Shown here: piece by piece, positions 1-64,000 of the stretch
Layout of the letters: every line of letters starts with the position of its first letter
Position numbering within the stretch: the stretch's first letter is position 1
Source of the DNA: an uncultured bacterium
Lineage (GTDB): Bacteria; Armatimonadota; UBA5829
Length of the DNA: 64,000 nucleotides
Reading direction: 5' to 3'
NCBI GenBank assembly: GCA_938074205.1
Contig: CALJES010000001.1
Location: 100,268 to 164,267 of the forward strand
Made by a program: the position numbers and the translations under genes
Notes under the pieces: model-generated
What the model was told of the DNA's origin: nothing
Seen by the model: the letters and a program-made list of their open reading frames with translations, nothing else
Database searches by the model: none

Positions 1-1
1 T

Positions 2-265
2 GGCACCCGCACGTTGATAGCAGACTACTTTGTTATAGCAAGCGGGACGTCAAACACTCACATCCGAGCCATAGCCGACGGACTCGTAATCGACGGCAAG
101 CACCGAGGGCTAAAGAAGGATCGAGTGGAGGGTTACAAGGAGGCACGGTGGGTGCTCGTCGACTATGGGGATATTGTCGTCCACATCTTCGCGCCTGAGG
201 AGAGAGCCTACTACGACATCGAATCTCTTTGGCGCGAGACGGCGCTCAAACTCAGCAGTTCCTAA
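2..265 (+). CDS. rsfS: Ribosomal silencing factor RsfS (5'-truncated by window edge)
   Basis: This is the C-terminal ~87 residues of an RsfS/YbeB/Iojap protein, which binds ribosomal protein L14 and blocks subunit joining when nutrients are scarce. The family hallmark is present: a DYFVIASGTS strand, then an RH/GYKEARWVLVDYGDIVVHIF-type core and the Y-D-IE-LW tail that ends RsfS proteins. The frame is open to the first bases of the window and family members start about 20-30 residues earlier, so the true start lies outside. A TTG at 14 is in frame but would cut the domain. Transcription runs toward the TPR gene 47 bp downstream. Confidence 0.9.
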   Translation, partial: GTRTLIADYFVIASGTSNTHIRAIADGLVIDGKHRGLKKDRVEGYKEARWVLVDYGDIVVHIFAPEERAYYDIESLWRETALKLSSS

Positions 266-312
266 AACTACTGCGAGTGCCGCGATGAATGCATTCTTAG
301 AGGTACTATCGC

Positions 313-963
313 GTGGATCCTGAGACTGTCAGGAGACAAATCGAGTTCGAACGGCTCTTCCGAGCCGCGCACGTGTGCAGAATGCGCGGTGATTACCAGC
401 AAGCCCAACTTCTGATAAATGAAGCCCTCCAACTGCAACCAGAAAATCTCGATGCCCGAGAATTTGCTGCCGACATTCTGTTTGCCAGAGGAGAACTCGA
501 AAAGGCGCTGGAGGAGTATAAGTCCATCCTGCAAGCTGACAGGTCCAGAGCATCCGCAGAGGAAAAGTTTGCAAAGATAACTGTCGAACTGGCCGAAGCT
601 AGGCGCCAACGGGAATTGCTGAAGCAAGCTATCGAGAATCCCGAACTGTTCAGAAGCTTTTATAAGCTCCCTCCACGAAGCCCTTTTGTTGCCGCTTTTC
701 TTTCTGCGATACCCGGGTTGGGACACGTATATTGCGGACAGTACGGCAAAGGCATTGCTATATTCCTTGGCGTCATAATCTCGTGGCTAATATTCCTAAC
801 CGTCCGTCCAAACGTAAGCGGTTCTCCAGATCCGATCACCCGCTTCGTGCAAAATCTGAACGTGACAGCAGTATTTTTCCTGTGCTTGGCTTTTGCCCTC
901 CACCTATACGCTGTCCTCGACGCTAGTTTAGCAGCTGAAAGGTCCCACAGGGATACTCTATAG
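313..963 (+). CDS. TPR protein with C-terminal membrane segments (TM2-like)
   Basis: 216 residues. The N-terminal half (about 15-115) is helical and TPR-like, with spacing typical of paired TPR units (GDYQQAQLLINEALQLQP, then GELEKALEEYKSIL). The C-terminal half holds a P-G-L-G-H-x-Y-x-G-Q-x-x-K-G turn (about 139-152), as in TM2/DUF5683-type membrane proteins, followed by two hydrophobic helices near 153-170 and 190-208. The start is a GTG preceded at good distance by AGAGG. It lies 47 bp after rsfS and may be co-transcribed. The role is unknown; a membrane-anchored scaffold is a reasonable guess. Confidence 0.75.
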   Translation: MDPETVRRQIEFERLFRAAHVCRMRGDYQQAQLLINEALQLQPENLDAREFAADILFARGELEKALEEYKSILQADRSRASAEEKFAKITVELAEARRQRELLKQAIENPELFRSFYKLPPRSPFVAAFLSAIPGLGHVYCGQYGKGIAIFLGVIISWLIFLTVRPNVSGSPDPITRFVQNLNVTAVFFLCLAFALHLYAVLDASLAAERSHRDTL

Positions 964-1195
964 AAGTTACTCATCCATAAGAAGCAAAGTGCTCGGCAGG
1001 TAAGCAGACTTTGTCAATCCGTGACCGCTGAAACCCGCCATCCACTTAGCCGTTCGCGACTTTATAGGTTGTCTATCGCTTTTGTCAATGCGGCTCATCT
1101 CGTTAGCAAACTGCTCACGCCCTGTTGCGGGAAGCTAATTTGCCCGAAGCGGATCAAGGTTCCTCGATTCTCAGCGAAAGCCTTCACTGCCTTGT

Positions 1196-1225
1196 TTGCT
1201 AAGAACGAAACACGAAGGCTATAAT
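1196..1225 (+). promoter_or_regulatory. Likely sigma-70 promoter of accDA
   Basis: A perfect -10 hexamer TATAAT at 1220-1225 is preceded 18 bp upstream by TTGCTA (1196-1201, 4 of 6 matches to the -35 consensus). It lies just before the accD ribosome binding site (GGAGG, about 1246-1250) and start at 1259, giving a short leader of about 25 nt. The rest of the gap after the TPR gene (964-1195) shows no gene or strong structure that I can recognise. Confidence 0.6.
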
Positions 1226-1258
1226 ATGGAGGCTAGCTTGTGCTTGGAGGTTTTTCTT

Positions 1259-2128
1259 ATGTCCGCAGCAGCTTGGTTTAAATCCCGCGTCGGAGCAGAC
1301 CGACAGGCAGTCAGGCAAAGCGTTGACGCGCTTCCCGACGGTTTGTGGACTAAGTGCCCCAAATGCAATGAAATACTTTTCAGCAAGGAACTCGAGAAGA
1401 ACTTGCGCGTGTGCAGCAAGTGCGGATATCATTACCGGCTCACCGCTTGGGAGCGTATCCAGATAACAGTAGACGAAGGCACATTCAAAGAAATAGAGGC
1501 GGGACTCGTAACCGTTAATCCACTCAACTTTCCTGACTATGAAGCCAAAATCGAGCGAGACAAGTTGAAGACAGGGCTAAATGACGGAATGGTAGTAGGT
1601 CTAGCTGAGATCGGCGGACACCCCGTCGGATTGGGAGTAACAGATTGGTTTATGGGAGGAAGCATGGGCAGCGTTTACGGCGAAAAAGTTGCCCGTCTCT
1701 TTGAGCTCGCTACAAGTAGAAAGTTGCCTGTGGTTATGTTCACGATGTCGGGCGGCGCTAGAATGCAAGAAGGAATTCTCTCGCTAATGCAGATGGCAAA
1801 AACTGCAGCGGCCGTTGCTAGGCATTCAAAAGCGCACTTACCCTACATTGTCGTCCTCACCGATCCAACGACAGCAGGGGTTCACGCTAGTTTTGCATCT
1901 CTCGGCGATTTCATTTTCGCTGAGCCCGGTGCTTTGATAGGATTCGCGGGCGCCAGGGTTGCGGCACAGGCCGGTTTGATCGAAAGGCCAGCAAACTTCC
2001 AAACCGCCGAGTTTCAACTTGAGCACGGGATGATTGACCGAATCCTGCCGAGGCGTGAAATAAAGCCCACGATCATCAAGGTGCTCGACTTTTGCATGGG
2101 CAAGGAGGTCACTTCTGATGCCGAGTAA
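1259..2128 (+). CDS. accD: Acetyl-CoA carboxylase carboxyltransferase subunit beta
   Basis: 289 residues. AccD with AccA forms the carboxyltransferase of bacterial acetyl-CoA carboxylase, moving CO2 from carboxybiotin to acetyl-CoA to make malonyl-CoA for fatty acids. The N-terminal zinc ribbon is complete (C33-x2-C36 and C52-x2-C55), followed by the crotonase-fold domain with the M-S-G-G-A-R-M-Q-E-G oxyanion segment and the DPTTAGVHASFASLGD region. I chose the ATG at 1259 because GGAGG sits 8-12 nt upstream and it matches the usual AccD N-terminus; a TTG at 1196 lies within the promoter. Its last 11 bp overlap accA, indicating translational coupling. No accB or accC is in the window. Confidence 0.95.
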   Translation: MSAAAWFKSRVGADRQAVRQSVDALPDGLWTKCPKCNEILFSKELEKNLRVCSKCGYHYRLTAWERIQITVDEGTFKEIEAGLVTVNPLNFPDYEAKIERDKLKTGLNDGMVVGLAEIGGHPVGLGVTDWFMGGSMGSVYGEKVARLFELATSRKLPVVMFTMSGGARMQEGILSLMQMAKTAAAVARHSKAHLPYIVVLTDPTTAGVHASFASLGDFIFAEPGALIGFAGARVAAQAGLIERPANFQTAEFQLEHGMIDRILPRREIKPTIIKVLDFCMGKEVTSDAE

Positions 2129-3152
2129 AGACTGGACTGTCCTTGATTTCGAAAAGCCCATAGCCGAGCTGGACGAACAAATAGCTCAAATCAGGCGCCT
2201 GACACAAGAGCAAGGGATAGACCGGTCGGAGGAAATAGCCGCTCTCGAGCGGGACCGCGATCGCGCAATCGAGGAAATCTTTTCGAAACTCACCCCTTGG
2301 GACCGCGTCTTGTTGGCACGGCATCCCAAACGCCCGTACACTCTGGATTACGTTCGAGTTATCTTTGACGACTACGTAGAGCTACATGGTGACCGATTGT
2401 ATGGAGACGACCACGCCATGGTCGGGGGAATAGCAACACTTGAAAACCGGCATGTCGTCTTCGTAGGCCAGCAGAAGGGACGCGACCTGAAGGAACGTCA
2501 ATACCGCAACTTCGGCATGGCAAAGCCTGACGGTTACCGGAAGGCTCTGCGACTGATGAAACTGGCTGAGAAGTTCAGAAGGCCCGTTATTACGTTTGTA
2601 GACACGCCGGCAGCAGATTGCAGCGTTGACGCCGAAGCCCGAGGAATCAGCGAATCGATTGCTCGGAATATGATGGACATGTCAATCCTGGGAACGCCAA
2701 TCATTTCCGTAATACTGGGAGAGGGCGGAAGTGGTGGTGCAATCGGCATTGCCGTGGCGGACAGGGTCCTTATGATGGAGAATGCAATCTACTCAGTTAT
2801 TCCACCTGAAGGCTGTGCGGCAATTCTGTGGCGCGATCCGTCGAAATACAAAGAAATGGCAGCTGCTCTGCGGATTACTAGCGCTGATGCGCTCGAACTG
2901 GGCGTCGTGGACGAGGTAATCAAGGAACCCTTGGGCGGAGCTCACAGAAGCCCCGAAGCCGCAGCCCAAAGTGTCAAATCTGCGATACTCAGACACCTCG
3001 AAGAACTTGAGAAGATACCGATCCAAAAGCTAGTAGACGCCAGATACAAGAAGTTCAGGTCGATGGGAGTCTTCGAGGACATCTCCAAGAAGAAACCGCA
3101 TAAGGAAGAACTCTCTGAGCCAGAGGCACAGGAGGATCAATGCGAGGCGTGA
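2118..3152 (+). CDS. accA: Acetyl-CoA carboxylase carboxyltransferase subunit alpha
   Basis: 344 residues, the usual AccA length plus a charged 20-residue tail. The coiled N-terminal region (FEKPIAELDEQIAQIRRL, about residues 9-27) and the crotonase-fold core (P-G-x-x-K type region replaced here by the GRDLKERQYRNFGMAKPDGYRKALRLM region, then G-E-G-G-S-G-G-A-I-G) are characteristic. It partners AccD in cytosolic malonyl-CoA synthesis. The ATG at 2118 is served by AAGGAGG at 2102-2108, inside accD. Its own 3' end carries the AGGAGG (3130-3135) that serves the next gene, so the beta-helix gene is tied to the acc operon. Confidence 0.95.
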   Translation: MPSKDWTVLDFEKPIAELDEQIAQIRRLTQEQGIDRSEEIAALERDRDRAIEEIFSKLTPWDRVLLARHPKRPYTLDYVRVIFDDYVELHGDRLYGDDHAMVGGIATLENRHVVFVGQQKGRDLKERQYRNFGMAKPDGYRKALRLMKLAEKFRRPVITFVDTPAADCSVDAEARGISESIARNMMDMSILGTPIISVILGEGGSGGAIGIAVADRVLMMENAIYSVIPPEGCAAILWRDPSKYKEMAAALRITSADALELGVVDEVIKEPLGGAHRSPEAAAQSVKSAILRHLEELEKIPIQKLVDARYKKFRSMGVFEDISKKKPHKEELSEPEAQEDQCEA

Positions 3153-4387
3153 TAAATGTGGGCATACTATTCTTGGTACTCGCATCGGCTAGAACGACGG
3201 AAGCCGCTCAAGTCAGTGTGACGGCAGTCGACTTGGTCAAAGCAGGCAAGATCGATATTGCGCGAGCCTCGTGGTGGGGATTTGATCCGGAGGACGCAAC
3301 TGAGTGCTTGCAAGCCGCGATAGATTCGAAAGTTAAAACGCTGATCATAGACAACGTTGGTAAATCTTGGATTGTGAGACCAATCCGGCTCACCAGTAAC
3401 CAGAAGATTATCTTCGAACCCGGTGTAGAAGTCTTGGCGAAGGCTGGAGAGTTCAGAGGACCGGCGGATAGTCTCTTTACCGCCTCGAACGCTGAGAACA
3501 TCGAGATTATAGGTTACGGCGCAATAGTCTGTATGCGACGTGACGACTATGCGAATGCTCCATACAAAAAGGCTGAGTGGCGCATGGCACTCGCTCTACG
3601 AAGCTGTCGAAACGTGAAGATATATGGGTTGACCCTGGCAGAAAGCGGAGGAGACGGCATATACCTTGGAGTGGGAACAAGGGGCGTACCCAACAGAGAT
3701 ATTGTTATTAAGGATGTTACGTGTGACAGGAATTACAGACAAGGCATAAGTGTTATTTCTGCTGAGAGGTTGCTGATAGAGAACGTGAGTTTGACAAATA
3801 CTTCGGGCACAGCACCGCAGTCTGGTATCGACCTAGAACCCAACCAAGCCGATGAGAGGTTGGTTGACATCACGATAAGAAACTGTACAACACAGGGCAA
3901 CAGTGGGTTTGGGTATCAGTTTCATTTGACGTCTTTGAAAGCATCCTCTAAGCCCGTGTCAATTCGAGTAGAAAACTGTCGATCCTTTGATGACAAGGTT
4001 GGATCTTTGCAGATAACAACCGGCCGCAATGTGGAGGACGCCGTGCGTGGCGTCATAGAATTCGTCAGGTGCGAATTCAACGGCGGCGGCAATCAAGGCA
4101 TCGGAATTGACGGCAATGCTGGCGGAGCATGTAACATAAAATTCGAAGACTGCGTTGTGGAAAATGCGTCGTTGTGTAAACCGCCAGTATCTCCCGTGAC
4201 CATCTCTGGGCCCGCTCAAGGAATTAGCTTTCTGAATCTGCTGGTGCGCGATCCGATAAGACGACGTCCCATCACGCACAATGGTTACGACGAAGTGCCA
4301 CCGGAAGCCGTCAAGGGCAGCATAATCGTAGAGCAGAACGGTAAACCTTATACAATCCACATAACTCCGACAACCTTGAGCGAATGA
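3140..4387 (+). CDS. Secreted right-handed beta-helix protein (pectate-lyase/GH28-like fold)
   Basis: 415 residues with a clear N-terminal signal peptide (hydrophobic stretch 4-17, A-x-A cleavage area near 22). The rest is built of short beta-strand coils rich in asparagine and glycine (N-I-E-I-I-G-Y-G, N-V-K-I-Y-G-L-T, D-I-V-I-K-D-V-T, L-L-I-E-N-V-S-L, D-I-T-I-R-N-C-T), the PbH1 pattern of polysaccharide lyases, epimerases and GH28 enzymes. I see no certain catalytic residues, so the substrate is unknown. Its ATG overlaps the end of accA by 13 bp and it is followed after 10 bp by a sulfatase, suggesting joint action on a glycan outside the cytoplasm. Confidence 0.8.
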   Translation: MRGVINVGILFLVLASARTTEAAQVSVTAVDLVKAGKIDIARASWWGFDPEDATECLQAAIDSKVKTLIIDNVGKSWIVRPIRLTSNQKIIFEPGVEVLAKAGEFRGPADSLFTASNAENIEIIGYGAIVCMRRDDYANAPYKKAEWRMALALRSCRNVKIYGLTLAESGGDGIYLGVGTRGVPNRDIVIKDVTCDRNYRQGISVISAERLLIENVSLTNTSGTAPQSGIDLEPNQADERLVDITIRNCTTQGNSGFGYQFHLTSLKASSKPVSIRVENCRSFDDKVGSLQITTGRNVEDAVRGVIEFVRCEFNGGGNQGIGIDGNAGGACNIKFEDCVVENASLCKPPVSPVTISGPAQGISFLNLLVRDPIRRRPITHNGYDEVPPEAVKGSIIVEQNGKPYTIHITPTTLSE

Positions 4388-4397
4388 GGCTTTTCAA

Positions 4398-5948
4398 ATG
4401 GCTGACCGTCCCAATATCGTGCTAATTGTAGTTGACGACATGGGTTATTCGGACATCGGTTGCTACGGCGGTGAGATCGAGACTCCAAATATTGACCGGC
4501 TTGCGGCAGAGGGCATGCGGTTTAGCCGGTTCTATAACAACGCCGTTTGTATGCCGACGAGGGCATCGATCTTGACCGGGCTTTATCCACATCAGGTCGG
4601 AGCTGGAAATAAAGCGCGATTAGTTGAGACAGGTAACGTAACGATAGCAGAAGTCCTACAACAAGCAGGTTACAACACTTTTATGTCCGGCAAATGGCAC
4701 AATGGATCACGACCCGGAATGCTGCCGCTCGACCGAGGCTTTCGCAAGTATTGGGGTCTATTGTCGGGCAGTTCTAACTACTTCAATCCCGGACTTCGAC
4801 GCCAAGGCGAGCCTGAGCCGGCACACAAACGCCCTGGCGATACGCGCCCTTGGGGCGAGGATGACAAAATAATTCATCCATTCACACCTGAAGATCCGGA
4901 TTTTTATGCCACCGACGCGTTTACTGAGCGCGCAGTTCAGTTCCTAGACAAGTACGGGAAGGAAGATCGTCCCTTCTTTTTATATTTGGCTTATACCGCC
5001 CCACATTTTCCAATTCAGGCACGGCCGAAAGAGATTGAAAAATACCGCGGAAAATATCTTATTGGCTGGGACGAACTAAGACGTCGAAGATTCGAATGCC
5101 AACTGCAACTAGGTCTTGCTGAAAAGCGATGGGGCTTGTCCGAACGCGACGAGCTAGCACCTAGATGGGATGACGTGGGTAACAAAGAGGAATGGGACCT
5201 GAAAATGGCGGTGTACGCCGCTATGATAGACCGCATGGACCAAGGCATTGGCCTGGTGTTGAACAAGATAAGGGAACTCAATAGGGAAGAGAACACCCTG
5301 GTAATCTTCCTTTCCGACAACGGCGGATGCGCTGAGCACATTGATTGCACTCCTGACGTGCCTCCAGGACCCATAAACTCCTACAAGACTGTAGACGCGC
5401 CGTGGGCAAACGCCAGCAACACCCCGTTTCGAAGGTTCAAAGCTTTCGATCATGAAGGCGGGATCGCAACACCCTGTGTGATGCATTGGCCGAAGGGCAT
5501 AACGGGCAAAGGCCGCATATGTCACGAAGTAGCCCACGTGATGGATTTAATGCCGACATTTGTTGAACTTGCCGGTGCGATGTATCCAAAAGAACACAAG
5601 GGGCATAAAGTATTGCCTATGGAAGGCAGGAGCTTGGTACCGGCAATGCAAGGCAAAGCAATGGGAGACCGCGAGCCAATATTTTGGGAATTCCAGGGGT
5701 GCCGAGCGGTATTGGCTGGACGGTGGAAACTTGTTACCCAAGGACCAGCAAGAAATCATATCAATGTGCCAATAGGTCACGGCCACGACAAGTGGGAACT
5801 GTATGACATCGAAGCAGACCGATGCGAATTACACGATCTGGCAAAGCAGTACCCTGAGAAGGTAGCCGAGCTAGATGCTCTATGGCAGTACTGGTATAAA
5901 CGATGCGCAGAAACAAACGATATGTATAGTAACCAGCAAAATGAATGA
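4398..5948 (+). CDS. Sulfatase (formylglycine-dependent, arylsulfatase family)
   Basis: 516 residues, type I sulfatase fold. The metal site starts with the VVDD pair (D13, D14) and the maturation motif C51-M-P-T-R is intact; Cys51 would be converted to formylglycine and hydrolyse sulfate esters. The second metal motif SDNGG and a K-W-H element are also present. No signal peptide precedes the first strand, which is unusual for a polysaccharide sulfatase and implies cytosolic action or a non-classical route. The start ATG at 4398 follows the stop of the beta-helix gene by 10 bp, with TGAGG overlapping that stop. No sulfatase-maturing enzyme lies in the window. Confidence 0.92.
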   Translation: MADRPNIVLIVVDDMGYSDIGCYGGEIETPNIDRLAAEGMRFSRFYNNAVCMPTRASILTGLYPHQVGAGNKARLVETGNVTIAEVLQQAGYNTFMSGKWHNGSRPGMLPLDRGFRKYWGLLSGSSNYFNPGLRRQGEPEPAHKRPGDTRPWGEDDKIIHPFTPEDPDFYATDAFTERAVQFLDKYGKEDRPFFLYLAYTAPHFPIQARPKEIEKYRGKYLIGWDELRRRRFECQLQLGLAEKRWGLSERDELAPRWDDVGNKEEWDLKMAVYAAMIDRMDQGIGLVLNKIRELNREENTLVIFLSDNGGCAEHIDCTPDVPPGPINSYKTVDAPWANASNTPFRRFKAFDHEGGIATPCVMHWPKGITGKGRICHEVAHVMDLMPTFVELAGAMYPKEHKGHKVLPMEGRSLVPAMQGKAMGDREPIFWEFQGCRAVLAGRWKLVTQGPARNHINVPIGHGHDKWELYDIEADRCELHDLAKQYPEKVAELDALWQYWYKRCAETNDMYSNQQNE

Positions 5949-6123
5949 CCGAAGTTTTCTGAAGCCTGATCCCAGAGTAGATCTAGCCTTCGAGCAAACG
6001 AGACTTGCGGCCAGCGTACACTTAGGAATTCCGATGACGATACTCGGTGTGTTTGCTTTTCTGGGTGTGCTTCTAGGTAGAGGACCGTTTAAGCACTGGC
6101 TAGTTCGGAACTTCTTTACTTAG
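5941..6123 (+). CDS. Small single-span membrane protein, unknown
   Basis: 60 residues. The ATG at 5941 overlaps the sulfatase stop by 8 bp, a typical coupled start. The first half is polar (DPRVDLAFEQTR), followed by one hydrophobic helix (about 30-48) and a basic C-terminus (GPFKHWLVRNFF). I do not recognise a family. The position, frame coupling and sensible topology favour a real gene, but there is no independent support. Its stop codon interleaves with that of the convergent URO-D gene in the tetranucleotide TTAG (6120-6123). Confidence 0.5.
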   Translation: MNDRSFLKPDPRVDLAFEQTRLAASVHLGIPMTILGVFAFLGVLLGRGPFKHWLVRNFFT

Positions 6124-7256
6124 GCTTGTTTTCTGCCGTGTTCGCGGTAGTATTTAAGCCCTTCCACAAGTGTTTTGATATTCTCCCATGGAACGCCGGG
6201 TGTAATGGAGCTTGATGCACCTAAGAAAAGACCAGTCTTAGGCCCATTAGCCACCAGCCAGTCAAGCTCGCGTTTAACATCAGAGGGGGTGCCCTTGGGC
6301 AGCGTCCTGGTTACAGAAACCCCGGCAATGATTATCAGGTCGTCACCGTCACGTGTTTTCATTCGACATATACGCTCGTAGTCCATGCCATCCTCGTATT
6401 GAAACCCTTGAAAGCCCACAAGGCCGCAGTCGAGGAGCCTTGGAACCATTTCCATCAGATTTCCGTCGCAGTGCCAGATCATCTTGATTCCCGCTTTCAA
6501 ACAGGGCTCTATTGACCGCGCAAAGTGTGGAAACCATATTTTGTCCAGGGTGTCTATTCGAACCAACGTCCCCCGCGAGTCTGCCATATCGTGATCTAGC
6601 CGAACGAGTGGCGGAAGACCCCCTTCGACAACTGCACGCGCTGCAGCGCGGTTCTTTTTCACCGCCAAATCCGCCTGAAGTGCAAAGTGTCTCTCCATAA
6701 CTTCGGGATAAAGGGCGTAAGCAGAAAAATAGTTCACGTATCCATAGGTTCCGTAGGCAAATCCAGGAAACGAGACAATTCCATAAGGGCTTTTCAACAT
6801 GGTTGGCCCAATTGTTTGCTGCAGTTGTCGCTCCCGTTGAATGATTTCCTGGACATACGCGCTTTCATCGAAATCGCGCACAGCTGCCGTGAGTCTAGGG
6901 AAAACGAACGTTTCGAGATGACCGACCACATCCTCTGGGGAATCGATTACCATACCGTCTACAATAACGGTCTCCGCTCCTGTTGTTGCGCCGCGACTTG
7001 CACCTTGATAACCGTGCTCACCCATCGAAATGGGATTCTCGGGAATCCACTGATCCATAAGGCAGGTGCCAATGGCTACTTGCATCGCACGGTAAACATC
7101 GACAGGGTTTCTAGCGTATTCCCCTGGCTGGACTCCGGCGAGCCGCTCAATTATCGAATGCTCCATGATGTTGAGTAGCCAACTGGGTATCCCTTGGGTA
7201 GGCCGCTGATAGATTGTGTCAAGCGCAAGCTGCGCTGTGGGGGTGGTTGGGATCAT
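6120..7256 (-). CDS. URO-D-like (uroporphyrinogen decarboxylase/MtaA superfamily) protein
   Basis: About 378 residues. The C-terminal half matches the URO-D/cobamide methyltransferase TIM barrel: G-I-K-M-I-W-H-C-D-G-N, then L-L-D-C-G-L-V-G-F-Q and the closing G-V-P-W-E-N-I. The H-x-D-G-N form, rather than the H-x-C zinc motif of MtaA/MtbA methyltransferases, and a Ser-rich segment where MtaA has its third Cys ligand argue against a classic zinc site. No haem genes are nearby, so haem synthesis is unlikely. I take the ATG at 7256, 37 nt after the oxidoreductase stop; a TTG at 7343 would overlap that gene. It is the last gene of the 12.0-6.1 kb minus-strand operon. Confidence 0.8.
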   Translation of the reverse strand: MIPTTPTAQLALDTIYQRPTQGIPSWLLNIMEHSIIERLAGVQPGEYARNPVDVYRAMQVAIGTCLMDQWIPENPISMGEHGYQGASRGATTGAETVIVDGMVIDSPEDVVGHLETFVFPRLTAAVRDFDESAYVQEIIQRERQLQQTIGPTMLKSPYGIVSFPGFAYGTYGYVNYFSAYALYPEVMERHFALQADLAVKKNRAAARAVVEGGLPPLVRLDHDMADSRGTLVRIDTLDKIWFPHFARSIEPCLKAGIKMIWHCDGNLMEMVPRLLDCGLVGFQGFQYEDGMDYERICRMKTRDGDDLIIIAGVSVTRTLPKGTPSDVKRELDWLVANGPKTGLFLGASSSITPGVPWENIKTLVEGLKYYREHGRKQA

Positions 7257-7293
7257 TTCGGTTATAGTCCGCTGAAACTTGTAGAACGTTGTG

Positions 7294-8586
7294 TCAGATA
7301 TCCCATTGCCACTCTTGTCGTTTCTTGCGCTTGCCCTTGTCAAAGCTAGGGATCTTCAACAACTCGCCGCCTTTAAGGGCTGACTGGTGTGCAACTATAC
7401 CAGGCGCCGTGTACGCGATGGCTTCGTAAACGTCGATGGCCGGCTGCCTTTCGTTTACGAGTGCATCAATAAATTCATGCGTTAGGAATACGTGCGAACC
7501 CTCATGACCGCTAGGCACTCTGAGTGGCTCTGGCAGCATATCTGTCTTCCACCACTCCGGAATCTCGTACTTTTCGTATTCGGCTGCGGCGCGTTCGAAT
7601 CCGCCGCTGTCCTTCTCCATCTGGCCGCCGACTCTACGAATGATAGCAGGTAAACCATTGGGATGTGGTTCGAAGAAGCTCATCTTGCTCCCATACCACT
7701 GAGCGCGCTCACATCCCCCAAAAGCACCACGCCAATTAACCGATACCCTAAAAGGATGGCCGCGATCTGTTTTGAAGAAAGCCGTTTCACACCAGAAGGG
7801 GTTGTTGTAGCGGTTTGGAAAGTTAATTGGATCACCGTCGCCCCACCCCAAGCAAGTAACCTCTACGAGTCTCTCACCGGTTAGTCCGATAAGAAACGCA
7901 GTGCAGTGGGTGGGATAGAGCATTGGCGGAAGTCCGTGCCTCCAGGTCGGCTTGCCGTTCTCATCATACCAAAGGACGTGCTCCATACCTGCGTGTAAGT
8001 ATTCAGCTTCGGCGTAGTATATTTCCCCGAACTTACCTTCGGCATACCACTTCCTCGCAGAAATCATCGCCTGGTGATAATAACTGGTTTCAGCCATCAT
8101 ATATGTCAGACCCGTCTGTTCAACAGTTTCCACCAGCTCATGGCATTCGTCGAGGCTCATAGCTGCAGGCACGGCACAAATTACGTGCTTCCCCGCCTTT
8201 AGGCAAGCCACCGAGTGTCGCACGTGATCTGGCGCACCGGTGAAGACGGCGACGGCATCTACATTCTTATCCTTTATCAGCTCTTCGAGCGAATCGTAAA
8301 CAGTATCGCATTTGAACCGATTGCGCAATGCTTCGCGTCTATCAGGGCGCAAATCAGCAACAGCCGTAACCACACAATTTGGATGTTCAGACCAATAAAA
8401 AGCTGTTCCAAATCCGCCGCCAACTACGCCTATTCTGATCTTTTTATCCGACGCCATTGCACGTACCTCCTCAGATGATGTTAGTATTCTAGCAACCGCC
8501 AGACCGAAGAATGCGCCTCCGCTTTTTTGAAAGAACTCCCTTCTAGTCATGCGTACGTTTATTCGCCGACTACTCCTATCGTTCAT
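7294..8586 (-). CDS. Gfo/Idh/MocA family oxidoreductase with Tat signal
   Basis: 430 residues. Residues 13-35 carry a twin-arginine signal (M-T-R-R-E-F-F-Q-K followed by a hydrophobic stretch), so the enzyme is probably exported folded with its cofactor. The Rossmann domain follows (I-R-I-G-V-V-G-G-G-F-G, about 50-60), with the family's A-G-K-H-V-I-C-A-V-P segment, where many members have E-K-P. The C-terminal alpha/beta domain keeps a GHEGSH-type loop. Such enzymes oxidise or reduce sugar or inositol hydroxyls with NAD(P). Its position between an amidohydrolase and a URO-D-like gene suggests a step in glycan or sugar-derivative breakdown. The substrate cannot be read from sequence. Confidence 0.88.
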   Translation of the reverse strand: MNDRSSRRINVRMTRREFFQKSGGAFFGLAVARILTSSEEVRAMASDKKIRIGVVGGGFGTAFYWSEHPNCVVTAVADLRPDRREALRNRFKCDTVYDSLEELIKDKNVDAVAVFTGAPDHVRHSVACLKAGKHVICAVPAAMSLDECHELVETVEQTGLTYMMAETSYYHQAMISARKWYAEGKFGEIYYAEAEYLHAGMEHVLWYDENGKPTWRHGLPPMLYPTHCTAFLIGLTGERLVEVTCLGWGDGDPINFPNRYNNPFWCETAFFKTDRGHPFRVSVNWRGAFGGCERAQWYGSKMSFFEPHPNGLPAIIRRVGGQMEKDSGGFERAAAEYEKYEIPEWWKTDMLPEPLRVPSGHEGSHVFLTHEFIDALVNERQPAIDVYEAIAYTAPGIVAHQSALKGGELLKIPSFDKGKRKKRQEWQWDI

Positions 8587-8635
8587 AGCTCAACCTAGCT
8601 AAAGCCCACTCGCAAACAGCTCAAGGAGTTTTCTG

Positions 8636-9643
8636 TTAGTGCCAATCCAAGAGTTCAGCAGCGTTGTCGCACATAATCCTGCGGACAACATTTCGCTCGT
8701 CCCCGACACGTTTGGCTGCTTCAATTAGGGATCTCAACTCTTCGTAGAGATAATATGTATAGTTCGCTTCGACCTCAGGCGGTTTCCTGTTCGTGTTCCA
8801 GGAATAATCGCCATCCGTGTAGTTTATGTAAGTCTCTCCCACGTGTTCGCGGTAGCCTCGAATCAAAGTTATCGGTAGGTCGCTACCATACAGTATTCTG
8901 TCTAACCCGACAGTGTGAATTGCATATTCGATTACATCTGCATTCATTACAGCCGAAATATCGTACCACAAGTTAGGGAGGCCAGCGAGGTAAGGCAGGG
9001 CGCGCTGAGCTGTAGGAAGGCAAAACGAACGGCCAACGTGGGCAACTATGATTTTGACGGAGGGGTAATTACGGGATAATTCTGTCAGGTCTCTAATGTT
9101 AGTAGGATCCGCAATGCGCTCTTTCTTAGGAAGATGAAGCACCAGAACACCCTTGAATCGTTCGAGCAACTCCAGGTGCTCCTTAGGCAAAAAGTCGTAA
9201 ATGCCGGGTTCTCCATTACTAGGCGGTGCAAGGTCTGGATAGGGTTTTATTCCGGAGTATCCGCGCAGAAACGCTTCTTCAATAGCGGAAGTTGTACATT
9301 GGGGAGTGGTAACCAACAGTGCTCTTGCCTTGTCTTTAGAGCTGGACATACCATCCAACACGTACTGGTTGTTTTGTTCCAAATCCACCTCGCGCAAAGG
9401 CACACCGAACGCAAGGACACGAACGTCCTTGTCAGGGAAAAGCGTGCGTAAGTTTTGCCATAGACCATCCCAGGATTGATCAATGCCGACTTCGTAAGCC
9501 CAGTTTTCTCTCTTTCTTGCCTCAGAGATTGAGCCAACGTGTTCGGCAAGAGCCACGTGGACGTGCACGTCAATGATCTTAGGAGGTAACAAAGGTCGAA
9601 GTTCCTCAGAATAAACTCGCAGATCGACAGGTCTGACTTCCAC
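8636..9643 (-). CDS. Amidohydrolase-family (Amidohydro_2) metal-dependent hydrolase
   Basis: 335 residues, TIM-barrel metallohydrolase. The metal motif H-V-H is seen in I-I-D-V-H-V-H (about 23-29), a further His in I-I-V-A-H-V-G (about 200-206), and the barrel-end Asp in L-Y-G-S-D-L-P. These are typical of the 2-pyrone-4,6-dicarboxylate lactonase/ACMSD-like branch, which hydrolyses lactones or decarboxylates. It starts at GTG 9643, with GGGAG a few nt upstream, only 9 nt after the stop of the glycosidase, so it is certainly co-transcribed. It may open a sugar lactone made by the neighbouring oxidoreductase; this is inference. Confidence 0.85.
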   Translation of the reverse strand: MEVRPVDLRVYSEELRPLLPPKIIDVHVHVALAEHVGSISEARKRENWAYEVGIDQSWDGLWQNLRTLFPDKDVRVLAFGVPLREVDLEQNNQYVLDGMSSSKDKARALLVTTPQCTTSAIEEAFLRGYSGIKPYPDLAPPSNGEPGIYDFLPKEHLELLERFKGVLVLHLPKKERIADPTNIRDLTELSRNYPSVKIIVAHVGRSFCLPTAQRALPYLAGLPNLWYDISAVMNADVIEYAIHTVGLDRILYGSDLPITLIRGYREHVGETYINYTDGDYSWNTNRKPPEVEANYTYYLYEELRSLIEAAKRVGDERNVVRRIMCDNAAELLDWH

Positions 9644-9652
9644 AGCACTCCC

Positions 9653-12019
9653 TTACTCGTAAACGAGCATCAGCGGTCCCAAGTACACTGCGCCTATTTT
9701 CTTTCGTCCTCCGACATTGTCGAGTAAAAACACAGCATCCCACCGGATCGGATGATGCACGATACCATCTTCCGGACCTCCCCAGAAACCGGCTTGCGCA
9801 CCCGTCATCGGAGCACTGAGGCACTGCCAATCGTTGAAATCTATATGCCCGAAATCGGGTTGGAATGTTTGCCCTTGCGAATCTACAAACCTTAGCCTAC
9901 CGAAAGTGCCCGATCCATCACCCCTTACCCACATCTTCGCAATTGCAGGTTTGCCATCAATCCTGATCGGCGAGTTTGACGATACACGCACAAATCGCCA
10001 ACCTTTTTCGAAGCTGTATTCCAGCTTGGCGCATCCGACGCCGGGCATGTCTGGGCAAATCGCGTAAGCAAGCGAGGCACTTGCCGGTACCGAATAGTCG
10101 CCGTCCAACTCGCAAGCATAATTTGCCACCTTCTCTCCCGGCACACCGTTGTCGAATGTTTCCACGATAAAGTAGCGCTTCTTTGAAACGCTCGCTAATT
10201 CAACGCCTTTCTCGTTATAGACTTTGAATCCTAGGCCGAACGCCCCCGTAGGCTGCTTTTTAAGAGGCAAGTAAACTTGTTCTTGCTTGCCGGGTTGCAA
10301 TGAAAACCAGACTTGTAGCGATTCCGGGTCCAAACCTTCCGCGTCCTGCAACTCCAAACGAGCGCGTGACAGCTGAGCTGACACCGGCACCGAAACCAGA
10401 AAAACCAATCTGTTACCGATGGGCGGCATTACCTCAATCCGAATACAATCACGCAAGTCAAGCTGCAATAACCTTTCAAGGGGCGGTGTGAGGTCTTGCG
10501 CTATGAGCTTCAAAAGAACCCTGGAGTTGTGGTCTCCATTCCATACAAATGGTATGTCGATTTTGGTTTGTCCATTCGTATGACAGACCGGTCCGTAAGG
10601 AGTCAGAAAAGACGAGTCAGTTAACCCGTAGCTAGATACGACAAGCTTTGCGTCCGGCACGGGGATATGCGAGATCAATCGAAGTATTTGCCTGTCTTTT
10701 TGCCAGACGATTTCACCTGAAACAACCCAATCAGCTTCCAAAGACCATCGCTTACTTCGCTGCTGAGGTACCAAATACGTGACTGAATTCGACAGTTCCA
10801 GGTTCAGCACCCCGTCCGAAACTCTCACAGTTCTTCTCTCACCGAGCAACGACACCAACTCAAACTCAGCAACGTCGACGGGCAACTGTACAGTGTGTTT
10901 TTCTCCAATGGTCCAGGCAACAAGGCGGCACTCCTCACCTTTCTTGAAGAGTACCAAGTAATCGCGCTCGTCAGCTCCTAGAGTAAGACGAGCAGTAAAA
11001 GTATATCCATCGAGCTCCCGGGCAAGGGTTTGCATAGCCAAATACGCAGGCTTAGGTCTGGAGTTCAGGTATACTGTGCCAAAATGATGTTCTCGCTCAT
11101 TGGGATCGGGACCGTCATCGCGCCAGTCATACCATATAGACAGCCGAATATTGTTCATGAGATTGACTATGAACATCCGAACAAGATAATCCGCCTGACG
11201 CTCGACGCTAAAACCGCCCACTGATGAGTAGCCCCATTCGCCACTGACCATCGGAATGTCCCTGCCACCAGGTTTGTACCGGGAGATTATCTCACGCATT
11301 GCTGAGTAGTAACGCTCAGCGTGTTCCGGAATAGAACATCCATAAGGATGAACCGAAACAGCATCTATATGATTTAGCAACCCTAGCTCACAAACTGCTT
11401 TCATAAACCCAGTATCCCAACTGGACAATGCCGGAGCAAGGATGATGCAGTCGGGATCTACTTTTTTCATAGCTCGAGACACAACCTCAACGAGCTGAAC
11501 ATAGTGCTGTGGATTTGGACTTGGTCGCCAAAATTGAGCTAAGTTAGGCTCATTCCAAATCTCCCACAGTATTCCGCGGCCGCGAAAATGCATCGCAGCA
11601 GCCGCAGCAAAACTCGCAAACGCCTTCCTAGCCTCGTCAGTGCGAGGAGCAAGTCCTCGATCATAGAGAGGATTGCCGTAGTCTAGTATGAATAGTGGAC
11701 GGATGCCTCGCGCTGTAAGTGAATCCACCAGCTCATCGTAGGCTTTGAAATCGTAAACGCCTCGAGTCTTCTCAACAATATGCCAATGAAAGTCCATCCT
11801 GATAAAGCGAAATCCAGCCCGCGCAATTTGCTCAACCTGTGAATCTTCGCGACCGGTGAAGTGTATATTCACGCCCAGGCAATTGGGAATAGCAAGCTCT
11901 GGCAACCCAGCGGGCACTGATCCGTACAAAGCCGTTGAAACCAGGTTCATAACCACAACAAATAAACCACCCTTGCTCACCGCAACCTTCCATCCAAGAC
12001 GAACTTTATTACGAGCCAT
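9653..12019 (-). CDS. Secreted clan GH-A glycoside hydrolase (GH39/GH5-like), multidomain
   Basis: 788 residues. Residues 12-32 form a signal peptide or anchor. The catalytic TIM barrel spans about 45-345: W-N-E-P-N places the acid/base at E157, and S-G-E-W-G places the nucleophile at E261. An A-G-F-R-F-I-R-M-D-F-H-W strand 1 is typical of GH39-type enzymes. The remaining ~430 residues are beta-rich: a GH-A accessory sheet (about 350-420), then two unassigned beta domains and a C-terminal jelly-roll-like carbohydrate-binding region (about 640-788). It is first in the operon and would deliver the sugar that the downstream enzymes process. The substrate is unknown; retaining cleavage is expected. 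Confidence 0.88.
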   Translation of the reverse strand: MARNKVRLGWKVAVSKGGLFVVVMNLVSTALYGSVPAGLPELAIPNCLGVNIHFTGREDSQVEQIARAGFRFIRMDFHWHIVEKTRGVYDFKAYDELVDSLTARGIRPLFILDYGNPLYDRGLAPRTDEARKAFASFAAAAAMHFRGRGILWEIWNEPNLAQFWRPSPNPQHYVQLVEVVSRAMKKVDPDCIILAPALSSWDTGFMKAVCELGLLNHIDAVSVHPYGCSIPEHAERYYSAMREIISRYKPGGRDIPMVSGEWGYSSVGGFSVERQADYLVRMFIVNLMNNIRLSIWYDWRDDGPDPNEREHHFGTVYLNSRPKPAYLAMQTLARELDGYTFTARLTLGADERDYLVLFKKGEECRLVAWTIGEKHTVQLPVDVAEFELVSLLGERRTVRVSDGVLNLELSNSVTYLVPQQRSKRWSLEADWVVSGEIVWQKDRQILRLISHIPVPDAKLVVSSYGLTDSSFLTPYGPVCHTNGQTKIDIPFVWNGDHNSRVLLKLIAQDLTPPLERLLQLDLRDCIRIEVMPPIGNRLVFLVSVPVSAQLSRARLELQDAEGLDPESLQVWFSLQPGKQEQVYLPLKKQPTGAFGLGFKVYNEKGVELASVSKKRYFIVETFDNGVPGEKVANYACELDGDYSVPASASLAYAICPDMPGVGCAKLEYSFEKGWRFVRVSSNSPIRIDGKPAIAKMWVRGDGSGTFGRLRFVDSQGQTFQPDFGHIDFNDWQCLSAPMTGAQAGFWGGPEDGIVHHPIRWDAVFLLDNVGGRKKIGAVYLGPLMLVYE

Positions 12020-12285
12020 TATACCTGCAAAAAGAGACCTGTAGAAAGAAGATCGTTAGGGATGTAGCACAGATTCCAAAGGTTCTCAGCTTATTGACAG
12101 TCTCCTTCACAATACGACAGAAGCTAAAATACCCAGCCCCGCCGCAGCGAAGCTAGGAAAGCACTGCTTCAATCAGCGGGCAAGCGCTGAAAGCTGACTT
12201 CAGAAGGATTAAGCGCCGAACTTTGTTCTCGGAGAAATTCTGCTCCGATGCAATTACCTGCACGTCAATACCACCAGAAGCGAAG

Positions 12286-15200
12286 CTATAAAGCCGCTGC
12301 ACGCTGCGGTTCGGATGAGCAACAAACGGATTTCGCGTGGTGGCTTCTTCCATAGTATCGCTCTTTGACCTGCCACATAAAGCTTACTATTTTCGCTTCG
12401 CGAGAAGCGTCTATGAATCCGTCGTAGTCGATGCTCAGGAAGGGGATATTGTCGTGCCGGCGCCGCAGAGCGTGAGACAACGCGGAGACGGTATTGCCAG
12501 GCATGCAGTTGAACGGTATGACGCTCACTATACCGGCAAGCCCTCGTCGGGCAAAGTCTTCACTCTTGCCCATAGAACATATCGCTTCGCCACCGAAGTT
12601 GTAGTGGACATACATAGAGCCATACTCAATGAGCTCGTGTGGACCGATGTCGTCATACCCTTCCAGGAAAGGCAGAGCTGCCTGGAACAACGCATGCTCA
12701 TCTTTTTCGGCCAGCCTGCAGTTAACCCATCGTGAGATGAGTTCCTTGATCTCCTGTGTGCTGAGACCACAATCCCTAAGCCGATCAATGGAAAGCATCT
12801 TGCCTAGGTAGTTTACGTATGTGAAGAACTCGGTTGGCGGGGCAAGCCAAGTCTCGGCGCCTTCAGCTTCGAGCTTGCGCAGGATGTCTTGGTTCGCACC
12901 GTCGTGAATCCGCACGTAGAACTCGCCGACTACTCCGACCAGCGGCCTATCTTCGCTGCGTTTGGGGATACGGGCAAAGTCTTCTTGTGCGCGTCTCAGC
13001 AACTCCTGGAATTCTCCCAGGTGACCGGTGCCAACTAAAGCAGCGAACTTGCGCGACTCAACGCGTTTCTTATGCTCAGGAATCATTTGCTCTAGCTGTT
13101 GAACATACTGACTGTACACATCTTCCGCTTGACCCTTGTTTATTTCGTATGGTCGAACGCGACACATCATCTTGAAGAGCAAATCGTTTGCTACAAAACC
13201 GTCGTAGGCGATAAGCGCAAACATTGTGCCGAGTCCGCCGTGCTCACTTATTGCACCCAAAGTAACGATGTCAACATCTTCCAGCCCCATCTTGTCAAGG
13301 ATACGCCTCTGGAGCATACTGTACATTCCAAATCGACAAGGACCCTCAGAATTACCTTGGAAGAATGCTTCTCTGCCTGGATCAAAGTCGGGTTGGTTTA
13401 CCCTGTAAAGCATGTCCTCAGTGGTCATGAGAGCCGGGAGACACACGTCTTCGGAGATAATACTTCTAGCGAGGTTCAAACCGACATCAGGTGAGCGTGG
13501 CAACACTTCAGCATTAATCCCATACGCCCTCATTGCCGCCGCCAATACTCGAGCACTCTCGCACGCGTAGGGAATCCAAAGTCTGCGGTCGCCAAGTTTT
13601 GTGATGGCCGTATCTGTGGTGCGTATGGTTTGGAAGTCTTTGGCATATCGCTTAGTGGCAGTATCTGCAAATGCTTCGATCCGCGTGATAACTCCTGCGT
13701 CCGCGGTGTGCTCGTCGATCTGCATCACGTAGCAGGGCTCTCCAATCTCATCTTTGAAGAAGGGATTTCCAAAGGAGTCAGGACCGCACCCGAAGTAGGT
13801 CAATACCACTGCGCGAAGGCGAAGGTCCTGACGTATTAATCTTGCTGCAGCTAGCTTCTTCTGGATCTGGCGAGAGTACGCGTTCGGCCAAACATCCGAA
13901 ATGTCCACTGCATCCAGAGGTAAAAAGTCCTGAGGAATAGCTAATATGCCGAGATCCTGGATCTTCTTCCCAATGTCCATGTTGAGGGCCGGATCCCACA
14001 ATGTGTATGGACGTCCAATAACCACGAATGCGACTGCATCTTGAGGCAAACTTCTAAGAACCTCTGCAGCTCTTGTCTCGACTCGTTTTCTGAACTCCTG
14101 CAACGTGCGCCAACCAACCTCGAAAGCAGCTCGAGATTTCTTCGCGGGTATTCCTAGTTCTCTACCCACTTCTACAAATACCCTGCGCAAATGTCCGACT
14201 CCGCGCTTAAAATGCAATCTTGGAGTCAGATACTTTATCCCACGCTCCGTAACACCAACCGCAGAAGCGATTACCTCCGGAGCCGCTTGCAGGTATGGGC
14301 AAGTCTGGGCCTGCCGCAGGTTAGGATTAGGTTGTTCCGTTGAATAGACCCCCGGCGCAAATATTACGTCTACACCTTTCTCGATCAAGTTCATGTAGTG
14401 ACCGTGAGCGACCTTAAACGGGAAGCAGGGCTCACCGACAGCTACCTCCAGTCCCATTTCAATGATATGCTTGTTGGTTGGATCGCTCGGCACGACTTCA
14501 AATCCCAATTCTCCAAAGAATGCCGAGTAGAGCGGATAGTATTCGGAAAACATCAATCCGCGCGGTATGCCTATACGCAGTTTTCTCGTCCCTTCGTCGC
14601 GGTTTGCCGTGCTGACACGCTGCGTAGGTTGGTAAGCCTCCATAAGCATCTTCTCGCGCTCGGCGAAAAGATCGGGCAGTCCTTCGCCAAGATTCTTCTT
14701 GTGAACAGCGCTGAATCTTTCACACCGATCGTTGTAGTAATACTTCGGACCACCCTCCAACTGGAAGGTGTTGACGTCACACCTATTTGGACAGCCCTTA
14801 CATTCAAATGACGTGACCTTGTACTTAGATTCAGCAATCTTTTCAAAGCCCCTGAAGTGCGACTCCTCAATATTAGACAGGTAAGCAAGTCGTGCTGCGC
14901 CAACAGCACCGGTTATATGAGGATACGGCGGAACAATTATTTCGCGGCCTAGCACGGTTTCAAGAGCCGCCACCATACCTTTGTTAAAAGCCACAGCACC
15001 CTGGAATGCGATCTTATTTCCGATGTCTCTGCTTCCTACGTTCTTGTTCAGATAGTTCTTAACGCTCGCCAAACATATACCCGCAGCCAGGTCTTCAACC
15101 GGCACATTGTTCTGCTGGTAATACACCATTGCAGACTCGGAAAAAACGGTACAAGTCCAATCCAGGTCTGGTGGACGGGTGTTCCTAAGAGCCACGTCAC

Positions 15201-16641
15201 CAAATTCTTCCAAAGGGATGCCGAGTCTTTCGGCTTGCTTCTCTAAAAATGCGCCCGTTCCGGCAGCGCAGGCTTTGTTCATTTCAAAATCGATAATGGT
15301 GTTGCCGTCGAGACGTATGTATTTTGAGTCCTGGCCACCTATTTCAAAAACCGAGTCAATATCATTAGCATAGGAAAGCGCGCCGCTTGCTTGCGCAGTA
15401 ATCTCGTTTTTTATTAAGTCGGCACCTATATAATCTCCCGTCAAATAGCGGCCGCTGCCGGTGGTAGCAGCGATAATCGTCTTTATGTCCAGTTCCTGAA
15501 GCTTTATCTGCTCATAGATTTTTGCAAGAGTATCTCGAACTGCCGAAAGCGGGTCACCATTGGTCCGACGGTAATAGCTAGCCAACACCACCAAACGTCC
15601 ACCAATCTCGGTAACCAGTGCAGCCTTAGTGCTGACCGACCCAATATCGACGCCCAGGCCTGCTCTGTCGATGCGCATCCCTCGGACAGGCTGATCTGCC
15701 GTGGACCAGAATCTCCAGGTCGGAGAAGACCCGTCAGGCTTGGCAGCATGCCAGTCGCCGTGAAGCCGTATGGGCTCACATCCGGGATAGTCGATAGGCT
15801 TAGCAATCTGGCGTTCCAAGCGATCGATCGCTTCACGCAACTCGACGATCGACTCTGCACGCATCGCCGCACCTATGGCACCAAGAGTGCGGTTATGTGC
15901 CGGAACAAAAATTCTTCCGCCGAGACCCAATTCTTCGGACAAATACTTTATCGCTGCTGGGTTTTCAGAAACACCACCGATAAAAGCTACCTTGTCTCGA
16001 AATTCCTTGCCGCGAGCTATTGCGGACTTATAGTTGCGCGCTATAGCTTGGTGCACTCCCGCCGCAATGCGCTCACGTGGAGTCCCCTTTTGATACAAAT
16101 GGACAATGTCGCTCTCTGTAAAGACAGCGCACCTACCTGAAAGGGTAGCAGGGCTGGATGCCTTGAGCGCCATCTGGGCAAATTCCTCGATAGAACCATA
16201 GTTCAGCCGCTTGGCCATATGATCAAGAAATGATCCGCTGCCCGATGCACACTTATTTCCAAGATTGGACTCCTCAACTAAGAGACGACCGCTGGCTGAA
16301 TCCCTCTCGAAAAGTATATATTTCTGCGATTCTCTCCCCATCTCTATAACAGTTCGAACTTCCGGATACAGCCAGCCGATTGCAGCAGCCAGTGCGTTTA
16401 ACTCGTGAACCGAATCCGCACCTATGAGAGCACTTACAGAAGGCGCACCTGCCCCCGTCACGCCGCAGATTACTTTATCCTCGCCAGCCAAGTCAGCCAC
16501 AGTTTCCAGTATTTCCTTTACGCGCCTTAGTGGCTGTCCAAGCACGCGCAATATGTCGAGGCATTCAATGCCCTGATCTTCCCGTATCAGAACGGCTTTT
16601 ATGGTCTCTGAGCCGATATCAAGCCCTAAACGAATCGACAT
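12286..16641 (-). CDS. Giant acyl-CoA dehydratase activase-like fusion (BcrA/HgdC x2 + HgdB/DUF2229-like)
   Basis: 1451 residues. Two ASKHA ATPase domains lie in tandem: about 1-270 (GLDIGSE) and 328-590 (GVDIGSVSTK). Each keeps both cysteines that in HgdC coordinate the inter-subunit [4Fe-4S] cluster (C131/C171 and C458/C497), so one chain can form the usual dimer alone. A Cys-rich linker follows (C614, C617, C621, C640), then a DUF2229/HgdB-like half from about 688 with conserved cysteines (C739 in GEPCFPFK, C781 in TCPYLQ). Known relatives use ATP to inject electrons into dehydratases, benzoyl-CoA reductases, corrinoid proteins or double-cubane proteins; no partner gene is nearby. GGGAGGG precedes the ATG. 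The last ~20 residues may be nonconserved. The following gap (12020-12285) holds no supported gene. Confidence 0.9.
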   Translation of the reverse strand: MSIRLGLDIGSETIKAVLIREDQGIECLDILRVLGQPLRRVKEILETVADLAGEDKVICGVTGAGAPSVSALIGADSVHELNALAAAIGWLYPEVRTVIEMGRESQKYILFERDSASGRLLVEESNLGNKCASGSGSFLDHMAKRLNYGSIEEFAQMALKASSPATLSGRCAVFTESDIVHLYQKGTPRERIAAGVHQAIARNYKSAIARGKEFRDKVAFIGGVSENPAAIKYLSEELGLGGRIFVPAHNRTLGAIGAAMRAESIVELREAIDRLERQIAKPIDYPGCEPIRLHGDWHAAKPDGSSPTWRFWSTADQPVRGMRIDRAGLGVDIGSVSTKAALVTEIGGRLVVLASYYRRTNGDPLSAVRDTLAKIYEQIKLQELDIKTIIAATTGSGRYLTGDYIGADLIKNEITAQASGALSYANDIDSVFEIGGQDSKYIRLDGNTIIDFEMNKACAAGTGAFLEKQAERLGIPLEEFGDVALRNTRPPDLDWTCTVFSESAMVYYQQNNVPVEDLAAGICLASVKNYLNKNVGSRDIGNKIAFQGAVAFNKGMVAALETVLGREIIVPPYPHITGAVGAARLAYLSNIEESHFRGFEKIAESKYKVTSFECKGCPNRCDVNTFQLEGGPKYYYNDRCERFSAVHKKNLGEGLPDLFAEREKMLMEAYQPTQRVSTANRDEGTRKLRIGIPRGLMFSEYYPLYSAFFGELGFEVVPSDPTNKHIIEMGLEVAVGEPCFPFKVAHGHYMNLIEKGVDVIFAPGVYSTEQPNPNLRQAQTCPYLQAAPEVIASAVGVTERGIKYLTPRLHFKRGVGHLRRVFVEVGRELGIPAKKSRAAFEVGWRTLQEFRKRVETRAAEVLRSLPQDAVAFVVIGRPYTLWDPALNMDIGKKIQDLGILAIPQDFLPLDAVDISDVWPNAYSRQIQKKLAAARLIRQDLRLRAVVLTYFGCGPDSFGNPFFKDEIGEPCYVMQIDEHTADAGVITRIEAFADTATKRYAKDFQTIRTTDTAITKLGDRRLWIPYACESARVLAAAMRAYGINAEVLPRSPDVGLNLARSIISEDVCLPALMTTEDMLYRVNQPDFDPGREAFFQGNSEGPCRFGMYSMLQRRILDKMGLEDVDIVTLGAISEHGGLGTMFALIAYDGFVANDLLFKMMCRVRPYEINKGQAEDVYSQYVQQLEQMIPEHKKRVESRKFAALVGTGHLGEFQELLRRAQEDFARIPKRSEDRPLVGVVGEFYVRIHDGANQDILRKLEAEGAETWLAPPTEFFTYVNYLGKMLSIDRLRDCGLSTQEIKELISRWVNCRLAEKDEHALFQAALPFLEGYDDIGPHELIEYGSMYVHYNFGGEAICSMGKSEDFARRGLAGIVSVIPFNCMPGNTVSALSHALRRRHDNIPFLSIDYDGFIDASREAKIVSFMWQVKERYYGRSHHAKSVCCSSEPQRAAAL

Positions 16642-16858
16642 CGTGTGTTGCCCTCCCGTAGCGTTTTAGGCAAAAATCGCCCGCTGAGTAGGCCCTAGTT
16701 CCAGCCGATCCAATAGGACAGTATATTGTGCTTGGTCGGAATCGGTCAAGCCGAATGAAGGAACTGGATGTTAGTAACCGATAAGTAATATACGTAATGT
16801 GCGGTGCGCCGCATAGAAAGAACTGGCAAGTTGCTTTGAACATCGAAGCGATTTCACG

Positions 16859-17557
16859 ATGCCCAAGTATATCGAAGAGCTTGTAAGCCAACAGATCCAG
16901 AGATCAGAACTCGCGCGAAAAAGAGAAAGCGAGGGTGGTCAGCCTTGTCAAAATCCCGTGGTTACGATTTCGCGTACTATGGGCAGCGGAGCCAGAATAG
17001 TCGCGCGCAAGCTGGCTAAGGATCTGGGATGGAGCCTCTGGGACAAAGAGCTTCTCGATGCCATCGCCCAAGACGCAGAGGTTTCCAAACGTGTTGTGGA
17101 GACATTCGACGAGAAAGCAGTATCTGAGATCGAGCTATTTGCTAGAGTGGCACTCGGAGATTATGAGTCAGGCGGATTTCTGTATGCTAAACACCTTGCA
17201 AGAGCCGTAGCAGCAGTTGCCCAGCTAGGAAATGCAATAATATTGGGGCGCGGCGCGAACTTTTTGCTCCCGGATGCGCTGTCGGTACGAATCGATGCAT
17301 CGTTCGAACGCCGCGTGCAAAACATGATGACCTATGAAAATCTGACCCGTCAACAAGCTGAAGCAAAGATCAGGACCTCAGATAAAGAACGTCATGAGTT
17401 TCTTGTGCGCATGTTCGGAAAAGAGCGCGTAGAACGTGCACACTACGACCTAAGCATATGGATGGATCGGTTTTCCACAGACGATGCAGTAGAGATTATA
17501 AAAACCACAATCCAAGTCTGGTGTGCACGACTAAGAATCCAACAGCCGGGAACCTAG
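16859..17557 (+). CDS. Cytidylate kinase-like P-loop protein
   Basis: 232 residues. The P-loop variant I-S-R-T-M-G-S-G-A-R-I-V-A-R-K-L (about 39-54) and the downstream LGRGANFLL and D-K-E-R-x-x-F motifs fit the cytidylate-kinase-like family (Cytidylate_kin2). These relatives of Cmk are usually of unknown substrate and often sit beside sensory or metabolic genes. The first ~30 residues are a charged helical extension. It is transcribed divergently from the activase gene across a 217 bp gap. The start at ATG 16859 lacks a strong Shine-Dalgarno, so a slightly different start is possible. Confidence 0.82.
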   Translation: MPKYIEELVSQQIQRSELARKRESEGGQPCQNPVVTISRTMGSGARIVARKLAKDLGWSLWDKELLDAIAQDAEVSKRVVETFDEKAVSEIELFARVALGDYESGGFLYAKHLARAVAAVAQLGNAIILGRGANFLLPDALSVRIDASFERRVQNMMTYENLTRQQAEAKIRTSDKERHEFLVRMFGKERVERAHYDLSIWMDRFSTDDAVEIIKTTIQVWCARLRIQQPGT

Positions 17558-17614
17558 AAAATTCGATCACTTTGACATTTAGCAAACCACGAATCGAGAA
17601 AGATCCGAATCCCG

Positions 17615-18394
17615 CTACTCAAAGCCCTGCGCAAAACACTCAAATATCTCAGGTATTGTTTCTCGCCTCACCCTGACCGTTCTGCCAGCGATTTTCTCTC
17701 CGCCAAACCGTGCAGCGGCAATATCGGCGATATGTTCGTAATGGAACGTCACATCCAGGACAAAAGGGCCGTCCCATTTTAGTGGGACGAACTCATTCAA
17801 ACGCTTCGCGGCTGTCGCTGTCTTGTTCTTGATCAGATCTCTCGCAACAGAAGGACTAAGGCAAACTGCGCATTGTCTTGACAGGCCGGTTTTGACGGCC
17901 GCGGTTTCCAAGTCACCCACAATATCCCTTGCCTCGTCGCACGCTGCCTGATCTCCCGACACGAATATAAGCGGAACATTAAAGTATCCCCCCAACAGGG
18001 CAAAGCCCCCGATTTCGCCAATTTCCTTCCCGTTGAGACGCACTTCGAATATTGTCCTATTGTTCATGGTGTGACTCATGACACCGTGTGATGTGCCGGC
18101 CCTCGCGTGTGCGCCCACCAAAATCATCGCGTTGAAATCGGGTCCTAGGCCATACGGAAATGGCACGCCAGTGCCTCGAATCAGCATAGCAGCAGGATCA
18201 AGCTCAGAAGGATTCATAGTCAGGCCGCCTGCGTGAAAGTCGCGCACAACAAATTCCTTAAAACCTCCTTCGCGCAAACCAGCAATCGCCGCGTTCGTGT
18301 CTTCTACCATCGCAGACGAGCCGTATTTCTGCTCCTCGTCCCAGGACACTGTACCCGTGGTGCCTTCATAATCGCAAAGAACAAATGCTTTCAT
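17615..18394 (-). CDS. M55 family D-aminopeptidase (DppA-like)
   Basis: 259 residues. The N-terminus M-K-A-F-V-L-C-D-Y-E-G places D8 and E10 exactly where DppA has its zinc ligands. Further candidate metal/catalytic residues are H54 (DFHAGG), H96 (GAHAR), H108 (MSHTMN) and E127. DppA-type enzymes form decameric rings that cleave D-amino-acid dipeptides, possibly from cell-wall turnover. I chose the ATG at 18394 because it starts the first beta strand; an open frame extends 30 residues upstream without homology features. It converges with the kinase-like gene and is divergent from the secreted unknown protein. Confidence 0.9.
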   Translation of the reverse strand: MKAFVLCDYEGTTGTVSWDEEQKYGSSAMVEDTNAAIAGLREGGFKEFVVRDFHAGGLTMNPSELDPAAMLIRGTGVPFPYGLGPDFNAMILVGAHARAGTSHGVMSHTMNNRTIFEVRLNGKEIGEIGGFALLGGYFNVPLIFVSGDQAACDEARDIVGDLETAAVKTGLSRQCAVCLSPSVARDLIKNKTATAAKRLNEFVPLKWDGPFVLDVTFHYEHIADIAAARFGGEKIAGRTVRVRRETIPEIFECFAQGFE

Positions 18395-18503
18395 ATGACT
18401 AGTTTTCTGCTTCCAGGAGGTTCTCACCTGCTTATGTGGTTGCAAGAACGATCCCGAGCAGGTATGTTGATACGCACTAAACAAACATTAGTTGGATTAG
18501 CCT

Positions 18504-19589
18504 ATGAATGGCATAAGACTACTAACAATAATCCTCAGTGCGTCGATACTAGCGAGTTCTCCCGTCGGTGGTGATGGAGATCGTACGCTACAACACTGTC
18601 TGCCAAACTATCGCAAATGGTCTGCCGCCGAAATTAGGTCACTGGAACGATCTTATTGGCTGCATGCGTCCCTTGGCGCAAGTCTGGTAAAAGGATATTG
18701 GGCAAAAGAGGCACGAGTGAGCCCTGTCCCCTGTAAGTACGAGATCAATAATGCCGCGCAAATATTGAAAACTTACTACGCAGCCTCTCGACTCTATCTG
18801 ATATACCATAACGAGATCCCTGCGGCAGAGTTCGTTAACATACTTCGATACTGGAAAGAAGCTTGCGATGGCTGCATTGAAACCGTGCCAACGTTCGTGC
18901 TCGTAGGTTATAACAGGGAACAAGACCAGGTTTTTACCAACCATGAAATCAAGCAGTTGTGCAGAGCTCTGAAAGATCTTGGCTTTAAGGAGATAGCTGT
19001 TTACGATGTTCTGCCAAACAGGGATCAAGGGGGTAATTTGTCGTTACTAGCACACGAGTTTCCATTAGGTCTCATCCGCGTTGGCATTCAACCTGAAGAA
19101 GAGGTGACGCCGCCGTTCAGAAAAGCGGTTCAGGATACGTGGTCCGCAATATGCCACGGGAAAACGAATAGTGACTGGCGACGTCCTGGTTTTGGAGCGG
19201 AGACACTCCGCAAATGGATAGTGGCTCGCAACAATCAAGCTGCGGGCGTTGCGTGGGATTTGATAGCAGTCGCTTGGGATTACGAGGCCACACAGCATGG
19301 TGAGTACCCCGGATATGATGACGCCCGCAAGAACATGCCCCTTCCCGCCGGCCGCAACCGACTAGCGGCGCGATTAATTCTTAGCTGTGCGGAGAAACCC
19401 GCACTTGCAGGTTTCAGTTCAGACCTGCTAATAGTCGAGGCGAACTCACGTGGAGGAAAACGAGATTCTGACAAACAGACACTGTACGAGAGCCTCAAGA
19501 GAGGAGAAGTGTATACAGGTTATTTTGCCAGGCCCCTCGATGAAATCGCATCAATTTACAGAGACCTGGCAAAAGGAAGGTTGCCCTAA
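18504..19589 (+). CDS. Secreted protein of unknown function
   Basis: 361 residues starting with a short signal peptide (hydrophobic 4-18, cleavage near ASSPVG). The mature part is mixed alpha/beta with several aromatics (ILKTYYAASRLYLIYHNEIP, about 93-112, and WKEACDGC). It contains the V-L-V-G-Y-N-R-E-Q-D stretch and a C-terminal segment (Y-E-S-L-K-R-G-E-V-Y-T-G-Y-F-A-R) that look structured, not low complexity. I do not recognise a family and see no obvious catalytic signature. It starts 110 bp from, and divergent to, the DppA-like gene. Confidence is in its being a real exported protein, not in a role. Confidence 0.7.
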   Translation: MNGIRLLTIILSASILASSPVGGDGDRTLQHCLPNYRKWSAAEIRSLERSYWLHASLGASLVKGYWAKEARVSPVPCKYEINNAAQILKTYYAASRLYLIYHNEIPAAEFVNILRYWKEACDGCIETVPTFVLVGYNREQDQVFTNHEIKQLCRALKDLGFKEIAVYDVLPNRDQGGNLSLLAHEFPLGLIRVGIQPEEEVTPPFRKAVQDTWSAICHGKTNSDWRRPGFGAETLRKWIVARNNQAAGVAWDLIAVAWDYEATQHGEYPGYDDARKNMPLPAGRNRLAARLILSCAEKPALAGFSSDLLIVEANSRGGKRDSDKQTLYESLKRGEVYTGYFARPLDEIASIYRDLAKGRLP

Positions 19590-19618
19590 GGTGGTAGTAC
19601 CAAATCCATCGACGCGGA

Positions 19619-20572
19619 TTATTCAGCTTTGATAACGATAGGCATTTTTCTGGCGATATCAGTGGACTGAATAGGCGAAGACTGACGCATTACCCTTGCT
19701 TCTGCACGCTTGCCCGCTAGACGAACTATCTCAATTTCGGCCACAAGCTCTTCGCCGCGGTAAACACCGTACCTGTCACCTACCTTTGCTGAGCTGACAT
19801 CAGGCAACTCTATCAAGATCGTAGACTCTGTCGACGCAGCAACTATGGTAGTCGAAGACGGTTGAAGAGGACTCAGAGGCTGAGCAAGCAAATTGGTTGA
19901 TGCGCGCGGCACTTCTTGACCAGGGATACTCGAATAAACAGCTTTGAGTTTTTCCACCAGTCTTCGAACGGCGATATCTGCGGCCTTACCAACTAGACTC
20001 TCACGGACGCCCCTCAGGTTGTAACCTCCTGCACCAACTCTCCAGTCGCCTGCTATGGTTACTACCGCCGCGGTCTTAAGCCCACTAGAGCTGCCGCCTA
20101 CGGTTATCGAGGACTTTAGCAAACCTGTGGCAGGATCGATAATCTGTCCGTTAATGTCTACTGAAGCACGAGCGTAGTCACCCAGCGTCAAGGACTTGTA
20201 GCCGACGATGCCCTGAATATCCTTCACCTGAACCCGCGCACTCAGCTCCAGGAATGCTGTTGCCCCAAGAAGTTCATTGTCAGGAACTCGGGTGTCGGGT
20301 CTAACACCAGGAAGAGAACGTTCTTCCTGAATGTGTCGCATACGCTCACCGCGGACCACGAGTGTCCATCCTTGCTTCAAGAGCTCCTCCTCGATCATTG
20401 CAGGAAGCCAGTCACGAACCTGATCGCTGTAGTCGCCCGAAACTTTGAGATTCATTACCGCTACCCGTTTCGATGGCACCTCAGCAACAGCTTGCTGGGC
20501 AATTGAACCAGACTGAGAAAGCAACCCAAACCAGACAGCGCACAAACCTGCAGCAAACAGTCTTGTTTGCAC
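19619..20572 (-). CDS. CsgG-like exported protein
   Basis: About 317 residues with a signal peptide. The mature N-terminal domain carries the K-R-V-A-V-M-N-L strand, a Y-S-D-Q-V-R-D-W-L-P-A-M-I-E-E-E-L helix and G-A-T-A-F-L-E-L-S-A-R-V, the layout of CsgG/TolB_N-like proteins that assemble in the outer membrane or periplasm. A second beta domain (about 230-317) follows a Ser/Pro-rich linker. No lipobox cysteine is evident, unlike curli CsgG. I place the start at GTG 20572 because AGGGG lies 8 nt upstream; GTG 20581 is also in frame. It is last in the pilus operon and may be an envelope accessory of it. Confidence 0.75.
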   Translation of the reverse strand: MQTRLFAAGLCAVWFGLLSQSGSIAQQAVAEVPSKRVAVMNLKVSGDYSDQVRDWLPAMIEEELLKQGWTLVVRGERMRHIQEERSLPGVRPDTRVPDNELLGATAFLELSARVQVKDIQGIVGYKSLTLGDYARASVDINGQIIDPATGLLKSSITVGGSSSGLKTAAVVTIAGDWRVGAGGYNLRGVRESLVGKAADIAVRRLVEKLKAVYSSIPGQEVPRASTNLLAQPLSPLQPSSTTIVAASTESTILIELPDVSSAKVGDRYGVYRGEELVAEIEIVRLAGKRAEARVMRQSSPIQSTDIARKMPIVIKAE

Positions 20573-20672
20573 GATTATCACCCCTGTCAGTCATTGTTGC
20601 GGACATGGTAATCTGACGCAGAAAACCCGCAGATGTTTCCACAAGGCTGGTGACGAAGGATAATGGTGGGAG

Positions 20673-22367
20673 TCAAGCAGCTCTGTCCCTTGAAGCGCGG
20701 AAACTGACGCCTGTGAGGCGATCATGTTCCTCGTAGACTGGTATCAAATCGCCGCGGTCCATAAGGCGCTTTAGAGCTTCCACTACAGTTGGATCCATTG
20801 TCCTACCTGCACTTCTGTTTAACTCGCTCACAAGCTCCTCCTCGGACATCACATCTCGATATGGCCGACGCGAGCGCATTGCATCGAAGGAATCCGCGAC
20901 AACAAGTATCCGCTGGATCAGAGGCTGTTCTTCAGGAGGAAGTCCTGCAGGATAGCCTTTGCCGTCGATACGCTCGTGATGGTGTTTGATAAGAAACAGA
21001 ACTTCAGGTGGTAGGCCTAGCGGCCTACAAATTTCCTCGCTGACTATTGGGTGCCGCCGCATGGTCTCCCACTCTTCTGCGGTCAGTTTACCAGCTTTTC
21101 GAAGAATAGCATCAGGCACTCCGATTTTGCCTATGTCGTGTAGCTCAGCAGCACTGCGCAGAATTTCTATGCTTTCACTAGGAACTCCTAACTCTTCAGC
21201 AATCATACAGGCCACCTTCATCACCCGGTCGGAATGTCCACGGGTATACTCGTCTCGGGCTTCCAAACTGGCTGCAAGGCTCTGAAGAGTACGCAGGAAT
21301 GATCTTTGGAGACGCGTGTAAAGTCTGAGATTGACAATGGCGGCGCAAGCAATGGCAGCAAATATTTTCAATATGTCCAGCGCATCGGGAGTAAAATCCT
21401 CGGCTGGCGCCCTCCATACCACCAACACACCCAGCACGGAAAACTTATTATCAGTGCTCGAAGATTGCCACTGAAGCGGAACTGCGATTGCGTGATGATT
21501 GTCTAGCTCGAATTCGGCTGCATCCAAGGACTTCTGAACTTCATTATTATTAGATTTGGATGCCCGAACGACGAACTCCCTACCAGTACGCATAACCCAG
21601 TTTGCGTACGAACGTACAAGCGACTCAGGCAACCCCTCAACACCAGAGCCATTGTCCAGAAAAGAGTGAAAAGCCTCACGTTCCAATTCTCCGGTTTCTT
21701 CGTCGACTAGTAACAGTTCGCCCCCCTGTGCTCCCGACTGGGTTACGGCAGACTGTAGAACATGCACGGCAAGTTCGTGGACATCTCGAAATTGAGTCAG
21801 CTTAGTGCCGCAGTCCAGTATGGCTTGAAGATAAGAGCCTCGATCAGAAGCAAGCTCATCTTGGGAGCGCACTTTGGCCACATACGCAGCTACCAATACT
21901 CCCAGCACGAGTCCCACGCTCCGAATAGCCAACGTGTAACCAACTTCACTCCACGATGAGCCCAACGCACTTCCTGAGTATAAAGTCGCCAATGCATTAG
22001 CACACAGGACTACCGCAGAATCGTACACCAGCTTTCTCAGGCTTGCACTGGCATACCCCGACGAAACCAAAACGAACCAATAAAGAAGCCAAATAATCGA
22101 TGCTGACTTCGGACAAGTCACCAACACAAGAGTTATCGCAGCCGTATCGACGACGCGGCATATGTCTGATAGACGACGCCCGCACTTAGCAAATATGGTG
22201 TAATTATGCAGGCAATATGTTGCAAAAGCGTTGTAAAGTACGAGCGCACAACCAAAGTAAACAGCCAGGCGGTTGGGAATTTCGTCGGCAACTACTACTG
22301 CGCCTAAGATTAGTACTGTCCAACGCAACCAGGTTACTAGTTTCTCGGCACGCCGTCTTTTTTCCAT
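20673..22367 (-). CDS. Membrane-anchored GAF/HD-GYP phosphodiesterase
   Basis: 564 residues. About five hydrophobic helices (12-165) are followed by a GAF-like domain (about 180-350) and an HD-GYP domain (about 365-545). The catalytic set is complete: H378, H410-D411 (the HD pair), H439, H463-H464, the I-D-G-K-G-Y-P motif at 467-473 and D492. HD-GYP enzymes hydrolyse cyclic di-GMP or related dinucleotides. Its place between the minor-pilin genes and the CsgG-like gene implies local control of surface appendages by cyclic dinucleotides. No GGDEF cyclase lies in the window. Confidence 0.92.
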   Translation of the reverse strand: MEKRRRAEKLVTWLRWTVLILGAVVVADEIPNRLAVYFGCALVLYNAFATYCLHNYTIFAKCGRRLSDICRVVDTAAITLVLVTCPKSASIIWLLYWFVLVSSGYASASLRKLVYDSAVVLCANALATLYSGSALGSSWSEVGYTLAIRSVGLVLGVLVAAYVAKVRSQDELASDRGSYLQAILDCGTKLTQFRDVHELAVHVLQSAVTQSGAQGGELLLVDEETGELEREAFHSFLDNGSGVEGLPESLVRSYANWVMRTGREFVVRASKSNNNEVQKSLDAAEFELDNHHAIAVPLQWQSSSTDNKFSVLGVLVVWRAPAEDFTPDALDILKIFAAIACAAIVNLRLYTRLQRSFLRTLQSLAASLEARDEYTRGHSDRVMKVACMIAEELGVPSESIEILRSAAELHDIGKIGVPDAILRKAGKLTAEEWETMRRHPIVSEEICRPLGLPPEVLFLIKHHHERIDGKGYPAGLPPEEQPLIQRILVVADSFDAMRSRRPYRDVMSEEELVSELNRSAGRTMDPTVVEALKRLMDRGDLIPVYEEHDRLTGVSFRASRDRAA

Positions 22368-22438
22368 CGCAGTACTGCCTCGAAGCTTGATGCAAACAGC
22401 CCCACTAAGGTATTATTCCGCGAACAGCAATCGTTTGG

Positions 22439-23566
22439 CTATTGAAGGCCAGGCATTTTAAGCTGCCGCAACCGCGAGATATTTGTTGACGGATCAGGAT
22501 TAAAGGTTGTCGACTTGTCAGTCGATACATTGTCTGCGCTTACGGAGCCCTTTATTGTCGTTACACCCTTGACGCCGATAACACCCGTCCCTTCAGAGTT
22601 GTGACAATAAAGAACAGCTTCCACATTTGCAGCTGCAGCCTCGATCGTGATCTTCTTCGTTGCAATAATGGCAAGCCGAGAAGACGAGTTTGCTGGGGTC
22701 AAGTTGCCATTGATGCTGACGTCGTCTGTTGCGACCACAGTGTAAATGCCGTTGTAAGTCCCCTTTATCCAAACCTTTCCAAACACCAAGACGACCCCCT
22801 TGTTGCCGGGATACCAGATGGGGTTAAAGACGACGTAGTACCAGTACACATAGTTGGCAGCAGTGTAATAGTAATAATCGAGATCGATATCCGGAAACCG
22901 GATAGGTGGAGCGTTGGGATACCGCGGTGTTACAGTACCTGAGCACGTGATACTTGTAGTCGCCCAGACACCGGTAGTAACGTTGTTCGACGGATTAGTC
23001 AATCTTACTTCGCCGTTTGCGCGGATGCCGCGTCCATTTCCTACGCTGACATTTGCTTCGCCGTCGACAACACTGCTATTCTCGCAACGAGCATACTCAT
23101 AAGGTAGCAAACCCAATATTACTCGGCGAATCGTGTGCCTATCTCGTCCCACGATACCAGTGGAGGTGACAAGAACAGTCGACCTATCACGGTTGCCATC
23201 GTCAACGGCATTAACCTGAAACGAACCCGTTGTAAGGATAACGGTTTCAGAAAGCGGCAGATGGGCGCCTCCATAATGGAGCCTCCAGAAAACGTAGTCC
23301 ACACCAGCTTCAGCAAGATTGTATGCACTCTGAAACCTGCGCTGCGAGTCCTCTTGAAAAAACCTGCCGCCTGCGAATCTAAGAGTTGCCAGCCCCAAGA
23401 TCATTCCCACCATCAACGTAGCCAGCGCAAGAACATATGCCGCACCACCTTGAGCTTGCACTCGGCACTGGGTGGCAAGTAATGCCTTTTCGATCTTTGT
23501 CGCCGGCTCTCTGGACTTATCGACAATTGCACACAAGTCAGCACTCAGTTTGCATTCCGCAGGCAT
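22439..23566 (-). CDS. PilX-like pilus accessory protein with beta-rich tip domain
   Basis: 375 residues from the ATG at 23566; the frame is open further upstream but would run antiparallel through most of the preceding pilin gene in another frame. A hydrophobic N-terminal helix (AQGGAAYVLALATLMVGMIL, about 39-58) with A-E-A-G nearby is typical of PilX/GspK-type components that enter the pilus without a classic G-F leader. The C-terminal region repeats short Gly/Ile strands and contains an aromatic-rich stretch (many Tyr/Trp, about 228-253). The F-P-x-I-D opening of that domain recurs in the protein at 61.3-63.1 kb, so the two are likely paralogous tips. Overlaps the upstream gene by 22 bp. 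Confidence 0.78.
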   Translation of the reverse strand: MPAECKLSADLCAIVDKSREPATKIEKALLATQCRVQAQGGAAYVLALATLMVGMILGLATLRFAGGRFFQEDSQRRFQSAYNLAEAGVDYVFWRLHYGGAHLPLSETVILTTGSFQVNAVDDGNRDRSTVLVTSTGIVGRDRHTIRRVILGLLPYEYARCENSSVVDGEANVSVGNGRGIRANGEVRLTNPSNNVTTGVWATTSITCSGTVTPRYPNAPPIRFPDIDLDYYYYTAANYVYWYYVVFNPIWYPGNKGVVLVFGKVWIKGTYNGIYTVVATDDVSINGNLTPANSSSRLAIIATKKITIEAAAANVEAVLYCHNSEGTGVIGVKGVTTIKGSVSADNVSTDKSTTFNPDPSTNISRLRQLKMPGLQ

Positions 23567-24189
23567 ACGACTCGGGTATGAGAAACTTGCTTTTCGACAC
23601 CACCAATCGTATATGTCGCCAAAGCTGTCACGGTGACAATGAGTCTGGTACCACTGGAACTCATGGAGAACCTTAATGACTTTATCCCCTCGGTTCTCCC
23701 GCGAGCTGTGTTGTAATACATACTCCAAGAGTTGTCTGGAACAACGCTGGCTGGGAAACCGGTCCAAGTCATCGTGCCTGCCCACAAAATGTCGCCATAC
23801 CGATAATAGCTACCTGTTGAATCGGACAAGTAAAAAACTATCCAAGACCCGCTGCGAAATCTGAATCTACCTCCTGACCATACTGGAGCATATACATTTG
23901 CGTACGGTGAATCGAGGGGGAGATTGACCGCGATCGCATCATCTGACGTGAACCGCGTAAGAAGTTCCACACCTACTGCCTGGGAAATGTATTGGGACAA
24001 CCTCGAGCAAGCGTCTACAACCGCGGTATTAGCTTGAGCAAGTCCTTGCCTGCGTTCCCATTCTCGGGCAATTGTGAAATAGACCCCGCAGATCCCTGTT
24101 AGCACGATGGCCGTAACGGATGAAGCTACCAACAACTCCACCAGTGAAAAGCCGACACTGCGTTTACTTGCGGGCCACAAGTGTCTCAT
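23545..24189 (-). CDS. Minor pilin (PilW/GspJ-like prepilin)
   Basis: 214 residues. A type III prepilin leader of 13 residues ends in G, followed by F-S-L-V-E-L-L-V-A-S-S and a hydrophobic helix (about 14-40), as recognised by prepilin peptidase. The glutamate at mature position 5 is present. The globular part is beta-rich with length and order suited to PilW/GspJ. It is translationally coupled to both neighbours: it starts 26 bp inside the upstream gene and ends 22 bp inside the downstream one. Confidence 0.88.
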   Translation of the reverse strand: MRHLWPASKRSVGFSLVELLVASSVTAIVLTGICGVYFTIAREWERRQGLAQANTAVVDACSRLSQYISQAVGVELLTRFTSDDAIAVNLPLDSPYANVYAPVWSGGRFRFRSGSWIVFYLSDSTGSYYRYGDILWAGTMTWTGFPASVVPDNSWSMYYNTARGRTEGIKSLRFSMSSSGTRLIVTVTALATYTIGGVEKQVSHTRVVCLRNAN

Positions 24190-24577
24190 AGGTTATCGTC
24201 CGTATGCCATTGCCTTCGGGCCAGGTAACTCGGACGACTACCCTATACAAGTCAGTCACGTCCGTAGTCGGGTAACTCGATACCGTTGTCACTATAGAAT
24301 TGCCCCTAGGCAGGGCTGGATCGCTCGTTGTTCCTGCCTGGTCAGGTAAAGAATCGAACGCCATTGACCTGAGCTGCTCGATACGGTTCTGAGCAACAGC
24401 TCGGCCCACAGAAAGCCATAGAGAGCGCTGGTGGTATTCTCTGGCCGTCCCGCCAGTCACGATGACCGCCAACAATCCTATTGAAAGAAGTGCCGTTGCA
24501 GCCAGTACCTCGACAAGCGTAAACCCGCGACGGCAGGAACGAGCGTTTTTACTAGACAATATTGCCGACGGCGACAT
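24164..24577 (-). CDS. Minor pilin (PilV/GspI-like prepilin)
   Basis: 137 residues. The leader ends R-R-G, then F-T-L-V-E-V-L-A-A-T-A-L-L-S-I-G-L, a textbook cleavage and methylation segment with Glu5. The short globular domain ends with a V-T-W-P-x-x strand typical of PilV/GspI-like proteins. ATG 24577 is used; a GTG sits one codon earlier. It is separated from gspG by a 125 bp gap containing a strong hairpin, so the minor pilins are probably expressed below the major pseudopilin. Confidence 0.88.
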   Translation of the reverse strand: MSPSAILSSKNARSCRRGFTLVEVLAATALLSIGLLAVIVTGGTAREYHQRSLWLSVGRAVAQNRIEQLRSMAFDSLPDQAGTTSDPALPRGNSIVTTVSSYPTTDVTDLYRVVVRVTWPEGNGIRTITYETLVARK

Positions 24578-24626
24578 CACTACTCAACCGGACGATCGTT
24601 CTAGTCCTACGCTCCGAAATCCCGCA

Positions 24627-24662
24627 GGGGGCTGATCGACAACATGCAATCGACCAGCCCCC
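24627..24662 (-). terminator. Strong hairpin between gspG and the minor pilins
   Basis: Arms GGGGGCTGATCGA (24627-24639) and TCGACCAGCCCCC (24650-24662) pair over 13 bp with one mismatch (a wobble in one orientation) around a 10-nt loop. No long T-run follows on the minus strand (only TTTC), so it is more likely a partial terminator or 3' stabiliser of gspG mRNA than a complete stop. Confidence 0.6.
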
Positions 24663-24702
24663 GTTCTCCAACTGCTAACCCAAGCAGTCGCCTGTTAGTA
24701 GA

Positions 24703-25146
24703 TTACCACGAACTATAAGGTGTGCCGTCTATGCCGTTGCCGCTGGCACTACTGGTGACCTTGCCAACGTTTGGAGGAGTGGTTGAATAGTTGAACGCCG
24801 TTCCAGAAATCGGATCGTTTGGAACCTCCTGCAGATAAGGACCATGCCAATCTGCAGCGTTAATGCTGACCTCAGCACCCGAGGAATCATATCCCTTGGC
24901 AGGAGCAGAAGTGGCTGCCAAGTCTGCTAGCTGCTTCGGGTATGCGCCCGTATCCGTGTAGAACAACCCTATGGCGTTGCGCAACAACTTGAGATCGCTC
25001 CGAAGCGCTGACTCCTTGCTCCTCTTGCTTGAGTCCATAAACTTCGGCAGCACGATCGCTGCCAGGACGGCCAGGACAACTATCACTACGAGCAATTCAA
25101 CCAGAGTGAACCCGCGCCGCCTTGCCTTTGTCATCAGTTTGCTCAT
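24703..25146 (-). CDS. Major pseudopilin GspG-like
   Basis: 147 residues. M-S-K-L-M-T-K-A-R-R-R-G precedes the cleavage site, then F-T-L-V-E-L-L-V-V-I-V-V-L and the helix that forms the filament core. The globular part has the GspG signature: L-K-L-L-R-N-A-I-x-L-F-Y-T-D-T-G-x-Y-P and W-x-G-P-Y-L, ending in a loop where GspG binds calcium. The ATG at 25146 has GGGAGG 8 nt upstream, stronger than the neighbouring genes, consistent with high expression. In an open frame upstream there is an alternative start 12 codons earlier with no such site. Confidence 0.92.
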   Translation of the reverse strand: MSKLMTKARRRGFTLVELLVVIVVLAVLAAIVLPKFMDSSKRSKESALRSDLKLLRNAIGLFYTDTGAYPKQLADLAATSAPAKGYDSSGAEVSINAADWHGPYLQEVPNDPISGTAFNYSTTPPNVGKVTSSASGNGIDGTPYSSW

Positions 25147-25185
25147 TCTGCGAACCTCCCTTTTACTTCTTAGGACCGGCATTGA

Positions 25186-26382
25186 TCACTTGACTCCCCC
25201 TACTAGAGAGTAAATTGGAACTATAACAGATATAGCTATGAACCCAACAACAACCCCTAGAACAACTATCATCACAGGCTCTATAACAGACGTAAGCGCC
25301 TTGACCTTAGCATCGGTCTCGCGAGCATAGAGCGAACAAACATACTGCAGCATTGCTGGCAGCTCGCCCGTTTTTTCGCCGCTCGCAACCATCTGCAGGA
25401 TCATGGCTGGAAAAACCCCTGCTAACTTCAAGGCCTGGGACGTCGCAGTGCCCTCAGCCACGTCCTGCCTCGCTTTCAAAAGCGCCTGCTTTACAACTTC
25501 ATTATTGGCAGCTGCGGCCGATGTCTCTAGGGCTTTTACCATTGGCACGCCGCTTGCAAGCAGCGTAGACATCGTAGCCATCACCCGACTCAAAACTACC
25601 TTGCGTATTATCTCCCCGACCAGCGGCAAACGTAACATCAACGCGTCAACTCTAAACCTACCGCGTTCACTCCTTACATATTGCCTGCCGAAGTAGAAAG
25701 CCGCGGCAGCCGCACAGAGGAGCCAGTACCAGTCGGCTATAACTACGTGGCTTACCGTCATCAGCATCTTGGTAGTCCAAGGCAACTTTGCACCCATTTG
25801 GCTGAATAGTTTCATGAAACGCGGAAGAATGAAGGTGACCATCGCCAACACTGTGAGGATCGATATTACCAATACCACGATTGGATATGCCAAAGCCGAC
25901 TTGATTTTGCGCGAGATTTCAGCCGAGGTTTCAAGATGATTTGCTAGCCTATCCAACGTATCTGCTAAACTACCGCCAGCTTCCGCTACCCTGGACATTT
26001 CAATAGCCAAAGCAGGAAACACTCTTTTCTGTCGAGCAAAAGCGTCGCTGAGAGCCATTCCGTGACTTACATCAACCGCCATCTGCTCTAGAGATGCCTT
26101 GAGCGTTTGGGAACGCGTTTGTTCGGCTAGACCACTCAGACATTCAACCAGCGGCACACCCGCACGCACCAGTATGCTCATCTGTCGAACGGTTGAGGCC
26201 ACCTCGTCGGCCGACGGCTTTCTACCGACTGCTGGGTACCTTTGGGACGTCCCTACATTAATAGCCTGATCATAAGGGCGAGTAGCGTGCCGTAATCTAC
26301 CTTCCGAAGTGACTCGTGAGGCCAAGCCCATGGCTGATCTCGACTTTCTGTCCCTGACTAGGCTGATTATTTCTGGTGACAT
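25186..26382 (-). CDS. Type II secretion/type IV pilus inner-membrane platform (GspF/PilC)
   Basis: 398 residues. The duplicated T2SSF domain is evident: A-S-T-V-R-Q-M-S-I-L-V-R-A-G-V-P-L opens copy one (about 62-78) and S-R-V-M-A-T-M-S-T-L-L-A-S-G-V-P opens copy two (about 264-279). Three membrane helices lie near 168-190, 215-230 and 370-395, as in PilC/GspF. It anchors the GspE motor. The first ~55 residues are polar and variable. It ends 39 bp before gspG. Confidence 0.93.
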   Translation of the reverse strand: MSPEIISLVRDRKSRSAMGLASRVTSEGRLRHATRPYDQAINVGTSQRYPAVGRKPSADEVASTVRQMSILVRAGVPLVECLSGLAEQTRSQTLKASLEQMAVDVSHGMALSDAFARQKRVFPALAIEMSRVAEAGGSLADTLDRLANHLETSAEISRKIKSALAYPIVVLVISILTVLAMVTFILPRFMKLFSQMGAKLPWTTKMLMTVSHVVIADWYWLLCAAAAAFYFGRQYVRSERGRFRVDALMLRLPLVGEIIRKVVLSRVMATMSTLLASGVPMVKALETSAAAANNEVVKQALLKARQDVAEGTATSQALKLAGVFPAMILQMVASGEKTGELPAMLQYVCSLYARETDAKVKALTSVIEPVMIVVLGVVVGFIAISVIVPIYSLVGGVK

Positions 26383-26450
26383 GCGATCAAAAGGACCTCA
26401 ATGGTTCTGCAAGGAGTAATCAACAAACATGCAGTGTTCACCATCTAGGA

Positions 26451-28166
26451 TTATTCCGTAGTTACCCGTAGAACTTCTTCAATTGTTGTAATGCCAGCTT
26501 TGACTTTGTCGAGGGCATCTTGTCTCAGTGTGCGCATACCCTTCTCGACAGCGATTTGTCTGATAGTCGCGGCTGAGGACCTGCTAATTATCGCCGAGCG
26601 AATGTCGTCGTCAACTTTGAGAAGCTCGTATATCCCGGTTCGCCCTTTGTAGCCAGTTCGCCCACATTGTTCGCATCCGCTTCCTTTCATGGCCCCAGAA
26701 AGTTCCTCAGACGTGATATCCAGATCTAGCTTGTTTAGCAACTCATCGGAAACGACGTAGGGCGCCGCACAACGGGTACATACAGTTCGAACCAATCTCT
26801 GAGATAATAAACCGATTACCGACGACGCAACTAAGAACGGCTCGACCTGCATATCGATCAACCTGGCAGCCGCACCCGCGGAATCATTTGCGTGAAGGGT
26901 CGACAGTACAAGATGCCCAGTCAGTGCAGCCTCAACCGCTATCTGAGCTGTTTCGGAATCTCTGATTTCGCCGACGAGTATGACATCCGGATCTTGCCGG
27001 ACTATAGTTCTCAGGCCAGTAGCAAATGTAAGACCGGCTTTTCTATTCACATTGGCTTGGATGACGCCGGGCAACTGGTATTCTACGGGGTCCTCGATGG
27101 TTATTATGTTGCGCTCGACCGAATTGATCATGTTGAGAGCTGCGTATAGAGTAGTGGTCTTGCCCGCGCCAGTCGGTCCACAGGTAAGAATCATCCCGTA
27201 AGGCGCGTGTACCATTCTCGCAAACTCCTCTGCCACATCCGGCTGCAACCCCAGTTTGTCGAGCGTGATCTGAGCAGCACTTTTTTCCAGGACTCTTATG
27301 ACAACGTTCTCGCCATGAATTGCCGGATAAGTTGAAATGCGAAAGTCGTATTCCTGTGGCCTTGCAATTAGCGTAATACGACCGTCCTGAGGAGCACGGC
27401 GTTCGGCTACGTCCATACCAGCCATAACTTTGATTCGCGAAATGACCGGTGCCTGGAGGTCCTTGGGGATGCTCATTGCTTCGTGGAGGATGCCGTCTAC
27501 TCGAAACCTGACTCTGACACGGCTAGCCTCCGGTTCTATATGGATGTCGCTGCAACCCTCAGCGATCGCTCGTGCGATGAGCGCATTTACTAGCCGCACA
27601 ACAGGAGCTCCGCCTGCCAGATCTTTCAGATCTGCAACGTTGACCTCTGTTTCCTCAGACTCTTCCTCTTCCCGAACACTAACATCGGCGTCAGCATCAC
27701 GTATTGCCTCAACGATAATATCGCTGACATCTCCTGCTGCGCCAAAACACTTAAAAATGGCCTCGAGAATCTCGTCTTCAAGCGCGATCAAGGGTATGGG
27801 CTCAAGACCTGTCAATCTGGCGATTTCGTCGACGGCTTGAACGTCGAGGGGATTAGCCATAGCGACCTTTAGTATGTCCTCAGACCTCTCGATAGGTATT
27901 GCCTTGCAACGCAGCGCTACAGCATGCGGAATGAGCTTGGCAATTTTTGGATCGATTTCGCGCTCCGAGAGTTCAACGAATTGAATGCCGTGCTGAATGC
28001 CGACACAGCGAACACGGTCGCGTTCGGTGATCATGCCAAGTCGGACAAGAAAATGCCCGATGTCTTCATTGACATCGGTGCGCATCGCAAGAGCTGCATC
28101 AAGCTGCTTGGAAGTCAGAAGACCCTCGTCCAGAAGTACGGAAGTCAGTGTTGTTTTAGTGGGCAT
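26451..28166 (-). CDS. Assembly ATPase GspE/PilB
   Basis: 571 residues. An N-terminal T2SSE_N domain (about 1-145) is joined by an acidic linker (E-E-E-E-S-E-E-T-E) to the hexameric ATPase. Walker A is G-P-T-G-A-G-K-T-T-T at 330-339, followed by the Asp box, Walker B (D-P-D-V-I-L-V-G-E-I-R-D) and the His box (S-T-L-H-A-N-D). A zinc-binding pair of C-x2-C motifs (CTRC and CEQC) follows, typical of extension ATPases. No PilT-type retraction ATPase is in the window. GGAGGG lies 10 nt before the ATG. Confidence 0.95.
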   Translation of the reverse strand: MPTKTTLTSVLLDEGLLTSKQLDAALAMRTDVNEDIGHFLVRLGMITERDRVRCVGIQHGIQFVELSEREIDPKIAKLIPHAVALRCKAIPIERSEDILKVAMANPLDVQAVDEIARLTGLEPIPLIALEDEILEAIFKCFGAAGDVSDIIVEAIRDADADVSVREEEESEETEVNVADLKDLAGGAPVVRLVNALIARAIAEGCSDIHIEPEASRVRVRFRVDGILHEAMSIPKDLQAPVISRIKVMAGMDVAERRAPQDGRITLIARPQEYDFRISTYPAIHGENVVIRVLEKSAAQITLDKLGLQPDVAEEFARMVHAPYGMILTCGPTGAGKTTTLYAALNMINSVERNIITIEDPVEYQLPGVIQANVNRKAGLTFATGLRTIVRQDPDVILVGEIRDSETAQIAVEAALTGHLVLSTLHANDSAGAAARLIDMQVEPFLVASSVIGLLSQRLVRTVCTRCAAPYVVSDELLNKLDLDITSEELSGAMKGSGCEQCGRTGYKGRTGIYELLKVDDDIRSAIISRSSAATIRQIAVEKGMRTLRQDALDKVKAGITTIEEVLRVTTE

Positions 28167-28190
28167 TCCGCAAACCCTCCACTGCGATTC

Positions 28191-29597
28191 CTAGTAGGAA
28201 ACAGACGTGACTATGCGAGGCGAAAGTAGTATGACAATTTCGGTTTGCTCACGTGTTCTCTTGGCATGTCGAAAGAGGTTTCCAATGAACGGTAGTTTCG
28301 AAAGGACAGGCAGCTTTGCCATATTAACAATCTCGCTATTTCGAAGTAGACCTCCAATTGCCAACGTAGACCCACTTTTCACAGAAACAGTTGTACGAGC
28401 CTCCCTAGTACTAATCTGTGGGTAGTCACCGGCTTGGGTCCGCAGGTACCCAGTTACCAGACTCACCTGGGGATACAAAGTGAGTACGATGTTATCTTCG
28501 CCAGCTATTTTCGGCGCGATTTGCAAGTAGATTCCTACCTTCTCCTCTGCTTTGTCGTATATGGGAGAGCCAATCTGGTTGTAGCCGACCAGCTTGGGAT
28601 ACAGAATGCGATCACCTATCAATATGTCCGCACACTCGCCGTCCAAGACGGAAATATTAGGCTGAGCGAGAAGATTAGCTTTTCCTTCCTTTATCATGAG
28701 CGAGAGCGTGCCGGTTATGCTCATTCCCTGTCTTGTGAACTTGCCGAAACCGATTCCAGACGGGTTAGACTCCGTAATCGCTATATTGCTCCAAGTCCAT
28801 TCGATACCCAGGTCTTTCGAACCTGAAGCGCTAATTTCAGTTACAGCAACATCAATAGCTACCTGCTTGCGAGGAATATCAAGCCTTTCGAGAACGCTCT
28901 TGGCATTGTCCACGGCTTGTTTGTCTCCGATCAACACTATCTTATTCGCAGTTCCGCGGGACGCGCCGCCGGACTGACCAGAACCGGTCGGCTTTTGCTC
29001 ACCGGTTAGTCCCCCTGCAGTAGGATCAAGTTCAGGAGTCGACGAACCCGGACCCTCCGCGCAAACAATTGAAGGAAATAATTTCGTGATAACGGATACC
29101 AGATCTGAAGACTTTGCATATTTGCAATCCCAAACGAGAACCTCAGTTGAACGAGCACTCACAGCGTCGGGGTTGTCCTGGTCATTGCCATCCTTGTTCT
29201 TTCTTGACGCCATTACTACATAAGTTCCGTTGACCTTGTCGTAGGTGAAGCCACTCACCTCTGCTAGGTAATCGAGGATAGCATCGAGAGGTAGCTGTTT
29301 CAGATGGGCATTCACCTGACCTGACACTTCAGGGCTGACTACAATATTTGCTCCAGACCGACGCGCCAATAATTCCAGAACTAGACGGATGTCTGTTCCG
29401 CTTGCATTAAGATCGTACAAATCAGCCTTATCGGCAGGCGCGACTACGCCTGCCGTTGAGTCATTAGAAGCCGATATACCGCTTGCTTCTGCCGCAAAAA
29501 AACTGCAATCAGCAACCCAACCTGCTACAATTCCTAGCAAGACTATCGGAAGATACTCCGCAATGAAAACCGATTTTTTCATCATTCTGTGAGACAT
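28191..29597 (-). CDS. Secretin (PilQ/GspD-like)
   Basis: 468 residues, short for the family. A signal peptide or anchor (about 8-35) leads to an STN/N0-like domain (about 60-130, D-I-R-L-V-L-E-L-L-A-R-R-S-G-A-N-I-V-V). A second N domain follows, interrupted by a Gly/Ser/Thr-rich loop (about 185-215). The C-terminal secretin domain has V-P-x-L-S-K-L-P-F-I-G-N-L-F and the closing I-V-I-L-L-S-P-R-I-V. It forms the outer-membrane pore. There are no AMIN domains and only two N domains before the pore. The gene lies 7 bp after the pilP-like gene. Confidence 0.93.
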   Translation of the reverse strand: MSHRMMKKSVFIAEYLPIVLLGIVAGWVADCSFFAAEASGISASNDSTAGVVAPADKADLYDLNASGTDIRLVLELLARRSGANIVVSPEVSGQVNAHLKQLPLDAILDYLAEVSGFTYDKVNGTYVVMASRKNKDGNDQDNPDAVSARSTEVLVWDCKYAKSSDLVSVITKLFPSIVCAEGPGSSTPELDPTAGGLTGEQKPTGSGQSGGASRGTANKIVLIGDKQAVDNAKSVLERLDIPRKQVAIDVAVTEISASGSKDLGIEWTWSNIAITESNPSGIGFGKFTRQGMSITGTLSLMIKEGKANLLAQPNISVLDGECADILIGDRILYPKLVGYNQIGSPIYDKAEEKVGIYLQIAPKIAGEDNIVLTLYPQVSLVTGYLRTQAGDYPQISTREARTTVSVKSGSTLAIGGLLRNSEIVNMAKLPVLSKLPFIGNLFRHAKRTREQTEIVILLSPRIVTSVSY

Positions 29598-29603
29598 CTT
29601 CGA

Positions 29604-30272
29604 TTACCCCGGCCTTCTTGCAACTATTGTCCGTTTGCCATCCGTCAACACCGCATCGTCGCGGCTCAGACTAACCACCTTGAACCCGTTATCGAGTACG
29701 TCACCGATCTCCACAGTATTGATCACGGAGTCCCCGAACTGAATCACTGCGCTCCACCCACGCTCGTTAGCGACTGTGGCTAACAAGATACACTTGTCGA
29801 CAGATGCACCCTCTTCTTCTCGATCCTGTTTATGAACTGGTACATTCTCGTTCTCTATTCGCAACGTGGAATCGCGCAGAGTATCCCCTATCCGTATGAC
29901 ATTCGCGAGATCTCTGGATCCCCACGGAGTGTGGTGCTGAATATTTTGTACCAGCCCAACAGGAACGGGCTTTGCTTCTACACTTCTAACCACGCTTTCG
30001 CCACCAGCAGTGGCGCGTGTCATCTTCGGCGCCTCAAACGGGTTGCGAAAACTCCAACCAAGCACAGTACTCTTTGGTCGGCTGCTGTCGGCGACTTCAT
30101 CGCCCCGAGTTGGAACACTCGACACACGAACCACGGCTGGCGATGAGTCCTGCCGCCGAATAAACTGCAGCCGCATCCTGTATCCCAACACGGCAAGCGC
30201 AACGGCCAGCACAACAAGCAAGGCTGCTACGACCTTAGTCTGGCTACGATCGGTTTGCACTACTAACTCCAC
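29604..30272 (-). CDS. PilP/GspC-like inner-membrane to secretin connector
   Basis: 222 residues. One N-terminal membrane helix (about 13-32), a disordered Ser/Arg-rich stretch, and the F-R-N-P-F-E motif common at the start of PilP/GspC homology regions. The C-terminal half has two short beta units (C-I-L-L-A-T-V and V-I-N-T-V-E-I-G-D-V-L-D-N-G-F-K-V-V-S-L) that fit the HR domain which contacts the secretin N0 domain. The GTG start overlaps the pilO-like gene by 29 bp; another GTG four codons later is possible. Assignment rests mainly on operon position. Confidence 0.7.
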   Translation of the reverse strand: MELVVQTDRSQTKVVAALLVVLAVALAVLGYRMRLQFIRRQDSSPAVVRVSSVPTRGDEVADSSRPKSTVLGWSFRNPFEAPKMTRATAGGESVVRSVEAKPVPVGLVQNIQHHTPWGSRDLANVIRIGDTLRDSTLRIENENVPVHKQDREEEGASVDKCILLATVANERGWSAVIQFGDSVINTVEIGDVLDNGFKVVSLSRDDAVLTDGKRTIVARRPG

Positions 30273-30843
30273 TAGTCTGCTCTTTCTTCTCGTAAACTGT
30301 AATCACCAAATCGAAGCCTATGATTGGCCTTCCGGAACCGGAATTTGCATGAAGCGCAAACGAATCAAGCTTCACCGGAAGGTCAGAATGTCGAAAACGA
30401 TTGAGCAAGCGAATTACTTGCTCATACTCCCCGCTACCCTTTGCGCGAACCTTGAATGCATTCCATATACCGAGCTTTACACCGTCAACCTCTATCTCAG
30501 CAGCTACCGGCGCGCCCTCCGGCACGAATGACTCAATTCTCACTAGCTCTTGGCGAGCCCATTCGTCGAACTTTACTGCAAAAAAATCCACCCCTCCGGG
30601 CGAGGGTGGCGTGCGTCTAGTTTCAGTCTCGCGTTTCTGAGCGAGCTCGCGCGCAAGATTGACAGCCTCCGTTTTCGTCTTACGTAACAAACTTTTGCTC
30701 TCCGACACGCGAGACAAGGCGACAGCGCACTGTATTCCCAAATAGCCGCACAGAACCAACGCAATTACCGTGCCAAATGACTGTACGTATTTAGTCAGAC
30801 GCACGTTTTCAGGAGCGTAAAACTTGGACGGCAACGCTAACAC
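30244..30843 (-). CDS. PilO-like alignment-complex protein
   Basis: 199 residues from the GTG at 30843, which lies 4 nt after the pilN stop; an open frame continues upstream only as the shadow of pilN. A membrane helix (about 24-44) is followed by a coiled segment (about 48-75, Lys/Glu/Arg-rich) and a ferredoxin-like beta-alpha domain (V-R-I-E-S-F-V-P-E-G through the F-D-L-V-I-T-V-Y strand), as in PilO. It would pair with PilN in the inner membrane. Assigned by size, topology and position between pilN and pilP. Confidence 0.75.
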   Translation of the reverse strand: MLALPSKFYAPENVRLTKYVQSFGTVIALVLCGYLGIQCAVALSRVSESKSLLRKTKTEAVNLARELAQKRETETRRTPPSPGGVDFFAVKFDEWARQELVRIESFVPEGAPVAAEIEVDGVKLGIWNAFKVRAKGSGEYEQVIRLLNRFRHSDLPVKLDSFALHANSGSGRPIIGFDLVITVYEKKEQTSGVSSANRS

Positions 30844-30847
30844 TCTC

Positions 30848-31516
30848 TTACGGTGACCCCTGCACCTGCGGAACTGTTTGTGCAGATTGAACTGCTTGTA
30901 CTCCCTCCTTCTGCGATATTTTGGCTTGAAATGCGAATACGACCGCACTGGCTCCAGTATTGTAAGTATTTTCAGGGGCGTTCCGACCTCGTTGACCTTC
31001 TGCGACACCGGAAGTTGCAGCCAATAAGCTAGTAACCTGTGCACTGTTCAGTTGAACATCTGAAAATTCTCGGCAATCTTTGATAGAGCGCATAAACTCA
31101 GAGACCAAGTTCATTGAGAGCGCCTGGCCCTCCACTGTAACGGCATTACCAGACTCAGAAGTTTCCACACGACTCAACCAAACTCCATTGGGAACGTTGT
31201 AGAGTATGGCATCAAGCATCGAAAGCCACCGATCGCTGGACTGAGCAAGCTGGGCATGCCACTTTCGCTGACCAGATCTAGTCCTATAGATAAGCAAGTT
31301 CCGCTTAATCGAAACGCAGCGCTGTTGGGTATTCGCAAGCTCAGCTTCTATCTCTGCCACTTCTCCTGCAACACTCGACCTGCACCAGAAAAACCCTGCA
31401 AACGCGAATAAGTCGAGCACGAGGAGAGCAACCAAGATCCTGAGTCGCTTATCTATTTCGCGTCGACACAGTAGACGCTGCTCTATTTTTTCCTCAGCAA
31501 GGTTGAAAGGTTTCAT
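30848..31516 (-). CDS. PilN-like alignment-complex protein
   Basis: 222 residues. The N-terminus M-K-P-F-N-L-A resembles the PilN peptide that docks into PilM (consensus I-N-L-L-P). A membrane helix follows (about 26-46), then a coiled coil (about 50-80) and a PilN fold with the W-L-S-M-L-D-A-I-L-Y-N-V-P-x-G-V-W-L segment. It starts 4 bp after pilM, without its own strong ribosome site, so is coupled. The C-terminal ~45 residues are Gln/Asn-rich and look variable. Confidence 0.8.
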   Translation of the reverse strand: MKPFNLAEEKIEQRLLCRREIDKRLRILVALLVLDLFAFAGFFWCRSSVAGEVAEIEAELANTQQRCVSIKRNLLIYRTRSGQRKWHAQLAQSSDRWLSMLDAILYNVPNGVWLSRVETSESGNAVTVEGQALSMNLVSEFMRSIKDCREFSDVQLNSAQVTSLLAATSGVAEGQRGRNAPENTYNTGASAVVFAFQAKISQKEGVQAVQSAQTVPQVQGSP

Positions 31517-31519
31517 TTC

Positions 31520-32656
31520 TTATGCCGCGGTAACGCGCTCTTTTGTACACGACATACCAGCGCTGTAGTCGCCGATTGCGAGTCCCATAGCGGTCACAAA
31601 CTGCGCTGCAAAATCTCCTATACTTTGCAGCCCAGGCCGAACATCAACGGAAAAGCCGGCAAACGGGTTCGCAATGAAGTTTATCTCGACTCCGCGATCT
31701 GCCAAGGCCTTGTCTAGACCCGGCAAGAGCGCCCCGCCTCCAGCTAGCACTGTTGAGCCGACTATCCCGAGATAACTACCCTCAGCATATTGACTGCTGA
31801 AGAAACGTAGGGAACGTTGTATTTCGCGTGCTAGGCGCCCGACTACGTTATCACAAGGGACCAACAACTCTCCCTCGCCGGCTGTGCACACTAAAGTACC
31901 ATTCGGAAGCAACTGAGTTCCGCGAGATGATTTTATTCTTTCGGCTTCCTCCCACGTGATTGACAGGTGATCTGCAATCCTTGCCGTAAAATCATTGCCA
32001 CCTACCGGTACAGTCCTTGCAAACTCAAACTCGTCACCGCGTATAACGCTAATGGTCGTGCTCTTTGCCCCGACCACACAATGTGCACGAGGCTGGCCGC
32101 TCCAAAGCGGACTTCTGCGACTCGTATAATCTTCTAAACTGCGGGCGGCAGCTACAGGCCCGACGTCGACAGCAACCGGCTCTAGACCGGCTCTGTCAGC
32201 CAAGTCAAGCAACTCATCGATTGCCGAAGACGAAGCCGCCACAAGCATTACGAAGTAGATGTTACGACCCCGCCGCCCCCTTGGAAGCAGAACCCTGTAG
32301 TCAACAACCACATCGTCCGCAGGAAACGGCGCCCCTCGAATTGCAGCAGCTCGAGCTGTCGCATCAAGCTCTGCTTCATTCGATGCCTCCAGGTGAAGCC
32401 ATTTCATGTGCACCGATTCGGGTGGCAGAGCTAGAATTGCCTTGGTTGAGTGAAATCCGCCACTAGAAAGCATAGTACGAATAGCATGGACAATAGCCTC
32501 CGATGAAGGCGGTTTATTCGAGTCTGAATGGTTCGAAATAGGTACAACCTGTGCAGCGCGTATGATCAATTCCAAGCCGCGCTCAACTACCTCGACGCCC
32601 TTTACGGAATGAGTGCCTATGTCAAGTCCTATCCTGTGTGTAATGTGATAAGGCAT
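31520..32656 (-). CDS. pilM: PilM-like cytoplasmic actin-fold protein
   Basis: 378 residues. The ASKHA/actin-like start R-I-G-L-D-I-G-T-H-S-V-K-G-V-E-V is PilM's nucleotide-binding strand. L-A-L-P-P-E-S-V-H and V-A-G/G-G-G-A-L-L-P-G-L elements follow. PilM sits on the cytoplasmic face and binds PilN. I use the ATG at 32656 as it is nearest to strand 1; a GTG 13 codons upstream is possible. It appears to be the first gene of a 12 kb minus-strand operon reaching the CsgG-like gene at 19.6 kb. I see no convincing promoter in the 125 bp upstream. Confidence 0.88.
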   Translation of the reverse strand: MPYHITHRIGLDIGTHSVKGVEVVERGLELIIRAAQVVPISNHSDSNKPPSSEAIVHAIRTMLSSGGFHSTKAILALPPESVHMKWLHLEASNEAELDATARAAAIRGAPFPADDVVVDYRVLLPRGRRGRNIYFVMLVAASSSAIDELLDLADRAGLEPVAVDVGPVAAARSLEDYTSRRSPLWSGQPRAHCVVGAKSTTISVIRGDEFEFARTVPVGGNDFTARIADHLSITWEEAERIKSSRGTQLLPNGTLVCTAGEGELLVPCDNVVGRLAREIQRSLRFFSSQYAEGSYLGIVGSTVLAGGGALLPGLDKALADRGVEINFIANPFAGFSVDVRPGLQSIGDFAAQFVTAMGLAIGDYSAGMSCTKERVTAA

Positions 32657-32781
32657 AATGCTGGTAGAAGTCGTGCCTCGGTGTGATAAAGGCACCGTGA
32701 TGATTCGAAACTATGACCACATTTTTAGTATCGGCACTTCAATCGGAGGTAATTAGAAGCTACGAGAAAATAGGGGCCTAA

Positions 32782-33111
32782 TTACAGAAGCGACACCACA
32801 TTGACCGCGAGGAACGAGATAGTGTAGATGGCGATATAGCTTGCGAGGGTAATTCGCCCGACAAGCTCAGCAAGAATAGCGCTCTTGTAGCGTCGGTACC
32901 ATTCGACAACGCCCACATAAGCGACTAGCGTGCTGACTTTCACCGCCACAAAGGCTTCCATACCCAAACTCAGAACGTAGGCCATTATTGGGTTAATCTC
33001 GACAGCTCTACCGGTTCGCAACCAAACAACGGTAGTCAATAGATCGAGCAACGCAACTAGGACAAGAACAATGTTGACAGGCAGCAAAGGTAGACGGAGA
33101 CAAGCTGGCAT
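32782..33111 (-). CDS. DUF5658-like small membrane protein
   Basis: 109 residues with three predicted membrane helices (about 12-30, 42-65, 85-107). The L-L-D-L-L-T-T-V-V-W-L-R-T-G-R-A-V-E-I-N-P-I-M pattern (about 21-43, aspartate and asparagine within the helix) is what I associate with DUF5658. The function of that family is unknown. AGGAG lies about 10 nt before the ATG. It is on the strand of the pil operon and 125 bp ahead of pilM, so may share a transcript. Confidence 0.75.
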   Translation of the reverse strand: MPACLRLPLLPVNIVLVLVALLDLLTTVVWLRTGRAVEINPIMAYVLSLGMEAFVAVKVSTLVAYVGVVEWYRRYKSAILAELVGRITLASYIAIYTISFLAVNVVSLL

Positions 33112-33172
33112 CCTCGTACCACTCCTGCATAGATATACTCCTCAATTGCAGGATAGCATGGTTCTTCTTGTT

Positions 33173-33853
33173 CTATCTATCCGTATTGATACTTGTTTCT
33201 GGTTGCTGAAATCCCCTCTCGCGGATATGACGCAGCATCTGCGGCGCAACCACTGCAGGCCGAGCAGAGATAATTCGCTCGATTTGTATTTCTGGAACAG
33301 GGCTGTCCGGCTCAGCAGCTTCCTGTTGAAACCAAATCGAAAGGGCTGCCCCGATGTCACCGGCGTGCTCATACGCATGCGCGAGAAAATGCCACACGTA
33401 TTCAGGCACGTCAAAAGCTACTGCCCTTTCAAGGTATTCGATCGCCTCTTCAAATCTCGCGTGAATGTAGTAAAAGAAGCCCAGTTCCCAGTACAGATCA
33501 TAAACATCGCGATTGTGCTCAAGACCGTCAAGCAGTAATCTTTCGGCCTTGTGGGGGTTCTCCATCAGCGCGTTCTCGAGAAGCCAGGCTGCACTCGCGT
33601 ATGCCTCAGTATCTTGGGGGTCCATAGCAGCTATCAATCTCAGGGCCGCAACACAGCGTGCATATTCGCCTCTGTGCCAGAAAATGTCGTCGACCTCCCA
33701 GAGCCGGTCTCGCACCATCGCTAAGATATCTTGCAGTTTCTCAAGTGAAGAGGCAGGAATATCCTGCAACGACAGTTCGGCCGAAGCTACTACCGATACT
33801 GGACCAAGCACCAACATAACCAAAATTAAGCTCAAGCCGGGTTTGTTGCGCAT
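33173..33853 (-). CDS. Exported TPR protein
   Basis: 226 residues. A signal peptide (hydrophobic 8-24, V-x-A-S-A cleavage area) is followed by helical TPR-like repeats: R-G-E-Y-A-R-C-V-A-A-L-R-L-I (about 62-75), D-L-Y-W-E-L-G-F-F-Y-Y-I-H-A-R-F-E-E-A-I-E-Y-L (about 117-138) and W-H-F-L-A-H-A-Y-E-H-A-G-D-I-G-A-A (about 152-168). The ATG at 33853 has AAGGAG 9 nt upstream. It probably acts as a periplasmic scaffold; by position it might be a pilotin-type helper for the pil operon, but nothing in the sequence shows that. Confidence 0.75.
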   Translation of the reverse strand: MRNKPGLSLILVMLVLGPVSVVASAELSLQDIPASSLEKLQDILAMVRDRLWEVDDIFWHRGEYARCVAALRLIAAMDPQDTEAYASAAWLLENALMENPHKAERLLLDGLEHNRDVYDLYWELGFFYYIHARFEEAIEYLERAVAFDVPEYVWHFLAHAYEHAGDIGAALSIWFQQEAAEPDSPVPEIQIERIISARPAVVAPQMLRHIRERGFQQPETSINTDR

Positions 33854-33857
33854 AACC

Positions 33858-33887
33858 TTGACTCCTTGATTGCACTTGAACTATTCT
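33858..33887 (+). promoter_or_regulatory. Possible sigma-70 promoter of xylB-pyrF
   Basis: TTGACT (33858-33863, 5 of 6 matches) and TATTCT (33882-33887, 4 of 6) are separated by 18 bp in the 68 bp gap between the divergent TPR and xylulokinase genes. The start of xylB follows at 33922 with GAGGGAAG as the ribosome site. Confidence 0.4.
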
Positions 33888-33921
33888 TATACGCAAACGC
33901 TGGTTTTTCAGAGGGAAGCTT

Positions 33922-35457
33922 ATGACATATCTGTTAGGAATAGATATAGGCACATCAGGCACAAAGGCACTGCTCATCGACGCTGACCGCAATGGTGAGG
34001 TAATCGCATCCTCAACCAAGACTTATCCTCTTTACACGCCCAAACCTCTTTGGGCTGAGCAAGAACCCGAAGATTGGTGGCAAGCAACAATAGCAGCAAT
34101 AAGGGAAATACTTGACGAGTCCGCAGTTGACCCGAACCAGATCAAAGGAATCGGCCTATCCGGGCAAATGCACGGCTCGGTTTTCCTGGATGCGGACGAT
34201 AACGTGCTTCGACCCGCAATACTCTGGTGCGATCAGAGAACCCAGACAGAGTGCGACTGGATAATGGACACCGTCGGTCGAGAAAAGACGATCGAGTTGA
34301 TATCAAACCCGGTATTGACTGGCTTTACCGCAGGGAAGATAGTTTGGCTGCGTAACAATGAGCCAGAGCTGTACGCACGAGTAAAAAGAGTTTTGCTGCC
34401 AAAGGATTACATACGGCTTAAACTGACTGGCGAGTATGCGACGGAAGTCTCAGACGCAAGCGGCACGGCGCTTTTTAATGTCAGAAAGCGGGATTGGGCA
34501 TACGAAATGTTGGACGCTGTCGGCATTCCAAGAGAGTGGATGCCGCGGGTGTACGAAAGCCCGGAAATAACAGGCCGAATTACTGAGGAAGCTGCATCTC
34601 TTACCGGACTCAAAGCAGGAACCCCAGTAGTAGGCGGGGGAGGAGATCAAGCTGCAGGTGCCGTTGGAAACGGCGTTGTAGAATCGGGAATAATTTCCTC
34701 TACTGTGGGAACATCTGGTGTCGTATTTGCGTTTGCAGACGAACCCGTAGTAGATCCGAGTCTAAGGGTTCATACGTTTTGCCATGCGGTACCAGGTAAG
34801 TGGCACGTGATGGGCGTTATGTTATCTGCGGGCGGAAGCCTCCGCTGGTATAGGGATACATTTGCAAGTGCAGAAACCTGCGTAGCGCGCGCCCTCGGCA
34901 AAGACGCCTACGATGTGATTATTGAAGAGGCAGTTAGCGTTCCACCGGGCAGCGAAGGATTAATCTTTCTACCGTACCTCTCCGGTGAACGCACGCCATA
35001 CGCCGATCCGCACGCGAGAGGTGTTTTCTTCGGAATTACCTTGCGGAGCAAACGAGGGCACTTTGTGAGGTCCGTGTTGGAAGGTGTAGCATTTGGGCTC
35101 CGCGATTCATTTGCTATCCTGGAAGAAATGAATGTTCCGATTCGTCAGGTGCGTGCTTCCGGGGGAGGGGCCAGAAGTGAACTCTGGCGGCAAATTCAGG
35201 CAGATGTCACAGGCTACGACCATGTAACTATTAACGTGGATGAAGGTCCTGCTCTGGGCGTGGCACTACTTGCTGGAGTAGGCACGGGTATCTATCCGAG
35301 TGTCGAACAGGCCTGCAGATCGGTTATCAGGGTGGTTGCTACTACTAAAGCCAATCAATCCAACAAAGTTGTCTATGACAAATATTACACAGTCTACCGC
35401 TCTCTGTATCAGTCACTAAAAAACGAATTCCCGAAACTGTCGGGGATTATTTCCTGA
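33922..35457 (+). CDS. xylB: Xylulokinase
   Basis: 511 residues, FGGY carbohydrate kinase. N-terminal phosphate loop G-I-D-I-G-T-S-G-T-K (6-15), the sugar-contacting M-H-G (83-85) and the catalytic base D242 in G-G-G-D-Q-A-A-G-A are all as in XylB, as are the length and the L-S-G-Q-M-H-G context that separates xylulokinases from glycerol kinases. It phosphorylates D-xylulose with ATP for entry into the pentose phosphate pathway. No xylA is in the window. It is followed after 18 bp by pyrF. The acetylxylan esterase at 41.4 kb is a likely functional companion. Confidence 0.93.
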   Translation: MTYLLGIDIGTSGTKALLIDADRNGEVIASSTKTYPLYTPKPLWAEQEPEDWWQATIAAIREILDESAVDPNQIKGIGLSGQMHGSVFLDADDNVLRPAILWCDQRTQTECDWIMDTVGREKTIELISNPVLTGFTAGKIVWLRNNEPELYARVKRVLLPKDYIRLKLTGEYATEVSDASGTALFNVRKRDWAYEMLDAVGIPREWMPRVYESPEITGRITEEAASLTGLKAGTPVVGGGGDQAAGAVGNGVVESGIISSTVGTSGVVFAFADEPVVDPSLRVHTFCHAVPGKWHVMGVMLSAGGSLRWYRDTFASAETCVARALGKDAYDVIIEEAVSVPPGSEGLIFLPYLSGERTPYADPHARGVFFGITLRSKRGHFVRSVLEGVAFGLRDSFAILEEMNVPIRQVRASGGGARSELWRQIQADVTGYDHVTINVDEGPALGVALLAGVGTGIYPSVEQACRSVIRVVATTKANQSNKVVYDKYYTVYRSLYQSLKNEFPKLSGIIS

Positions 35458-35475
35458 CGGGAAGGACATCAGTCA

Positions 35476-36198
35476 GTGGAAGCTTGGCAGCGAATAATTG
35501 TCGCTCTCGATGTAGACGCGCCGGGTAAGGCAATAGAACTCGTCAATACTCTAAAGGAGAGCGTTGGTGCGTTTAAGATCGGTTTGGAACTAGTAAACGC
35601 GGCGGGCATCGGCATTTTCGAAAAAATTCGTCAGGCCGGAGCTAACCGTATCTTTTATGACGCTAAGTTCCACGACATACCCAACACTGTCGCTGGAGCG
35701 GCCAGAGCCGCTACAAAACTCGGTGTGTGGATGATGAACGTCCACTGCTCAGGCGGTCGAGAAATGATGGAGGCAGCCGCGCAGGCTGCTCGTCAGGAAG
35801 CGTCTTCGCTAGGTCTCGAACCACCCAAAATAATCGGCGTAACAGTTCTCACTTCGATAGATGAAAGTACTCTTTGCCAAGAGCTGCGCATACAGGGTTC
35901 ACTAGTCGATCACGTAATTCACTTGGCTCGGATGGCTCAAGATGCCGGATTGGACGGGGTTGTGGCATCACCACAGGAAATTGAGAGTATTAGAGCTGCG
36001 TGCGGTCCGAATTTCTTGATCGTCACACCTGGTATACGCCCGACAGGCTTCGAAGCAGGAGACCAAAAGCGGATCATGACACCGCTAGAGGCAATCAAAA
36101 GAGGGGCAGACTACATAGTAGTTGGACGGCCGATAACGCAAGCGCAAAACCCTAGACAAGTTGCACAATCGATAGCGAATGAACTACAAGAAATCTGA
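35476..36198 (+). CDS. pyrF: Orotidine 5'-phosphate decarboxylase
   Basis: 240 residues, small TIM barrel. The catalytic array D62-x-K64-x2-D67 sits in F-Y-D-A-K-F-H-D-I-P-N-T, with D12 and K34 in the first strands and the phosphate loop T-P-G-I-R-P (about 188-193) near the end. It performs the last step of UMP synthesis. The GTG start has GAAGGA about 9 nt upstream. The coupling with xylB (18 bp gap) seems fortuitous; no other pyr genes are near. Confidence 0.95.
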   Translation: MEAWQRIIVALDVDAPGKAIELVNTLKESVGAFKIGLELVNAAGIGIFEKIRQAGANRIFYDAKFHDIPNTVAGAARAATKLGVWMMNVHCSGGREMMEAAAQAARQEASSLGLEPPKIIGVTVLTSIDESTLCQELRIQGSLVDHVIHLARMAQDAGLDGVVASPQEIESIRAACGPNFLIVTPGIRPTGFEAGDQKRIMTPLEAIKRGADYIVVGRPITQAQNPRQVAQSIANELQEI

Positions 36199-36222
36199 GC
36201 AGAACCCGGATTTATTAGCGTT

Positions 36223-37893
36223 TCACAGTCTTCCTTGGCGCTCAGCTATTGGAATGAGTAGGCGCCGTGCAAGCTCAATGTCTCCAGGAGACTTTATCCG
36301 CCCATCGACATCCCGACAAGCAAGCGCTATTGCTTGTTCGTAATCAACAACTTCTTCCGGTGTTCTGATATTTGCCGAAGCCATTAGAGCAAGCTCATAA
36401 TCTGCTATTCCTTCTAGCAACTGCTCCCACCGCAAGCTCGACACGGGTCCATTTTCCCCAGGATAGACAAAGAATGTGTCACCGGTGGGCCAAAGCCCCC
36501 ATTCCGGATGGGTGTAGGGATCATCAGTCCAGTCATTATAGCTCCATCGAAGGAACCCATCATACCCACCCTGGAGGGCAAGCCACGGTAGCATTCGGGA
36601 TTCCACTAACGGCGAAAACAAGAACGTATTAGGATGCTCAGGTCCGCAGCAGACGTAATACGTCGTTAGAGTTCGCTGTGGGCATTGCGTTGAAGATGGA
36701 CAAGGGCCTCTTGGATCTAGAAGACGCACTGCACCGATAACTGATCTCTCCGAAGGTGCAACTTGATTCACGCCTTTTTCGTTGAACTCTATATGCAGCG
36801 ATAGGTCGTCTATCTTCGAATATAAATCGGCGTCTATGTTGCCGGCAAGCGATACTCCCAACTGGGGTGCATACCTATCGAGAAAATCTATTGCGGCCTC
36901 CATTGTTTCTCGATCCCTTTCATCGAACGCCACGTACGTCTTCTCGAGCCAACCTTTCTCAGAAAGATGTCCAACGAACGACTTGAGAAATGCACCCCAA
37001 GCTTGAGTGTAGAACTCATCTCCGACTGCCGTCTCCACAAGTTTGGTCGAACCCGCGTGTGCGTCATAAAACTCGATGGTATTGCCGCCGTCCTTATTGC
37101 CCTGCACCATTGTGTAGCAATGGATTGCTCGATCTATGCCGCAAGAATGATGCAATTCCACGTAGCGATCAAATGCGGTGAAGTCGAACTCCCAACACCC
37201 TTTGCGCCTGATCCATCGAATGGAGTTGGGATATGGATCCCTCGTTTGATTACCCCACGGACGATAGCATATTGGCACAACTACTGTTTTCTGGCCATGA
37301 AACGCTAAGTCCTCGACGTAAGGCCGCAGAACGCGGAAATGTTCGTCGGACCAGACTTCTACGCCATACCACCGGGCGACTGCCGCAGGATTCATCCAGA
37401 CATTGAGGAAGAATGTCCAGTCGCACACATTAGGTAGATCTACAGCGGCAACTTCAATTTCTATGGTATTCGCCGCGACATCATCACCACCAACCGCCAG
37501 AGCAACGATCCCCTGATACTTGCCGGGTTTAACACGCGGGGGAATCCGGATGCTAACATACACGGTGGCACATTTGTCAATAGGAAACTCCTCGACCGAG
37601 TATAGCGGATCGCAGACAGGTCCAGCTTCCGGTGTCGGCACGACGCCGACCAACCGCGCTTTGATGGCGGTTGCCGGAATCCTTGCCTTGTCTGAAGCTA
37701 GATCGCTGAAAACCAGTTTAGCAGAATCTACTGGTTTGACTGCCGTAATCAGCGCAGCAAGAGAGATTATTTGGTTGCGACACGCAAGTCCTTTGAGAGG
37801 TACACCTTCCACAGGACCCTGCACGCCGGGCCTTTGCCCCGGCAAGGGAGGCCTGACCAAAGGCTGCCACGCGATTATTGAGAAATCAGCCAA
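36223..37893 (-). CDS. GH123/DUF4091-type glycoside hydrolase-like protein
   Basis: 556 residues. An N-terminal beta domain (about 30-155, with the I-P-P-R-V-K-P-G-K-Y-Q-G motif common before such barrels) precedes a TIM barrel. The Asp-Glu pair D324-E325 (V-A-F-D-E-R) matches the substrate-assisted catalytic pair of GH123 N-acetylgalactosaminidases. The C-terminus has G-F-L-R-W-S-Y-N-D-W and S-L-R-W-E-Q-L-L-E-G-I-A-D-Y-E, the DUF4091 signature. No signal peptide is visible, although many relatives are exported. The start is a TTG with an AAGGTGG site. Activity on an N-acetyl-hexosamine is inferred from the family only. Confidence 0.82.
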   Translation of the reverse strand: MADFSIIAWQPLVRPPLPGQRPGVQGPVEGVPLKGLACRNQIISLAALITAVKPVDSAKLVFSDLASDKARIPATAIKARLVGVVPTPEAGPVCDPLYSVEEFPIDKCATVYVSIRIPPRVKPGKYQGIVALAVGGDDVAANTIEIEVAAVDLPNVCDWTFFLNVWMNPAAVARWYGVEVWSDEHFRVLRPYVEDLAFHGQKTVVVPICYRPWGNQTRDPYPNSIRWIRRKGCWEFDFTAFDRYVELHHSCGIDRAIHCYTMVQGNKDGGNTIEFYDAHAGSTKLVETAVGDEFYTQAWGAFLKSFVGHLSEKGWLEKTYVAFDERDRETMEAAIDFLDRYAPQLGVSLAGNIDADLYSKIDDLSLHIEFNEKGVNQVAPSERSVIGAVRLLDPRGPCPSSTQCPQRTLTTYYVCCGPEHPNTFLFSPLVESRMLPWLALQGGYDGFLRWSYNDWTDDPYTHPEWGLWPTGDTFFVYPGENGPVSSLRWEQLLEGIADYELALMASANIRTPEEVVDYEQAIALACRDVDGRIKSPGDIELARRLLIPIAERQGRL

Positions 37894-37948
37894 CTGGACT
37901 CACCACCTTCAAGACTCCATAAGTGTATCACACTATCGCTACACGCGC

Positions 37949-37987
37949 AAAAAGCACGGCGCCTCAGAAACACATTAAGCGCCGTGC
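37949..37987 (-). terminator. Rho-independent terminator after the anti-sigma gene
   Basis: On the minus strand a perfect 9-bp stem GCACGGCGC/GCGCCGTGC (arms 37954-37962 and 37979-37987, 16-nt loop) is followed directly by TTTTT (37949-37953). It lies 32 bp beyond the anti-sigma stop and ends the sigma/anti-sigma transcript. Confidence 0.75.
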
Positions 37988-38018
37988 CCTAACAGAAAAC
38001 ACCGTCTAGTTATCTATA

Positions 38019-38993
38019 CTAGCGCACAGGCTCCACTGCGTAGACGGAAGATGCCACCCCGTACGCCTTGAGCCCTACCCGACTCAAGCACTCGTAAAGT
38101 GCATCATCTGGAGTCGCTTGGTAGACTTGAGCATAACCAATCTGCTTGCCCAGGTTGCCCCAAGCTATTATTGCCACGCCGTAATCCTTGCAAATCTTGC
38201 GCAGCACATCGCTAACCGTAGCCTGTTCGATTTCGAAAGTCCGAGTCGCAGTGCGGCTCTGAAGCTTACTGGGTAGGAAGATGGTTTGGTACCTCCCCCA
38301 TTCCCCTATGCTCCAAGCAACGTGTACAACACGAACCGATCCGCTATGTGGAGCCGGCACTCTGATTTCCGACGGCTTATCCGCAAGCACGTAACCGCTG
38401 TACTTGGTCCCGGAGACGTCTATTTCAAATGCAGCCGGTTTGAGACTCTTGGTATGGAGTCTGAGTAAGTAAACACCCGGACTCTCGGTATCCAAGGTCA
38501 CAATCAATCCGGAACCGTTTGTCTTCTCCGGTGTCCAAGGCTTAGGCGCTCGAGCCGAATCTTGGTCTAAAGTGCTTATAGGAGTTTCAGCCGGCTTCTG
38601 CGCCCAGAACAAGCTAGCTATTCCGGTTCGCAAAGGAGGCAGAAACTGCAGACTCATTACGAACGCCACCAAGACGGCCAAGCCCACCGCCGCTACCCTG
38701 GCAGGCACGCGGATTGTGAACACTCTCTGCCAATCGAGCCTCCACCATCTAACGCGCGCAGGCACGCCTCTCTTTGCACTCTCAACTCGGGCCATCACTC
38801 CCGCCCGGAAACTACGCGGAGGCCCGACCTCAGGCAGACTCTCCATTATGCTGATCGCATATTTGAATCGTTCGTACGTGCGATTGCAAGCCTCGCACTC
38901 GGCAAGATGATGCTCCAGCTCTGTCCCTCGGCTGGCATCTATGGAGTTTTCGAAATAAGCGGAGAACAAATCCCGAGCTTTTTTGCAGTTCAT
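38019..38993 (-). CDS. Transmembrane anti-sigma factor with C-terminal STN-like domain
   Basis: 324 residues. The N-terminal zinc anti-sigma (ZAS/zf-HC2) motif H29-x3-C33-x2-C36 lies in the expected 36-residue helical cap. One membrane helix (about 98-118) puts the C-terminal 200 residues outside the cytoplasm. That part has an unassigned beta domain (about 160-240), then residues 251-322, which follow the STN/secretin-N0 plan: T-F-E-I-E-Q-A-T-V-S-D-V-L-R-K-I-C-K-D-Y-G-V, then P-D-D-A-L-Y-E-C-L-S-R-V-G-L and a final V-Y-A-V-E strand. It would hold the upstream sigma factor at the membrane and release it on an envelope signal. It follows the sigma gene by 108 bp. Confidence 0.85.
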   Translation of the reverse strand: MNCKKARDLFSAYFENSIDASRGTELEHHLAECEACNRTYERFKYAISIMESLPEVGPPRSFRAGVMARVESAKRGVPARVRWWRLDWQRVFTIRVPARVAAVGLAVLVAFVMSLQFLPPLRTGIASLFWAQKPAETPISTLDQDSARAPKPWTPEKTNGSGLIVTLDTESPGVYLLRLHTKSLKPAAFEIDVSGTKYSGYVLADKPSEIRVPAPHSGSVRVVHVAWSIGEWGRYQTIFLPSKLQSRTATRTFEIEQATVSDVLRKICKDYGVAIIAWGNLGKQIGYAQVYQATPDDALYECLSRVGLKAYGVASSVYAVEPVR

Positions 38994-39101
38994 ATTGCTA
39001 CGCTCCGAACAACACCAAGCTTAACAGGCGTTAACCTTTGCACCAGTAGCCTTTGCCATACCGTAAAGCACGAGGCAACCTCATTGAGTTTGACTCTTAT
39101 T

Positions 39102-39764
39102 TCACCCAAAAAGTTCCGGCTCGGATTCCAGCATTTCCGCGATTGCAAGGCGTGCTCTGTTTAATCTCGATTTAACCGTACCAATTGGCAAGTCGAGTAT
39201 TTCCGCGATTTCCTCATAACTACGGTGCTCCACGTGGTAGAGCGTAATGATAATCCTCTGGTAGTCTGGAAGTGCATTGATAACCCTCTGGAGCACGCGC
39301 ATTCTTTCCTTGGTTTGTAAGATCTCATCGGGACTCGGAGTAGAATCCTCGATCTGCCTAGTCACCGAGTTCTCCTCGAGCTCAATGGTGTCATCGAGTG
39401 AGATAGTAGGGTGAGATTTGTGTTTCTTTCGCTCGTCCAGATAAACATTGGTGACTATTCGGTAAATCCAGGTGGCGAACTTCGCATCGCCCCTAAAGGT
39501 CTGAATCGAATGAAACGCGCGTATGAAAGCTTCCTGAGCCACATCACAGGCGTCGTTGTAGTTACCGGTAACCCTAAGCGCATAGTTGAAAACGCGCTTT
39601 TCGAAACGCCTTACAATTTCGTCGAATGCAGCGGTATCACCTGACTTGCACCGCTCGATAAGAACATTCTCACCGAGCTGCTCATAATCGCCGAACGAAC
39701 CAGCTTTCGCTCCAGCTGACCTTTCAGACAAGTCGAAGCTCCTGACCGGCTGCCTAAGGCCCAA
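39102..39764 (-). CDS. ECF (RpoE-like) RNA polymerase sigma factor
   Basis: 220 residues. Region 2 is clear (F-D-E-I-V-R-R-F-E-K-R-V-F-N-Y-A, D-A-C-D-V-A-Q-E-A-F-I-R-A, F-A-T-W-I-Y-R-I-V-T-N), and so is region 4 (L-P-D-Y-Q-R-I-I-I-T-L-Y, S-Y-E-E-I-A-E-I-L-D-L-P-I-G-T-V-K-S-R-L-N-R-A-R). Region 3 is absent, as in ECF sigma factors. The start is uncertain: the longest frame begins at TTG 39764 and there is no ATG before region 2. It is followed by its likely anti-sigma factor, the standard arrangement. Confidence 0.92.
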   Translation of the reverse strand: MGLRQPVRSFDLSERSAGAKAGSFGDYEQLGENVLIERCKSGDTAAFDEIVRRFEKRVFNYALRVTGNYNDACDVAQEAFIRAFHSIQTFRGDAKFATWIYRIVTNVYLDERKKHKSHPTISLDDTIELEENSVTRQIEDSTPSPDEILQTKERMRVLQRVINALPDYQRIIITLYHVEHRSYEEIAEILDLPIGTVKSRLNRARLAIAEMLESEPELFG

Positions 39765-39808
39765 CCCAAAGGCCGCGTATACGCTTTAGATCCGGAGAAA
39801 GACGCGCG

Positions 39809-40327
39809 CTACGAAGACTCGCCGCTTCTGTCGGATTCCATTGCCCTCGAGAGAGCAGTTTTTTCTTCATCGGATAAAGCGAAGTCACTAGTTCCGTTGA
39901 CTATCCGCTTTGCATATACCCGCGAATCATGGCGGCCGTAAAGACTACTAAGAGCGAACCCGTTCCCCTTGCCATTAAGAAGCACCAACGCAAAACTCTG
40001 TTCGCCGCCGACATCTTCAAATGCGTCAAAACGAACTACACCGACCTTTTGAAGGCAGGAAGAGATGTTATCGGCGTGCTCAGCAAGTTTGGCACTTATT
40101 TCGTCGAGACGCGACTCCAACACGGAAATCGCTTGCGTCTGTTGTGCAAGGCAATCAATTATCTCCCCTACATTGCCGTCCGCAAGCTTTGTGTTGTAGC
40201 GCCGCCATAACGTAGCATGCTTACGCCACAAAGCCACCACGCACAGCGCCAAGATTAGACACAGAATCAATAGGCCTAGCACCAAGTAGATATCGTAAGT
40301 TCGAAGAAGACCAATTATCTCGCGCAT
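39809..40327 (-). CDS. DUF4446-like membrane protein
   Basis: 172 residues. One N-terminal membrane helix (about 13-36), a coiled region (about 60-90) and a C-terminal domain with V-R-F-D-A-F-E-D-V-G-G-E-Q-S-F-A-L-V-L-L and S-R-V-Y-A-K-R-I, the pattern of DUF4446, common in Firmicutes and neighbouring phyla. The function is unknown. The ATG at 40327 is used; the extra upstream codons begin with TTG. It is just ahead of the ECF sigma gene and may share its promoter region. Confidence 0.82.
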   Translation of the reverse strand: MREIIGLLRTYDIYLVLGLLILCLILALCVVALWRKHATLWRRYNTKLADGNVGEIIDCLAQQTQAISVLESRLDEISAKLAEHADNISSCLQKVGVVRFDAFEDVGGEQSFALVLLNGKGNGFALSSLYGRHDSRVYAKRIVNGTSDFALSDEEKTALSRAMESDRSGESS

Positions 40328-40428
40328 TTGCAAACACTACCCTCAGACTCTAAGGTTCTCCCTCGATTATACCACGCAATTCGCGGCCATGGTGGGCTCC
40401 TAATCTAGTCACACAATCAGACCATGCA

Positions 40429-41442
40429 CTATGCTTCGCGCGCAGCCTCAGCCATCGCAAGAATGTTCTCAGGCGGAACGTTCGGCAAAAGTGCCTCGTG
40501 AGAAGGACTCACCACCAAATTAGGCCCAAGTAGGCTTTTGACTCTACGCACATCAGCTTTCACATCAGAAGGGGTCCCTCGCACAAGCAGTATCTGTGTG
40601 TCTATACCCCCAATGAAAGCGATTCGACCCTTAAACTTCGAAGCAAGATTCTCAGCGTTCATACCAACGGCCCTAGCCTGAAGAGGATGAAGAGCTTGAA
40701 CGCCAACGTCTATGAAGCGGTCGATGATCTTGTGTACCGACCCGCAGCAGTGATGCATAATCTGATATCCATACGAACGTGCCAGGTCTATCAGTTTTTG
40801 TGTATACGGCAGAACAAAACGTTCAATCTGCTCTGGGCCAATGATCAAATCGAGCTGTGTCCCCAGATCGTTACCGAAAAAGAAGGCATCCATCTGATCG
40901 CCTGCCAACTCGAAGAATCGCTTATTTGCCTCTAAATAAAACTCACACACGTGCTGAGTGACAGCATCCACTACTTCCGGATGAGTAAACATCTTGACGA
41001 AGTAGTTCTCCATCCCGAAAAAGTCCGCAACTATGTGGAAGAAACAAGACCACATACCGCTGGTGCGATACACATCGCCTGCATTCCTCAAGCGTTCCAA
41101 CGTTTCCGAGAAGTCCAAGTAGTCAATGCTGGGCCAGTCGTCCCAAGCGTCAACTTCAGCAGGATCCTCGCAACGCGCAAAAACCGGTTCGGGTTTGCCG
41201 AGGCTGTCCGTGCGTAACGGATTCCACATAGGCTTTCCGTCAGGATGCTTATAACTGCTCCATTCTGCGGAAATCCAGCGCAGATCATCCTGAAGAAAGA
41301 CACGAAGCTCTTCCTGGGTAGAGAAGCCAAAATATTCAAGATAAATCGGCCAGGTGTCCGGATGCGGCATCCCCAGCCAGAATGCGCAGCGGTCAGGCTT
41401 TCCACCTGCGATGATTGTTCTAACGCGTTCTCTGCTATTCAC
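40429..41442 (-). CDS. URO-D-like protein with MtaA-type H-x-C motif
   Basis: 337 residues, URO-D/cobamide methyltransferase fold. M-N-S-R-E-R-V at the N-terminus, A-G-D-Q-M-D-A-F-F-F-G-N-D-L-G-T-Q, Y-Q-I-M-H-H-C-C-G-S-V and V-P-P-E-N-I place it in the non-haem branch. The H-x-C-G motif matches the first two zinc ligands of MtaA/MtbA methyltransferases. Where those have a third Cys there is S-H-E-A, so His may substitute. The second half lacks the arginines used by true HemE. It starts at GTG 41442, 4 nt after the esterase stop, and is clearly coupled to it. Its role beside a xylan esterase is unexplained. Confidence 0.82.
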   Translation of the reverse strand: MNSRERVRTIIAGGKPDRCAFWLGMPHPDTWPIYLEYFGFSTQEELRVFLQDDLRWISAEWSSYKHPDGKPMWNPLRTDSLGKPEPVFARCEDPAEVDAWDDWPSIDYLDFSETLERLRNAGDVYRTSGMWSCFFHIVADFFGMENYFVKMFTHPEVVDAVTQHVCEFYLEANKRFFELAGDQMDAFFFGNDLGTQLDLIIGPEQIERFVLPYTQKLIDLARSYGYQIMHHCCGSVHKIIDRFIDVGVQALHPLQARAVGMNAENLASKFKGRIAFIGGIDTQILLVRGTPSDVKADVRRVKSLLGPNLVVSPSHEALLPNVPPENILAMAEAAREA

Positions 41443-41446
41443 CGCC

Positions 41447-42412
41447 CTATTCCCAAAGATAACTCATAAACTCTAGTATTTTGTCGGATGCTTGAGGAAG
41501 GCTTTCATGACCGAAATCTGGGTATATCAGCACGTTCTTCTTGGAACTGATCTTGTTGTACGCAGCAAACTGAGTAGATGGAGGACATACCGTGTCCATT
41601 AACCCTGTGAGCATCAGAACTTCGGCCTTTATCCTGGGCGCGAGATGCTGGACATCAATATAGCCCAGTTTGGTAAAAACGTCTCTTTCGCGCTCGTGTC
41701 TAGGGTCAAACAAACGGAAATACGTTGCTAGTTCTTCATACGCAGCTTTTGCGTAGTCCATTTCCCAAACACGTTGATAATCACACAAGAACGGATAAGT
41801 AGAGGCTACACGTCTTACACGAGGCTCTAAGGCCGCGCAAGCCAGTGCAAGTCCTCCGCCCTGCGACGCACCAAAAGCGCCTACTCGAGATTCGTCAACC
41901 TCAGGCATCGACATCACTATTCCTGCTAGTTCGGCGCAGTCCAAGAAGATCGACCGAAACAAAAGCTTGTCTGGTGAATCGTCCAAGCCCCGTATTATGT
42001 GGCCTCTTAATGTGTTGCCCTTGACACCGCCAACGTCTTCTGAAAGGCCTCCCTGGCCTCTGCAGTCCATTGCGGCAACTGAAAACCCCTGTGAAACCCA
42101 TCCTAGGTGTGCAAACCAGTCTCCGCTGTTGCCGGAATATCCGTGAAAAAAGAGCAACGCCGGGTGCTTTCCCGAAGCGAATTTCGGACGCAGGTATTTG
42201 GCGTGAACTCTCGCCCCTTCAACCCCAGTAAAGAACAAATGAAAACATTCTACGCCTCTCGCAGAAATGTCACAGGGCACGAGCTCCACTCGCGGATCGA
42301 CAGATCTCATTTCTGCCAAAGCGCGATTCCAATACAGGTCAAAATCTTCCGGTTTGGGGTTTTTACCCTGGTACAACATAAGTTGTTCCAGGGGCATGTC
42401 AATAAGCGGCAT
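41447..42412 (-). CDS. CE7 acetylxylan esterase/cephalosporin-C deacetylase
   Basis: 321 residues, alpha/beta hydrolase of family CE7. Diagnostic motifs are R-G-Q-G-G (118-122), G-A-S-Q-G with nucleophile S183, D273 in L-M-D-T-V-C-P-P and H302 in G-H-E-S; all three triad residues are present. Such enzymes are cytosolic and remove acetyl groups from imported xylo-oligosaccharides; no signal peptide is seen, as expected. GGAGGAG precedes the ATG. It is likely to act with xylB (33.9 kb) in xylan use. Confidence 0.92.
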   Translation of the reverse strand: MPLIDMPLEQLMLYQGKNPKPEDFDLYWNRALAEMRSVDPRVELVPCDISARGVECFHLFFTGVEGARVHAKYLRPKFASGKHPALLFFHGYSGNSGDWFAHLGWVSQGFSVAAMDCRGQGGLSEDVGGVKGNTLRGHIIRGLDDSPDKLLFRSIFLDCAELAGIVMSMPEVDESRVGAFGASQGGGLALACAALEPRVRRVASTYPFLCDYQRVWEMDYAKAAYEELATYFRLFDPRHERERDVFTKLGYIDVQHLAPRIKAEVLMLTGLMDTVCPPSTQFAAYNKISSKKNVLIYPDFGHESLPQASDKILEFMSYLWE

Positions 42413-42527
42413 CTAGCTAGCTCCTCCAATTCGCTGGGTGGTTGTTTAGCAATACGCCGGTGTTCCCGGCGTATCACAGTTTCGCTCGAAGGTTGACTCC
42501 GTAGGAATGAGCTTTCGATCGAATCTG

Positions 42528-43634
42528 TCAGTATACGGCTCTTTCCGTATCCCTCTCAAACACGTGACTCTTGCTCATGTCAAGCACGATATCGATCTCC
42601 TGGCCCTCTCTGGCTTTCGTCTCAGCGTCAATGGAGGCAACCAGCGAGTGATTCCCGCAAGTCAAGTACATCGTCACGATTGGTCCCATAGGTTCTATGA
42701 CGTCGACAAGAGCTCTGATTGTATTGTCTGCTGTCGGCTGGACAATGCTGGTTAGCTCCTTATCGAAAATGTCTTCTGGACGTATGCCGAATATGACTTC
42801 TTTGCCGATGTACGGCTTTAGCAAATCCGTTTTGTCTTGCGGCGGTCTCACCTTGAAACTTCCGGCATCTATTATGCATCCGTCGGCACCTTCGGTAACC
42901 CGAGCGTCAAGGAAATTCATGGAAGGAGTACCTATAAAGCCTGCGACGAATTTGTTGGCAGGGCGGTTATACACATTGAGCGGCGTATCAACCTGTTGGA
43001 TGACTCCGTCGCACATGACGGCGATGCGATCACCCATGGTCATCGCTTCAACCTGGTCGTGGGTAACATAAATAGTTGTTATGCCCAAACGCCGATGGAG
43101 TTTTATCAGCTCTGCACGTGTCTGAACGCGCAGCTTAGCGTCGAGGTTAGAAAGCGGTTCGTCCATCAGGAAAACTTTGGGCTCACGAACTATGGCTCGA
43201 CCCAAAGCAACTCGCTGCCTTTGACCGCCTGAAAGCTGCTTTGGCTTGCGATTCAGCAGCTCCGTTAGACCAAGCAGTTCCGCAACCTCCGTTACCCTCT
43301 GCCTAATCTGCTCCTTGGGCAGCTTTCGCAGCTTGAGAGCAAATGCCATATTATCGTAGACGGACATATGTGGGTAAAGGGCATAGTTCTGGAAAACCAT
43401 AGCGATGTCGCGATCTTTTGGGGATACATCGTTAACGAGCCGGTCGCCTATATAGATTTCACCCTCAGTCGCTTCCTCCAAACCCGCGACCATGCGCAAA
43501 ACCGTAGTCTTGCCGCATCCGGAAGGTCCGACCAACACAAGAAACTCTTTGTCATTGATTTCGAGGTTGACATTATTTACGGCCACGACATTCTTGAATG
43601 TCTTAGTCAGATTCTTCAAGACAACCTTAGCCAT
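42528..43634 (-). CDS. Sugar ABC transporter ATPase (MalK/UgpC/MsiK-like)
   Basis: 368 residues. Walker A G-P-S-G-C-G-K-T-T, signature L-S-G-G-Q-R-Q-R-V-A-L-G-R-A, Walker B V-F-L-M-D-E-P-L-S-N-L-D-A-K and the switch His in V-T-H-D-Q-V-E-A-M-T are intact. A C-terminal MalK-type regulatory TOBE/OB domain (about 240-368) includes the F-G-I-R-P-E-D motif. It energises import of oligosaccharides or glycerol-phosphate. No permease or binding protein is adjacent, so it probably serves several transporters, like MsiK. I chose the ATG at 43634 (start of M-A-K-V-V-L) with GGAGG 10 nt upstream. Confidence 0.93.
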   Translation of the reverse strand: MAKVVLKNLTKTFKNVVAVNNVNLEINDKEFLVLVGPSGCGKTTVLRMVAGLEEATEGEIYIGDRLVNDVSPKDRDIAMVFQNYALYPHMSVYDNMAFALKLRKLPKEQIRQRVTEVAELLGLTELLNRKPKQLSGGQRQRVALGRAIVREPKVFLMDEPLSNLDAKLRVQTRAELIKLHRRLGITTIYVTHDQVEAMTMGDRIAVMCDGVIQQVDTPLNVYNRPANKFVAGFIGTPSMNFLDARVTEGADGCIIDAGSFKVRPPQDKTDLLKPYIGKEVIFGIRPEDIFDKELTSIVQPTADNTIRALVDVIEPMGPIVTMYLTCGNHSLVASIDAETKAREGQEIDIVLDMSKSHVFERDTERAVY

Positions 43635-43655
43635 ACAGCTTGTGCCTCCGCTTTC

Positions 43656-43685
43656 GCTTCGGGCAGGTCCCAATCTCGCCGAAGC
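43656..43685 (-). promoter_or_regulatory. Leader hairpin before the ABC ATPase ribosome site
   Basis: A 7-bp inverted repeat GCTTCGG (43656-43662) and CCGAAGC (43679-43685) with a 16-nt loop lies in the ~96-nt leader, 8-15 nt upstream of the GGAGG site. It may influence translation or mRNA stability. It does not match any riboswitch I know. Confidence 0.4.
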
Positions 43686-43736
43686 AGCTACATAGTCTTT
43701 TTTCCTGGGACAAGGGGTGGTTATTTCACACGCGGG

Positions 43737-43766
43737 ATTATACAAAGAGCACTTCGAGAGTGTCAA
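43737..43766 (-). promoter_or_regulatory. Consensus sigma-70 promoter of the ABC ATPase gene
   Basis: On the minus strand TTGACA (43761-43766) and TATAAT (43737-43742) match both hexamers perfectly with an 18-bp spacer. Transcription would start near 43730, giving a leader of about 95 nt. This is the best promoter in the window and suggests constitutive high expression unless an operator overlaps it. Confidence 0.8.
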
Positions 43767-43860
43767 ACGACGCATGCGCAGCCCAGTGCCAGCAAAAAAG
43801 AGAACTGTCCGGAACCTAAAGGGACTCGCAGGGCATTGTGCGGATTAGAAGTGGCACAAT

Positions 43861-45507
43861 TCAGATTTGCAAAGCCCTTTGGTACTCGCGCCAGAGCCAC
43901 TCCTTGTCCAGTCCGACATCAATATGATCCCAAGGGAAAACCTCGTCTCTCGATCGGGTCCTGTAAAGATACCATTGCAAATCAGTGCCTGATTCTCTGA
44001 CCGCTGCGCGATAGTCCCCGTCTAGGTGTAACGCCATTTCCAACGCAACGGCTAATCTGCGGTCGCCCCGAGCTAAAAGTCCTTGCACTACTGACAGCCG
44101 AGGGCTTTCGCCGCCAACTATGACGTTCGGCAGGCTTTTGAGAACCTTTCTCAACCTGGAAAACCGGTTTCTCAATATCCTCTCTTCAGCCATCGGATGC
44201 CACTGGAATGGAGTCCACGGCTTCGGGACGAACGAACTTACCGAAACTTCGAGAATCGCTTTGCTGTATCGAGTGCTGAGCCGACTGACAAGGTCTGCTA
44301 TCGCGTCGACGTCATCGTCTGTCTCCGTGGGCAGTCCTATCATAAAATAAAGGCGCACTCGTGTGAGACCTGCGCTGATCGCGTAGCCGACAGCCTGAAC
44401 TATCTGAGCGTCGGAACAGCTCTTGCCGATAACCTGCCTTAAGCGTTCGGTGCCAGCCTCCGGCGCTATGGTTAGAGTCTTCTGTCCGGAAGCAGCTATT
44501 AACGAGCCGACCTGTAGTGTAACGTTTTCGAGGCGCAAACTGGCAACCTGAAACGAACCACCGGACTCCAATATCCGCTTACAGAAGTCTACAGCACCTG
44601 GATGATCAAATACGGCAGCGCCTACCAAGCCAAGTTTGCAATAGGACAAATCGATGTTCTGGCCATAGATGTCTAGATCTCTCAACCTAGGAGGTCGGTT
44701 AATGAAGCCAGTAACGCAGAAACGACAACCTCTTCCACAACCCCTCCCAACCTCCACAAGCCGCACAGCACCGAACTCAGATTCAGGGGTAACTATTGGT
44801 GATTGACCCGGAAAACGAGACAAGTCGCTACACAGTGCGCGTTTTATGCGCCTGGGAGCACCGTTTCTAGGTATCATACCTAATAGTTCCCCAGTTTTGT
44901 CGTACTGCGGCTCATATAGAGCAGGCACATACACGCCTTCGATCGCCGCCAGCATCTTGAGCCGTTCATACTTTTCTAATCCTTTGCTTGATATCAGGGC
45001 ATCGGCGAGATTAGAGACAACCGGTTCAGCATCGCCAATTACAAAGCAGTCTACAAACTCCGCCATAGGCTCTGGGTTGAAGCTCGCACATACGCCACCA
45101 GCAATCACCAATGGGTACTGTTCGCTGCGTTGGAAGGAGCGAATGGGAAAACCAGACAGTTCCAGCATGCGCAGTGCATTTAGGTAATCTAGCTCAAACG
45201 CTAGTGAGAAGGCCAGGACATCGAAATCGGCTACAGGAGTCTGAGTCTCGAATGTAAAAAGCTTTGTTCCTGTTCTCAAATACTCTTCGAGATCCTCGCT
45301 GTCTGGCAAGAAGACACGTTCACAGGAAACGGCAGGCATTGAATTGAAAAGCCAGTAGACTAACTGATACCCGAGCGAGGCCATACCGACACGATATGTG
45401 TTGGGATACGCCAGCGCAATTCTCAGTTTGGCGGAGGGTTTAGGCCAAATATCGCTTTCTTCAACTGCGAGCTTCGCTCGAACCTTGTCTAGTAAACGCT
45501 GCAGCAC
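43861..45507 (-). CDS. B12-binding-domain radical SAM protein (TIGR03960-like)
   Basis: 548 residues. A cobalamin-binding-type Rossmann region (about 25-200, with A-Y-P-N-T-Y-R-V-G-M-A-S-L-G and A-G-G-V-C-A-S-F-N-P-E-P) precedes the radical SAM barrel with C-G-R-G-C-R-F-C (about 257-264, CxxxCxxC). I-A-P-E-A-G-T-E-R-L-R and F-M-I-G-L-P-T-E-T-D follow. This is the arrangement of the TIGR03960 family, usually followed by a TIGR03936 partner and ribosome-related genes; here the partner is missing. It begins at GTG 45507, 7 nt after the propeller gene, with AGGAAG. The substrate is unknown. Confidence 0.88.
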   Translation of the reverse strand: MLQRLLDKVRAKLAVEESDIWPKPSAKLRIALAYPNTYRVGMASLGYQLVYWLFNSMPAVSCERVFLPDSEDLEEYLRTGTKLFTFETQTPVADFDVLAFSLAFELDYLNALRMLELSGFPIRSFQRSEQYPLVIAGGVCASFNPEPMAEFVDCFVIGDAEPVVSNLADALISSKGLEKYERLKMLAAIEGVYVPALYEPQYDKTGELLGMIPRNGAPRRIKRALCSDLSRFPGQSPIVTPESEFGAVRLVEVGRGCGRGCRFCVTGFINRPPRLRDLDIYGQNIDLSYCKLGLVGAAVFDHPGAVDFCKRILESGGSFQVASLRLENVTLQVGSLIAASGQKTLTIAPEAGTERLRQVIGKSCSDAQIVQAVGYAISAGLTRVRLYFMIGLPTETDDDVDAIADLVSRLSTRYSKAILEVSVSSFVPKPWTPFQWHPMAEERILRNRFSRLRKVLKSLPNVIVGGESPRLSVVQGLLARGDRRLAVALEMALHLDGDYRAAVRESGTDLQWYLYRTRSRDEVFPWDHIDVGLDKEWLWREYQRALQI

Positions 45508-45514
45508 TATCTTC

Positions 45515-46966
45515 CTACGCCACAGGCTGAGTCCAAACGGGGAAGTCTATTTCGGTATTAATATCCACAGGCAAATACGAGTACAGATCTGCGTTCCGCA
45601 GGTAGAACTTGACTTTTTTGTCCTTGTCTATCATACCGGCGGGAAAGCGCTCAGTTCGCCACCTGAGCATATGATTGATAGAATCACCTACGAAGGGAAC
45701 GCACTCAGCTCTGGAAAACCCGGGTATTACATTGTTGTGCCTATCCAGAAGTTCAGCAACTACGTAGCCGTCAGATGCGGTGCGGGCGTTGATGGTAACG
45801 CAAGGTGTATTGAAAACCTCGCGCCGACTTATCATCCACCCTTCCTTGCTTAAGGCTCTCATTGAGCAGAATCCGTCTATCCTTAGTGTAGCCAACCCAA
45901 TGGCGCCTCTAACCTTGTCAAAGTCAGCATCGTGCACTCGATCGAAGCCGCCGTAGTAAAAGTACAGTTTGTTTTCAACAACTACCGGCGCGCGTGCAGT
46001 ATAGATCATACCCCAGTCCCAGTCGACGTTTTCCTCGCCAAGTTGGATGAAAGGTTCTCGTCTCGGAGTTCTCGTCCATCCTATGAGATCCCAGCTCCAT
46101 GCTAGCTGGACATCAACAGTGCAGGGGCTCCCCTCCTGCGCTTCATACATAACATTCGGCGAAGTATAGGTTCCGTACTTGATCCATCTAGCATGGTAGA
46201 TCCACGGCAAGCCAATATAGCACCCCTCATAGCAGAAAACGGGCATGCCATACACTTGTGTTGGATCTGGATCAAGATCGTCTGCCCCAAATACTGCTCC
46301 CTCGATAGGCTTGCTCCACTTTATACCATCCTTGGACAATGCAATCCCGACGGCACGATGCCTGCGGTTTGAACACTTGTAAGTGCACACGTATCTCTCA
46401 CGGTATGGATCGTAGAAGAAGTTAACGACGTCACTACTCTCGAACAGCTTTATGTACTCAGGTTTCTCAAACCACCTAAAACGCAAGCCGTCAGACGAAA
46501 AAGCCACATGTGGACCACATTCTCGCCCATAACTGTAGACTGCCCAGCGTTTGTCTTCGCTCTGTGGGTTCGCCAATTTCATGACACTCGGTATCGCACA
46601 TTCCCACTCAGCAAAGATATTGTTTCGGGTTGATCCGAGGCAATTCACAATCCCTAAGTTCGGCTTGGTCCAGTGAATGCCATCGGTCGATTCGGCATAA
46701 AGTGCGCAGGCGTGAATCTTCGGGTCCGGGTTTATCACCTGATACCACATCTTGAGTTTTCCATCATCCCATAATACGGTGCCGTAGAGATATGGCCCCC
46801 ACCCTTCCCATGGTTTGTCGCGAACGATTATTGGATTGGCTGGGTGCTTTTCGGCAGCGTGAAAAACTCTCTCAAGTCCCTGATACTCCTCAACCACCAT
46901 TGCATCCAAGAAAATACGCTTGAATGGCCATTTGCCAACAATGTTCTCATCAACTACAACAGACAA
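45515..46966 (-). CDS. Five-bladed beta-propeller, GH32/43/68-type superfamily protein
   Basis: 483 residues. Repeated blades with S-x-D-G-I-H-W / S-K-D-G-I-K-W motifs and W-E-G-W-G-P-Y-L, M-W-Y-Q elements match the furanosidase propeller superfamily (GH32, GH43, GH68, GH130-like). A C-terminal beta-sandwich (about 385-475, D-G-Y-V-V-A-E-L-L-D) supports a GH32-like architecture. I cannot assign the catalytic acids with certainty. No signal peptide is visible. The start is TTG 46966 with GAGGTG 8 nt upstream. It lies downstream of the TMTC-like genes in the same direction. Confidence 0.78.
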   Translation of the reverse strand: MSVVVDENIVGKWPFKRIFLDAMVVEEYQGLERVFHAAEKHPANPIIVRDKPWEGWGPYLYGTVLWDDGKLKMWYQVINPDPKIHACALYAESTDGIHWTKPNLGIVNCLGSTRNNIFAEWECAIPSVMKLANPQSEDKRWAVYSYGRECGPHVAFSSDGLRFRWFEKPEYIKLFESSDVVNFFYDPYRERYVCTYKCSNRRHRAVGIALSKDGIKWSKPIEGAVFGADDLDPDPTQVYGMPVFCYEGCYIGLPWIYHARWIKYGTYTSPNVMYEAQEGSPCTVDVQLAWSWDLIGWTRTPRREPFIQLGEENVDWDWGMIYTARAPVVVENKLYFYYGGFDRVHDADFDKVRGAIGLATLRIDGFCSMRALSKEGWMISRREVFNTPCVTINARTASDGYVVAELLDRHNNVIPGFSRAECVPFVGDSINHMLRWRTERFPAGMIDKDKKVKFYLRNADLYSYLPVDINTEIDFPVWTQPVA

Positions 46967-47059
46967 CTCTTAACACCTCAACCGCATGATTTCTTTTTTT
47001 CGCCATTTCCCGCGCTTTGCGCGCTCGGTCTTGCTGTCTTGCCGAATGCACTCTACAAC

Positions 47060-48754
47060 TCAGAGACCTAGAGTTTTCGCCCGCAGCGCATTCTTTAGGT
47101 TTTTCCGAGCACCTTCGTTTTCTGGGTCGATTTTGAGAACAGCTTTGAATTGTGCAATTGCAAGGTCGTACTTGCGCTGCAGCGCATATACGCTGCCTAA
47201 GTTGTTGCGAGCCTTGATGTAATTGGGATACATCCTGATCACCCGCTTATACTCTGCAATCGCCTTGTCGACGTCGCCAGCCTGCCTATATGCCTCAGCA
47301 AGGTTATATCGAGCATCAGCATACTCGGGCCTGTATTTCAGTGCTTTGCGATAGCAATAAATTGCTCTAGAAAACTCTCCAATGTCCACGAGGGCATTGC
47401 CAAGATTATTGTAAGCTAACGCGTTTGTTGGATCCACTTTTAGTGCTTGGCTAAAAAGGCTTATGCTGTCCCGCCAAACACCGACCGCACGATAGGATGT
47501 AAACGCAAGTATTAACACCACCCCAATCGCTGCCAGCGACAGCAATGTCCGCCTGAAACGTACGGGGCTAGTATCACTTGCTGCGAGCAGGTCTGGCAAT
47601 CCCCAAGCAAGCACAACAAAGATTCCAATTAGCGGCACATAAGTGTAGCGGTCGGCCATTGCCTGCTTTCCTACTTGCACCAATCCTATCACTGGTATCA
47701 AAGTGATTAAGTACCACAGCCATCCCACAGTAACGTACTGCCTTGAGCACACTGAGCGAATGGCCCAAGTCGTTGCAGCGAGCAGGAGTACGCCGCAGCA
47801 TACGACTTGCCAGACCGGCAAATTCCTACCTGGGTGCAGGTATAAGACCGACAAATTCGCGGGCCAAGCAGTCTTTATAAGATATGCAACATATGACACC
47901 AGCGCGTTTGCCAATCTGACGCCTAACGGATACACATCCAATCGTGCAACCGCTCCCCCACTCTTCTGAGCCCACAAAGTGACAGCGCAGGATGCAGCTG
48001 CCAACGCAAACAATGGGATTTTTTCTTTGATCAACGGCACAATCGCCTTGGAAACGCGTCCACTATTGAACGTAATGCGCTTGAGCGGCCAGAGATCTAG
48101 CAAACATAAGATTATTGGAAGCGAAACCAGCATTGGTTTCGCCATCAGCCCAAGGATGTATATCACGAGCATAATTCCATAGTTTCTAAGGTTCGCGTCG
48201 CGCGCGTATCTCATATACGCAAGCATAGTAAGAAGCCAGAAGAGCGTACTCAGCACGTCCTTGCGTTCCGAAATCCATGCAACAGATTCCACGTGCAGCG
48301 GATGCATAGCGAACAGTGCTGCCACGAAAGCACTTCGCCAAAATGCACCTGTCATCGTATTGAATACCACGAAAAGCAACACAGTGTTGGCAGCATGGAT
48401 AAACACGTTACTCAGATGATAGAACCCCGAATTGTGCCGACCTAAACTGATGTCGAAAAGCCAGCTTGCGGCTTTTGCAGCTTCAGTGTCGGCCATAAGT
48501 GAAATCCACGTCAATGGGTGCCAATTTGCCTGGTAGTTCGTTGTCAAAGCCCACAAAATGGTCTGGCGGTTTAGCCCTGCTTGAACGGCGGGGTTATTTT
48601 CAACGTATACGTCGTCGTCGAAGTTCACAAAATCAAAGCGCGCAGTTTGCAGGAAGACCGCAAATACCAAGACAACTAGGAGCAATCCGAATTGTGCATC
48701 TGCAGATTTCAAATAAGACCAGAGAACTTTACTGCGCAAGGTTGCCACTCTCAA
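47060..48754 (-). CDS. TMTC-like GT-C membrane protein with C-terminal TPRs (copy A)
   Basis: 564 residues. About ten membrane helices (22-410) are followed by four TPR units (about 428-560). After the first helix comes F-D-F-V-N-F-D-D-D, with the acidic pair (D46-D47) that GT-C enzymes use in the first outer loop, then N-W-H-P-L-T-W. These mark the TMTC/PMT-like glycosyltransferase superfamily that uses a polyprenyl-phosphate sugar. The start is uncertain (TTG 48754 or GTG 48748); either overlaps copy B by about 20-26 bp, so translation is coupled. Acceptor and sugar are unknown; the TPR domain presumably faces the acceptor. Confidence 0.85.
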   Translation of the reverse strand: MRVATLRSKVLWSYLKSADAQFGLLLVVLVFAVFLQTARFDFVNFDDDVYVENNPAVQAGLNRQTILWALTTNYQANWHPLTWISLMADTEAAKAASWLFDISLGRHNSGFYHLSNVFIHAANTVLLFVVFNTMTGAFWRSAFVAALFAMHPLHVESVAWISERKDVLSTLFWLLTMLAYMRYARDANLRNYGIMLVIYILGLMAKPMLVSLPIILCLLDLWPLKRITFNSGRVSKAIVPLIKEKIPLFALAAASCAVTLWAQKSGGAVARLDVYPLGVRLANALVSYVAYLIKTAWPANLSVLYLHPGRNLPVWQVVCCGVLLLAATTWAIRSVCSRQYVTVGWLWYLITLIPVIGLVQVGKQAMADRYTYVPLIGIFVVLAWGLPDLLAASDTSPVRFRRTLLSLAAIGVVLILAFTSYRAVGVWRDSISLFSQALKVDPTNALAYNNLGNALVDIGEFSRAIYCYRKALKYRPEYADARYNLAEAYRQAGDVDKAIAEYKRVIRMYPNYIKARNNLGSVYALQRKYDLAIAQFKAVLKIDPENEGARKNLKNALRAKTLGL

Positions 48755-50378
48755 TCTTTTTAAGATACTCTATTGTCTCGTAATCGTTCGGGTTGACCGT
48801 CAACGCCTGTCGCAAAATTTGCAAGGCTTGCTGTTTTTCACCTGCTCTAACATATGCCGCTGCGAGGTTAATGTATGCCAACCGAAAGCGAGGATCTGAG
48901 CGGATGGCCCTTTGAAAGGCAACAATAGCCATGTCCACAACTCCCTGCTCCAGCAAATCGCAGCCGTAACTATTGTAGTGAAGAGCATCGCCTGGTAACA
49001 AATCAAGAGCTTTCCGGATATACTCTCGAGCCTTGACTGACTCGCCCGCTTCATGAAGCGCACACCCGAGATTGTAATAGGCCAGGCCGTTGTTTTTGGT
49101 GACAGTTGCCGCACGGCTGAACAAAGACACGCTATCACGCCAATGCTGGGTCTGTCGAAAGGACAGCGCAGCAAGACCACCCAAAACGAAAAAAGTCAAC
49201 GTCGCAGAAACAACAACCCGGCGGCGTTCTCGCTCTACGATCCCCGCTATAGCCCATACGATGCCTATGAATATGCCTACCAGAGGAATATAGGTGTATC
49301 GATCGGCAGACGCCTGTCTTCCCACCTGGATCAAGCCTATGACTGGCACTAGCGTGATCAGGTACCAAAACCAGGACACTGCAAGGTAAGGTACCCGCCT
49401 TGCCTTTGTAACTGCAGCAGTTGTTAAGAATCCAAGCGCAGCAAATGACAGGACTACTTGCCACACGGGCAATCCGCTACCGGGATGAGGGTAGAAACAT
49501 GCCAGATTAAAAGGCCAGAACATTCTTATGAGGTACAACACGTAAGAGACGACTGCATTTGCCACCCTTACTCCAATGGGATACATCTCAGCGGAGACAA
49601 TGGCTCCGCCACTCCGCTGAGCTATGACAGTAACGACGCACGATGCAGCAGAAAGCACAAACAAAGGCACTTTTTCCAGGAGAAGTCCTCGAGTGCTGAC
49701 AGTGCCGCAAACTCGTGCTGTCTTGAGATGCCCATGCGATTGTCGGCTACCCTTACTTTTTTCTCTCGGGTTTATAATACGCCGCAGCGGCCAATAGTCA
49801 AGCAGTATAAGGATCAGAGGTAGGGAAACAAGCATCGGCTTGCACAACAGCCCAAGAACGTACGTGCAACAAACCAAGAGATATCGCCATATGTTACGGA
49901 AGTGAACGTAGCGTTCGTACGCCAGCAGCGTCAGGAACCAGAAGAATGCGCTGAGCAGATCTTTTCGCTCCGAGATCCAGGCTACAGATTCCACGTGCAG
50001 GGGATGAACTGCGAACAGTCCGGCAACCACCGCACTTCGCCAGGGCAGACCAAACATGCCGACGAGTACCAAGAACAAAAGAAGGGTATTTGCTGCGTGT
50101 ATAACTACGTTCACCTGGTGATGGCGCCCCGGATTCAAACCAAACAGGCTGCAATCAACCATGTGGGAGATCCACGTGAGGGGATGCCAGTTTGCAGCGT
50201 ACGTTGTTGCAAATGCCCATTTAACCCCCTCTACCGTGAGTCCGCGAACCACCATCGGATTGTTGATAATGTAGCGGTCGTCGTCGAAGTTGACAAACTC
50301 GAAGTCCGAAGTCTGCCAATACACCAACACACACAACAAAACCAGGAGAAAACCCAGGAGGAACGTAGCTCGATTCAT
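48729..50378 (-). CDS. TMTC-like GT-C membrane protein with C-terminal TPRs (copy B)
   Basis: 549 residues from the ATG at 50378 (a GTG lies two codons earlier). It has the same plan as copy A: first helix 4-22, F-E-F-V-N-F-D-D-D (acid pair D32-D33), N-W-H-P-L-T-W-I-S-H-M-V-D, H-P-L-H-V-E-S-V-A-W-I-S-E-R-K-D, V-P-V-I-G-L-I-Q-V-G-R-Q-A, and three to four TPR units (about 415-540). It diverges from A mainly in a basic cytoplasmic loop near 205-225. It starts 16 nt after the GT2 stop. Confidence 0.87.
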   Translation of the reverse strand: MNRATFLLGFLLVLLCVLVYWQTSDFEFVNFDDDRYIINNPMVVRGLTVEGVKWAFATTYAANWHPLTWISHMVDCSLFGLNPGRHHQVNVVIHAANTLLLFLVLVGMFGLPWRSAVVAGLFAVHPLHVESVAWISERKDLLSAFFWFLTLLAYERYVHFRNIWRYLLVCCTYVLGLLCKPMLVSLPLILILLDYWPLRRIINPREKSKGSRQSHGHLKTARVCGTVSTRGLLLEKVPLFVLSAASCVVTVIAQRSGGAIVSAEMYPIGVRVANAVVSYVLYLIRMFWPFNLACFYPHPGSGLPVWQVVLSFAALGFLTTAAVTKARRVPYLAVSWFWYLITLVPVIGLIQVGRQASADRYTYIPLVGIFIGIVWAIAGIVERERRRVVVSATLTFFVLGGLAALSFRQTQHWRDSVSLFSRAATVTKNNGLAYYNLGCALHEAGESVKAREYIRKALDLLPGDALHYNSYGCDLLEQGVVDMAIVAFQRAIRSDPRFRLAYINLAAAYVRAGEKQQALQILRQALTVNPNDYETIEYLKKIESGNLAQ

Positions 50379-50393
50379 GTGCACTATTAGATG

Positions 50394-51140
50394 CTACCTC
50401 GGTAGCATTCTGCTCTTAATCAGACCCCATTTGGCTAATCGGTATGTGATAGCGGTTGCAAGACAGCCGAACCCATATATAACGCTGCGCACAAAGTTTA
50501 TCGAAGAAGCCTCGGGAAAATACTTCGTTGGACAGCTTATTTCAGCAATAGTGTGACCGAACCAAGCCACCTGCGCCAGCATCTGGTTATCAAATACGAA
50601 ATCGTCCGAATTCTGATCCAGTGGAAGCTGTTCCAGCAGTTCCCTTGAGAAAGCACGGTACCCGCTGTGATATTCCGATAGTTTAATTCCCAAGAGTATG
50701 TTTTCTACAAAAGTGAGAAATCGGTTAGCCACGTATTTCCATAACGGCATACCCCCTCGGAGTGCACCTCGTCCCAGCACGCGAGATCCTATGACGCAGT
50801 GGTAGAGCCCATTTCCGATCAAGGAAGCCATGGCTGGGATAAGCTTTGGCGTATATTGGTAGTCCGGATGGACCATTATCACTATATCCGCACCTTCCTG
50901 CAAAGCGAGCTTGTAGCATGTCTTCTGATTTGCACCGTAGCCGCGATTCTCGGGGTGAACATAGACCTTCGTGCCCGGGAGAGTTCTCGCTATTTCGACT
51001 GTGCGATCATTGCTGGCATCGTCAACAACAATCACGAGATCCACGATCCCCTGGTCCATAACTTCTTCATACGTCTGGCGCAGGGTGCGCTCTGCATTGT
51101 ACGCTGGCATTACGACTACGACCTTCTTGTCCTTATACAT
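50394..51140 (-). CDS. GT2 polyprenyl-phosphate glycosyltransferase (DPM1/DPG-synthase-like)
   Basis: 248 residues. The GT-A fold has V-V-D-D-A-S-N-D at 38-45, N-R-G-Y-G-A-N-Q at 65-72 and the H-P-D-Y-Q-Y metal/substrate segment at 91-96, as in dolichyl- or undecaprenyl-phosphate mannose/glucose synthases. A hydrophobic C-terminal segment (about 215-240) may associate with the membrane. Such enzymes make the lipid-linked sugar used by GT-C enzymes, and it lies directly between two TMTC-like genes. The ATG at 51140 is used; a TTG two codons earlier is less likely. Confidence 0.9.
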
Positions 51141-51186
51141 TTTCAATGCCTACTGTCATTGAGCAAAGTTGTCACGCATAAGACCG

Positions 51187-52848
51187 CTATTTAACTCCAA
51201 CGTTGCGTCGTCTAAGTTGTTCCACAGCTTCAGCAAGAGCCTGACGACAATCTTCGTCCTGCGGATGGATTCGCAACGCGAATCGCAGATGAGGTATAGC
51301 TTCTGAGCTGCGGCCCAACCGAACAAGCGCAATTCCAAGATTCGCCCGGTATAGTGGGTTCCTTGGGCGCAGTTTTACAGCAGTCGTCAAGTATCTTGCA
51401 GCCGCTTCGTATTCACCTTTCTCGCCAAGCATCGCCCCAAGATTCGCATAAGCTTCGTGTTTGCGTGGATCGATTCGAACTGCAGATTTTAAATGGGATA
51501 TCGCGGCCTCTATGTCCCCTTGTGTGGCCAAAGTGGTACCAAGGTTATAGTGTGCAACGGCGTTGTTTCTTGTTACCGCAATCGCTCTTTCCCATACTGA
51601 GATATCGTTTCGCCAATAGCCCGTCTGTCCATGCGCTACTACCACCAGTACCGAAACCACCAGGCAACCTAGAAAAGCGCAAACAGCACGAGGCAATTGC
51701 ACTTGCAGTCTTCGGCACACCGATTCAATACACTGGTCACAGCCCCAAACGATCGCAATAAAAAGTCCTATATGCGGCAAATAGGTGTAGCGATCAGCCA
51801 TACCTTGTTTGCCGACCTGAACCAATCCTATAACGGGCAGTAGAGTGATTACGTACCAGAGCCAACCCGTGAAAAGATAGGGAGCTTGCCTCCTCTTAAC
51901 GACTGCGAAAGCGGTTACGAGAAAAAGGGCGATCGCTGAAATAATAATCTGCCACATCGGGATAGTCGTGCCTGGATGAGGATAGAAACAGGCAAGCCGT
52001 GCGGGCCAAAATGTCTTGATTATGTAGTTGCCATACACCCACACGGCATTCGCCAAACGGACACCCAATGGAAAGATTTCAAGAGTCTTGACAGCACCTG
52101 AAGTTTGCTGAACGATAAATGTGACCACGCACGAAGCTACAGACAAAGCAAACAGCGGTAGTTTTTCGAAGAATGCTCGCTTGAGAGTCACGTCACTGGA
52201 AGAACTGTTAAAATCTCCAAGCCTACCAAGCGGCCAGTAATCTAAAAGTAGGAAGAGGATAGGTAGCGACACCAGCATCGGCTTAGCCAGGAGGCCGAAA
52301 ACGAAAGCGATGGTTACAAGCGCGTAACGAAGTCTCCCTGGAAGCCTTGCATAGTGCCAATAAGTTACAAGTGCAAGCATTCCGAAAAATGTGCTCAAAA
52401 CGTCTTTGCGTTCGGCTATCCAAGCGACAGATTCAACGTGCAGCGGGTGCACTGCAAAAAGCGCCGCAACCAGCCAGCTTAGTCCTTGTCTACCTGTCAT
52501 TGCTCGAAGCGCTACAAACAAAAGTATCGAGTTGGCAAGGTGCAGAAACACGCTTGACAGGTGGTGTGCGCCGGAGTCCAAACCAAACAGGTGACAATCC
52601 ACCATATGCGACATCCACGTAACCGGGTGCCAGTTACTGGCACCAGTGCTGATAAAAGCCCAAGCTATACCTGTCCAGGTCAGCCCCTGCATTACGTGTT
52701 CGTTTTGAGTAACGTAGATGTTGTCGTCGAAGTTTGTAAAGTTAAAGGAAGATACCTGCCAGTATATCAGCAGTACTAGGAGCGACAACATACTGCACAA
52801 CACAAGAAAAACCCTTTTATCGGAGCAAAACCTCGACTTTGGCACCAT
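51187..52848 (-). CDS. TMTC-like GT-C membrane protein with C-terminal TPRs (copy C)
   Basis: 553 residues. Helix 1 (about 13-31) is followed by F-N-F-T-N-F-D-D-N (acid pair D41-D42), N-W-H-P-V-T-W-M-S-H-M-V-D, H-P-L-H-V-E-S-V-A-W-I-A-E-R-K-D and V-I-G-L-V-Q-V-G-K-Q-G, all shared with copies A and B. Four TPR units occupy about 420-545. It is the first gene of the glycosyltransferase group and begins 114 bp from the divergent nuclease gene. The ATG lacks a good Shine-Dalgarno. Confidence 0.87.
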   Translation of the reverse strand: MVPKSRFCSDKRVFLVLCSMLSLLVLLIYWQVSSFNFTNFDDNIYVTQNEHVMQGLTWTGIAWAFISTGASNWHPVTWMSHMVDCHLFGLDSGAHHLSSVFLHLANSILLFVALRAMTGRQGLSWLVAALFAVHPLHVESVAWIAERKDVLSTFFGMLALVTYWHYARLPGRLRYALVTIAFVFGLLAKPMLVSLPILFLLLDYWPLGRLGDFNSSSSDVTLKRAFFEKLPLFALSVASCVVTFIVQQTSGAVKTLEIFPLGVRLANAVWVYGNYIIKTFWPARLACFYPHPGTTIPMWQIIISAIALFLVTAFAVVKRRQAPYLFTGWLWYVITLLPVIGLVQVGKQGMADRYTYLPHIGLFIAIVWGCDQCIESVCRRLQVQLPRAVCAFLGCLVVSVLVVVAHGQTGYWRNDISVWERAIAVTRNNAVAHYNLGTTLATQGDIEAAISHLKSAVRIDPRKHEAYANLGAMLGEKGEYEAAARYLTTAVKLRPRNPLYRANLGIALVRLGRSSEAIPHLRFALRIHPQDEDCRQALAEAVEQLRRRNVGVK

Positions 52849-52962
52849 AGGAATATGATAGCACGGGCCCTACAGCTTGTAAGCCAGCGACCCTTTAGTT
52901 TTATATATCGGCGAGATGCAGAAATATGCAGGAAACATTCAAGAAACAAGGAAGCAAAAAGT

Positions 52963-53943
52963 ATGAACGGTGAGAAAACCCGTGAGTTCCGTTGGTCATT
53001 TTCACTGCGCACGCATTTCGAGTCGTGTCGCCGCCATTACTTCTACCATCGGTTCTGGGACCAAGACCCAGAAAACAAATGGAAGCTCTTAGAGATGCGA
53101 AATATTTCTACTCTCGTGATGCTTCGTGGCAGTGTGGTACACGAAGTCATTGCAGAATCCCTTCGTGCCGTTAAGGTAGGTAACGAAGTATCAGCTGAAC
53201 AAGCAGCGGATCGCGTAACAGCCAAGATGCGTAAAAAAATGCGCGAGTCCTACTATAAGATGTGGCATATCTCAAACCGGCCACCGGGAACCAGGCAGTC
53301 TCAGTTCACGAACCTCCTTGAACACTATTACGGGTTTCCTGACACAGAAGAACGGGCGAGGGAACACCGCGACATTGCGCAGAGCTGTGTTCGAAACCTA
53401 TTGGATTCAGACATGTGGCGTGAGATTGCGGCAACAAATCACTCTCTATGGCAAACAGTAGACGATAAACCATTCTTTTTCGAGATCGGTAAGTACAAGA
53501 CATGTGCTAAGCTTGACTTCGCACATTGCGATAACGAACCTACTATTATTGATTGGAAAACGGGGCACGCAGGCGCTGAAGATCGACTGCAACTAGTATT
53601 CTATTCGCTGTGCGGTGAACACACTTGGGGATGGGAACCTACAAAGACCAAGCTTATGGCTGTTTACCTTTACCCAAAACTTGAGGTTCAATTGTTTAGA
53701 CCTTCTCGCGAAGAGGTAGAAGAGGTTACGCAACTGGTAATGGAAAGCTGCCGTCAGATGTTGCTGCTTGAGCCGAGTGGTAACGAGCTAGCGGATATAA
53801 ACCGTTTTCCACTTACCCAGGACATTTGGAACTGCCGATGGTGCCGTTTTCAAGGTATCTGCGAAGGGGCTAAACGACTTGCTGATTCAGTTGAGGCGCC
53901 ATATGGAGTAGTTGAGGACGCTAGCGAAGCTTACCCAGAGTAA
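52963..53943 (+). CDS. PD-(D/E)XK nuclease with probable Fe-S cluster (RecB/Cas4-like)
   Basis: 326 residues. Nuclease motifs: H60 in G-S-V-V-H-E-V-I, D185 in K-L-D-F, the D197-W-K199 pair in I-I-D-W-K-T-G, and Q210 in L-Q-L-V-F-Y. One N-terminal cysteine (C22) and three near the C-terminus (C291, C294, C300, pattern C-x2-C-x5-C) reproduce the [4Fe-4S] staple of AddB and Cas4. No helicase, CRISPR array or cas gene is nearby. I use the ATG at 52963 with AAGGAAG upstream; an open frame continues 36 codons back without motifs. The final 19 codons overlap tspO on the other strand. Confidence 0.85.
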   Translation: MNGEKTREFRWSFSLRTHFESCRRHYFYHRFWDQDPENKWKLLEMRNISTLVMLRGSVVHEVIAESLRAVKVGNEVSAEQAADRVTAKMRKKMRESYYKMWHISNRPPGTRQSQFTNLLEHYYGFPDTEERAREHRDIAQSCVRNLLDSDMWREIAATNHSLWQTVDDKPFFFEIGKYKTCAKLDFAHCDNEPTIIDWKTGHAGAEDRLQLVFYSLCGEHTWGWEPTKTKLMAVYLYPKLEVQLFRPSREEVEEVTQLVMESCRQMLLLEPSGNELADINRFPLTQDIWNCRWCRFQGICEGAKRLADSVEAPYGVVEDASEAYPE

Positions 53944-54366
53944 GTAAGGGATCAGCAGGACTCCGGCAATCACAGAAATTCTCCAAAAAAGCACAGTTGT
54001 AGCCGCGACCGCGAACCACAACGCTACAATTTCAGCAAACGCCGCTCCAGGAGACCGCAGTCCGAAGAATATAGCCGACCAGCACACATTCAGAACCAAC
54101 TGCACCACAAACACAACCAGGGCGATTTTTGAAACGTGAGGCCACCGGAGCCACACCACCCCCGCAGCAATGCCCATGAGCGCATAAAGAAGTGTCCATA
54201 CAGGCGCAAAAACCCAATTAGGTGGATTAAAACCCGGCTTACGGAGACTCAAGTACCAGGAATCTACAGACTGAGCAGTGAATACTGAGCCTATAAAACC
54301 CGCCGCCTCACATATAAACACTGCGACTATTACTACAACCAGCCCTTTGAGAAACATGTAGCTCAC
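53887..54366 (-). CDS. tspO: TspO/MBR family protein (tryptophan-rich sensory protein)
   Basis: 159 residues, five membrane helices. W-Y-x-x-L-R-K-P-G-F-N-P-P-N-W-V-F-A-P-V-W-T-L-L-Y (about 37-61), N-V-C-W-S-A-I-F-F-G-L-R-S-P and the closing L-N-Y-S-I-W-R-L-N are diagnostic of TspO. Homologues bind porphyrins or sterol-like ligands and respond to light or oxygen stress. Its conserved C-terminus is encoded in the 57 bp that overlap the nuclease gene tail to tail, so the nuclease end is constrained by TspO. Confidence 0.94.
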   Translation of the reverse strand: MSYMFLKGLVVVIVAVFICEAAGFIGSVFTAQSVDSWYLSLRKPGFNPPNWVFAPVWTLLYALMGIAAGVVWLRWPHVSKIALVVFVVQLVLNVCWSAIFFGLRSPGAAFAEIVALWFAVAATTVLFWRISVIAGVLLIPYLLWVSFASVLNYSIWRLN

Positions 54367-54519
54367 GCTCTTCCGTAGCTTTTACCCGAATTTGGCGTGA
54401 TCCAAACACCACCGGCAATCGGTTGCTTCGCAAACAGGTCAGTGTTCTTCAGTTTCTAGACAACCCGAAGGATTGGCATTATGCAAACGATCTAATGTCA
54501 GAAGTCACCAAGAAAAATA

Positions 54520-54546
54520 GGCTTCGACAGTCGCACCTGTGAAGCC
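54520..54546 (+). promoter_or_regulatory. Strong hairpin ahead of a small reading frame
   Basis: GGCTTC (54520-54525), a one-base bulge, ACAG, a 6-nt loop, CTGT and GAAGCC (54541-54546) pair over 10 bp. It ends 3-4 nt before a GGAGGGAAGGAGG ribosome site. Of the 380-bp gap between tspO and the ferredoxin, this hairpin and the small frame after it are the only structures I can point to. It does not fit a riboswitch consensus I know. Confidence 0.45.
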
Positions 54547-54565
54547 CGGAGGGAAGGAGGAAAAG

Positions 54566-54706
54566 ATGGTTGTGCCATTAGGTAACTTCCATAGATCACG
54601 CAGTTCTTACCATAAAAAATGTTTGCCGTCCCGAGATCAGACAGCCAAAGAGGAAATGAACAACGTGTTGCTGAAGTATTCGCAGGTTAGGAGGTGTCAC
54701 ATTTGA
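54566..54706 (+). CDS. Small reading frame, 46 residues, unknown
   Basis: An ATG with a very strong double Shine-Dalgarno (GGAGGGAAGGAGG, 54548-54560) opens a 46-codon frame with a basic composition (several Lys/Arg/His, two Cys). It starts M-V-V-P and contains H-R-S-R-S-S-Y-H-K-K. It ends 42 bp before the ferredoxin start, so the two could share a transcript. I recognise no family; the M-x-V-P start recalls ribosomal protein L32 but nothing else aligns. Translation is plausible from the ribosome site alone. Confidence 0.4.
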   Translation: MVVPLGNFHRSRSSYHKKCLPSRDQTAKEEMNNVLLKYSQVRRCHI

Positions 54707-54748
54707 TACCCCCAAAAGATTTCTGCAAGGAGGTTTAAGGGAATTCTT

Positions 54749-54919
54749 ATGGCAGTCAAGATTGACAAAGAGAAGTGCAACGGCTGCGGACCTTGTGTCG
54801 ATGCATGCCCCGTGGAAGCGATCGAGATAGTGGACAACGTGGCGGTGGTCGACGAAGACGCGTGCACCGAATGTGGCGCGTGCATTGAAGCGTGCCCGAA
54901 CGGTGCTATATCCGAATAG
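54749..54919 (+). CDS. 2[4Fe-4S] ferredoxin
   Basis: 56 residues, clostridial-type ferredoxin. Two complete cluster motifs: C10-x2-C13-x2-C16-x3-C20-P and C39-x2-C42-x2-C45-x3-C49-P, with the expected internal two-fold repeat. It is a low-potential electron carrier in the cytosol. AAGGAGG lies about 13-20 nt upstream and AAGGG closer to the ATG. A perfect hairpin terminator follows 13 bp after the stop. It could feed electrons to the giant activase at 12-16 kb, which belongs to a family that takes electrons from ferredoxin or flavodoxin; this is inference. Confidence 0.95.
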   Translation: MAVKIDKEKCNGCGPCVDACPVEAIEIVDNVAVVDEDACTECGACIEACPNGAISE

Positions 54920-54932
54920 GCCTTTAGCGACG

Positions 54933-54964
54933 ACAGCCCGGAGTAATAACGAACTCCGGGCTGT
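54933..54964 (+). terminator. Rho-independent terminator after ferredoxin
   Basis: A perfect 12-bp stem ACAGCCCGGAGT (54933-54944) and ACTCCGGGCTGT (54953-54964) with an 8-nt loop is followed by ACTATTTTG. The T tract is short but the stem is very stable. Confidence 0.75.
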
Positions 54965-55055
54965 ACTATTTTGTAGTTGTACAATCTGCTAGGGCAGAGA
55001 CCTTAGTGCAACCTAGGTATCAATTGATCAAGCTCAAAGAAGGAGAATCCGACTC

Positions 55056-55973
55056 GTGAATTACGATGTCGTAATCCTCGGCGGGGGACCTGCCGGATTA
55101 ACAGCTGCGATTTATGCGTCGCGCGCTAGACTGCGAACTCTGCTTGTCGAAAAGACTTTTCCGGGCGGCCAGCTTATGATGTGCGCGCACGTGGAGAACT
55201 ATCCCGGCTACCTCGGAGGACCGGGTATGGAGCTTTCGGAAGTTATGCGTCAGCAGGCCGAGAAGTTTGGTACGGAAAGTAAGATCGCGGAGGTCGCCAG
55301 AGTTGATTTGCTCGGAGCTGAAAAAGCCATCTACACAACTGAAAACGAAGTTATTTTCAGCAAAGCCGTCATACTTTGCTTAGGTGCGAGGCCCAGGCGG
55401 CTCGGCGTTCCCGGGGAGCAGGAGTTTTTGGGGAAAGGGATTTCTTACTGTGCGGTTTGCGATGGTGCCCTTTTCAAAGACAAGATATTGGTAGTCGTCG
55501 GTGGAGGCGATACAGCAGTAGAAGACGCAGTTTTCCTCACCCGATATGCATCCAGAGTGCACCTGATCCACCGCCGTAACAAGCTAAGGGCGCAGAGAAT
55601 AATCCAGGAACGAGCGTTTGCAAATCCCTCTATTGAAATTCACTGGAACACAGTTGTCAAAGAGATAGTTGGTACTGACAACGTCGACCACGTCACTATT
55701 GAAAACGTTCAGACAGGACTGCCCGCCAAACTGCCCGTCGACGGTGTTTTCATCCTCATCGGCAATGAACCGAATACAAAAATGTTGGAAGGCCAGATCG
55801 AGCTCGACGAAGCAGGCTACATAATCACAGACGAGAACATGCAAACAAACGTGCCTGGCGTGTTTGCTGCCGGCGACGTGCGCAGAAAGGCGCTGCGTCA
55901 GATAGTTACCGCATGTGCCGACGGCGCAATAGCTGCCACAGCGGCCGAAAAGTACATTGAAAGCTTATCGTAA
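55056..55973 (+). CDS. trxB: Thioredoxin reductase
   Basis: 305 residues. FAD-binding G-G-G-P-A-G-L (9-15), redox pair C132-A-V-C135 in S-Y-C-A-V-C-D-G, NADPH-binding G-G-G-D-T-A-V-E (about 151-158) and a closing F-A-A-G-D-V-R are those of low-molecular-weight TrxB. It reduces thioredoxin with NADPH. The start is GTG 55056 preceded by AAGGAGA. The leader has a 10-bp palindrome ATCAATTGAT (55019-55028). No thioredoxin gene is in the window. Confidence 0.95.
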   Translation: MNYDVVILGGGPAGLTAAIYASRARLRTLLVEKTFPGGQLMMCAHVENYPGYLGGPGMELSEVMRQQAEKFGTESKIAEVARVDLLGAEKAIYTTENEVIFSKAVILCLGARPRRLGVPGEQEFLGKGISYCAVCDGALFKDKILVVVGGGDTAVEDAVFLTRYASRVHLIHRRNKLRAQRIIQERAFANPSIEIHWNTVVKEIVGTDNVDHVTIENVQTGLPAKLPVDGVFILIGNEPNTKMLEGQIELDEAGYIITDENMQTNVPGVFAAGDVRRKALRQIVTACADGAIAATAAEKYIESLS

Positions 55974-56013
55974 TTCCCCAGCACGTAGAAACAAGTGCCG
56001 ATTGATGCAAGCG

Positions 56014-56042
56014 TTGACTGTTGCTGCAGCGGATGGTATATT
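56014..56042 (+). promoter_or_regulatory. Promoter of tRNA-Gly
   Basis: TTGACT (56014-56019) and TATATT (56037-56042) have an optimal 17-bp spacer; each hexamer has five of six consensus bases. The tRNA begins 14 bp after the -10 element. Confidence 0.7.
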
Positions 56043-56055
56043 ATCTATTGGTCGA

Positions 56056-56131
56056 GCGGGAGTAGCTCAGTTGGTAGAGCGCTAGCCTTCCAAGCTGGAT
56101 GTCGCGGGTTCGATCCCCGTCTCCCGCTCCA
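56056..56131 (+). tRNA. tRNA-Gly (anticodon TCC)
   Basis: The full cloverleaf can be drawn: acceptor GCGGGAG/CTCCCGC, D arm GCTC/GAGC, anticodon arm CTAGC/GCTGG with loop CTTCCAA (anticodon TCC, glycine GGA/GGG codons), and T arm GCGGG/CCCGT with loop TTCGATC. The discriminator is T and the CCA end is encoded (56129-56131). It stands alone, between trxB and a convergent secreted-protein gene. Confidence 0.97.
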
Positions 56132-56282
56132 TTTTATTTGTACATACCACGCTATTAACCAATCACACGATGCCACAAGCCAAATGGGCTGAACGTCAAA
56201 TCCCAGCAAAAAACTTAGCCGACAAAACTCCCCGTGGTTAAATCTCGGTGTTGATTATCTACGCAGAAGAAAGCAAAACATG

Positions 56283-56326
56283 GACTTGCCCGAACGGTTG
56301 GCCTCGTTTTCACCGCCGGGCAAGTC
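56283..56326 (-). terminator. Likely terminator of the large secreted-protein gene
   Basis: A perfect 10-bp stem GACTTGCCCG (56283-56292) and CGGGCAAGTC (56317-56326), with an inner CGGT/ACCG pair in the loop, lies 27 bp past the minus-strand stop. It is followed on that strand by a T-rich run (TTTTGCTTTCTTC) after CATG. The rest of the tRNA-to-gene gap (56132-56282) holds nothing I recognise. Confidence 0.55.
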
Positions 56327-56353
56327 GCAAGTATCCTTGGAGTCCCTTACCGA

Positions 56354-59266
56354 TTAGGGAAGACTCACCGGAGTATAGAACGTGAAATCACTCATTCGTC
56401 GCGGCCACAGTTCTCTCACGTTGTGACCTGTCGGTGAGGTAACACATCGCATTATTCCGGTCACGGAGCAGTAGCCGGAAACATGCGGCGGTAGACCACC
56501 TATCTGATCCACATTTAACCTTATTCCTTCGCCCCAGCCATCTCGAAGTCCAGCTCCATCACAAATGTAGGCACTTTCTGGGTCTGAATGAGGCAATATC
56601 AAGCGTCCCCAGACTCTAACAAGTGTGCCCACGGTATTGAGGCCGAAGGAAGGGAGTGGCGGATCGCAAGTGACATCGTCGAAAACGCCCGGCTGGCAGC
56701 CGAAATCGCTACCCCCAACGTTGCGATTCGAACCTCCGTAAGGTTTCAGGGCGGCTGGGAAGTATCCAACCACCGTAACGCGCTCGGGCAACACCAGAAC
56801 TTCCTGATCATATGGAGGATCATTCCAAATCAATGTTCCCTGGACGTCGACTATGTCGCCTTCCCTGATAATAATCCCAGACTGTGCGACCTTTACACCT
56901 ATACCTGATGCCCAATCAGGTAAGATTCCAGGTACCGGCGACCAATCCTGTATGAAGAACAGTAGGCGCTGCATTGGTTGACCAGCTTGGGCAAACACGG
57001 CTGTCACCAACTTGCCGCGTAGATCCACGCGCTCACCAATGCTATGGGTTAACTTGACTTGGCCTATAGTCTCAGGGGTAGTTACAGGCCCGAGATCCGT
57101 CACATCAGTGAGCTTGCCATCTGCATTTCGAGCAACAACCTGGAAATGGTAAACTGTGTTGGGCTCCAAACCAACGACGACCCAGTTGGTCTGGGTAATC
57201 CATCCGGACTCTCGGCCCGTATTAAGCTCCCTACACAAGTACTCCGTGCCCGGAGGATTGCCGTTCGATGACCAATTCGCTTGCACTACTCGCGAGGTTA
57301 CCGGACCGTAAGGAAGTGCAATTGGAGGTGCTGCCAGTGTGCGTACCGTTGCGGTCTCTGTAGCCCAATCGGTTTCGATGCCGTCTCCATTTCTAGCCTT
57401 GACGCGGAATGTATAGAGCGTGTTGGGGGTGAGACCCGTTGCTTGATCCGTGGTGGCGTGCAAACGCCACGATCCCTGCCATTCACCGCCAACGGATTCG
57501 AACTTAGTACCCGTTTGTCCCTCGTCTAAATTCGGGAACGATCCGACTGCTGCGAGCTCAACTGTAGTAGCAGTAACCGCCCCCGTGCGGCACGCAGTCG
57601 GCGTCGGTATTAGCGTGTAGCAGTATGCGTCCTCTGAAAACTGCGTCTCGTTTTTTGGATCGGCACTGTCTCTTGCCTTTGCTCTGTAGCCATATCGAGT
57701 ATTGGCACTTAAACCAGCATCAAGATAATCCCGATTTACCATCCAGTGCGAACTGGATCCGCCAGGGTTGCCGGTAATCTCCTGGAAATAGTAAGCTATC
57801 GGTGGACTGTCGTCTGTAGCTGTGACTGCCGTCATGCTGATAGCGCTAGTAGACACTGCGTAGGGAAGAACACTCCACTGCATAGGATTCGGATCTGGGG
57901 GAGTCGTATCGGGAAATCTGGTCCATATGCGTGGCTGGACACCGTTCAGGTCGTTCGAATACGTCACGCCAAGTCTGAAATTGGAAAAATCTACGTGCGT
58001 GTAATAAGTAACGAGCTTTATGGTAGAACCATCAATCACATAAGCCAGGAAGATTTTGTTTGCCTTGTCATAGCGTATCTTCCACGTTATGTAGGCACTT
58101 TGTTCATTTGATGGTGTCTCCGAGAAAAAGGTAACCGAACCCGACGGTGGGCCGCTAGGATTACCTCCGTCAGCATAGCTTGACCATTCAGAGGAGCCAT
58201 CGTGTCTGGCTCCACATCCTATAGCAGCACACTTACCGTCAATTTGGTAGTACTGACCATAACCGACTGCACTGAGGCGGATGTATTTGTTATCATTTTC
58301 CCACATGACAAACGAATATATACCGTTTTGCACCCCCACGCATCCATATTCAAGCTTGACCTTAATATCGCATTCGAAGCTGGAATTTCGCACAAACGTG
58401 CTGCGGCATCCGTCCCATCCGAACCCTGGGACAGAGGTAAAGCCGTCGCATCTTGCCTGTCCCGTACCATCCCAATAAATGGTGACGTTTGGATCGCTGT
58501 CCCAGTAGTTTAGCTCAAGGGTCGTGTATCCCAAATTGACTGCGGGCTGCTGACTCGGAATAATGTAGTCGATAACGAGTCTGGGACGGTACATTGGATC
58601 GCCATAGTCCTCAGACCAGAAATACAGCCATTCGTTATCGTCATAGGAGTAGCGCCCTTCCAGCCATTTATCCAAGCACAATCCATAGTTCTGGGAAGGA
58701 TTGCGATGCCAAAATTGCGCCGATGGAGTAACATCCCACTCGACCCATCTGCCAGGACCGCCTATGGGTATCCTATAACAGGTTACCACCGAATCAGGCG
58801 CACCAGCCTTCCGGTCGATGCTGCTTCTAGCCCCTGGGGAATACCAAGGGTTAGAAGTACCTGCGGTCCTATAAAGCCAGCAAGCACCCATTAGCCTGCC
58901 GTTCGGTCCTTCTTGCCAATCCCTCACGAGTCTGTATGCAGCAACCTTAAGCCAATCATCATCGCCCATATATGTGGAATCGTATTGGTACAATCTCAGT
59001 TTCGCGGACACTATGCACGCATCTGCCGGAATCGAGGTGAGATCGAACTTTAGAAAACTGTTGCGGTCATATGGTGAAGTTGCGTCGTGTCTGATGTGTA
59101 AGTCGGCTTCATCGCCGTAGCTATAGTCATCATTGGACTCGCGCGCATATGTGGCTGAAATACAGGGAAGTGTTACCGTCTCCGCAACCGCAGAACCCGC
59201 GGACAAAAGAAATACACCGAGGATACATGACCAGGCAAATCTTAATACAGGCAAACCATAACGCAT
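56354..59266 (-). CDS. Large secreted protein: DNRLRE, fibronectin-III and OB-like domains
   Basis: 970 residues from the ATG at 59266. Signal peptide at 1-28 (A-V-A cleavage area). Residues about 30-240 match the DNRLRE/CBM96-like module (S-F-L-K-F-D-L-T-S-I-P, A-K-L-R-L-Y-Q-Y, W-V-E-W-D-V-T). A beta region of unknown type follows (about 245-460), then fibronectin-III-like units (about 465-725, repeated L-x-P-N-T-x-Y-x-F-x-V-x-A-R-N). Last are two OB-fold-like units (about 730-960, each with an I-R-E-G-D-I-V-D-V-Q-G-T type strand). No cell-wall or C-terminal sorting motif is seen. It is probably a surface or released glycan-binding protein. It is monocistronic between a terminator and a promoter-like gap. 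Confidence 0.8.
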   Translation of the reverse strand: MRYGLPVLRFAWSCILGVFLLSAGSAVAETVTLPCISATYARESNDDYSYGDEADLHIRHDATSPYDRNSFLKFDLTSIPADACIVSAKLRLYQYDSTYMGDDDWLKVAAYRLVRDWQEGPNGRLMGACWLYRTAGTSNPWYSPGARSSIDRKAGAPDSVVTCYRIPIGGPGRWVEWDVTPSAQFWHRNPSQNYGLCLDKWLEGRYSYDDNEWLYFWSEDYGDPMYRPRLVIDYIIPSQQPAVNLGYTTLELNYWDSDPNVTIYWDGTGQARCDGFTSVPGFGWDGCRSTFVRNSSFECDIKVKLEYGCVGVQNGIYSFVMWENDNKYIRLSAVGYGQYYQIDGKCAAIGCGARHDGSSEWSSYADGGNPSGPPSGSVTFFSETPSNEQSAYITWKIRYDKANKIFLAYVIDGSTIKLVTYYTHVDFSNFRLGVTYSNDLNGVQPRIWTRFPDTTPPDPNPMQWSVLPYAVSTSAISMTAVTATDDSPPIAYYFQEITGNPGGSSSHWMVNRDYLDAGLSANTRYGYRAKARDSADPKNETQFSEDAYCYTLIPTPTACRTGAVTATTVELAAVGSFPNLDEGQTGTKFESVGGEWQGSWRLHATTDQATGLTPNTLYTFRVKARNGDGIETDWATETATVRTLAAPPIALPYGPVTSRVVQANWSSNGNPPGTEYLCRELNTGRESGWITQTNWVVVGLEPNTVYHFQVVARNADGKLTDVTDLGPVTTPETIGQVKLTHSIGERVDLRGKLVTAVFAQAGQPMQRLLFFIQDWSPVPGILPDWASGIGVKVAQSGIIIREGDIVDVQGTLIWNDPPYDQEVLVLPERVTVVGYFPAALKPYGGSNRNVGGSDFGCQPGVFDDVTCDPPLPSFGLNTVGTLVRVWGRLILPHSDPESAYICDGAGLRDGWGEGIRLNVDQIGGLPPHVSGYCSVTGIMRCVTSPTGHNVRELWPRRMSDFTFYTPVSLP

Positions 59267-59308
59267 TTCGAAACACCCCTTTCCGAAAAATTGGCCCTGC
59301 AATTAGCC

Positions 59309-59333
59309 AATAACCGCTAATAACCGTTACGGT
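59309..59333. promoter_or_regulatory. Operator-like repeat upstream of the large secreted-protein gene
   Basis: Two direct copies of AATAACCG (59309-59316, 59319-59326), 10 bp apart in register, run into the palindrome ACCGTTACGGT (59323-59333). The helical-turn spacing and palindrome resemble a repressor or activator site. It lies 43-67 bp upstream of the start at 59266, within an AT-rich 248-bp gap shared with the divergent PP-loop gene. That gap also has a TATAAT (59426-59431) with no good -35. Confidence 0.35.
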
Positions 59334-59514
59334 AACTACCATATACGCAATATAGATTCAAATGCGTGACAAGTCAATATCTATTTTCCTCATTATTGTG
59401 CAAAACACGTCGAAAGAATTATCTATATAATACGGTAGTACTAATAAGGCTTATTTACGCTAGTTTTGATATAGTCGCCAGAATCGCCTGGACCATCTGT
59501 GCTAAACTTATGCT

Positions 59515-60255
59515 ATGGCTCCCAAGTTACGCGATGAGGTCGAGAAACAGCTCTTTTTTGCCAGCAAGAAAGTCGATAGAGTAATCCGCGAATACTCTAT
59601 GATTGAAGAAGGCGACCGCATACTGGTAGCGGTTTCAGGCGGCAAGGACAGCTTGTGTCTTCTCAAAATCCTTACATGGAGACTAAGATACTCACCCATT
59701 AAATACGAGCTGGTGGCAGCACACGTACGCGGTAACTCTCTAGGTCCGGGGGAAGATCTGCCTGCCGAAGTGTCAGGTTGGATCGAGCAACTCGGCGTAC
59801 CTTTTCACTCGCACGATATTATTCTTCCTGAGAACGAGCCGCTACCCATGAACTGCGAGCGATGCAGCCGCAATAGACGGCGCACCCTTTTCGAGATGTG
59901 TGAAGAATTTAAATGCAACAAGCTCGCGCTTGGCCACAATTTGGAGGACTTTGCGCATACTGCGCTTATGAATCTGCTCTCCTCCGGCAGACTACAGACA
60001 ATGGCTTTTCGACGCGACTATTTCGGAGGCAAGATAGGAGTAATCCGGCCATTGGCGTATCTCAGAGAACACGATATTATCAGGTTGGCTACCGTAGGCC
60101 AATTCCCCACCAGCACCAACAACTGCCCTCTAGTGTCTTCATCGAAACGAGCTGCCGCCCGCAAGATTATGCATCAGCTCTGCAAAGAGTTCAAACACGC
60201 CGCGGAAAATATCCTTCGAGCAGCCAAGGAAAACCCGCCAATTGGCGAAGAATAG
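59515..60255 (+). CDS. TtcA-like PP-loop ATPase (tRNA thiolation family)
   Basis: 246 residues. PP-loop S-G-G-K-D-S at 41-46; C114-x2-C117 in N-C-E-R-C-S-R-N-R-R and C204 in N-N-C-P supply the three cysteines that hold the [4Fe-4S] cluster in TtcA; G-H-N-L-E-D is the family's ATP-site motif. TtcA makes 2-thiocytidine at tRNA position 32. Related enzymes thiolate position 54, so the exact target is uncertain. It has an AT-rich upstream gap and is followed by the second minor-pilin set with no obvious functional link. Confidence 0.9.
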   Translation: MAPKLRDEVEKQLFFASKKVDRVIREYSMIEEGDRILVAVSGGKDSLCLLKILTWRLRYSPIKYELVAAHVRGNSLGPGEDLPAEVSGWIEQLGVPFHSHDIILPENEPLPMNCERCSRNRRRTLFEMCEEFKCNKLALGHNLEDFAHTALMNLLSSGRLQTMAFRRDYFGGKIGVIRPLAYLREHDIIRLATVGQFPTSTNNCPLVSSSKRAAARKIMHQLCKEFKHAAENILRAAKENPPIGEE

Positions 60256-60352
60256 CCTGAGGCGCCAGACGAACTTACTGGTAATAGTGGTGGTGCCATG
60301 GTGGGACAAGTGTGGAATAACTACATTTGCGTATCAGGTGAGGTGCTCGCAG

Positions 60353-60802
60353 GTGATTACGTCGCGGCGTGGTTTTGGTTTGGTCGATGCAATAGCCGGC
60401 ATTATGCTTTTGGCCATTGTTGGAGCTGTTTTCGCTGCTCTTTTTCCGACAAGCTTCGGCTGCTCTGCTCAGGCTCGCGAGTACCGAATTGCCGCGCTGC
60501 TGGCGCAGCGAAAGATGGAACAGCTACGTGCGCTTGAGTATGAGTCGCTGACTCGACCGCTTTTGCGAGCAGGGGCAATAATCGACGCCTCACCGACTAT
60601 ATCGCCATACTCATTCACTGAAACAGACAACGTGGCTGAGCAACTTCCCCAAGGCATCGGCACGCTCACCATAAACGATACTGCTGAGGACCGTCGCTCA
60701 GTGACGGTAACTGTATCTTGGAGAAGTAGGAATGGCAAGCGTCGTGAGGTGCGCCTTACATCCCTATTTGCTGACAGGCGAACTCGGACAGCTAATGAGT
60801 AA
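60353..60802 (+). CDS. Minor pilin (PilV-like prepilin), second set
   Basis: 149 residues from the GTG at 60353. The leader M-I-T-S-R-R-G is followed by F-G-L-V-D-A-I-A-G-I-M-L-L and a hydrophobic helix. Position 5 of the mature form is Asp, not Glu, which is unusual and may mark an initiating tip pilin (GspK also lacks Glu5). The GTG has AGGTGAGG 9 nt upstream; an ATG at 60242 is in frame but gives a 43-residue leader and overlaps ttcA. It is followed by two coupled pilin-like genes. Confidence 0.75.
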   Translation: MITSRRGFGLVDAIAGIMLLAIVGAVFAALFPTSFGCSAQAREYRIAALLAQRKMEQLRALEYESLTRPLLRAGAIIDASPTISPYSFTETDNVAEQLPQGIGTLTINDTAEDRRSVTVTVSWRSRNGKRREVRLTSLFADRRTRTANE

Positions 60803-60817
60803 GAGTGAGTGAGTCTA

Positions 60818-61324
60818 ATGAGAAACAACAAAGGCGTTACGGTTGTTGAAGCGCTGATTTCCGTATCCGTAGTCTCACTTATCGGAACAGCTCTTGTTGC
60901 GCTCTTAGTCCACTCGCTCGCTGGCTTTGGATCGGGAGCTAGCCAAGAGGCGAGCATAAGTCAAGCAACCATCGCACTCCAGAAACTCGCGAACGACATA
61001 CGAGAGGCAAAATCGGCAACCGTATCCGGAGGAGTGTTGACAGTAACATTTCCTCTCAGGATCCAAAACCCCGCGACTGGCGAGTATATATACGATCTGA
61101 CTGGTGAAAGTCCGACAACGCAAAGATATTACGTTAGCAATGGTAATCTCGTGAGAAATGTCGGCGGGAACACTTCTATCCTAGCACGCGGCATCACGTC
61201 GGCAACTTTTGCTGCCTCGGCTCGCGAGGTCTACGCCACGCTGACAAGTGAAGAACAGGTTGGTAAAGGCAAAGCATCTACAGTAGTTACCGGCAGAATT
61301 GCACTCAGAAATGTCAAGGATTAG
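60818..61324 (+). CDS. Minor pilin (PilW/GspJ-like prepilin), second set
   Basis: 168 residues. The leader M-R-N-N-K-G is followed by V-T-V-V-E-A-L-I-S-V-S-V-V, with Val in place of Phe at mature position 1 and Glu5 present. The globular part is beta-rich (V-S-G-G-V-L-T-V-T-F-P-L-R). The ATG at 60818 is preferred over a GTG three codons earlier. Its 3' end overlaps the next gene by 14 bp. Confidence 0.8.
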   Translation: MRNNKGVTVVEALISVSVVSLIGTALVALLVHSLAGFGSGASQEASISQATIALQKLANDIREAKSATVSGGVLTVTFPLRIQNPATGEYIYDLTGESPTTQRYYVSNGNLVRNVGGNTSILARGITSATFAASAREVYATLTSEEQVGKGKASTVVTGRIALRNVKD

Positions 61325-63053
61325 TTCGTTGCACTCGACACGCGATTACCGGAAGTCGGGACTTTCCGACTTATTGCTTCGGTCCAGAAGCGGAAGCGCA
61401 ACAGTTCTTGCGTTCTTTACGCTAATGCTCGTAAGCGCTTTCGGCATATCTTTGATTTCGCTAGCAGGAAATTCTCTCACTGCCGCCAAGCGTGATGTGC
61501 TTCGTGCCAGAGCGCTCGCGTGCGCTGAGGCCGGAATTGACATTGCTATTTCTTTTCTCATGGAAGGTGGGCCAAATGGTGAAGAGCCGGGAACTTTCAG
61601 GACAAGCCATCCATCTTCAGATCCCGACAACCACGCATCAGATGTTATGTATTCGTTCTCTCTCGCCGAAGGCGAGACGACTCGAGTCTGCGTTCGCGAC
61701 GGAACTGGCCTTACCGCCGGCAGGATAGTGATCACCTCGTTCGGCACCGCGACACAAGGCGGACGAAGTGTGACCCGCACTATCAAGGCGGTTGTTCGAC
61801 TAAACGAGGAAAACGTGAATGTGTGGAGCAACGCTATATTCGCTGCAACAGGTCAGGCAGGAAAATGTATAAACGGCAACGTTGCTATCAGGGGTTCAGT
61901 GCATTTGCTCGGCGACGCAGAAGAGTTTACAGACATAGATGGTGATCAGCGCTGGGACGACAATGAGCCATATACGGATTTGAACAAGAACGGCACTTAC
62001 GATCTGGGAGAACCATTCACTGATGTTGACCTCGACGGTCACCGCGATTCACGTGAACCTTTCGGAGATGTAAACGGCAATGGCACACGCGATCCTGCTC
62101 TTACAGTAACTGACTTGGCCACTGAGATATCAGGGGACGCAGAGATAGGAAACAACTATAGCGGAATGCCCTCAGATCTATTGGCCAAGCTGCCGCCCTT
62201 AGAAAAAGTTCTCCATGAAGGAGAGCTTGTGGACAGCCTTCGGGCAAAGCTCCGCGCAAAACATGGGCGCGTAGACATCTCCGGTTCGGCTACTGTCGGG
62301 TGGCCTAACCAACCTGGAAACTCTATCAAGGAAACTCTGGATGGGACGTATGTAAGCGACGGATACGGTGGTAACAAGGGTGCATCCAGTGTGTATTCCG
62401 ACAATGGTCCGGCGCACGGTTATGATTTGGGAGACGGCGTTGTGACTTTTCCCGTTATCGACTACGGATCTTATACTGCAAATGGCATTACTTACTCGAA
62501 CTACTTGAGTTACTTACAAGCAAATGCGACTATTGTTCCGAGCGATTTAGTGATTCGTTACGGCAGCGCACTATCGATTACGGGCCCCAAAGGCTCGATT
62601 GTGGTAGACTCACTCGGAAATATGACTATATCCGGGATTGTCTACGTAACAGGCAACATTAGCTTCGAACCAAAGCAAAAGCGGATTACGTATAGTGGTA
62701 AGGGCACCCTGGTTACTCCAAACAGCATATTCGTACACTGCGATCTGATGCCAAAAACAAATTTCCCGCGCACCGATGCCCTGGGGCTAATAGCAAGAGA
62801 CAGAATAGAACTAGCCACTGGCGGTGGAGACGCACAGTTGAATATGGCAATCGCGATGTATGCACAGCACCGAATAATATCGAGCAAACAGAACCAGATT
62901 GCTGGCACTATGGTCTCAAGTTACTTCTCCATGACGAATGTGCCCAAGCTTTACCAGGTGCCCGAGCTGGCCGACAATCTACCTCCAGGCATGCCCGGCA
63001 GTGATCCTATATACGTAAGAAGCATCACAGTCGAAAGCTGGCAAGAAATATAG
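61311..63053 (+). CDS. Large PilX-like pilus protein with acidic Ca-binding-type repeats
   Basis: 580 residues. The N-terminus has a basic leader and a hydrophobic helix (about 30-52), followed by A-R-A-L-A-C-A-E-A-G-I-D, the PilX/GspK-like junction. Residues 206-262 hold four tandem D-x-[DN]-x-[DN]-G-type repeats, each ending E-P or D-P. The C-terminal domain (about 375-560) opens F-P-V-I-D-Y and repeats short Gly/Ile strands (I-S-G-I-V-Y-V-T-G-N-I-S), as in the pilin-like protein at 22.4-23.6 kb. It is likely a tip adhesin or assembly cap of a type IV-like pilus. The ATG at 61311 is preferred over TTG 61299. Confidence 0.78.
   Translation: MSRISSLHSTRDYRKSGLSDLLLRSRSGSATVLAFFTLMLVSAFGISLISLAGNSLTAAKRDVLRARALACAEAGIDIAISFLMEGGPNGEEPGTFRTSHPSSDPDNHASDVMYSFSLAEGETTRVCVRDGTGLTAGRIVITSFGTATQGGRSVTRTIKAVVRLNEENVNVWSNAIFAATGQAGKCINGNVAIRGSVHLLGDAEEFTDIDGDQRWDDNEPYTDLNKNGTYDLGEPFTDVDLDGHRDSREPFGDVNGNGTRDPALTVTDLATEISGDAEIGNNYSGMPSDLLAKLPPLEKVLHEGELVDSLRAKLRAKHGRVDISGSATVGWPNQPGNSIKETLDGTYVSDGYGGNKGASSVYSDNGPAHGYDLGDGVVTFPVIDYGSYTANGITYSNYLSYLQANATIVPSDLVIRYGSALSITGPKGSIVVDSLGNMTISGIVYVTGNISFEPKQKRITYSGKGTLVTPNSIFVHCDLMPKTNFPRTDALGLIARDRIELATGGGDAQLNMAIAMYAQHRIISSKQNQIAGTMVSSYFSMTNVPKLYQVPELADNLPPGMPGSDPIYVRSITVESWQEI
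61926..62096 (+). repeat. Four tandem ~15-codon acidic repeats inside the pilin-like gene
   Basis: The encoded units begin F-T-D-I-D-G-D, Y-T-D-L-N-K-N-G, F-T-D-V-D-L-D-G and F-G-D-V-N-G-N-G. The first three end in a Glu-Pro and the fourth in Asp-Pro. The D-x-[DN]-x-[DN]-G spacing is that of EF-hand-like, dockerin and thrombospondin-type-3 calcium loops. The DNA copies have diverged, so this is an old protein repeat and not a recent expansion. Confidence 0.85.
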
Positions 63054-63110
63054 GGTGAGCCACCCCAGGCACGGGTGACCCACAGAGAAATAGATATTAA
63101 AATCCGAATA

Positions 63111-64000
63111 TCAAAATGGGTGCCCCATGCTAAAGTGCGTTCTGGCACCCTCTGATCCGTAGCCGTAATCAAGTCTGATGTGGCCTATGGGCGTTGTGAC
63201 CCTCATACCCACTCCCACACCATAGTGCCCACTAAAGCTTTTATCCTGCTCAAGCTCGCCAATAAAGAAGTCCGGGTTTCCACCCCAAGCGTCTCCGTAG
63301 TCAAAGAAAACAACGCCGGTTATGCCCTGAGCAATAGGCTTGCGGAGCTCTGCGGTCATCAGAAGCATGTAATCTCCCCAAAACCGATCCTCCCGATAAC
63401 CTCGAAGGCTCTCGCTGCCACCAACAAAGAACTGCTCGAAGAATGGGAGTTTGCCAGATGCTACGCCAGCGCGGAAACGAACTGCAAGTGTTGTCTTCTT
63501 TTCCTGCAATTCCTTCTTTGCCCCGCCTTTGCTGAAATAGCGCCTGAGATCAATGGAAACTTTGCTGAAACCGCCCTCAAACGGGATTTCATCGAAAGTC
63601 GGGGCTGGACCAAACCTGACAGCATTGGTCGACCCAAACTCGAGGGATATGCCTTCATAGCCTCCAGCCGATGGATCCAGCGGTAAGTCGCGCGTATCGT
63701 GGACCAAACGAAGCGAGCCAACCGCAACACTGCCCTTTTGCGCTATCTTTGCGATGTCTCCCGCTAGCGTCAGCAATTTCGGACTTGTGTCTACGTGCTC
63801 TGCACGGCCGCCGACATACACACGAGTCTTTTCTGTTAGCGGACGACTTAGGGTAAGCTCTCCTCCCTTGTGACGCTCGCTGTATGTCTCGTTGTTGACG
63901 AAAGCAGCACTGCCGAAAACGTTTTGAGCAAATCTGTAAAGGACTTTGTTGTAAGCACTCACCGAAAGCGAAGTATGTCTTTTATCAAGCCACGGTTCGT
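63111..64000 (-). CDS. BamA/Omp85 outer-membrane assembly protein, C-terminal part (truncated by window edge)
   Basis: 296 residues of the C-terminal beta-barrel; the frame stays open to the last base, so the start and POTRA domains lie beyond the window. The hallmark G-G-S-E-S-L-R-G-Y (lid-loop motif of Omp85 proteins) is present, with alternating amphipathic strands (V-V-F-F-D-Y-G-D-A-W-G, G-V-G-V-G-M-R-V-T-T-P-I-G-H-I-R-L-D-Y-G-Y). The final strand ends H-F-S-M-G-H-P-F, a terminal Phe as in the beta-signal. It inserts barrel proteins into the outer membrane, so the organism is diderm. It converges with the pilin-like gene across a 57-bp gap. Confidence 0.9.
   Translation of the reverse strand, partial: EPWLDKRHTSLSVSAYNKVLYRFAQNVFGSAAFVNNETYSERHKGGELTLSRPLTEKTRVYVGGRAEHVDTSPKLLTLAGDIAKIAQKGSVAVGSLRLVHDTRDLPLDPSAGGYEGISLEFGSTNAVRFGPAPTFDEIPFEGGFSKVSIDLRRYFSKGGAKKELQEKKTTLAVRFRAGVASGKLPFFEQFFVGGSESLRGYREDRFWGDYMLLMTAELRKPIAQGITGVVFFDYGDAWGGNPDFFIGELEQDKSFSGHYGVGVGMRVTTPIGHIRLDYGYGSEGARTHFSMGHPF

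Follow-up and report, generated by a model that had tools for sequence, protein, structure and literature searches.

A zinc-type anti-sigma factor of Armatimonadota that ends in an STN/N0 domain

Introduction

What does an anti-sigma factor perceive when its extracytoplasmic end resembles a domain of a secretin? This question is raised by a gene in a stretch of 64,000 nucleotides, hereafter the window, from an uncultured member of the Armatimonadota, a little studied phylum; the genome around the window measures 3.02 Mb and is 97.9% complete. A first-pass annotation of the DNA had read the product as an anti-sigma factor with a secretin-like STN/N0 end, and had taken it as known that the STN belongs to the receptor rather than to the anti-sigma factor. 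This premise is wrong, since both PupR (6OVM; C-terminal STN subdomain, residues 250-324 of ~325; PMC7186176) and FoxR (residues 248-328; PMC11637429) carry a terminal STN. The authors of the PupR study described the STN arrangement as previously unobserved and the CJM fold as novel (PMC7186176). Pairing of STN with STN is known from these systems, in which the STN of the regulator takes part in the contact with the STN of its partner (PMC7186176, PMC11637429), and FoxR is protected from proteolysis when it contacts the FoxA signalling domain, which is itself cleaved off (PMC11637429).

A C-terminal STN on regulators of iron uptake such as PupR and FoxR is already known. What is new here is an STN on a ZAS anti-sigma factor with a σE/SigW-type sigma factor, outside TonB cell-surface signalling. 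No description of the combination of ZAS and STN was found in the literature searched, with subscription titles mostly outside its scope, and searches on Armatimonadetes ECF factors and on DUF4974 or N0 domains with anti-sigma factors likewise gave no account of it.

The anti-sigma factor and its genetic unit

From the N to the C terminus, the 324 residues of the protein form a ZAS domain, a membrane helix, an Ig/FN3-like domain and an STN/N0 domain (Table 1). Residues C3, H29, C33 and C36 of the ZAS are invariant among 24 relatives and include an H-x3-C-x2-C motif; with this motif in a zf-HC2-type domain and an ECF sigma gene adjoining, the protein belongs to ZAS class I (zinc type). The closest solved structure in profile comparison is RsiW (5wuq, E 8e-10), and in the AF2 model the ZAS is N-terminal and helical. 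The flank of the membrane helix that faces the ZAS is rich in arginine. The ZAS motif and the single helix noted in the first-pass annotation are thus both confirmed. Outside the membrane, the linker is the least conserved stretch of the protein, and the juxtamembrane domain of the AF2 model matches Ig/FN3-like folds with VIA-align Z scores up to 6.8. Pfam and NCBIfam applied to the single protein named the ZAS alone, and neither FecR nor FecR_C gave a Pfam match at E values up to 10.

Table 1. Features of the anti-sigma locus in the window
Feature	Position	Strand	Basis
Anti-sigma gene	38019..38993	(-)	intact ORF, ATG start, 324 aa
Zinc-type anti-sigma core (zf-HC2, residues 3-36)	38886..38987	(-)	Pfam PF13490, E 8.9e-8
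Single membrane helix, residues 98-117	38643..38702	(-)	hydrophobic helix, AF2 model
Disordered extracytoplasmic linker, residues ~118-160	38514..38642	(-)	pLDDT <50 over 117-160 (AF2)
Juxtamembrane seven-strand Ig/FN3-like beta domain, residues ~161-243	38265..38513	(-)	AF2 strands 163-240
STN/N0 domain, residues 250-324	38022..38246	(-)	hhalign 97.2%; AF2 pLDDT 88.6; structure matches
Cognate ECF sigma factor, σE/SigW type	39102..39764	(-)	Sigma70_r2 + r4_2
DUF4446 protein, first gene of the unit	39809..40333	(-)	PF14584, E 2.9e-41
Putative extended -10 element (TGGTATAAT), housekeeping type	40366..40374	(-)	upstream of the unit

In all 23 loci compared, the anti-sigma gene directly follows that of the sigma factor, whose closest solved structures are RpoE (6jbq) and SigW (5wuq), and a DUF4446 gene precedes the sigma gene in 17 of them. 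The conserved unit is the sigma-anti-sigma pair, usually with DUF4446. In one genome (G020, L065:9895-12476) the ZAS-STN anti-sigma gene is duplicated in tandem behind a single sigma gene, and in genera g2 and g3 (L048, L050, L057, L058) the unit lies, as judged by eye, near FliG-like or flagellin-like genes and not near pilus genes.

Upstream of DUF4446 the sequence TGNTATAAT has its one occurrence in the window, and it stands in the same place in seven relatives of the family or order; because one chance match per window is expected, the evidence lies in the conservation. This conservation suggests that the unit is transcribed by a housekeeping-type sigma factor. Scanned in a simple way for GAAC-type ECF promoters, the regions that precede the unit and pilM had no motif in common, and no ECF-type motif emerged ahead of DUF4446.

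Identity of the C-terminal domain

Recognition of the C-terminal domain required the relatives of the protein, since the single window sequence gave an hhalign probability of 12%, which is not significant, and no Pfam STN hit. The domain profile, built from 24 relatives, was aligned with one representing 27 STN domains of Armatimonadota, mostly taken out of secretin-sized frames. The match reached a probability of 97.2% (pairwise E 4.5e-11) with a score of 58.7, as against 11.0 for the reversed profile, at most 17.5 for 100 column-shuffled decoys, and 8.9 and 8.5 for the ZAS and Ig regions of the same protein. This is the profile-profile comparison that the first-pass annotation had proposed, and it bears out the resemblance to a secretin STN/N0 domain claimed there; the alignment register given to the secretin of the window was also correct, as the profile aligns with it (28191-29597) at its residues 69-130 (pairwise E 4.9e-4). 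In a search of PDB sequences with the full-length profile, the same region matched the N0 domains of GspD (E 0.015) and PilQ (E 0.023), with FecA and HofQ ranking behind, while the STN-only profile gave no match below E 0.2.

The full-length AF2 model shows the strand and helix order of the STN fold, beta-alpha-beta-beta-alpha-beta-beta, over residues 251-322. Foldseek searches with the full-length model were filled by matches to Ig folds; the STN domain was therefore modelled alone (pLDDT 88.6), which solved the problem. The top match of this model was 4m0n, the anti-sigma factor BDI_1681 (Z 10.1, 76 residues, 2.2 Å), followed by FoxA (10.1), FpvA (10.0), PupR (6ovk, 9.7), PilQ (4av2, 9.3) and FecA (9.2), where rows one Z unit or less apart count as ties; GspD/XcpQ, injectisome secretins and relatives of phage Mu gp44 ranked lower. 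Structures of FecA, FpvA, PupR, PilQ and GspD thus all lie at Z 8-10, and with profile-level homology and fold in agreement the domain belongs to the STN/N0 superfamily: it is an STN/N0 domain. Its conservation is modest, with a mean pairwise identity of 35% compared with 49% for the ZAS, and the few invariant positions (L264, G272, A298 and Y318) look by eye like core positions.

That the domain is instead phage-baseplate-like or a chance resemblance is scarcely credible: the best Pfam hit of the domain alone, Gp44-like_2nd (E 1.2e-4), falls under the cut-off and was set aside, and it is no true rival because it shares the STN fold (3cdd and 1wru are among the structure matches), while the hhalign score far above the decoys, the gene context that marks the protein as an anti-sigma factor and the present structural model all speak against such a reading.

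Comparison with known regulators

The plan of the protein is that of PupR, FecR and FoxR: about 325 residues, a cytoplasmic anti-sigma domain, one membrane helix, a juxtamembrane beta domain and an STN as the extreme C terminus (residues ~250-324). Unlike in these regulators, the anti-sigma domain is ZAS/zf-HC2 and not of the FecR type, and the sigma factor is of the σE/SigW type; the juxtamembrane model is Ig/FN3-like, whereas PupR has the CJM fold. Of the marks of a FecR-type regulator, the STN behind a juxtamembrane beta domain is present, while FecR and FecR_C are lacking at the sequence level, and no TonB transducer gene with an N-terminal STN is linked to the unit or found in the genome. 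Given its ZAS, its type of sigma factor, the lack of a FecR match and the lack of an STN receptor, the protein is FecR-like in plan and not a member of that family.

The same C-terminal fold is found in BDI_1681 (4m0n/4m0h), a putative anti-sigma factor of Parabacteroides distasonis; that protein differs in coming from the Bacteroidota, with 12% identity over the domain, and the window protein has no FecR_C Pfam match. In the type of both ZAS and sigma factor the pair resembles RsiW/SigW of Bacillus subtilis and RseA/RpoE of Escherichia coli, with which it likely shares release by regulated proteolysis; neither RsiW nor RseA is known to have an STN domain. The STN/N0 domains of secretins (PilQ 4ar0/4av2, GspD 4jtm, LspD 7pmp) have the same fold and detectable sequence homology, but they are N-terminal in an outer-membrane channel, whereas the window STN stands on an inner-membrane regulator.

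Distribution, gene neighbourhood and candidate partners

Of 61 Armatimonadota genomes, at least 31 encode full-length relatives, defined as rows that extend to model position 320 or beyond, and these are spread across family, order, class and phylum. Since 60 of the 61 genomes carry secretins, co-occurrence with secretins at the scale of the phylum is uninformative; many of them possess several without a detected full-length fusion, for example G031 with seven.

In the window, a pilus operon encoding PilM, PilN, PilO-like and PilP-like proteins, the secretin mentioned above and GspE begins ~5 kb from the anti-sigma gene, its secretin lying ~8 kb away, and five unrelated genes intervene (GH123, pyrF, a sugar kinase, a TPR protein and a small membrane protein). 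Elsewhere this operon adjoins the unit only in the sister genome G002. No relative of the pilus or secretin proteins of the window lies nearby in 21 of the 22 further loci, several of them on short contigs, and at the remaining locus a secretin other than that of the window lies at a distance of ~4 kb. The co-occurrence with pil/gsp operons envisaged in the first pass is therefore limited to a neighbour in one sister genome; an operon link outside the genus was rejected on these absences, and a dedicated partnership between the anti-sigma factor and this operon is improbable. Upstream of pilM, two genomes share a conserved stretch, GAAGTGCCGATACTAAAA-TGTGG (window 32696-32781 (-); L046 16213-16317). 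Rfam found one tRNA across the window and nothing else.

The genus g5 (G006, G010 and G012; L145, L146 and L147) keeps the order DUF4446-sigma-anti-sigma. Its anti-sigma frame, of 147-164 residues, lacks both Ig and STN, and what is left is the ZAS, the membrane helix and a short tail. Its genomes hold one, one and no secretin, respectively, as against three or four in the members of family f1 with the full protein, except G007, which combines a full-length anti-sigma factor with one secretin, next to which lies a second STN frame, 318 residues long. The pattern of g5, seen in one lineage that the sigma tree leaves unplaced on long branches, fits a link of the sensor part to secretins or other STN proteins, to which it lends weak support.

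Only one TonB-dependent receptor passes the cut-off in the genome of the window (L045, G000:C15:71585-73324), and it gave no STN hit in this 97.9% complete assembly; by eye, it has an N-terminal carboxypeptidase-regulatory-like extension. As the sole clear receptor of this class lacks an STN, some other STN protein is the likeliest partner. The genome carries three secretins as well as free STN proteins, which are small and exported and contain a single STN with low-complexity or charged tails; both the latter and the N0 domains of the secretins are candidates. Among the single-STN proteins, L038 (G000:C12:146384-146518), L042/L044 (G000:C12:285295-285516) and L041 (G000:C3:151085-151279) begin with what resembles a signal peptide, carry one STN each and have tails that are either Gly/Tyr/Pro-rich or charged and helical; they are possible partners of the anti-sigma STN. 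L038 is encoded directly upstream of a 637-aa secretin, which is also the sole FecR_C hit of the genome. In G003 a relative of L041 (L048:8223-9059 (-)) lies ~1.4 kb from the anti-sigma gene, behind a FliG-like gene identified by eye. A site-2 protease homologue and HtrA-like proteases are present in the genome of the window.

Proposed mechanism and alternatives

The explanation that we consider somewhat favoured is that of an STN-tipped ZAS anti-sigma factor whose STN pairs with another STN/N0 protein of the envelope and thereby gates proteolysis. By analogy with RsiW and RseA, the ZAS would hold the σE/SigW-type sigma factor at the inner membrane. The Ig-like domain and the terminal STN, with fold and order on the PupR/FecR/FoxR plan, would act as the extracytoplasmic sensor, the STN pairing with that of a secretin ring or of a small exported single-STN protein. 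Presence or loss of this contact would decide cleavage of the anti-sigma factor by a site-1 and then a site-2 protease, freeing the sigma factor. This explanation is preferred because of the STN homology and fold, the ZAS and sigma assignments and the invariable sigma-anti-sigma pairing; because layout and length match PupR and FoxR, whose STN contacts that of the partner; because site-2 and HtrA-like proteases, several secretins and free STN proteins are present; and because the one clear TonB-dependent receptor lacks an STN and g5, without Ig and STN, has few secretins. Counted against it are G007, with the full protein and one secretin, G031, with seven secretins and no detected fusion, the loss in g5 as an event of a single long-branch lineage, and the modest conservation of the STN.

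It is rather unlikely that the STN and Ig domains form a folded shield without a specific STN partner, in which unfolding under stress would expose the site-1 cleavage site, as in a general sensor of the RsiW/RseA type. The core-like look of the invariant STN positions, the RsiW-like ZAS with its σE/SigW-type sigma factor, the proteases of the genome and the lack of a linked partner gene would all suit such a shield; however, the STN domains of the studied families are contact domains, and g5 retains the sigma factor and the ZAS without any shield of this kind.

Clearly improbable is the idea, which follows the first-pass annotation, of a secretin-assembly sensor reserved for the type IV pilus/secretion operon close by, in which N0 domains that are free or mis-assembled, or else PilP-like proteins, would bind the STN and trigger release of the sigma factor. 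The known pairing of STN with STN, the proximity of the operon in the window and in G002, and the secretin counts of family f1 (none or one without the domain, three or four in nearly all members with it) are in its favour. Against it, the operon is no neighbour outside the genus and 21 of the 22 further loci lack relatives of it nearby, G007 has the fusion but one secretin, the -10 on the sigma unit is of the housekeeping type and there is no common ECF-like motif upstream of pilM.

Implications

The C-terminal STN sensor of the FecR type is not confined to TonB signalling, as ordinary ZAS anti-sigma factors of σE/SigW-type sigma factors carry it as well across the phylum. The genus g5, which is without the sensor part alone, represents a natural deletion that can be used for testing its role. 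Following the preferred explanation of STN pairing one step further, contact with the N0 rings of secretins or with exported free STN proteins may gate a σE-type envelope response in Armatimonadota, so that the cell would read secretin assembly through an ECF sigma factor without TonB receptors; this extension is tentative and, on balance, unlikely. If the partner is indeed a secretin or a free STN protein, the anti-sigma factor would provide a direct route from the assembly of an outer-membrane channel to transcription.
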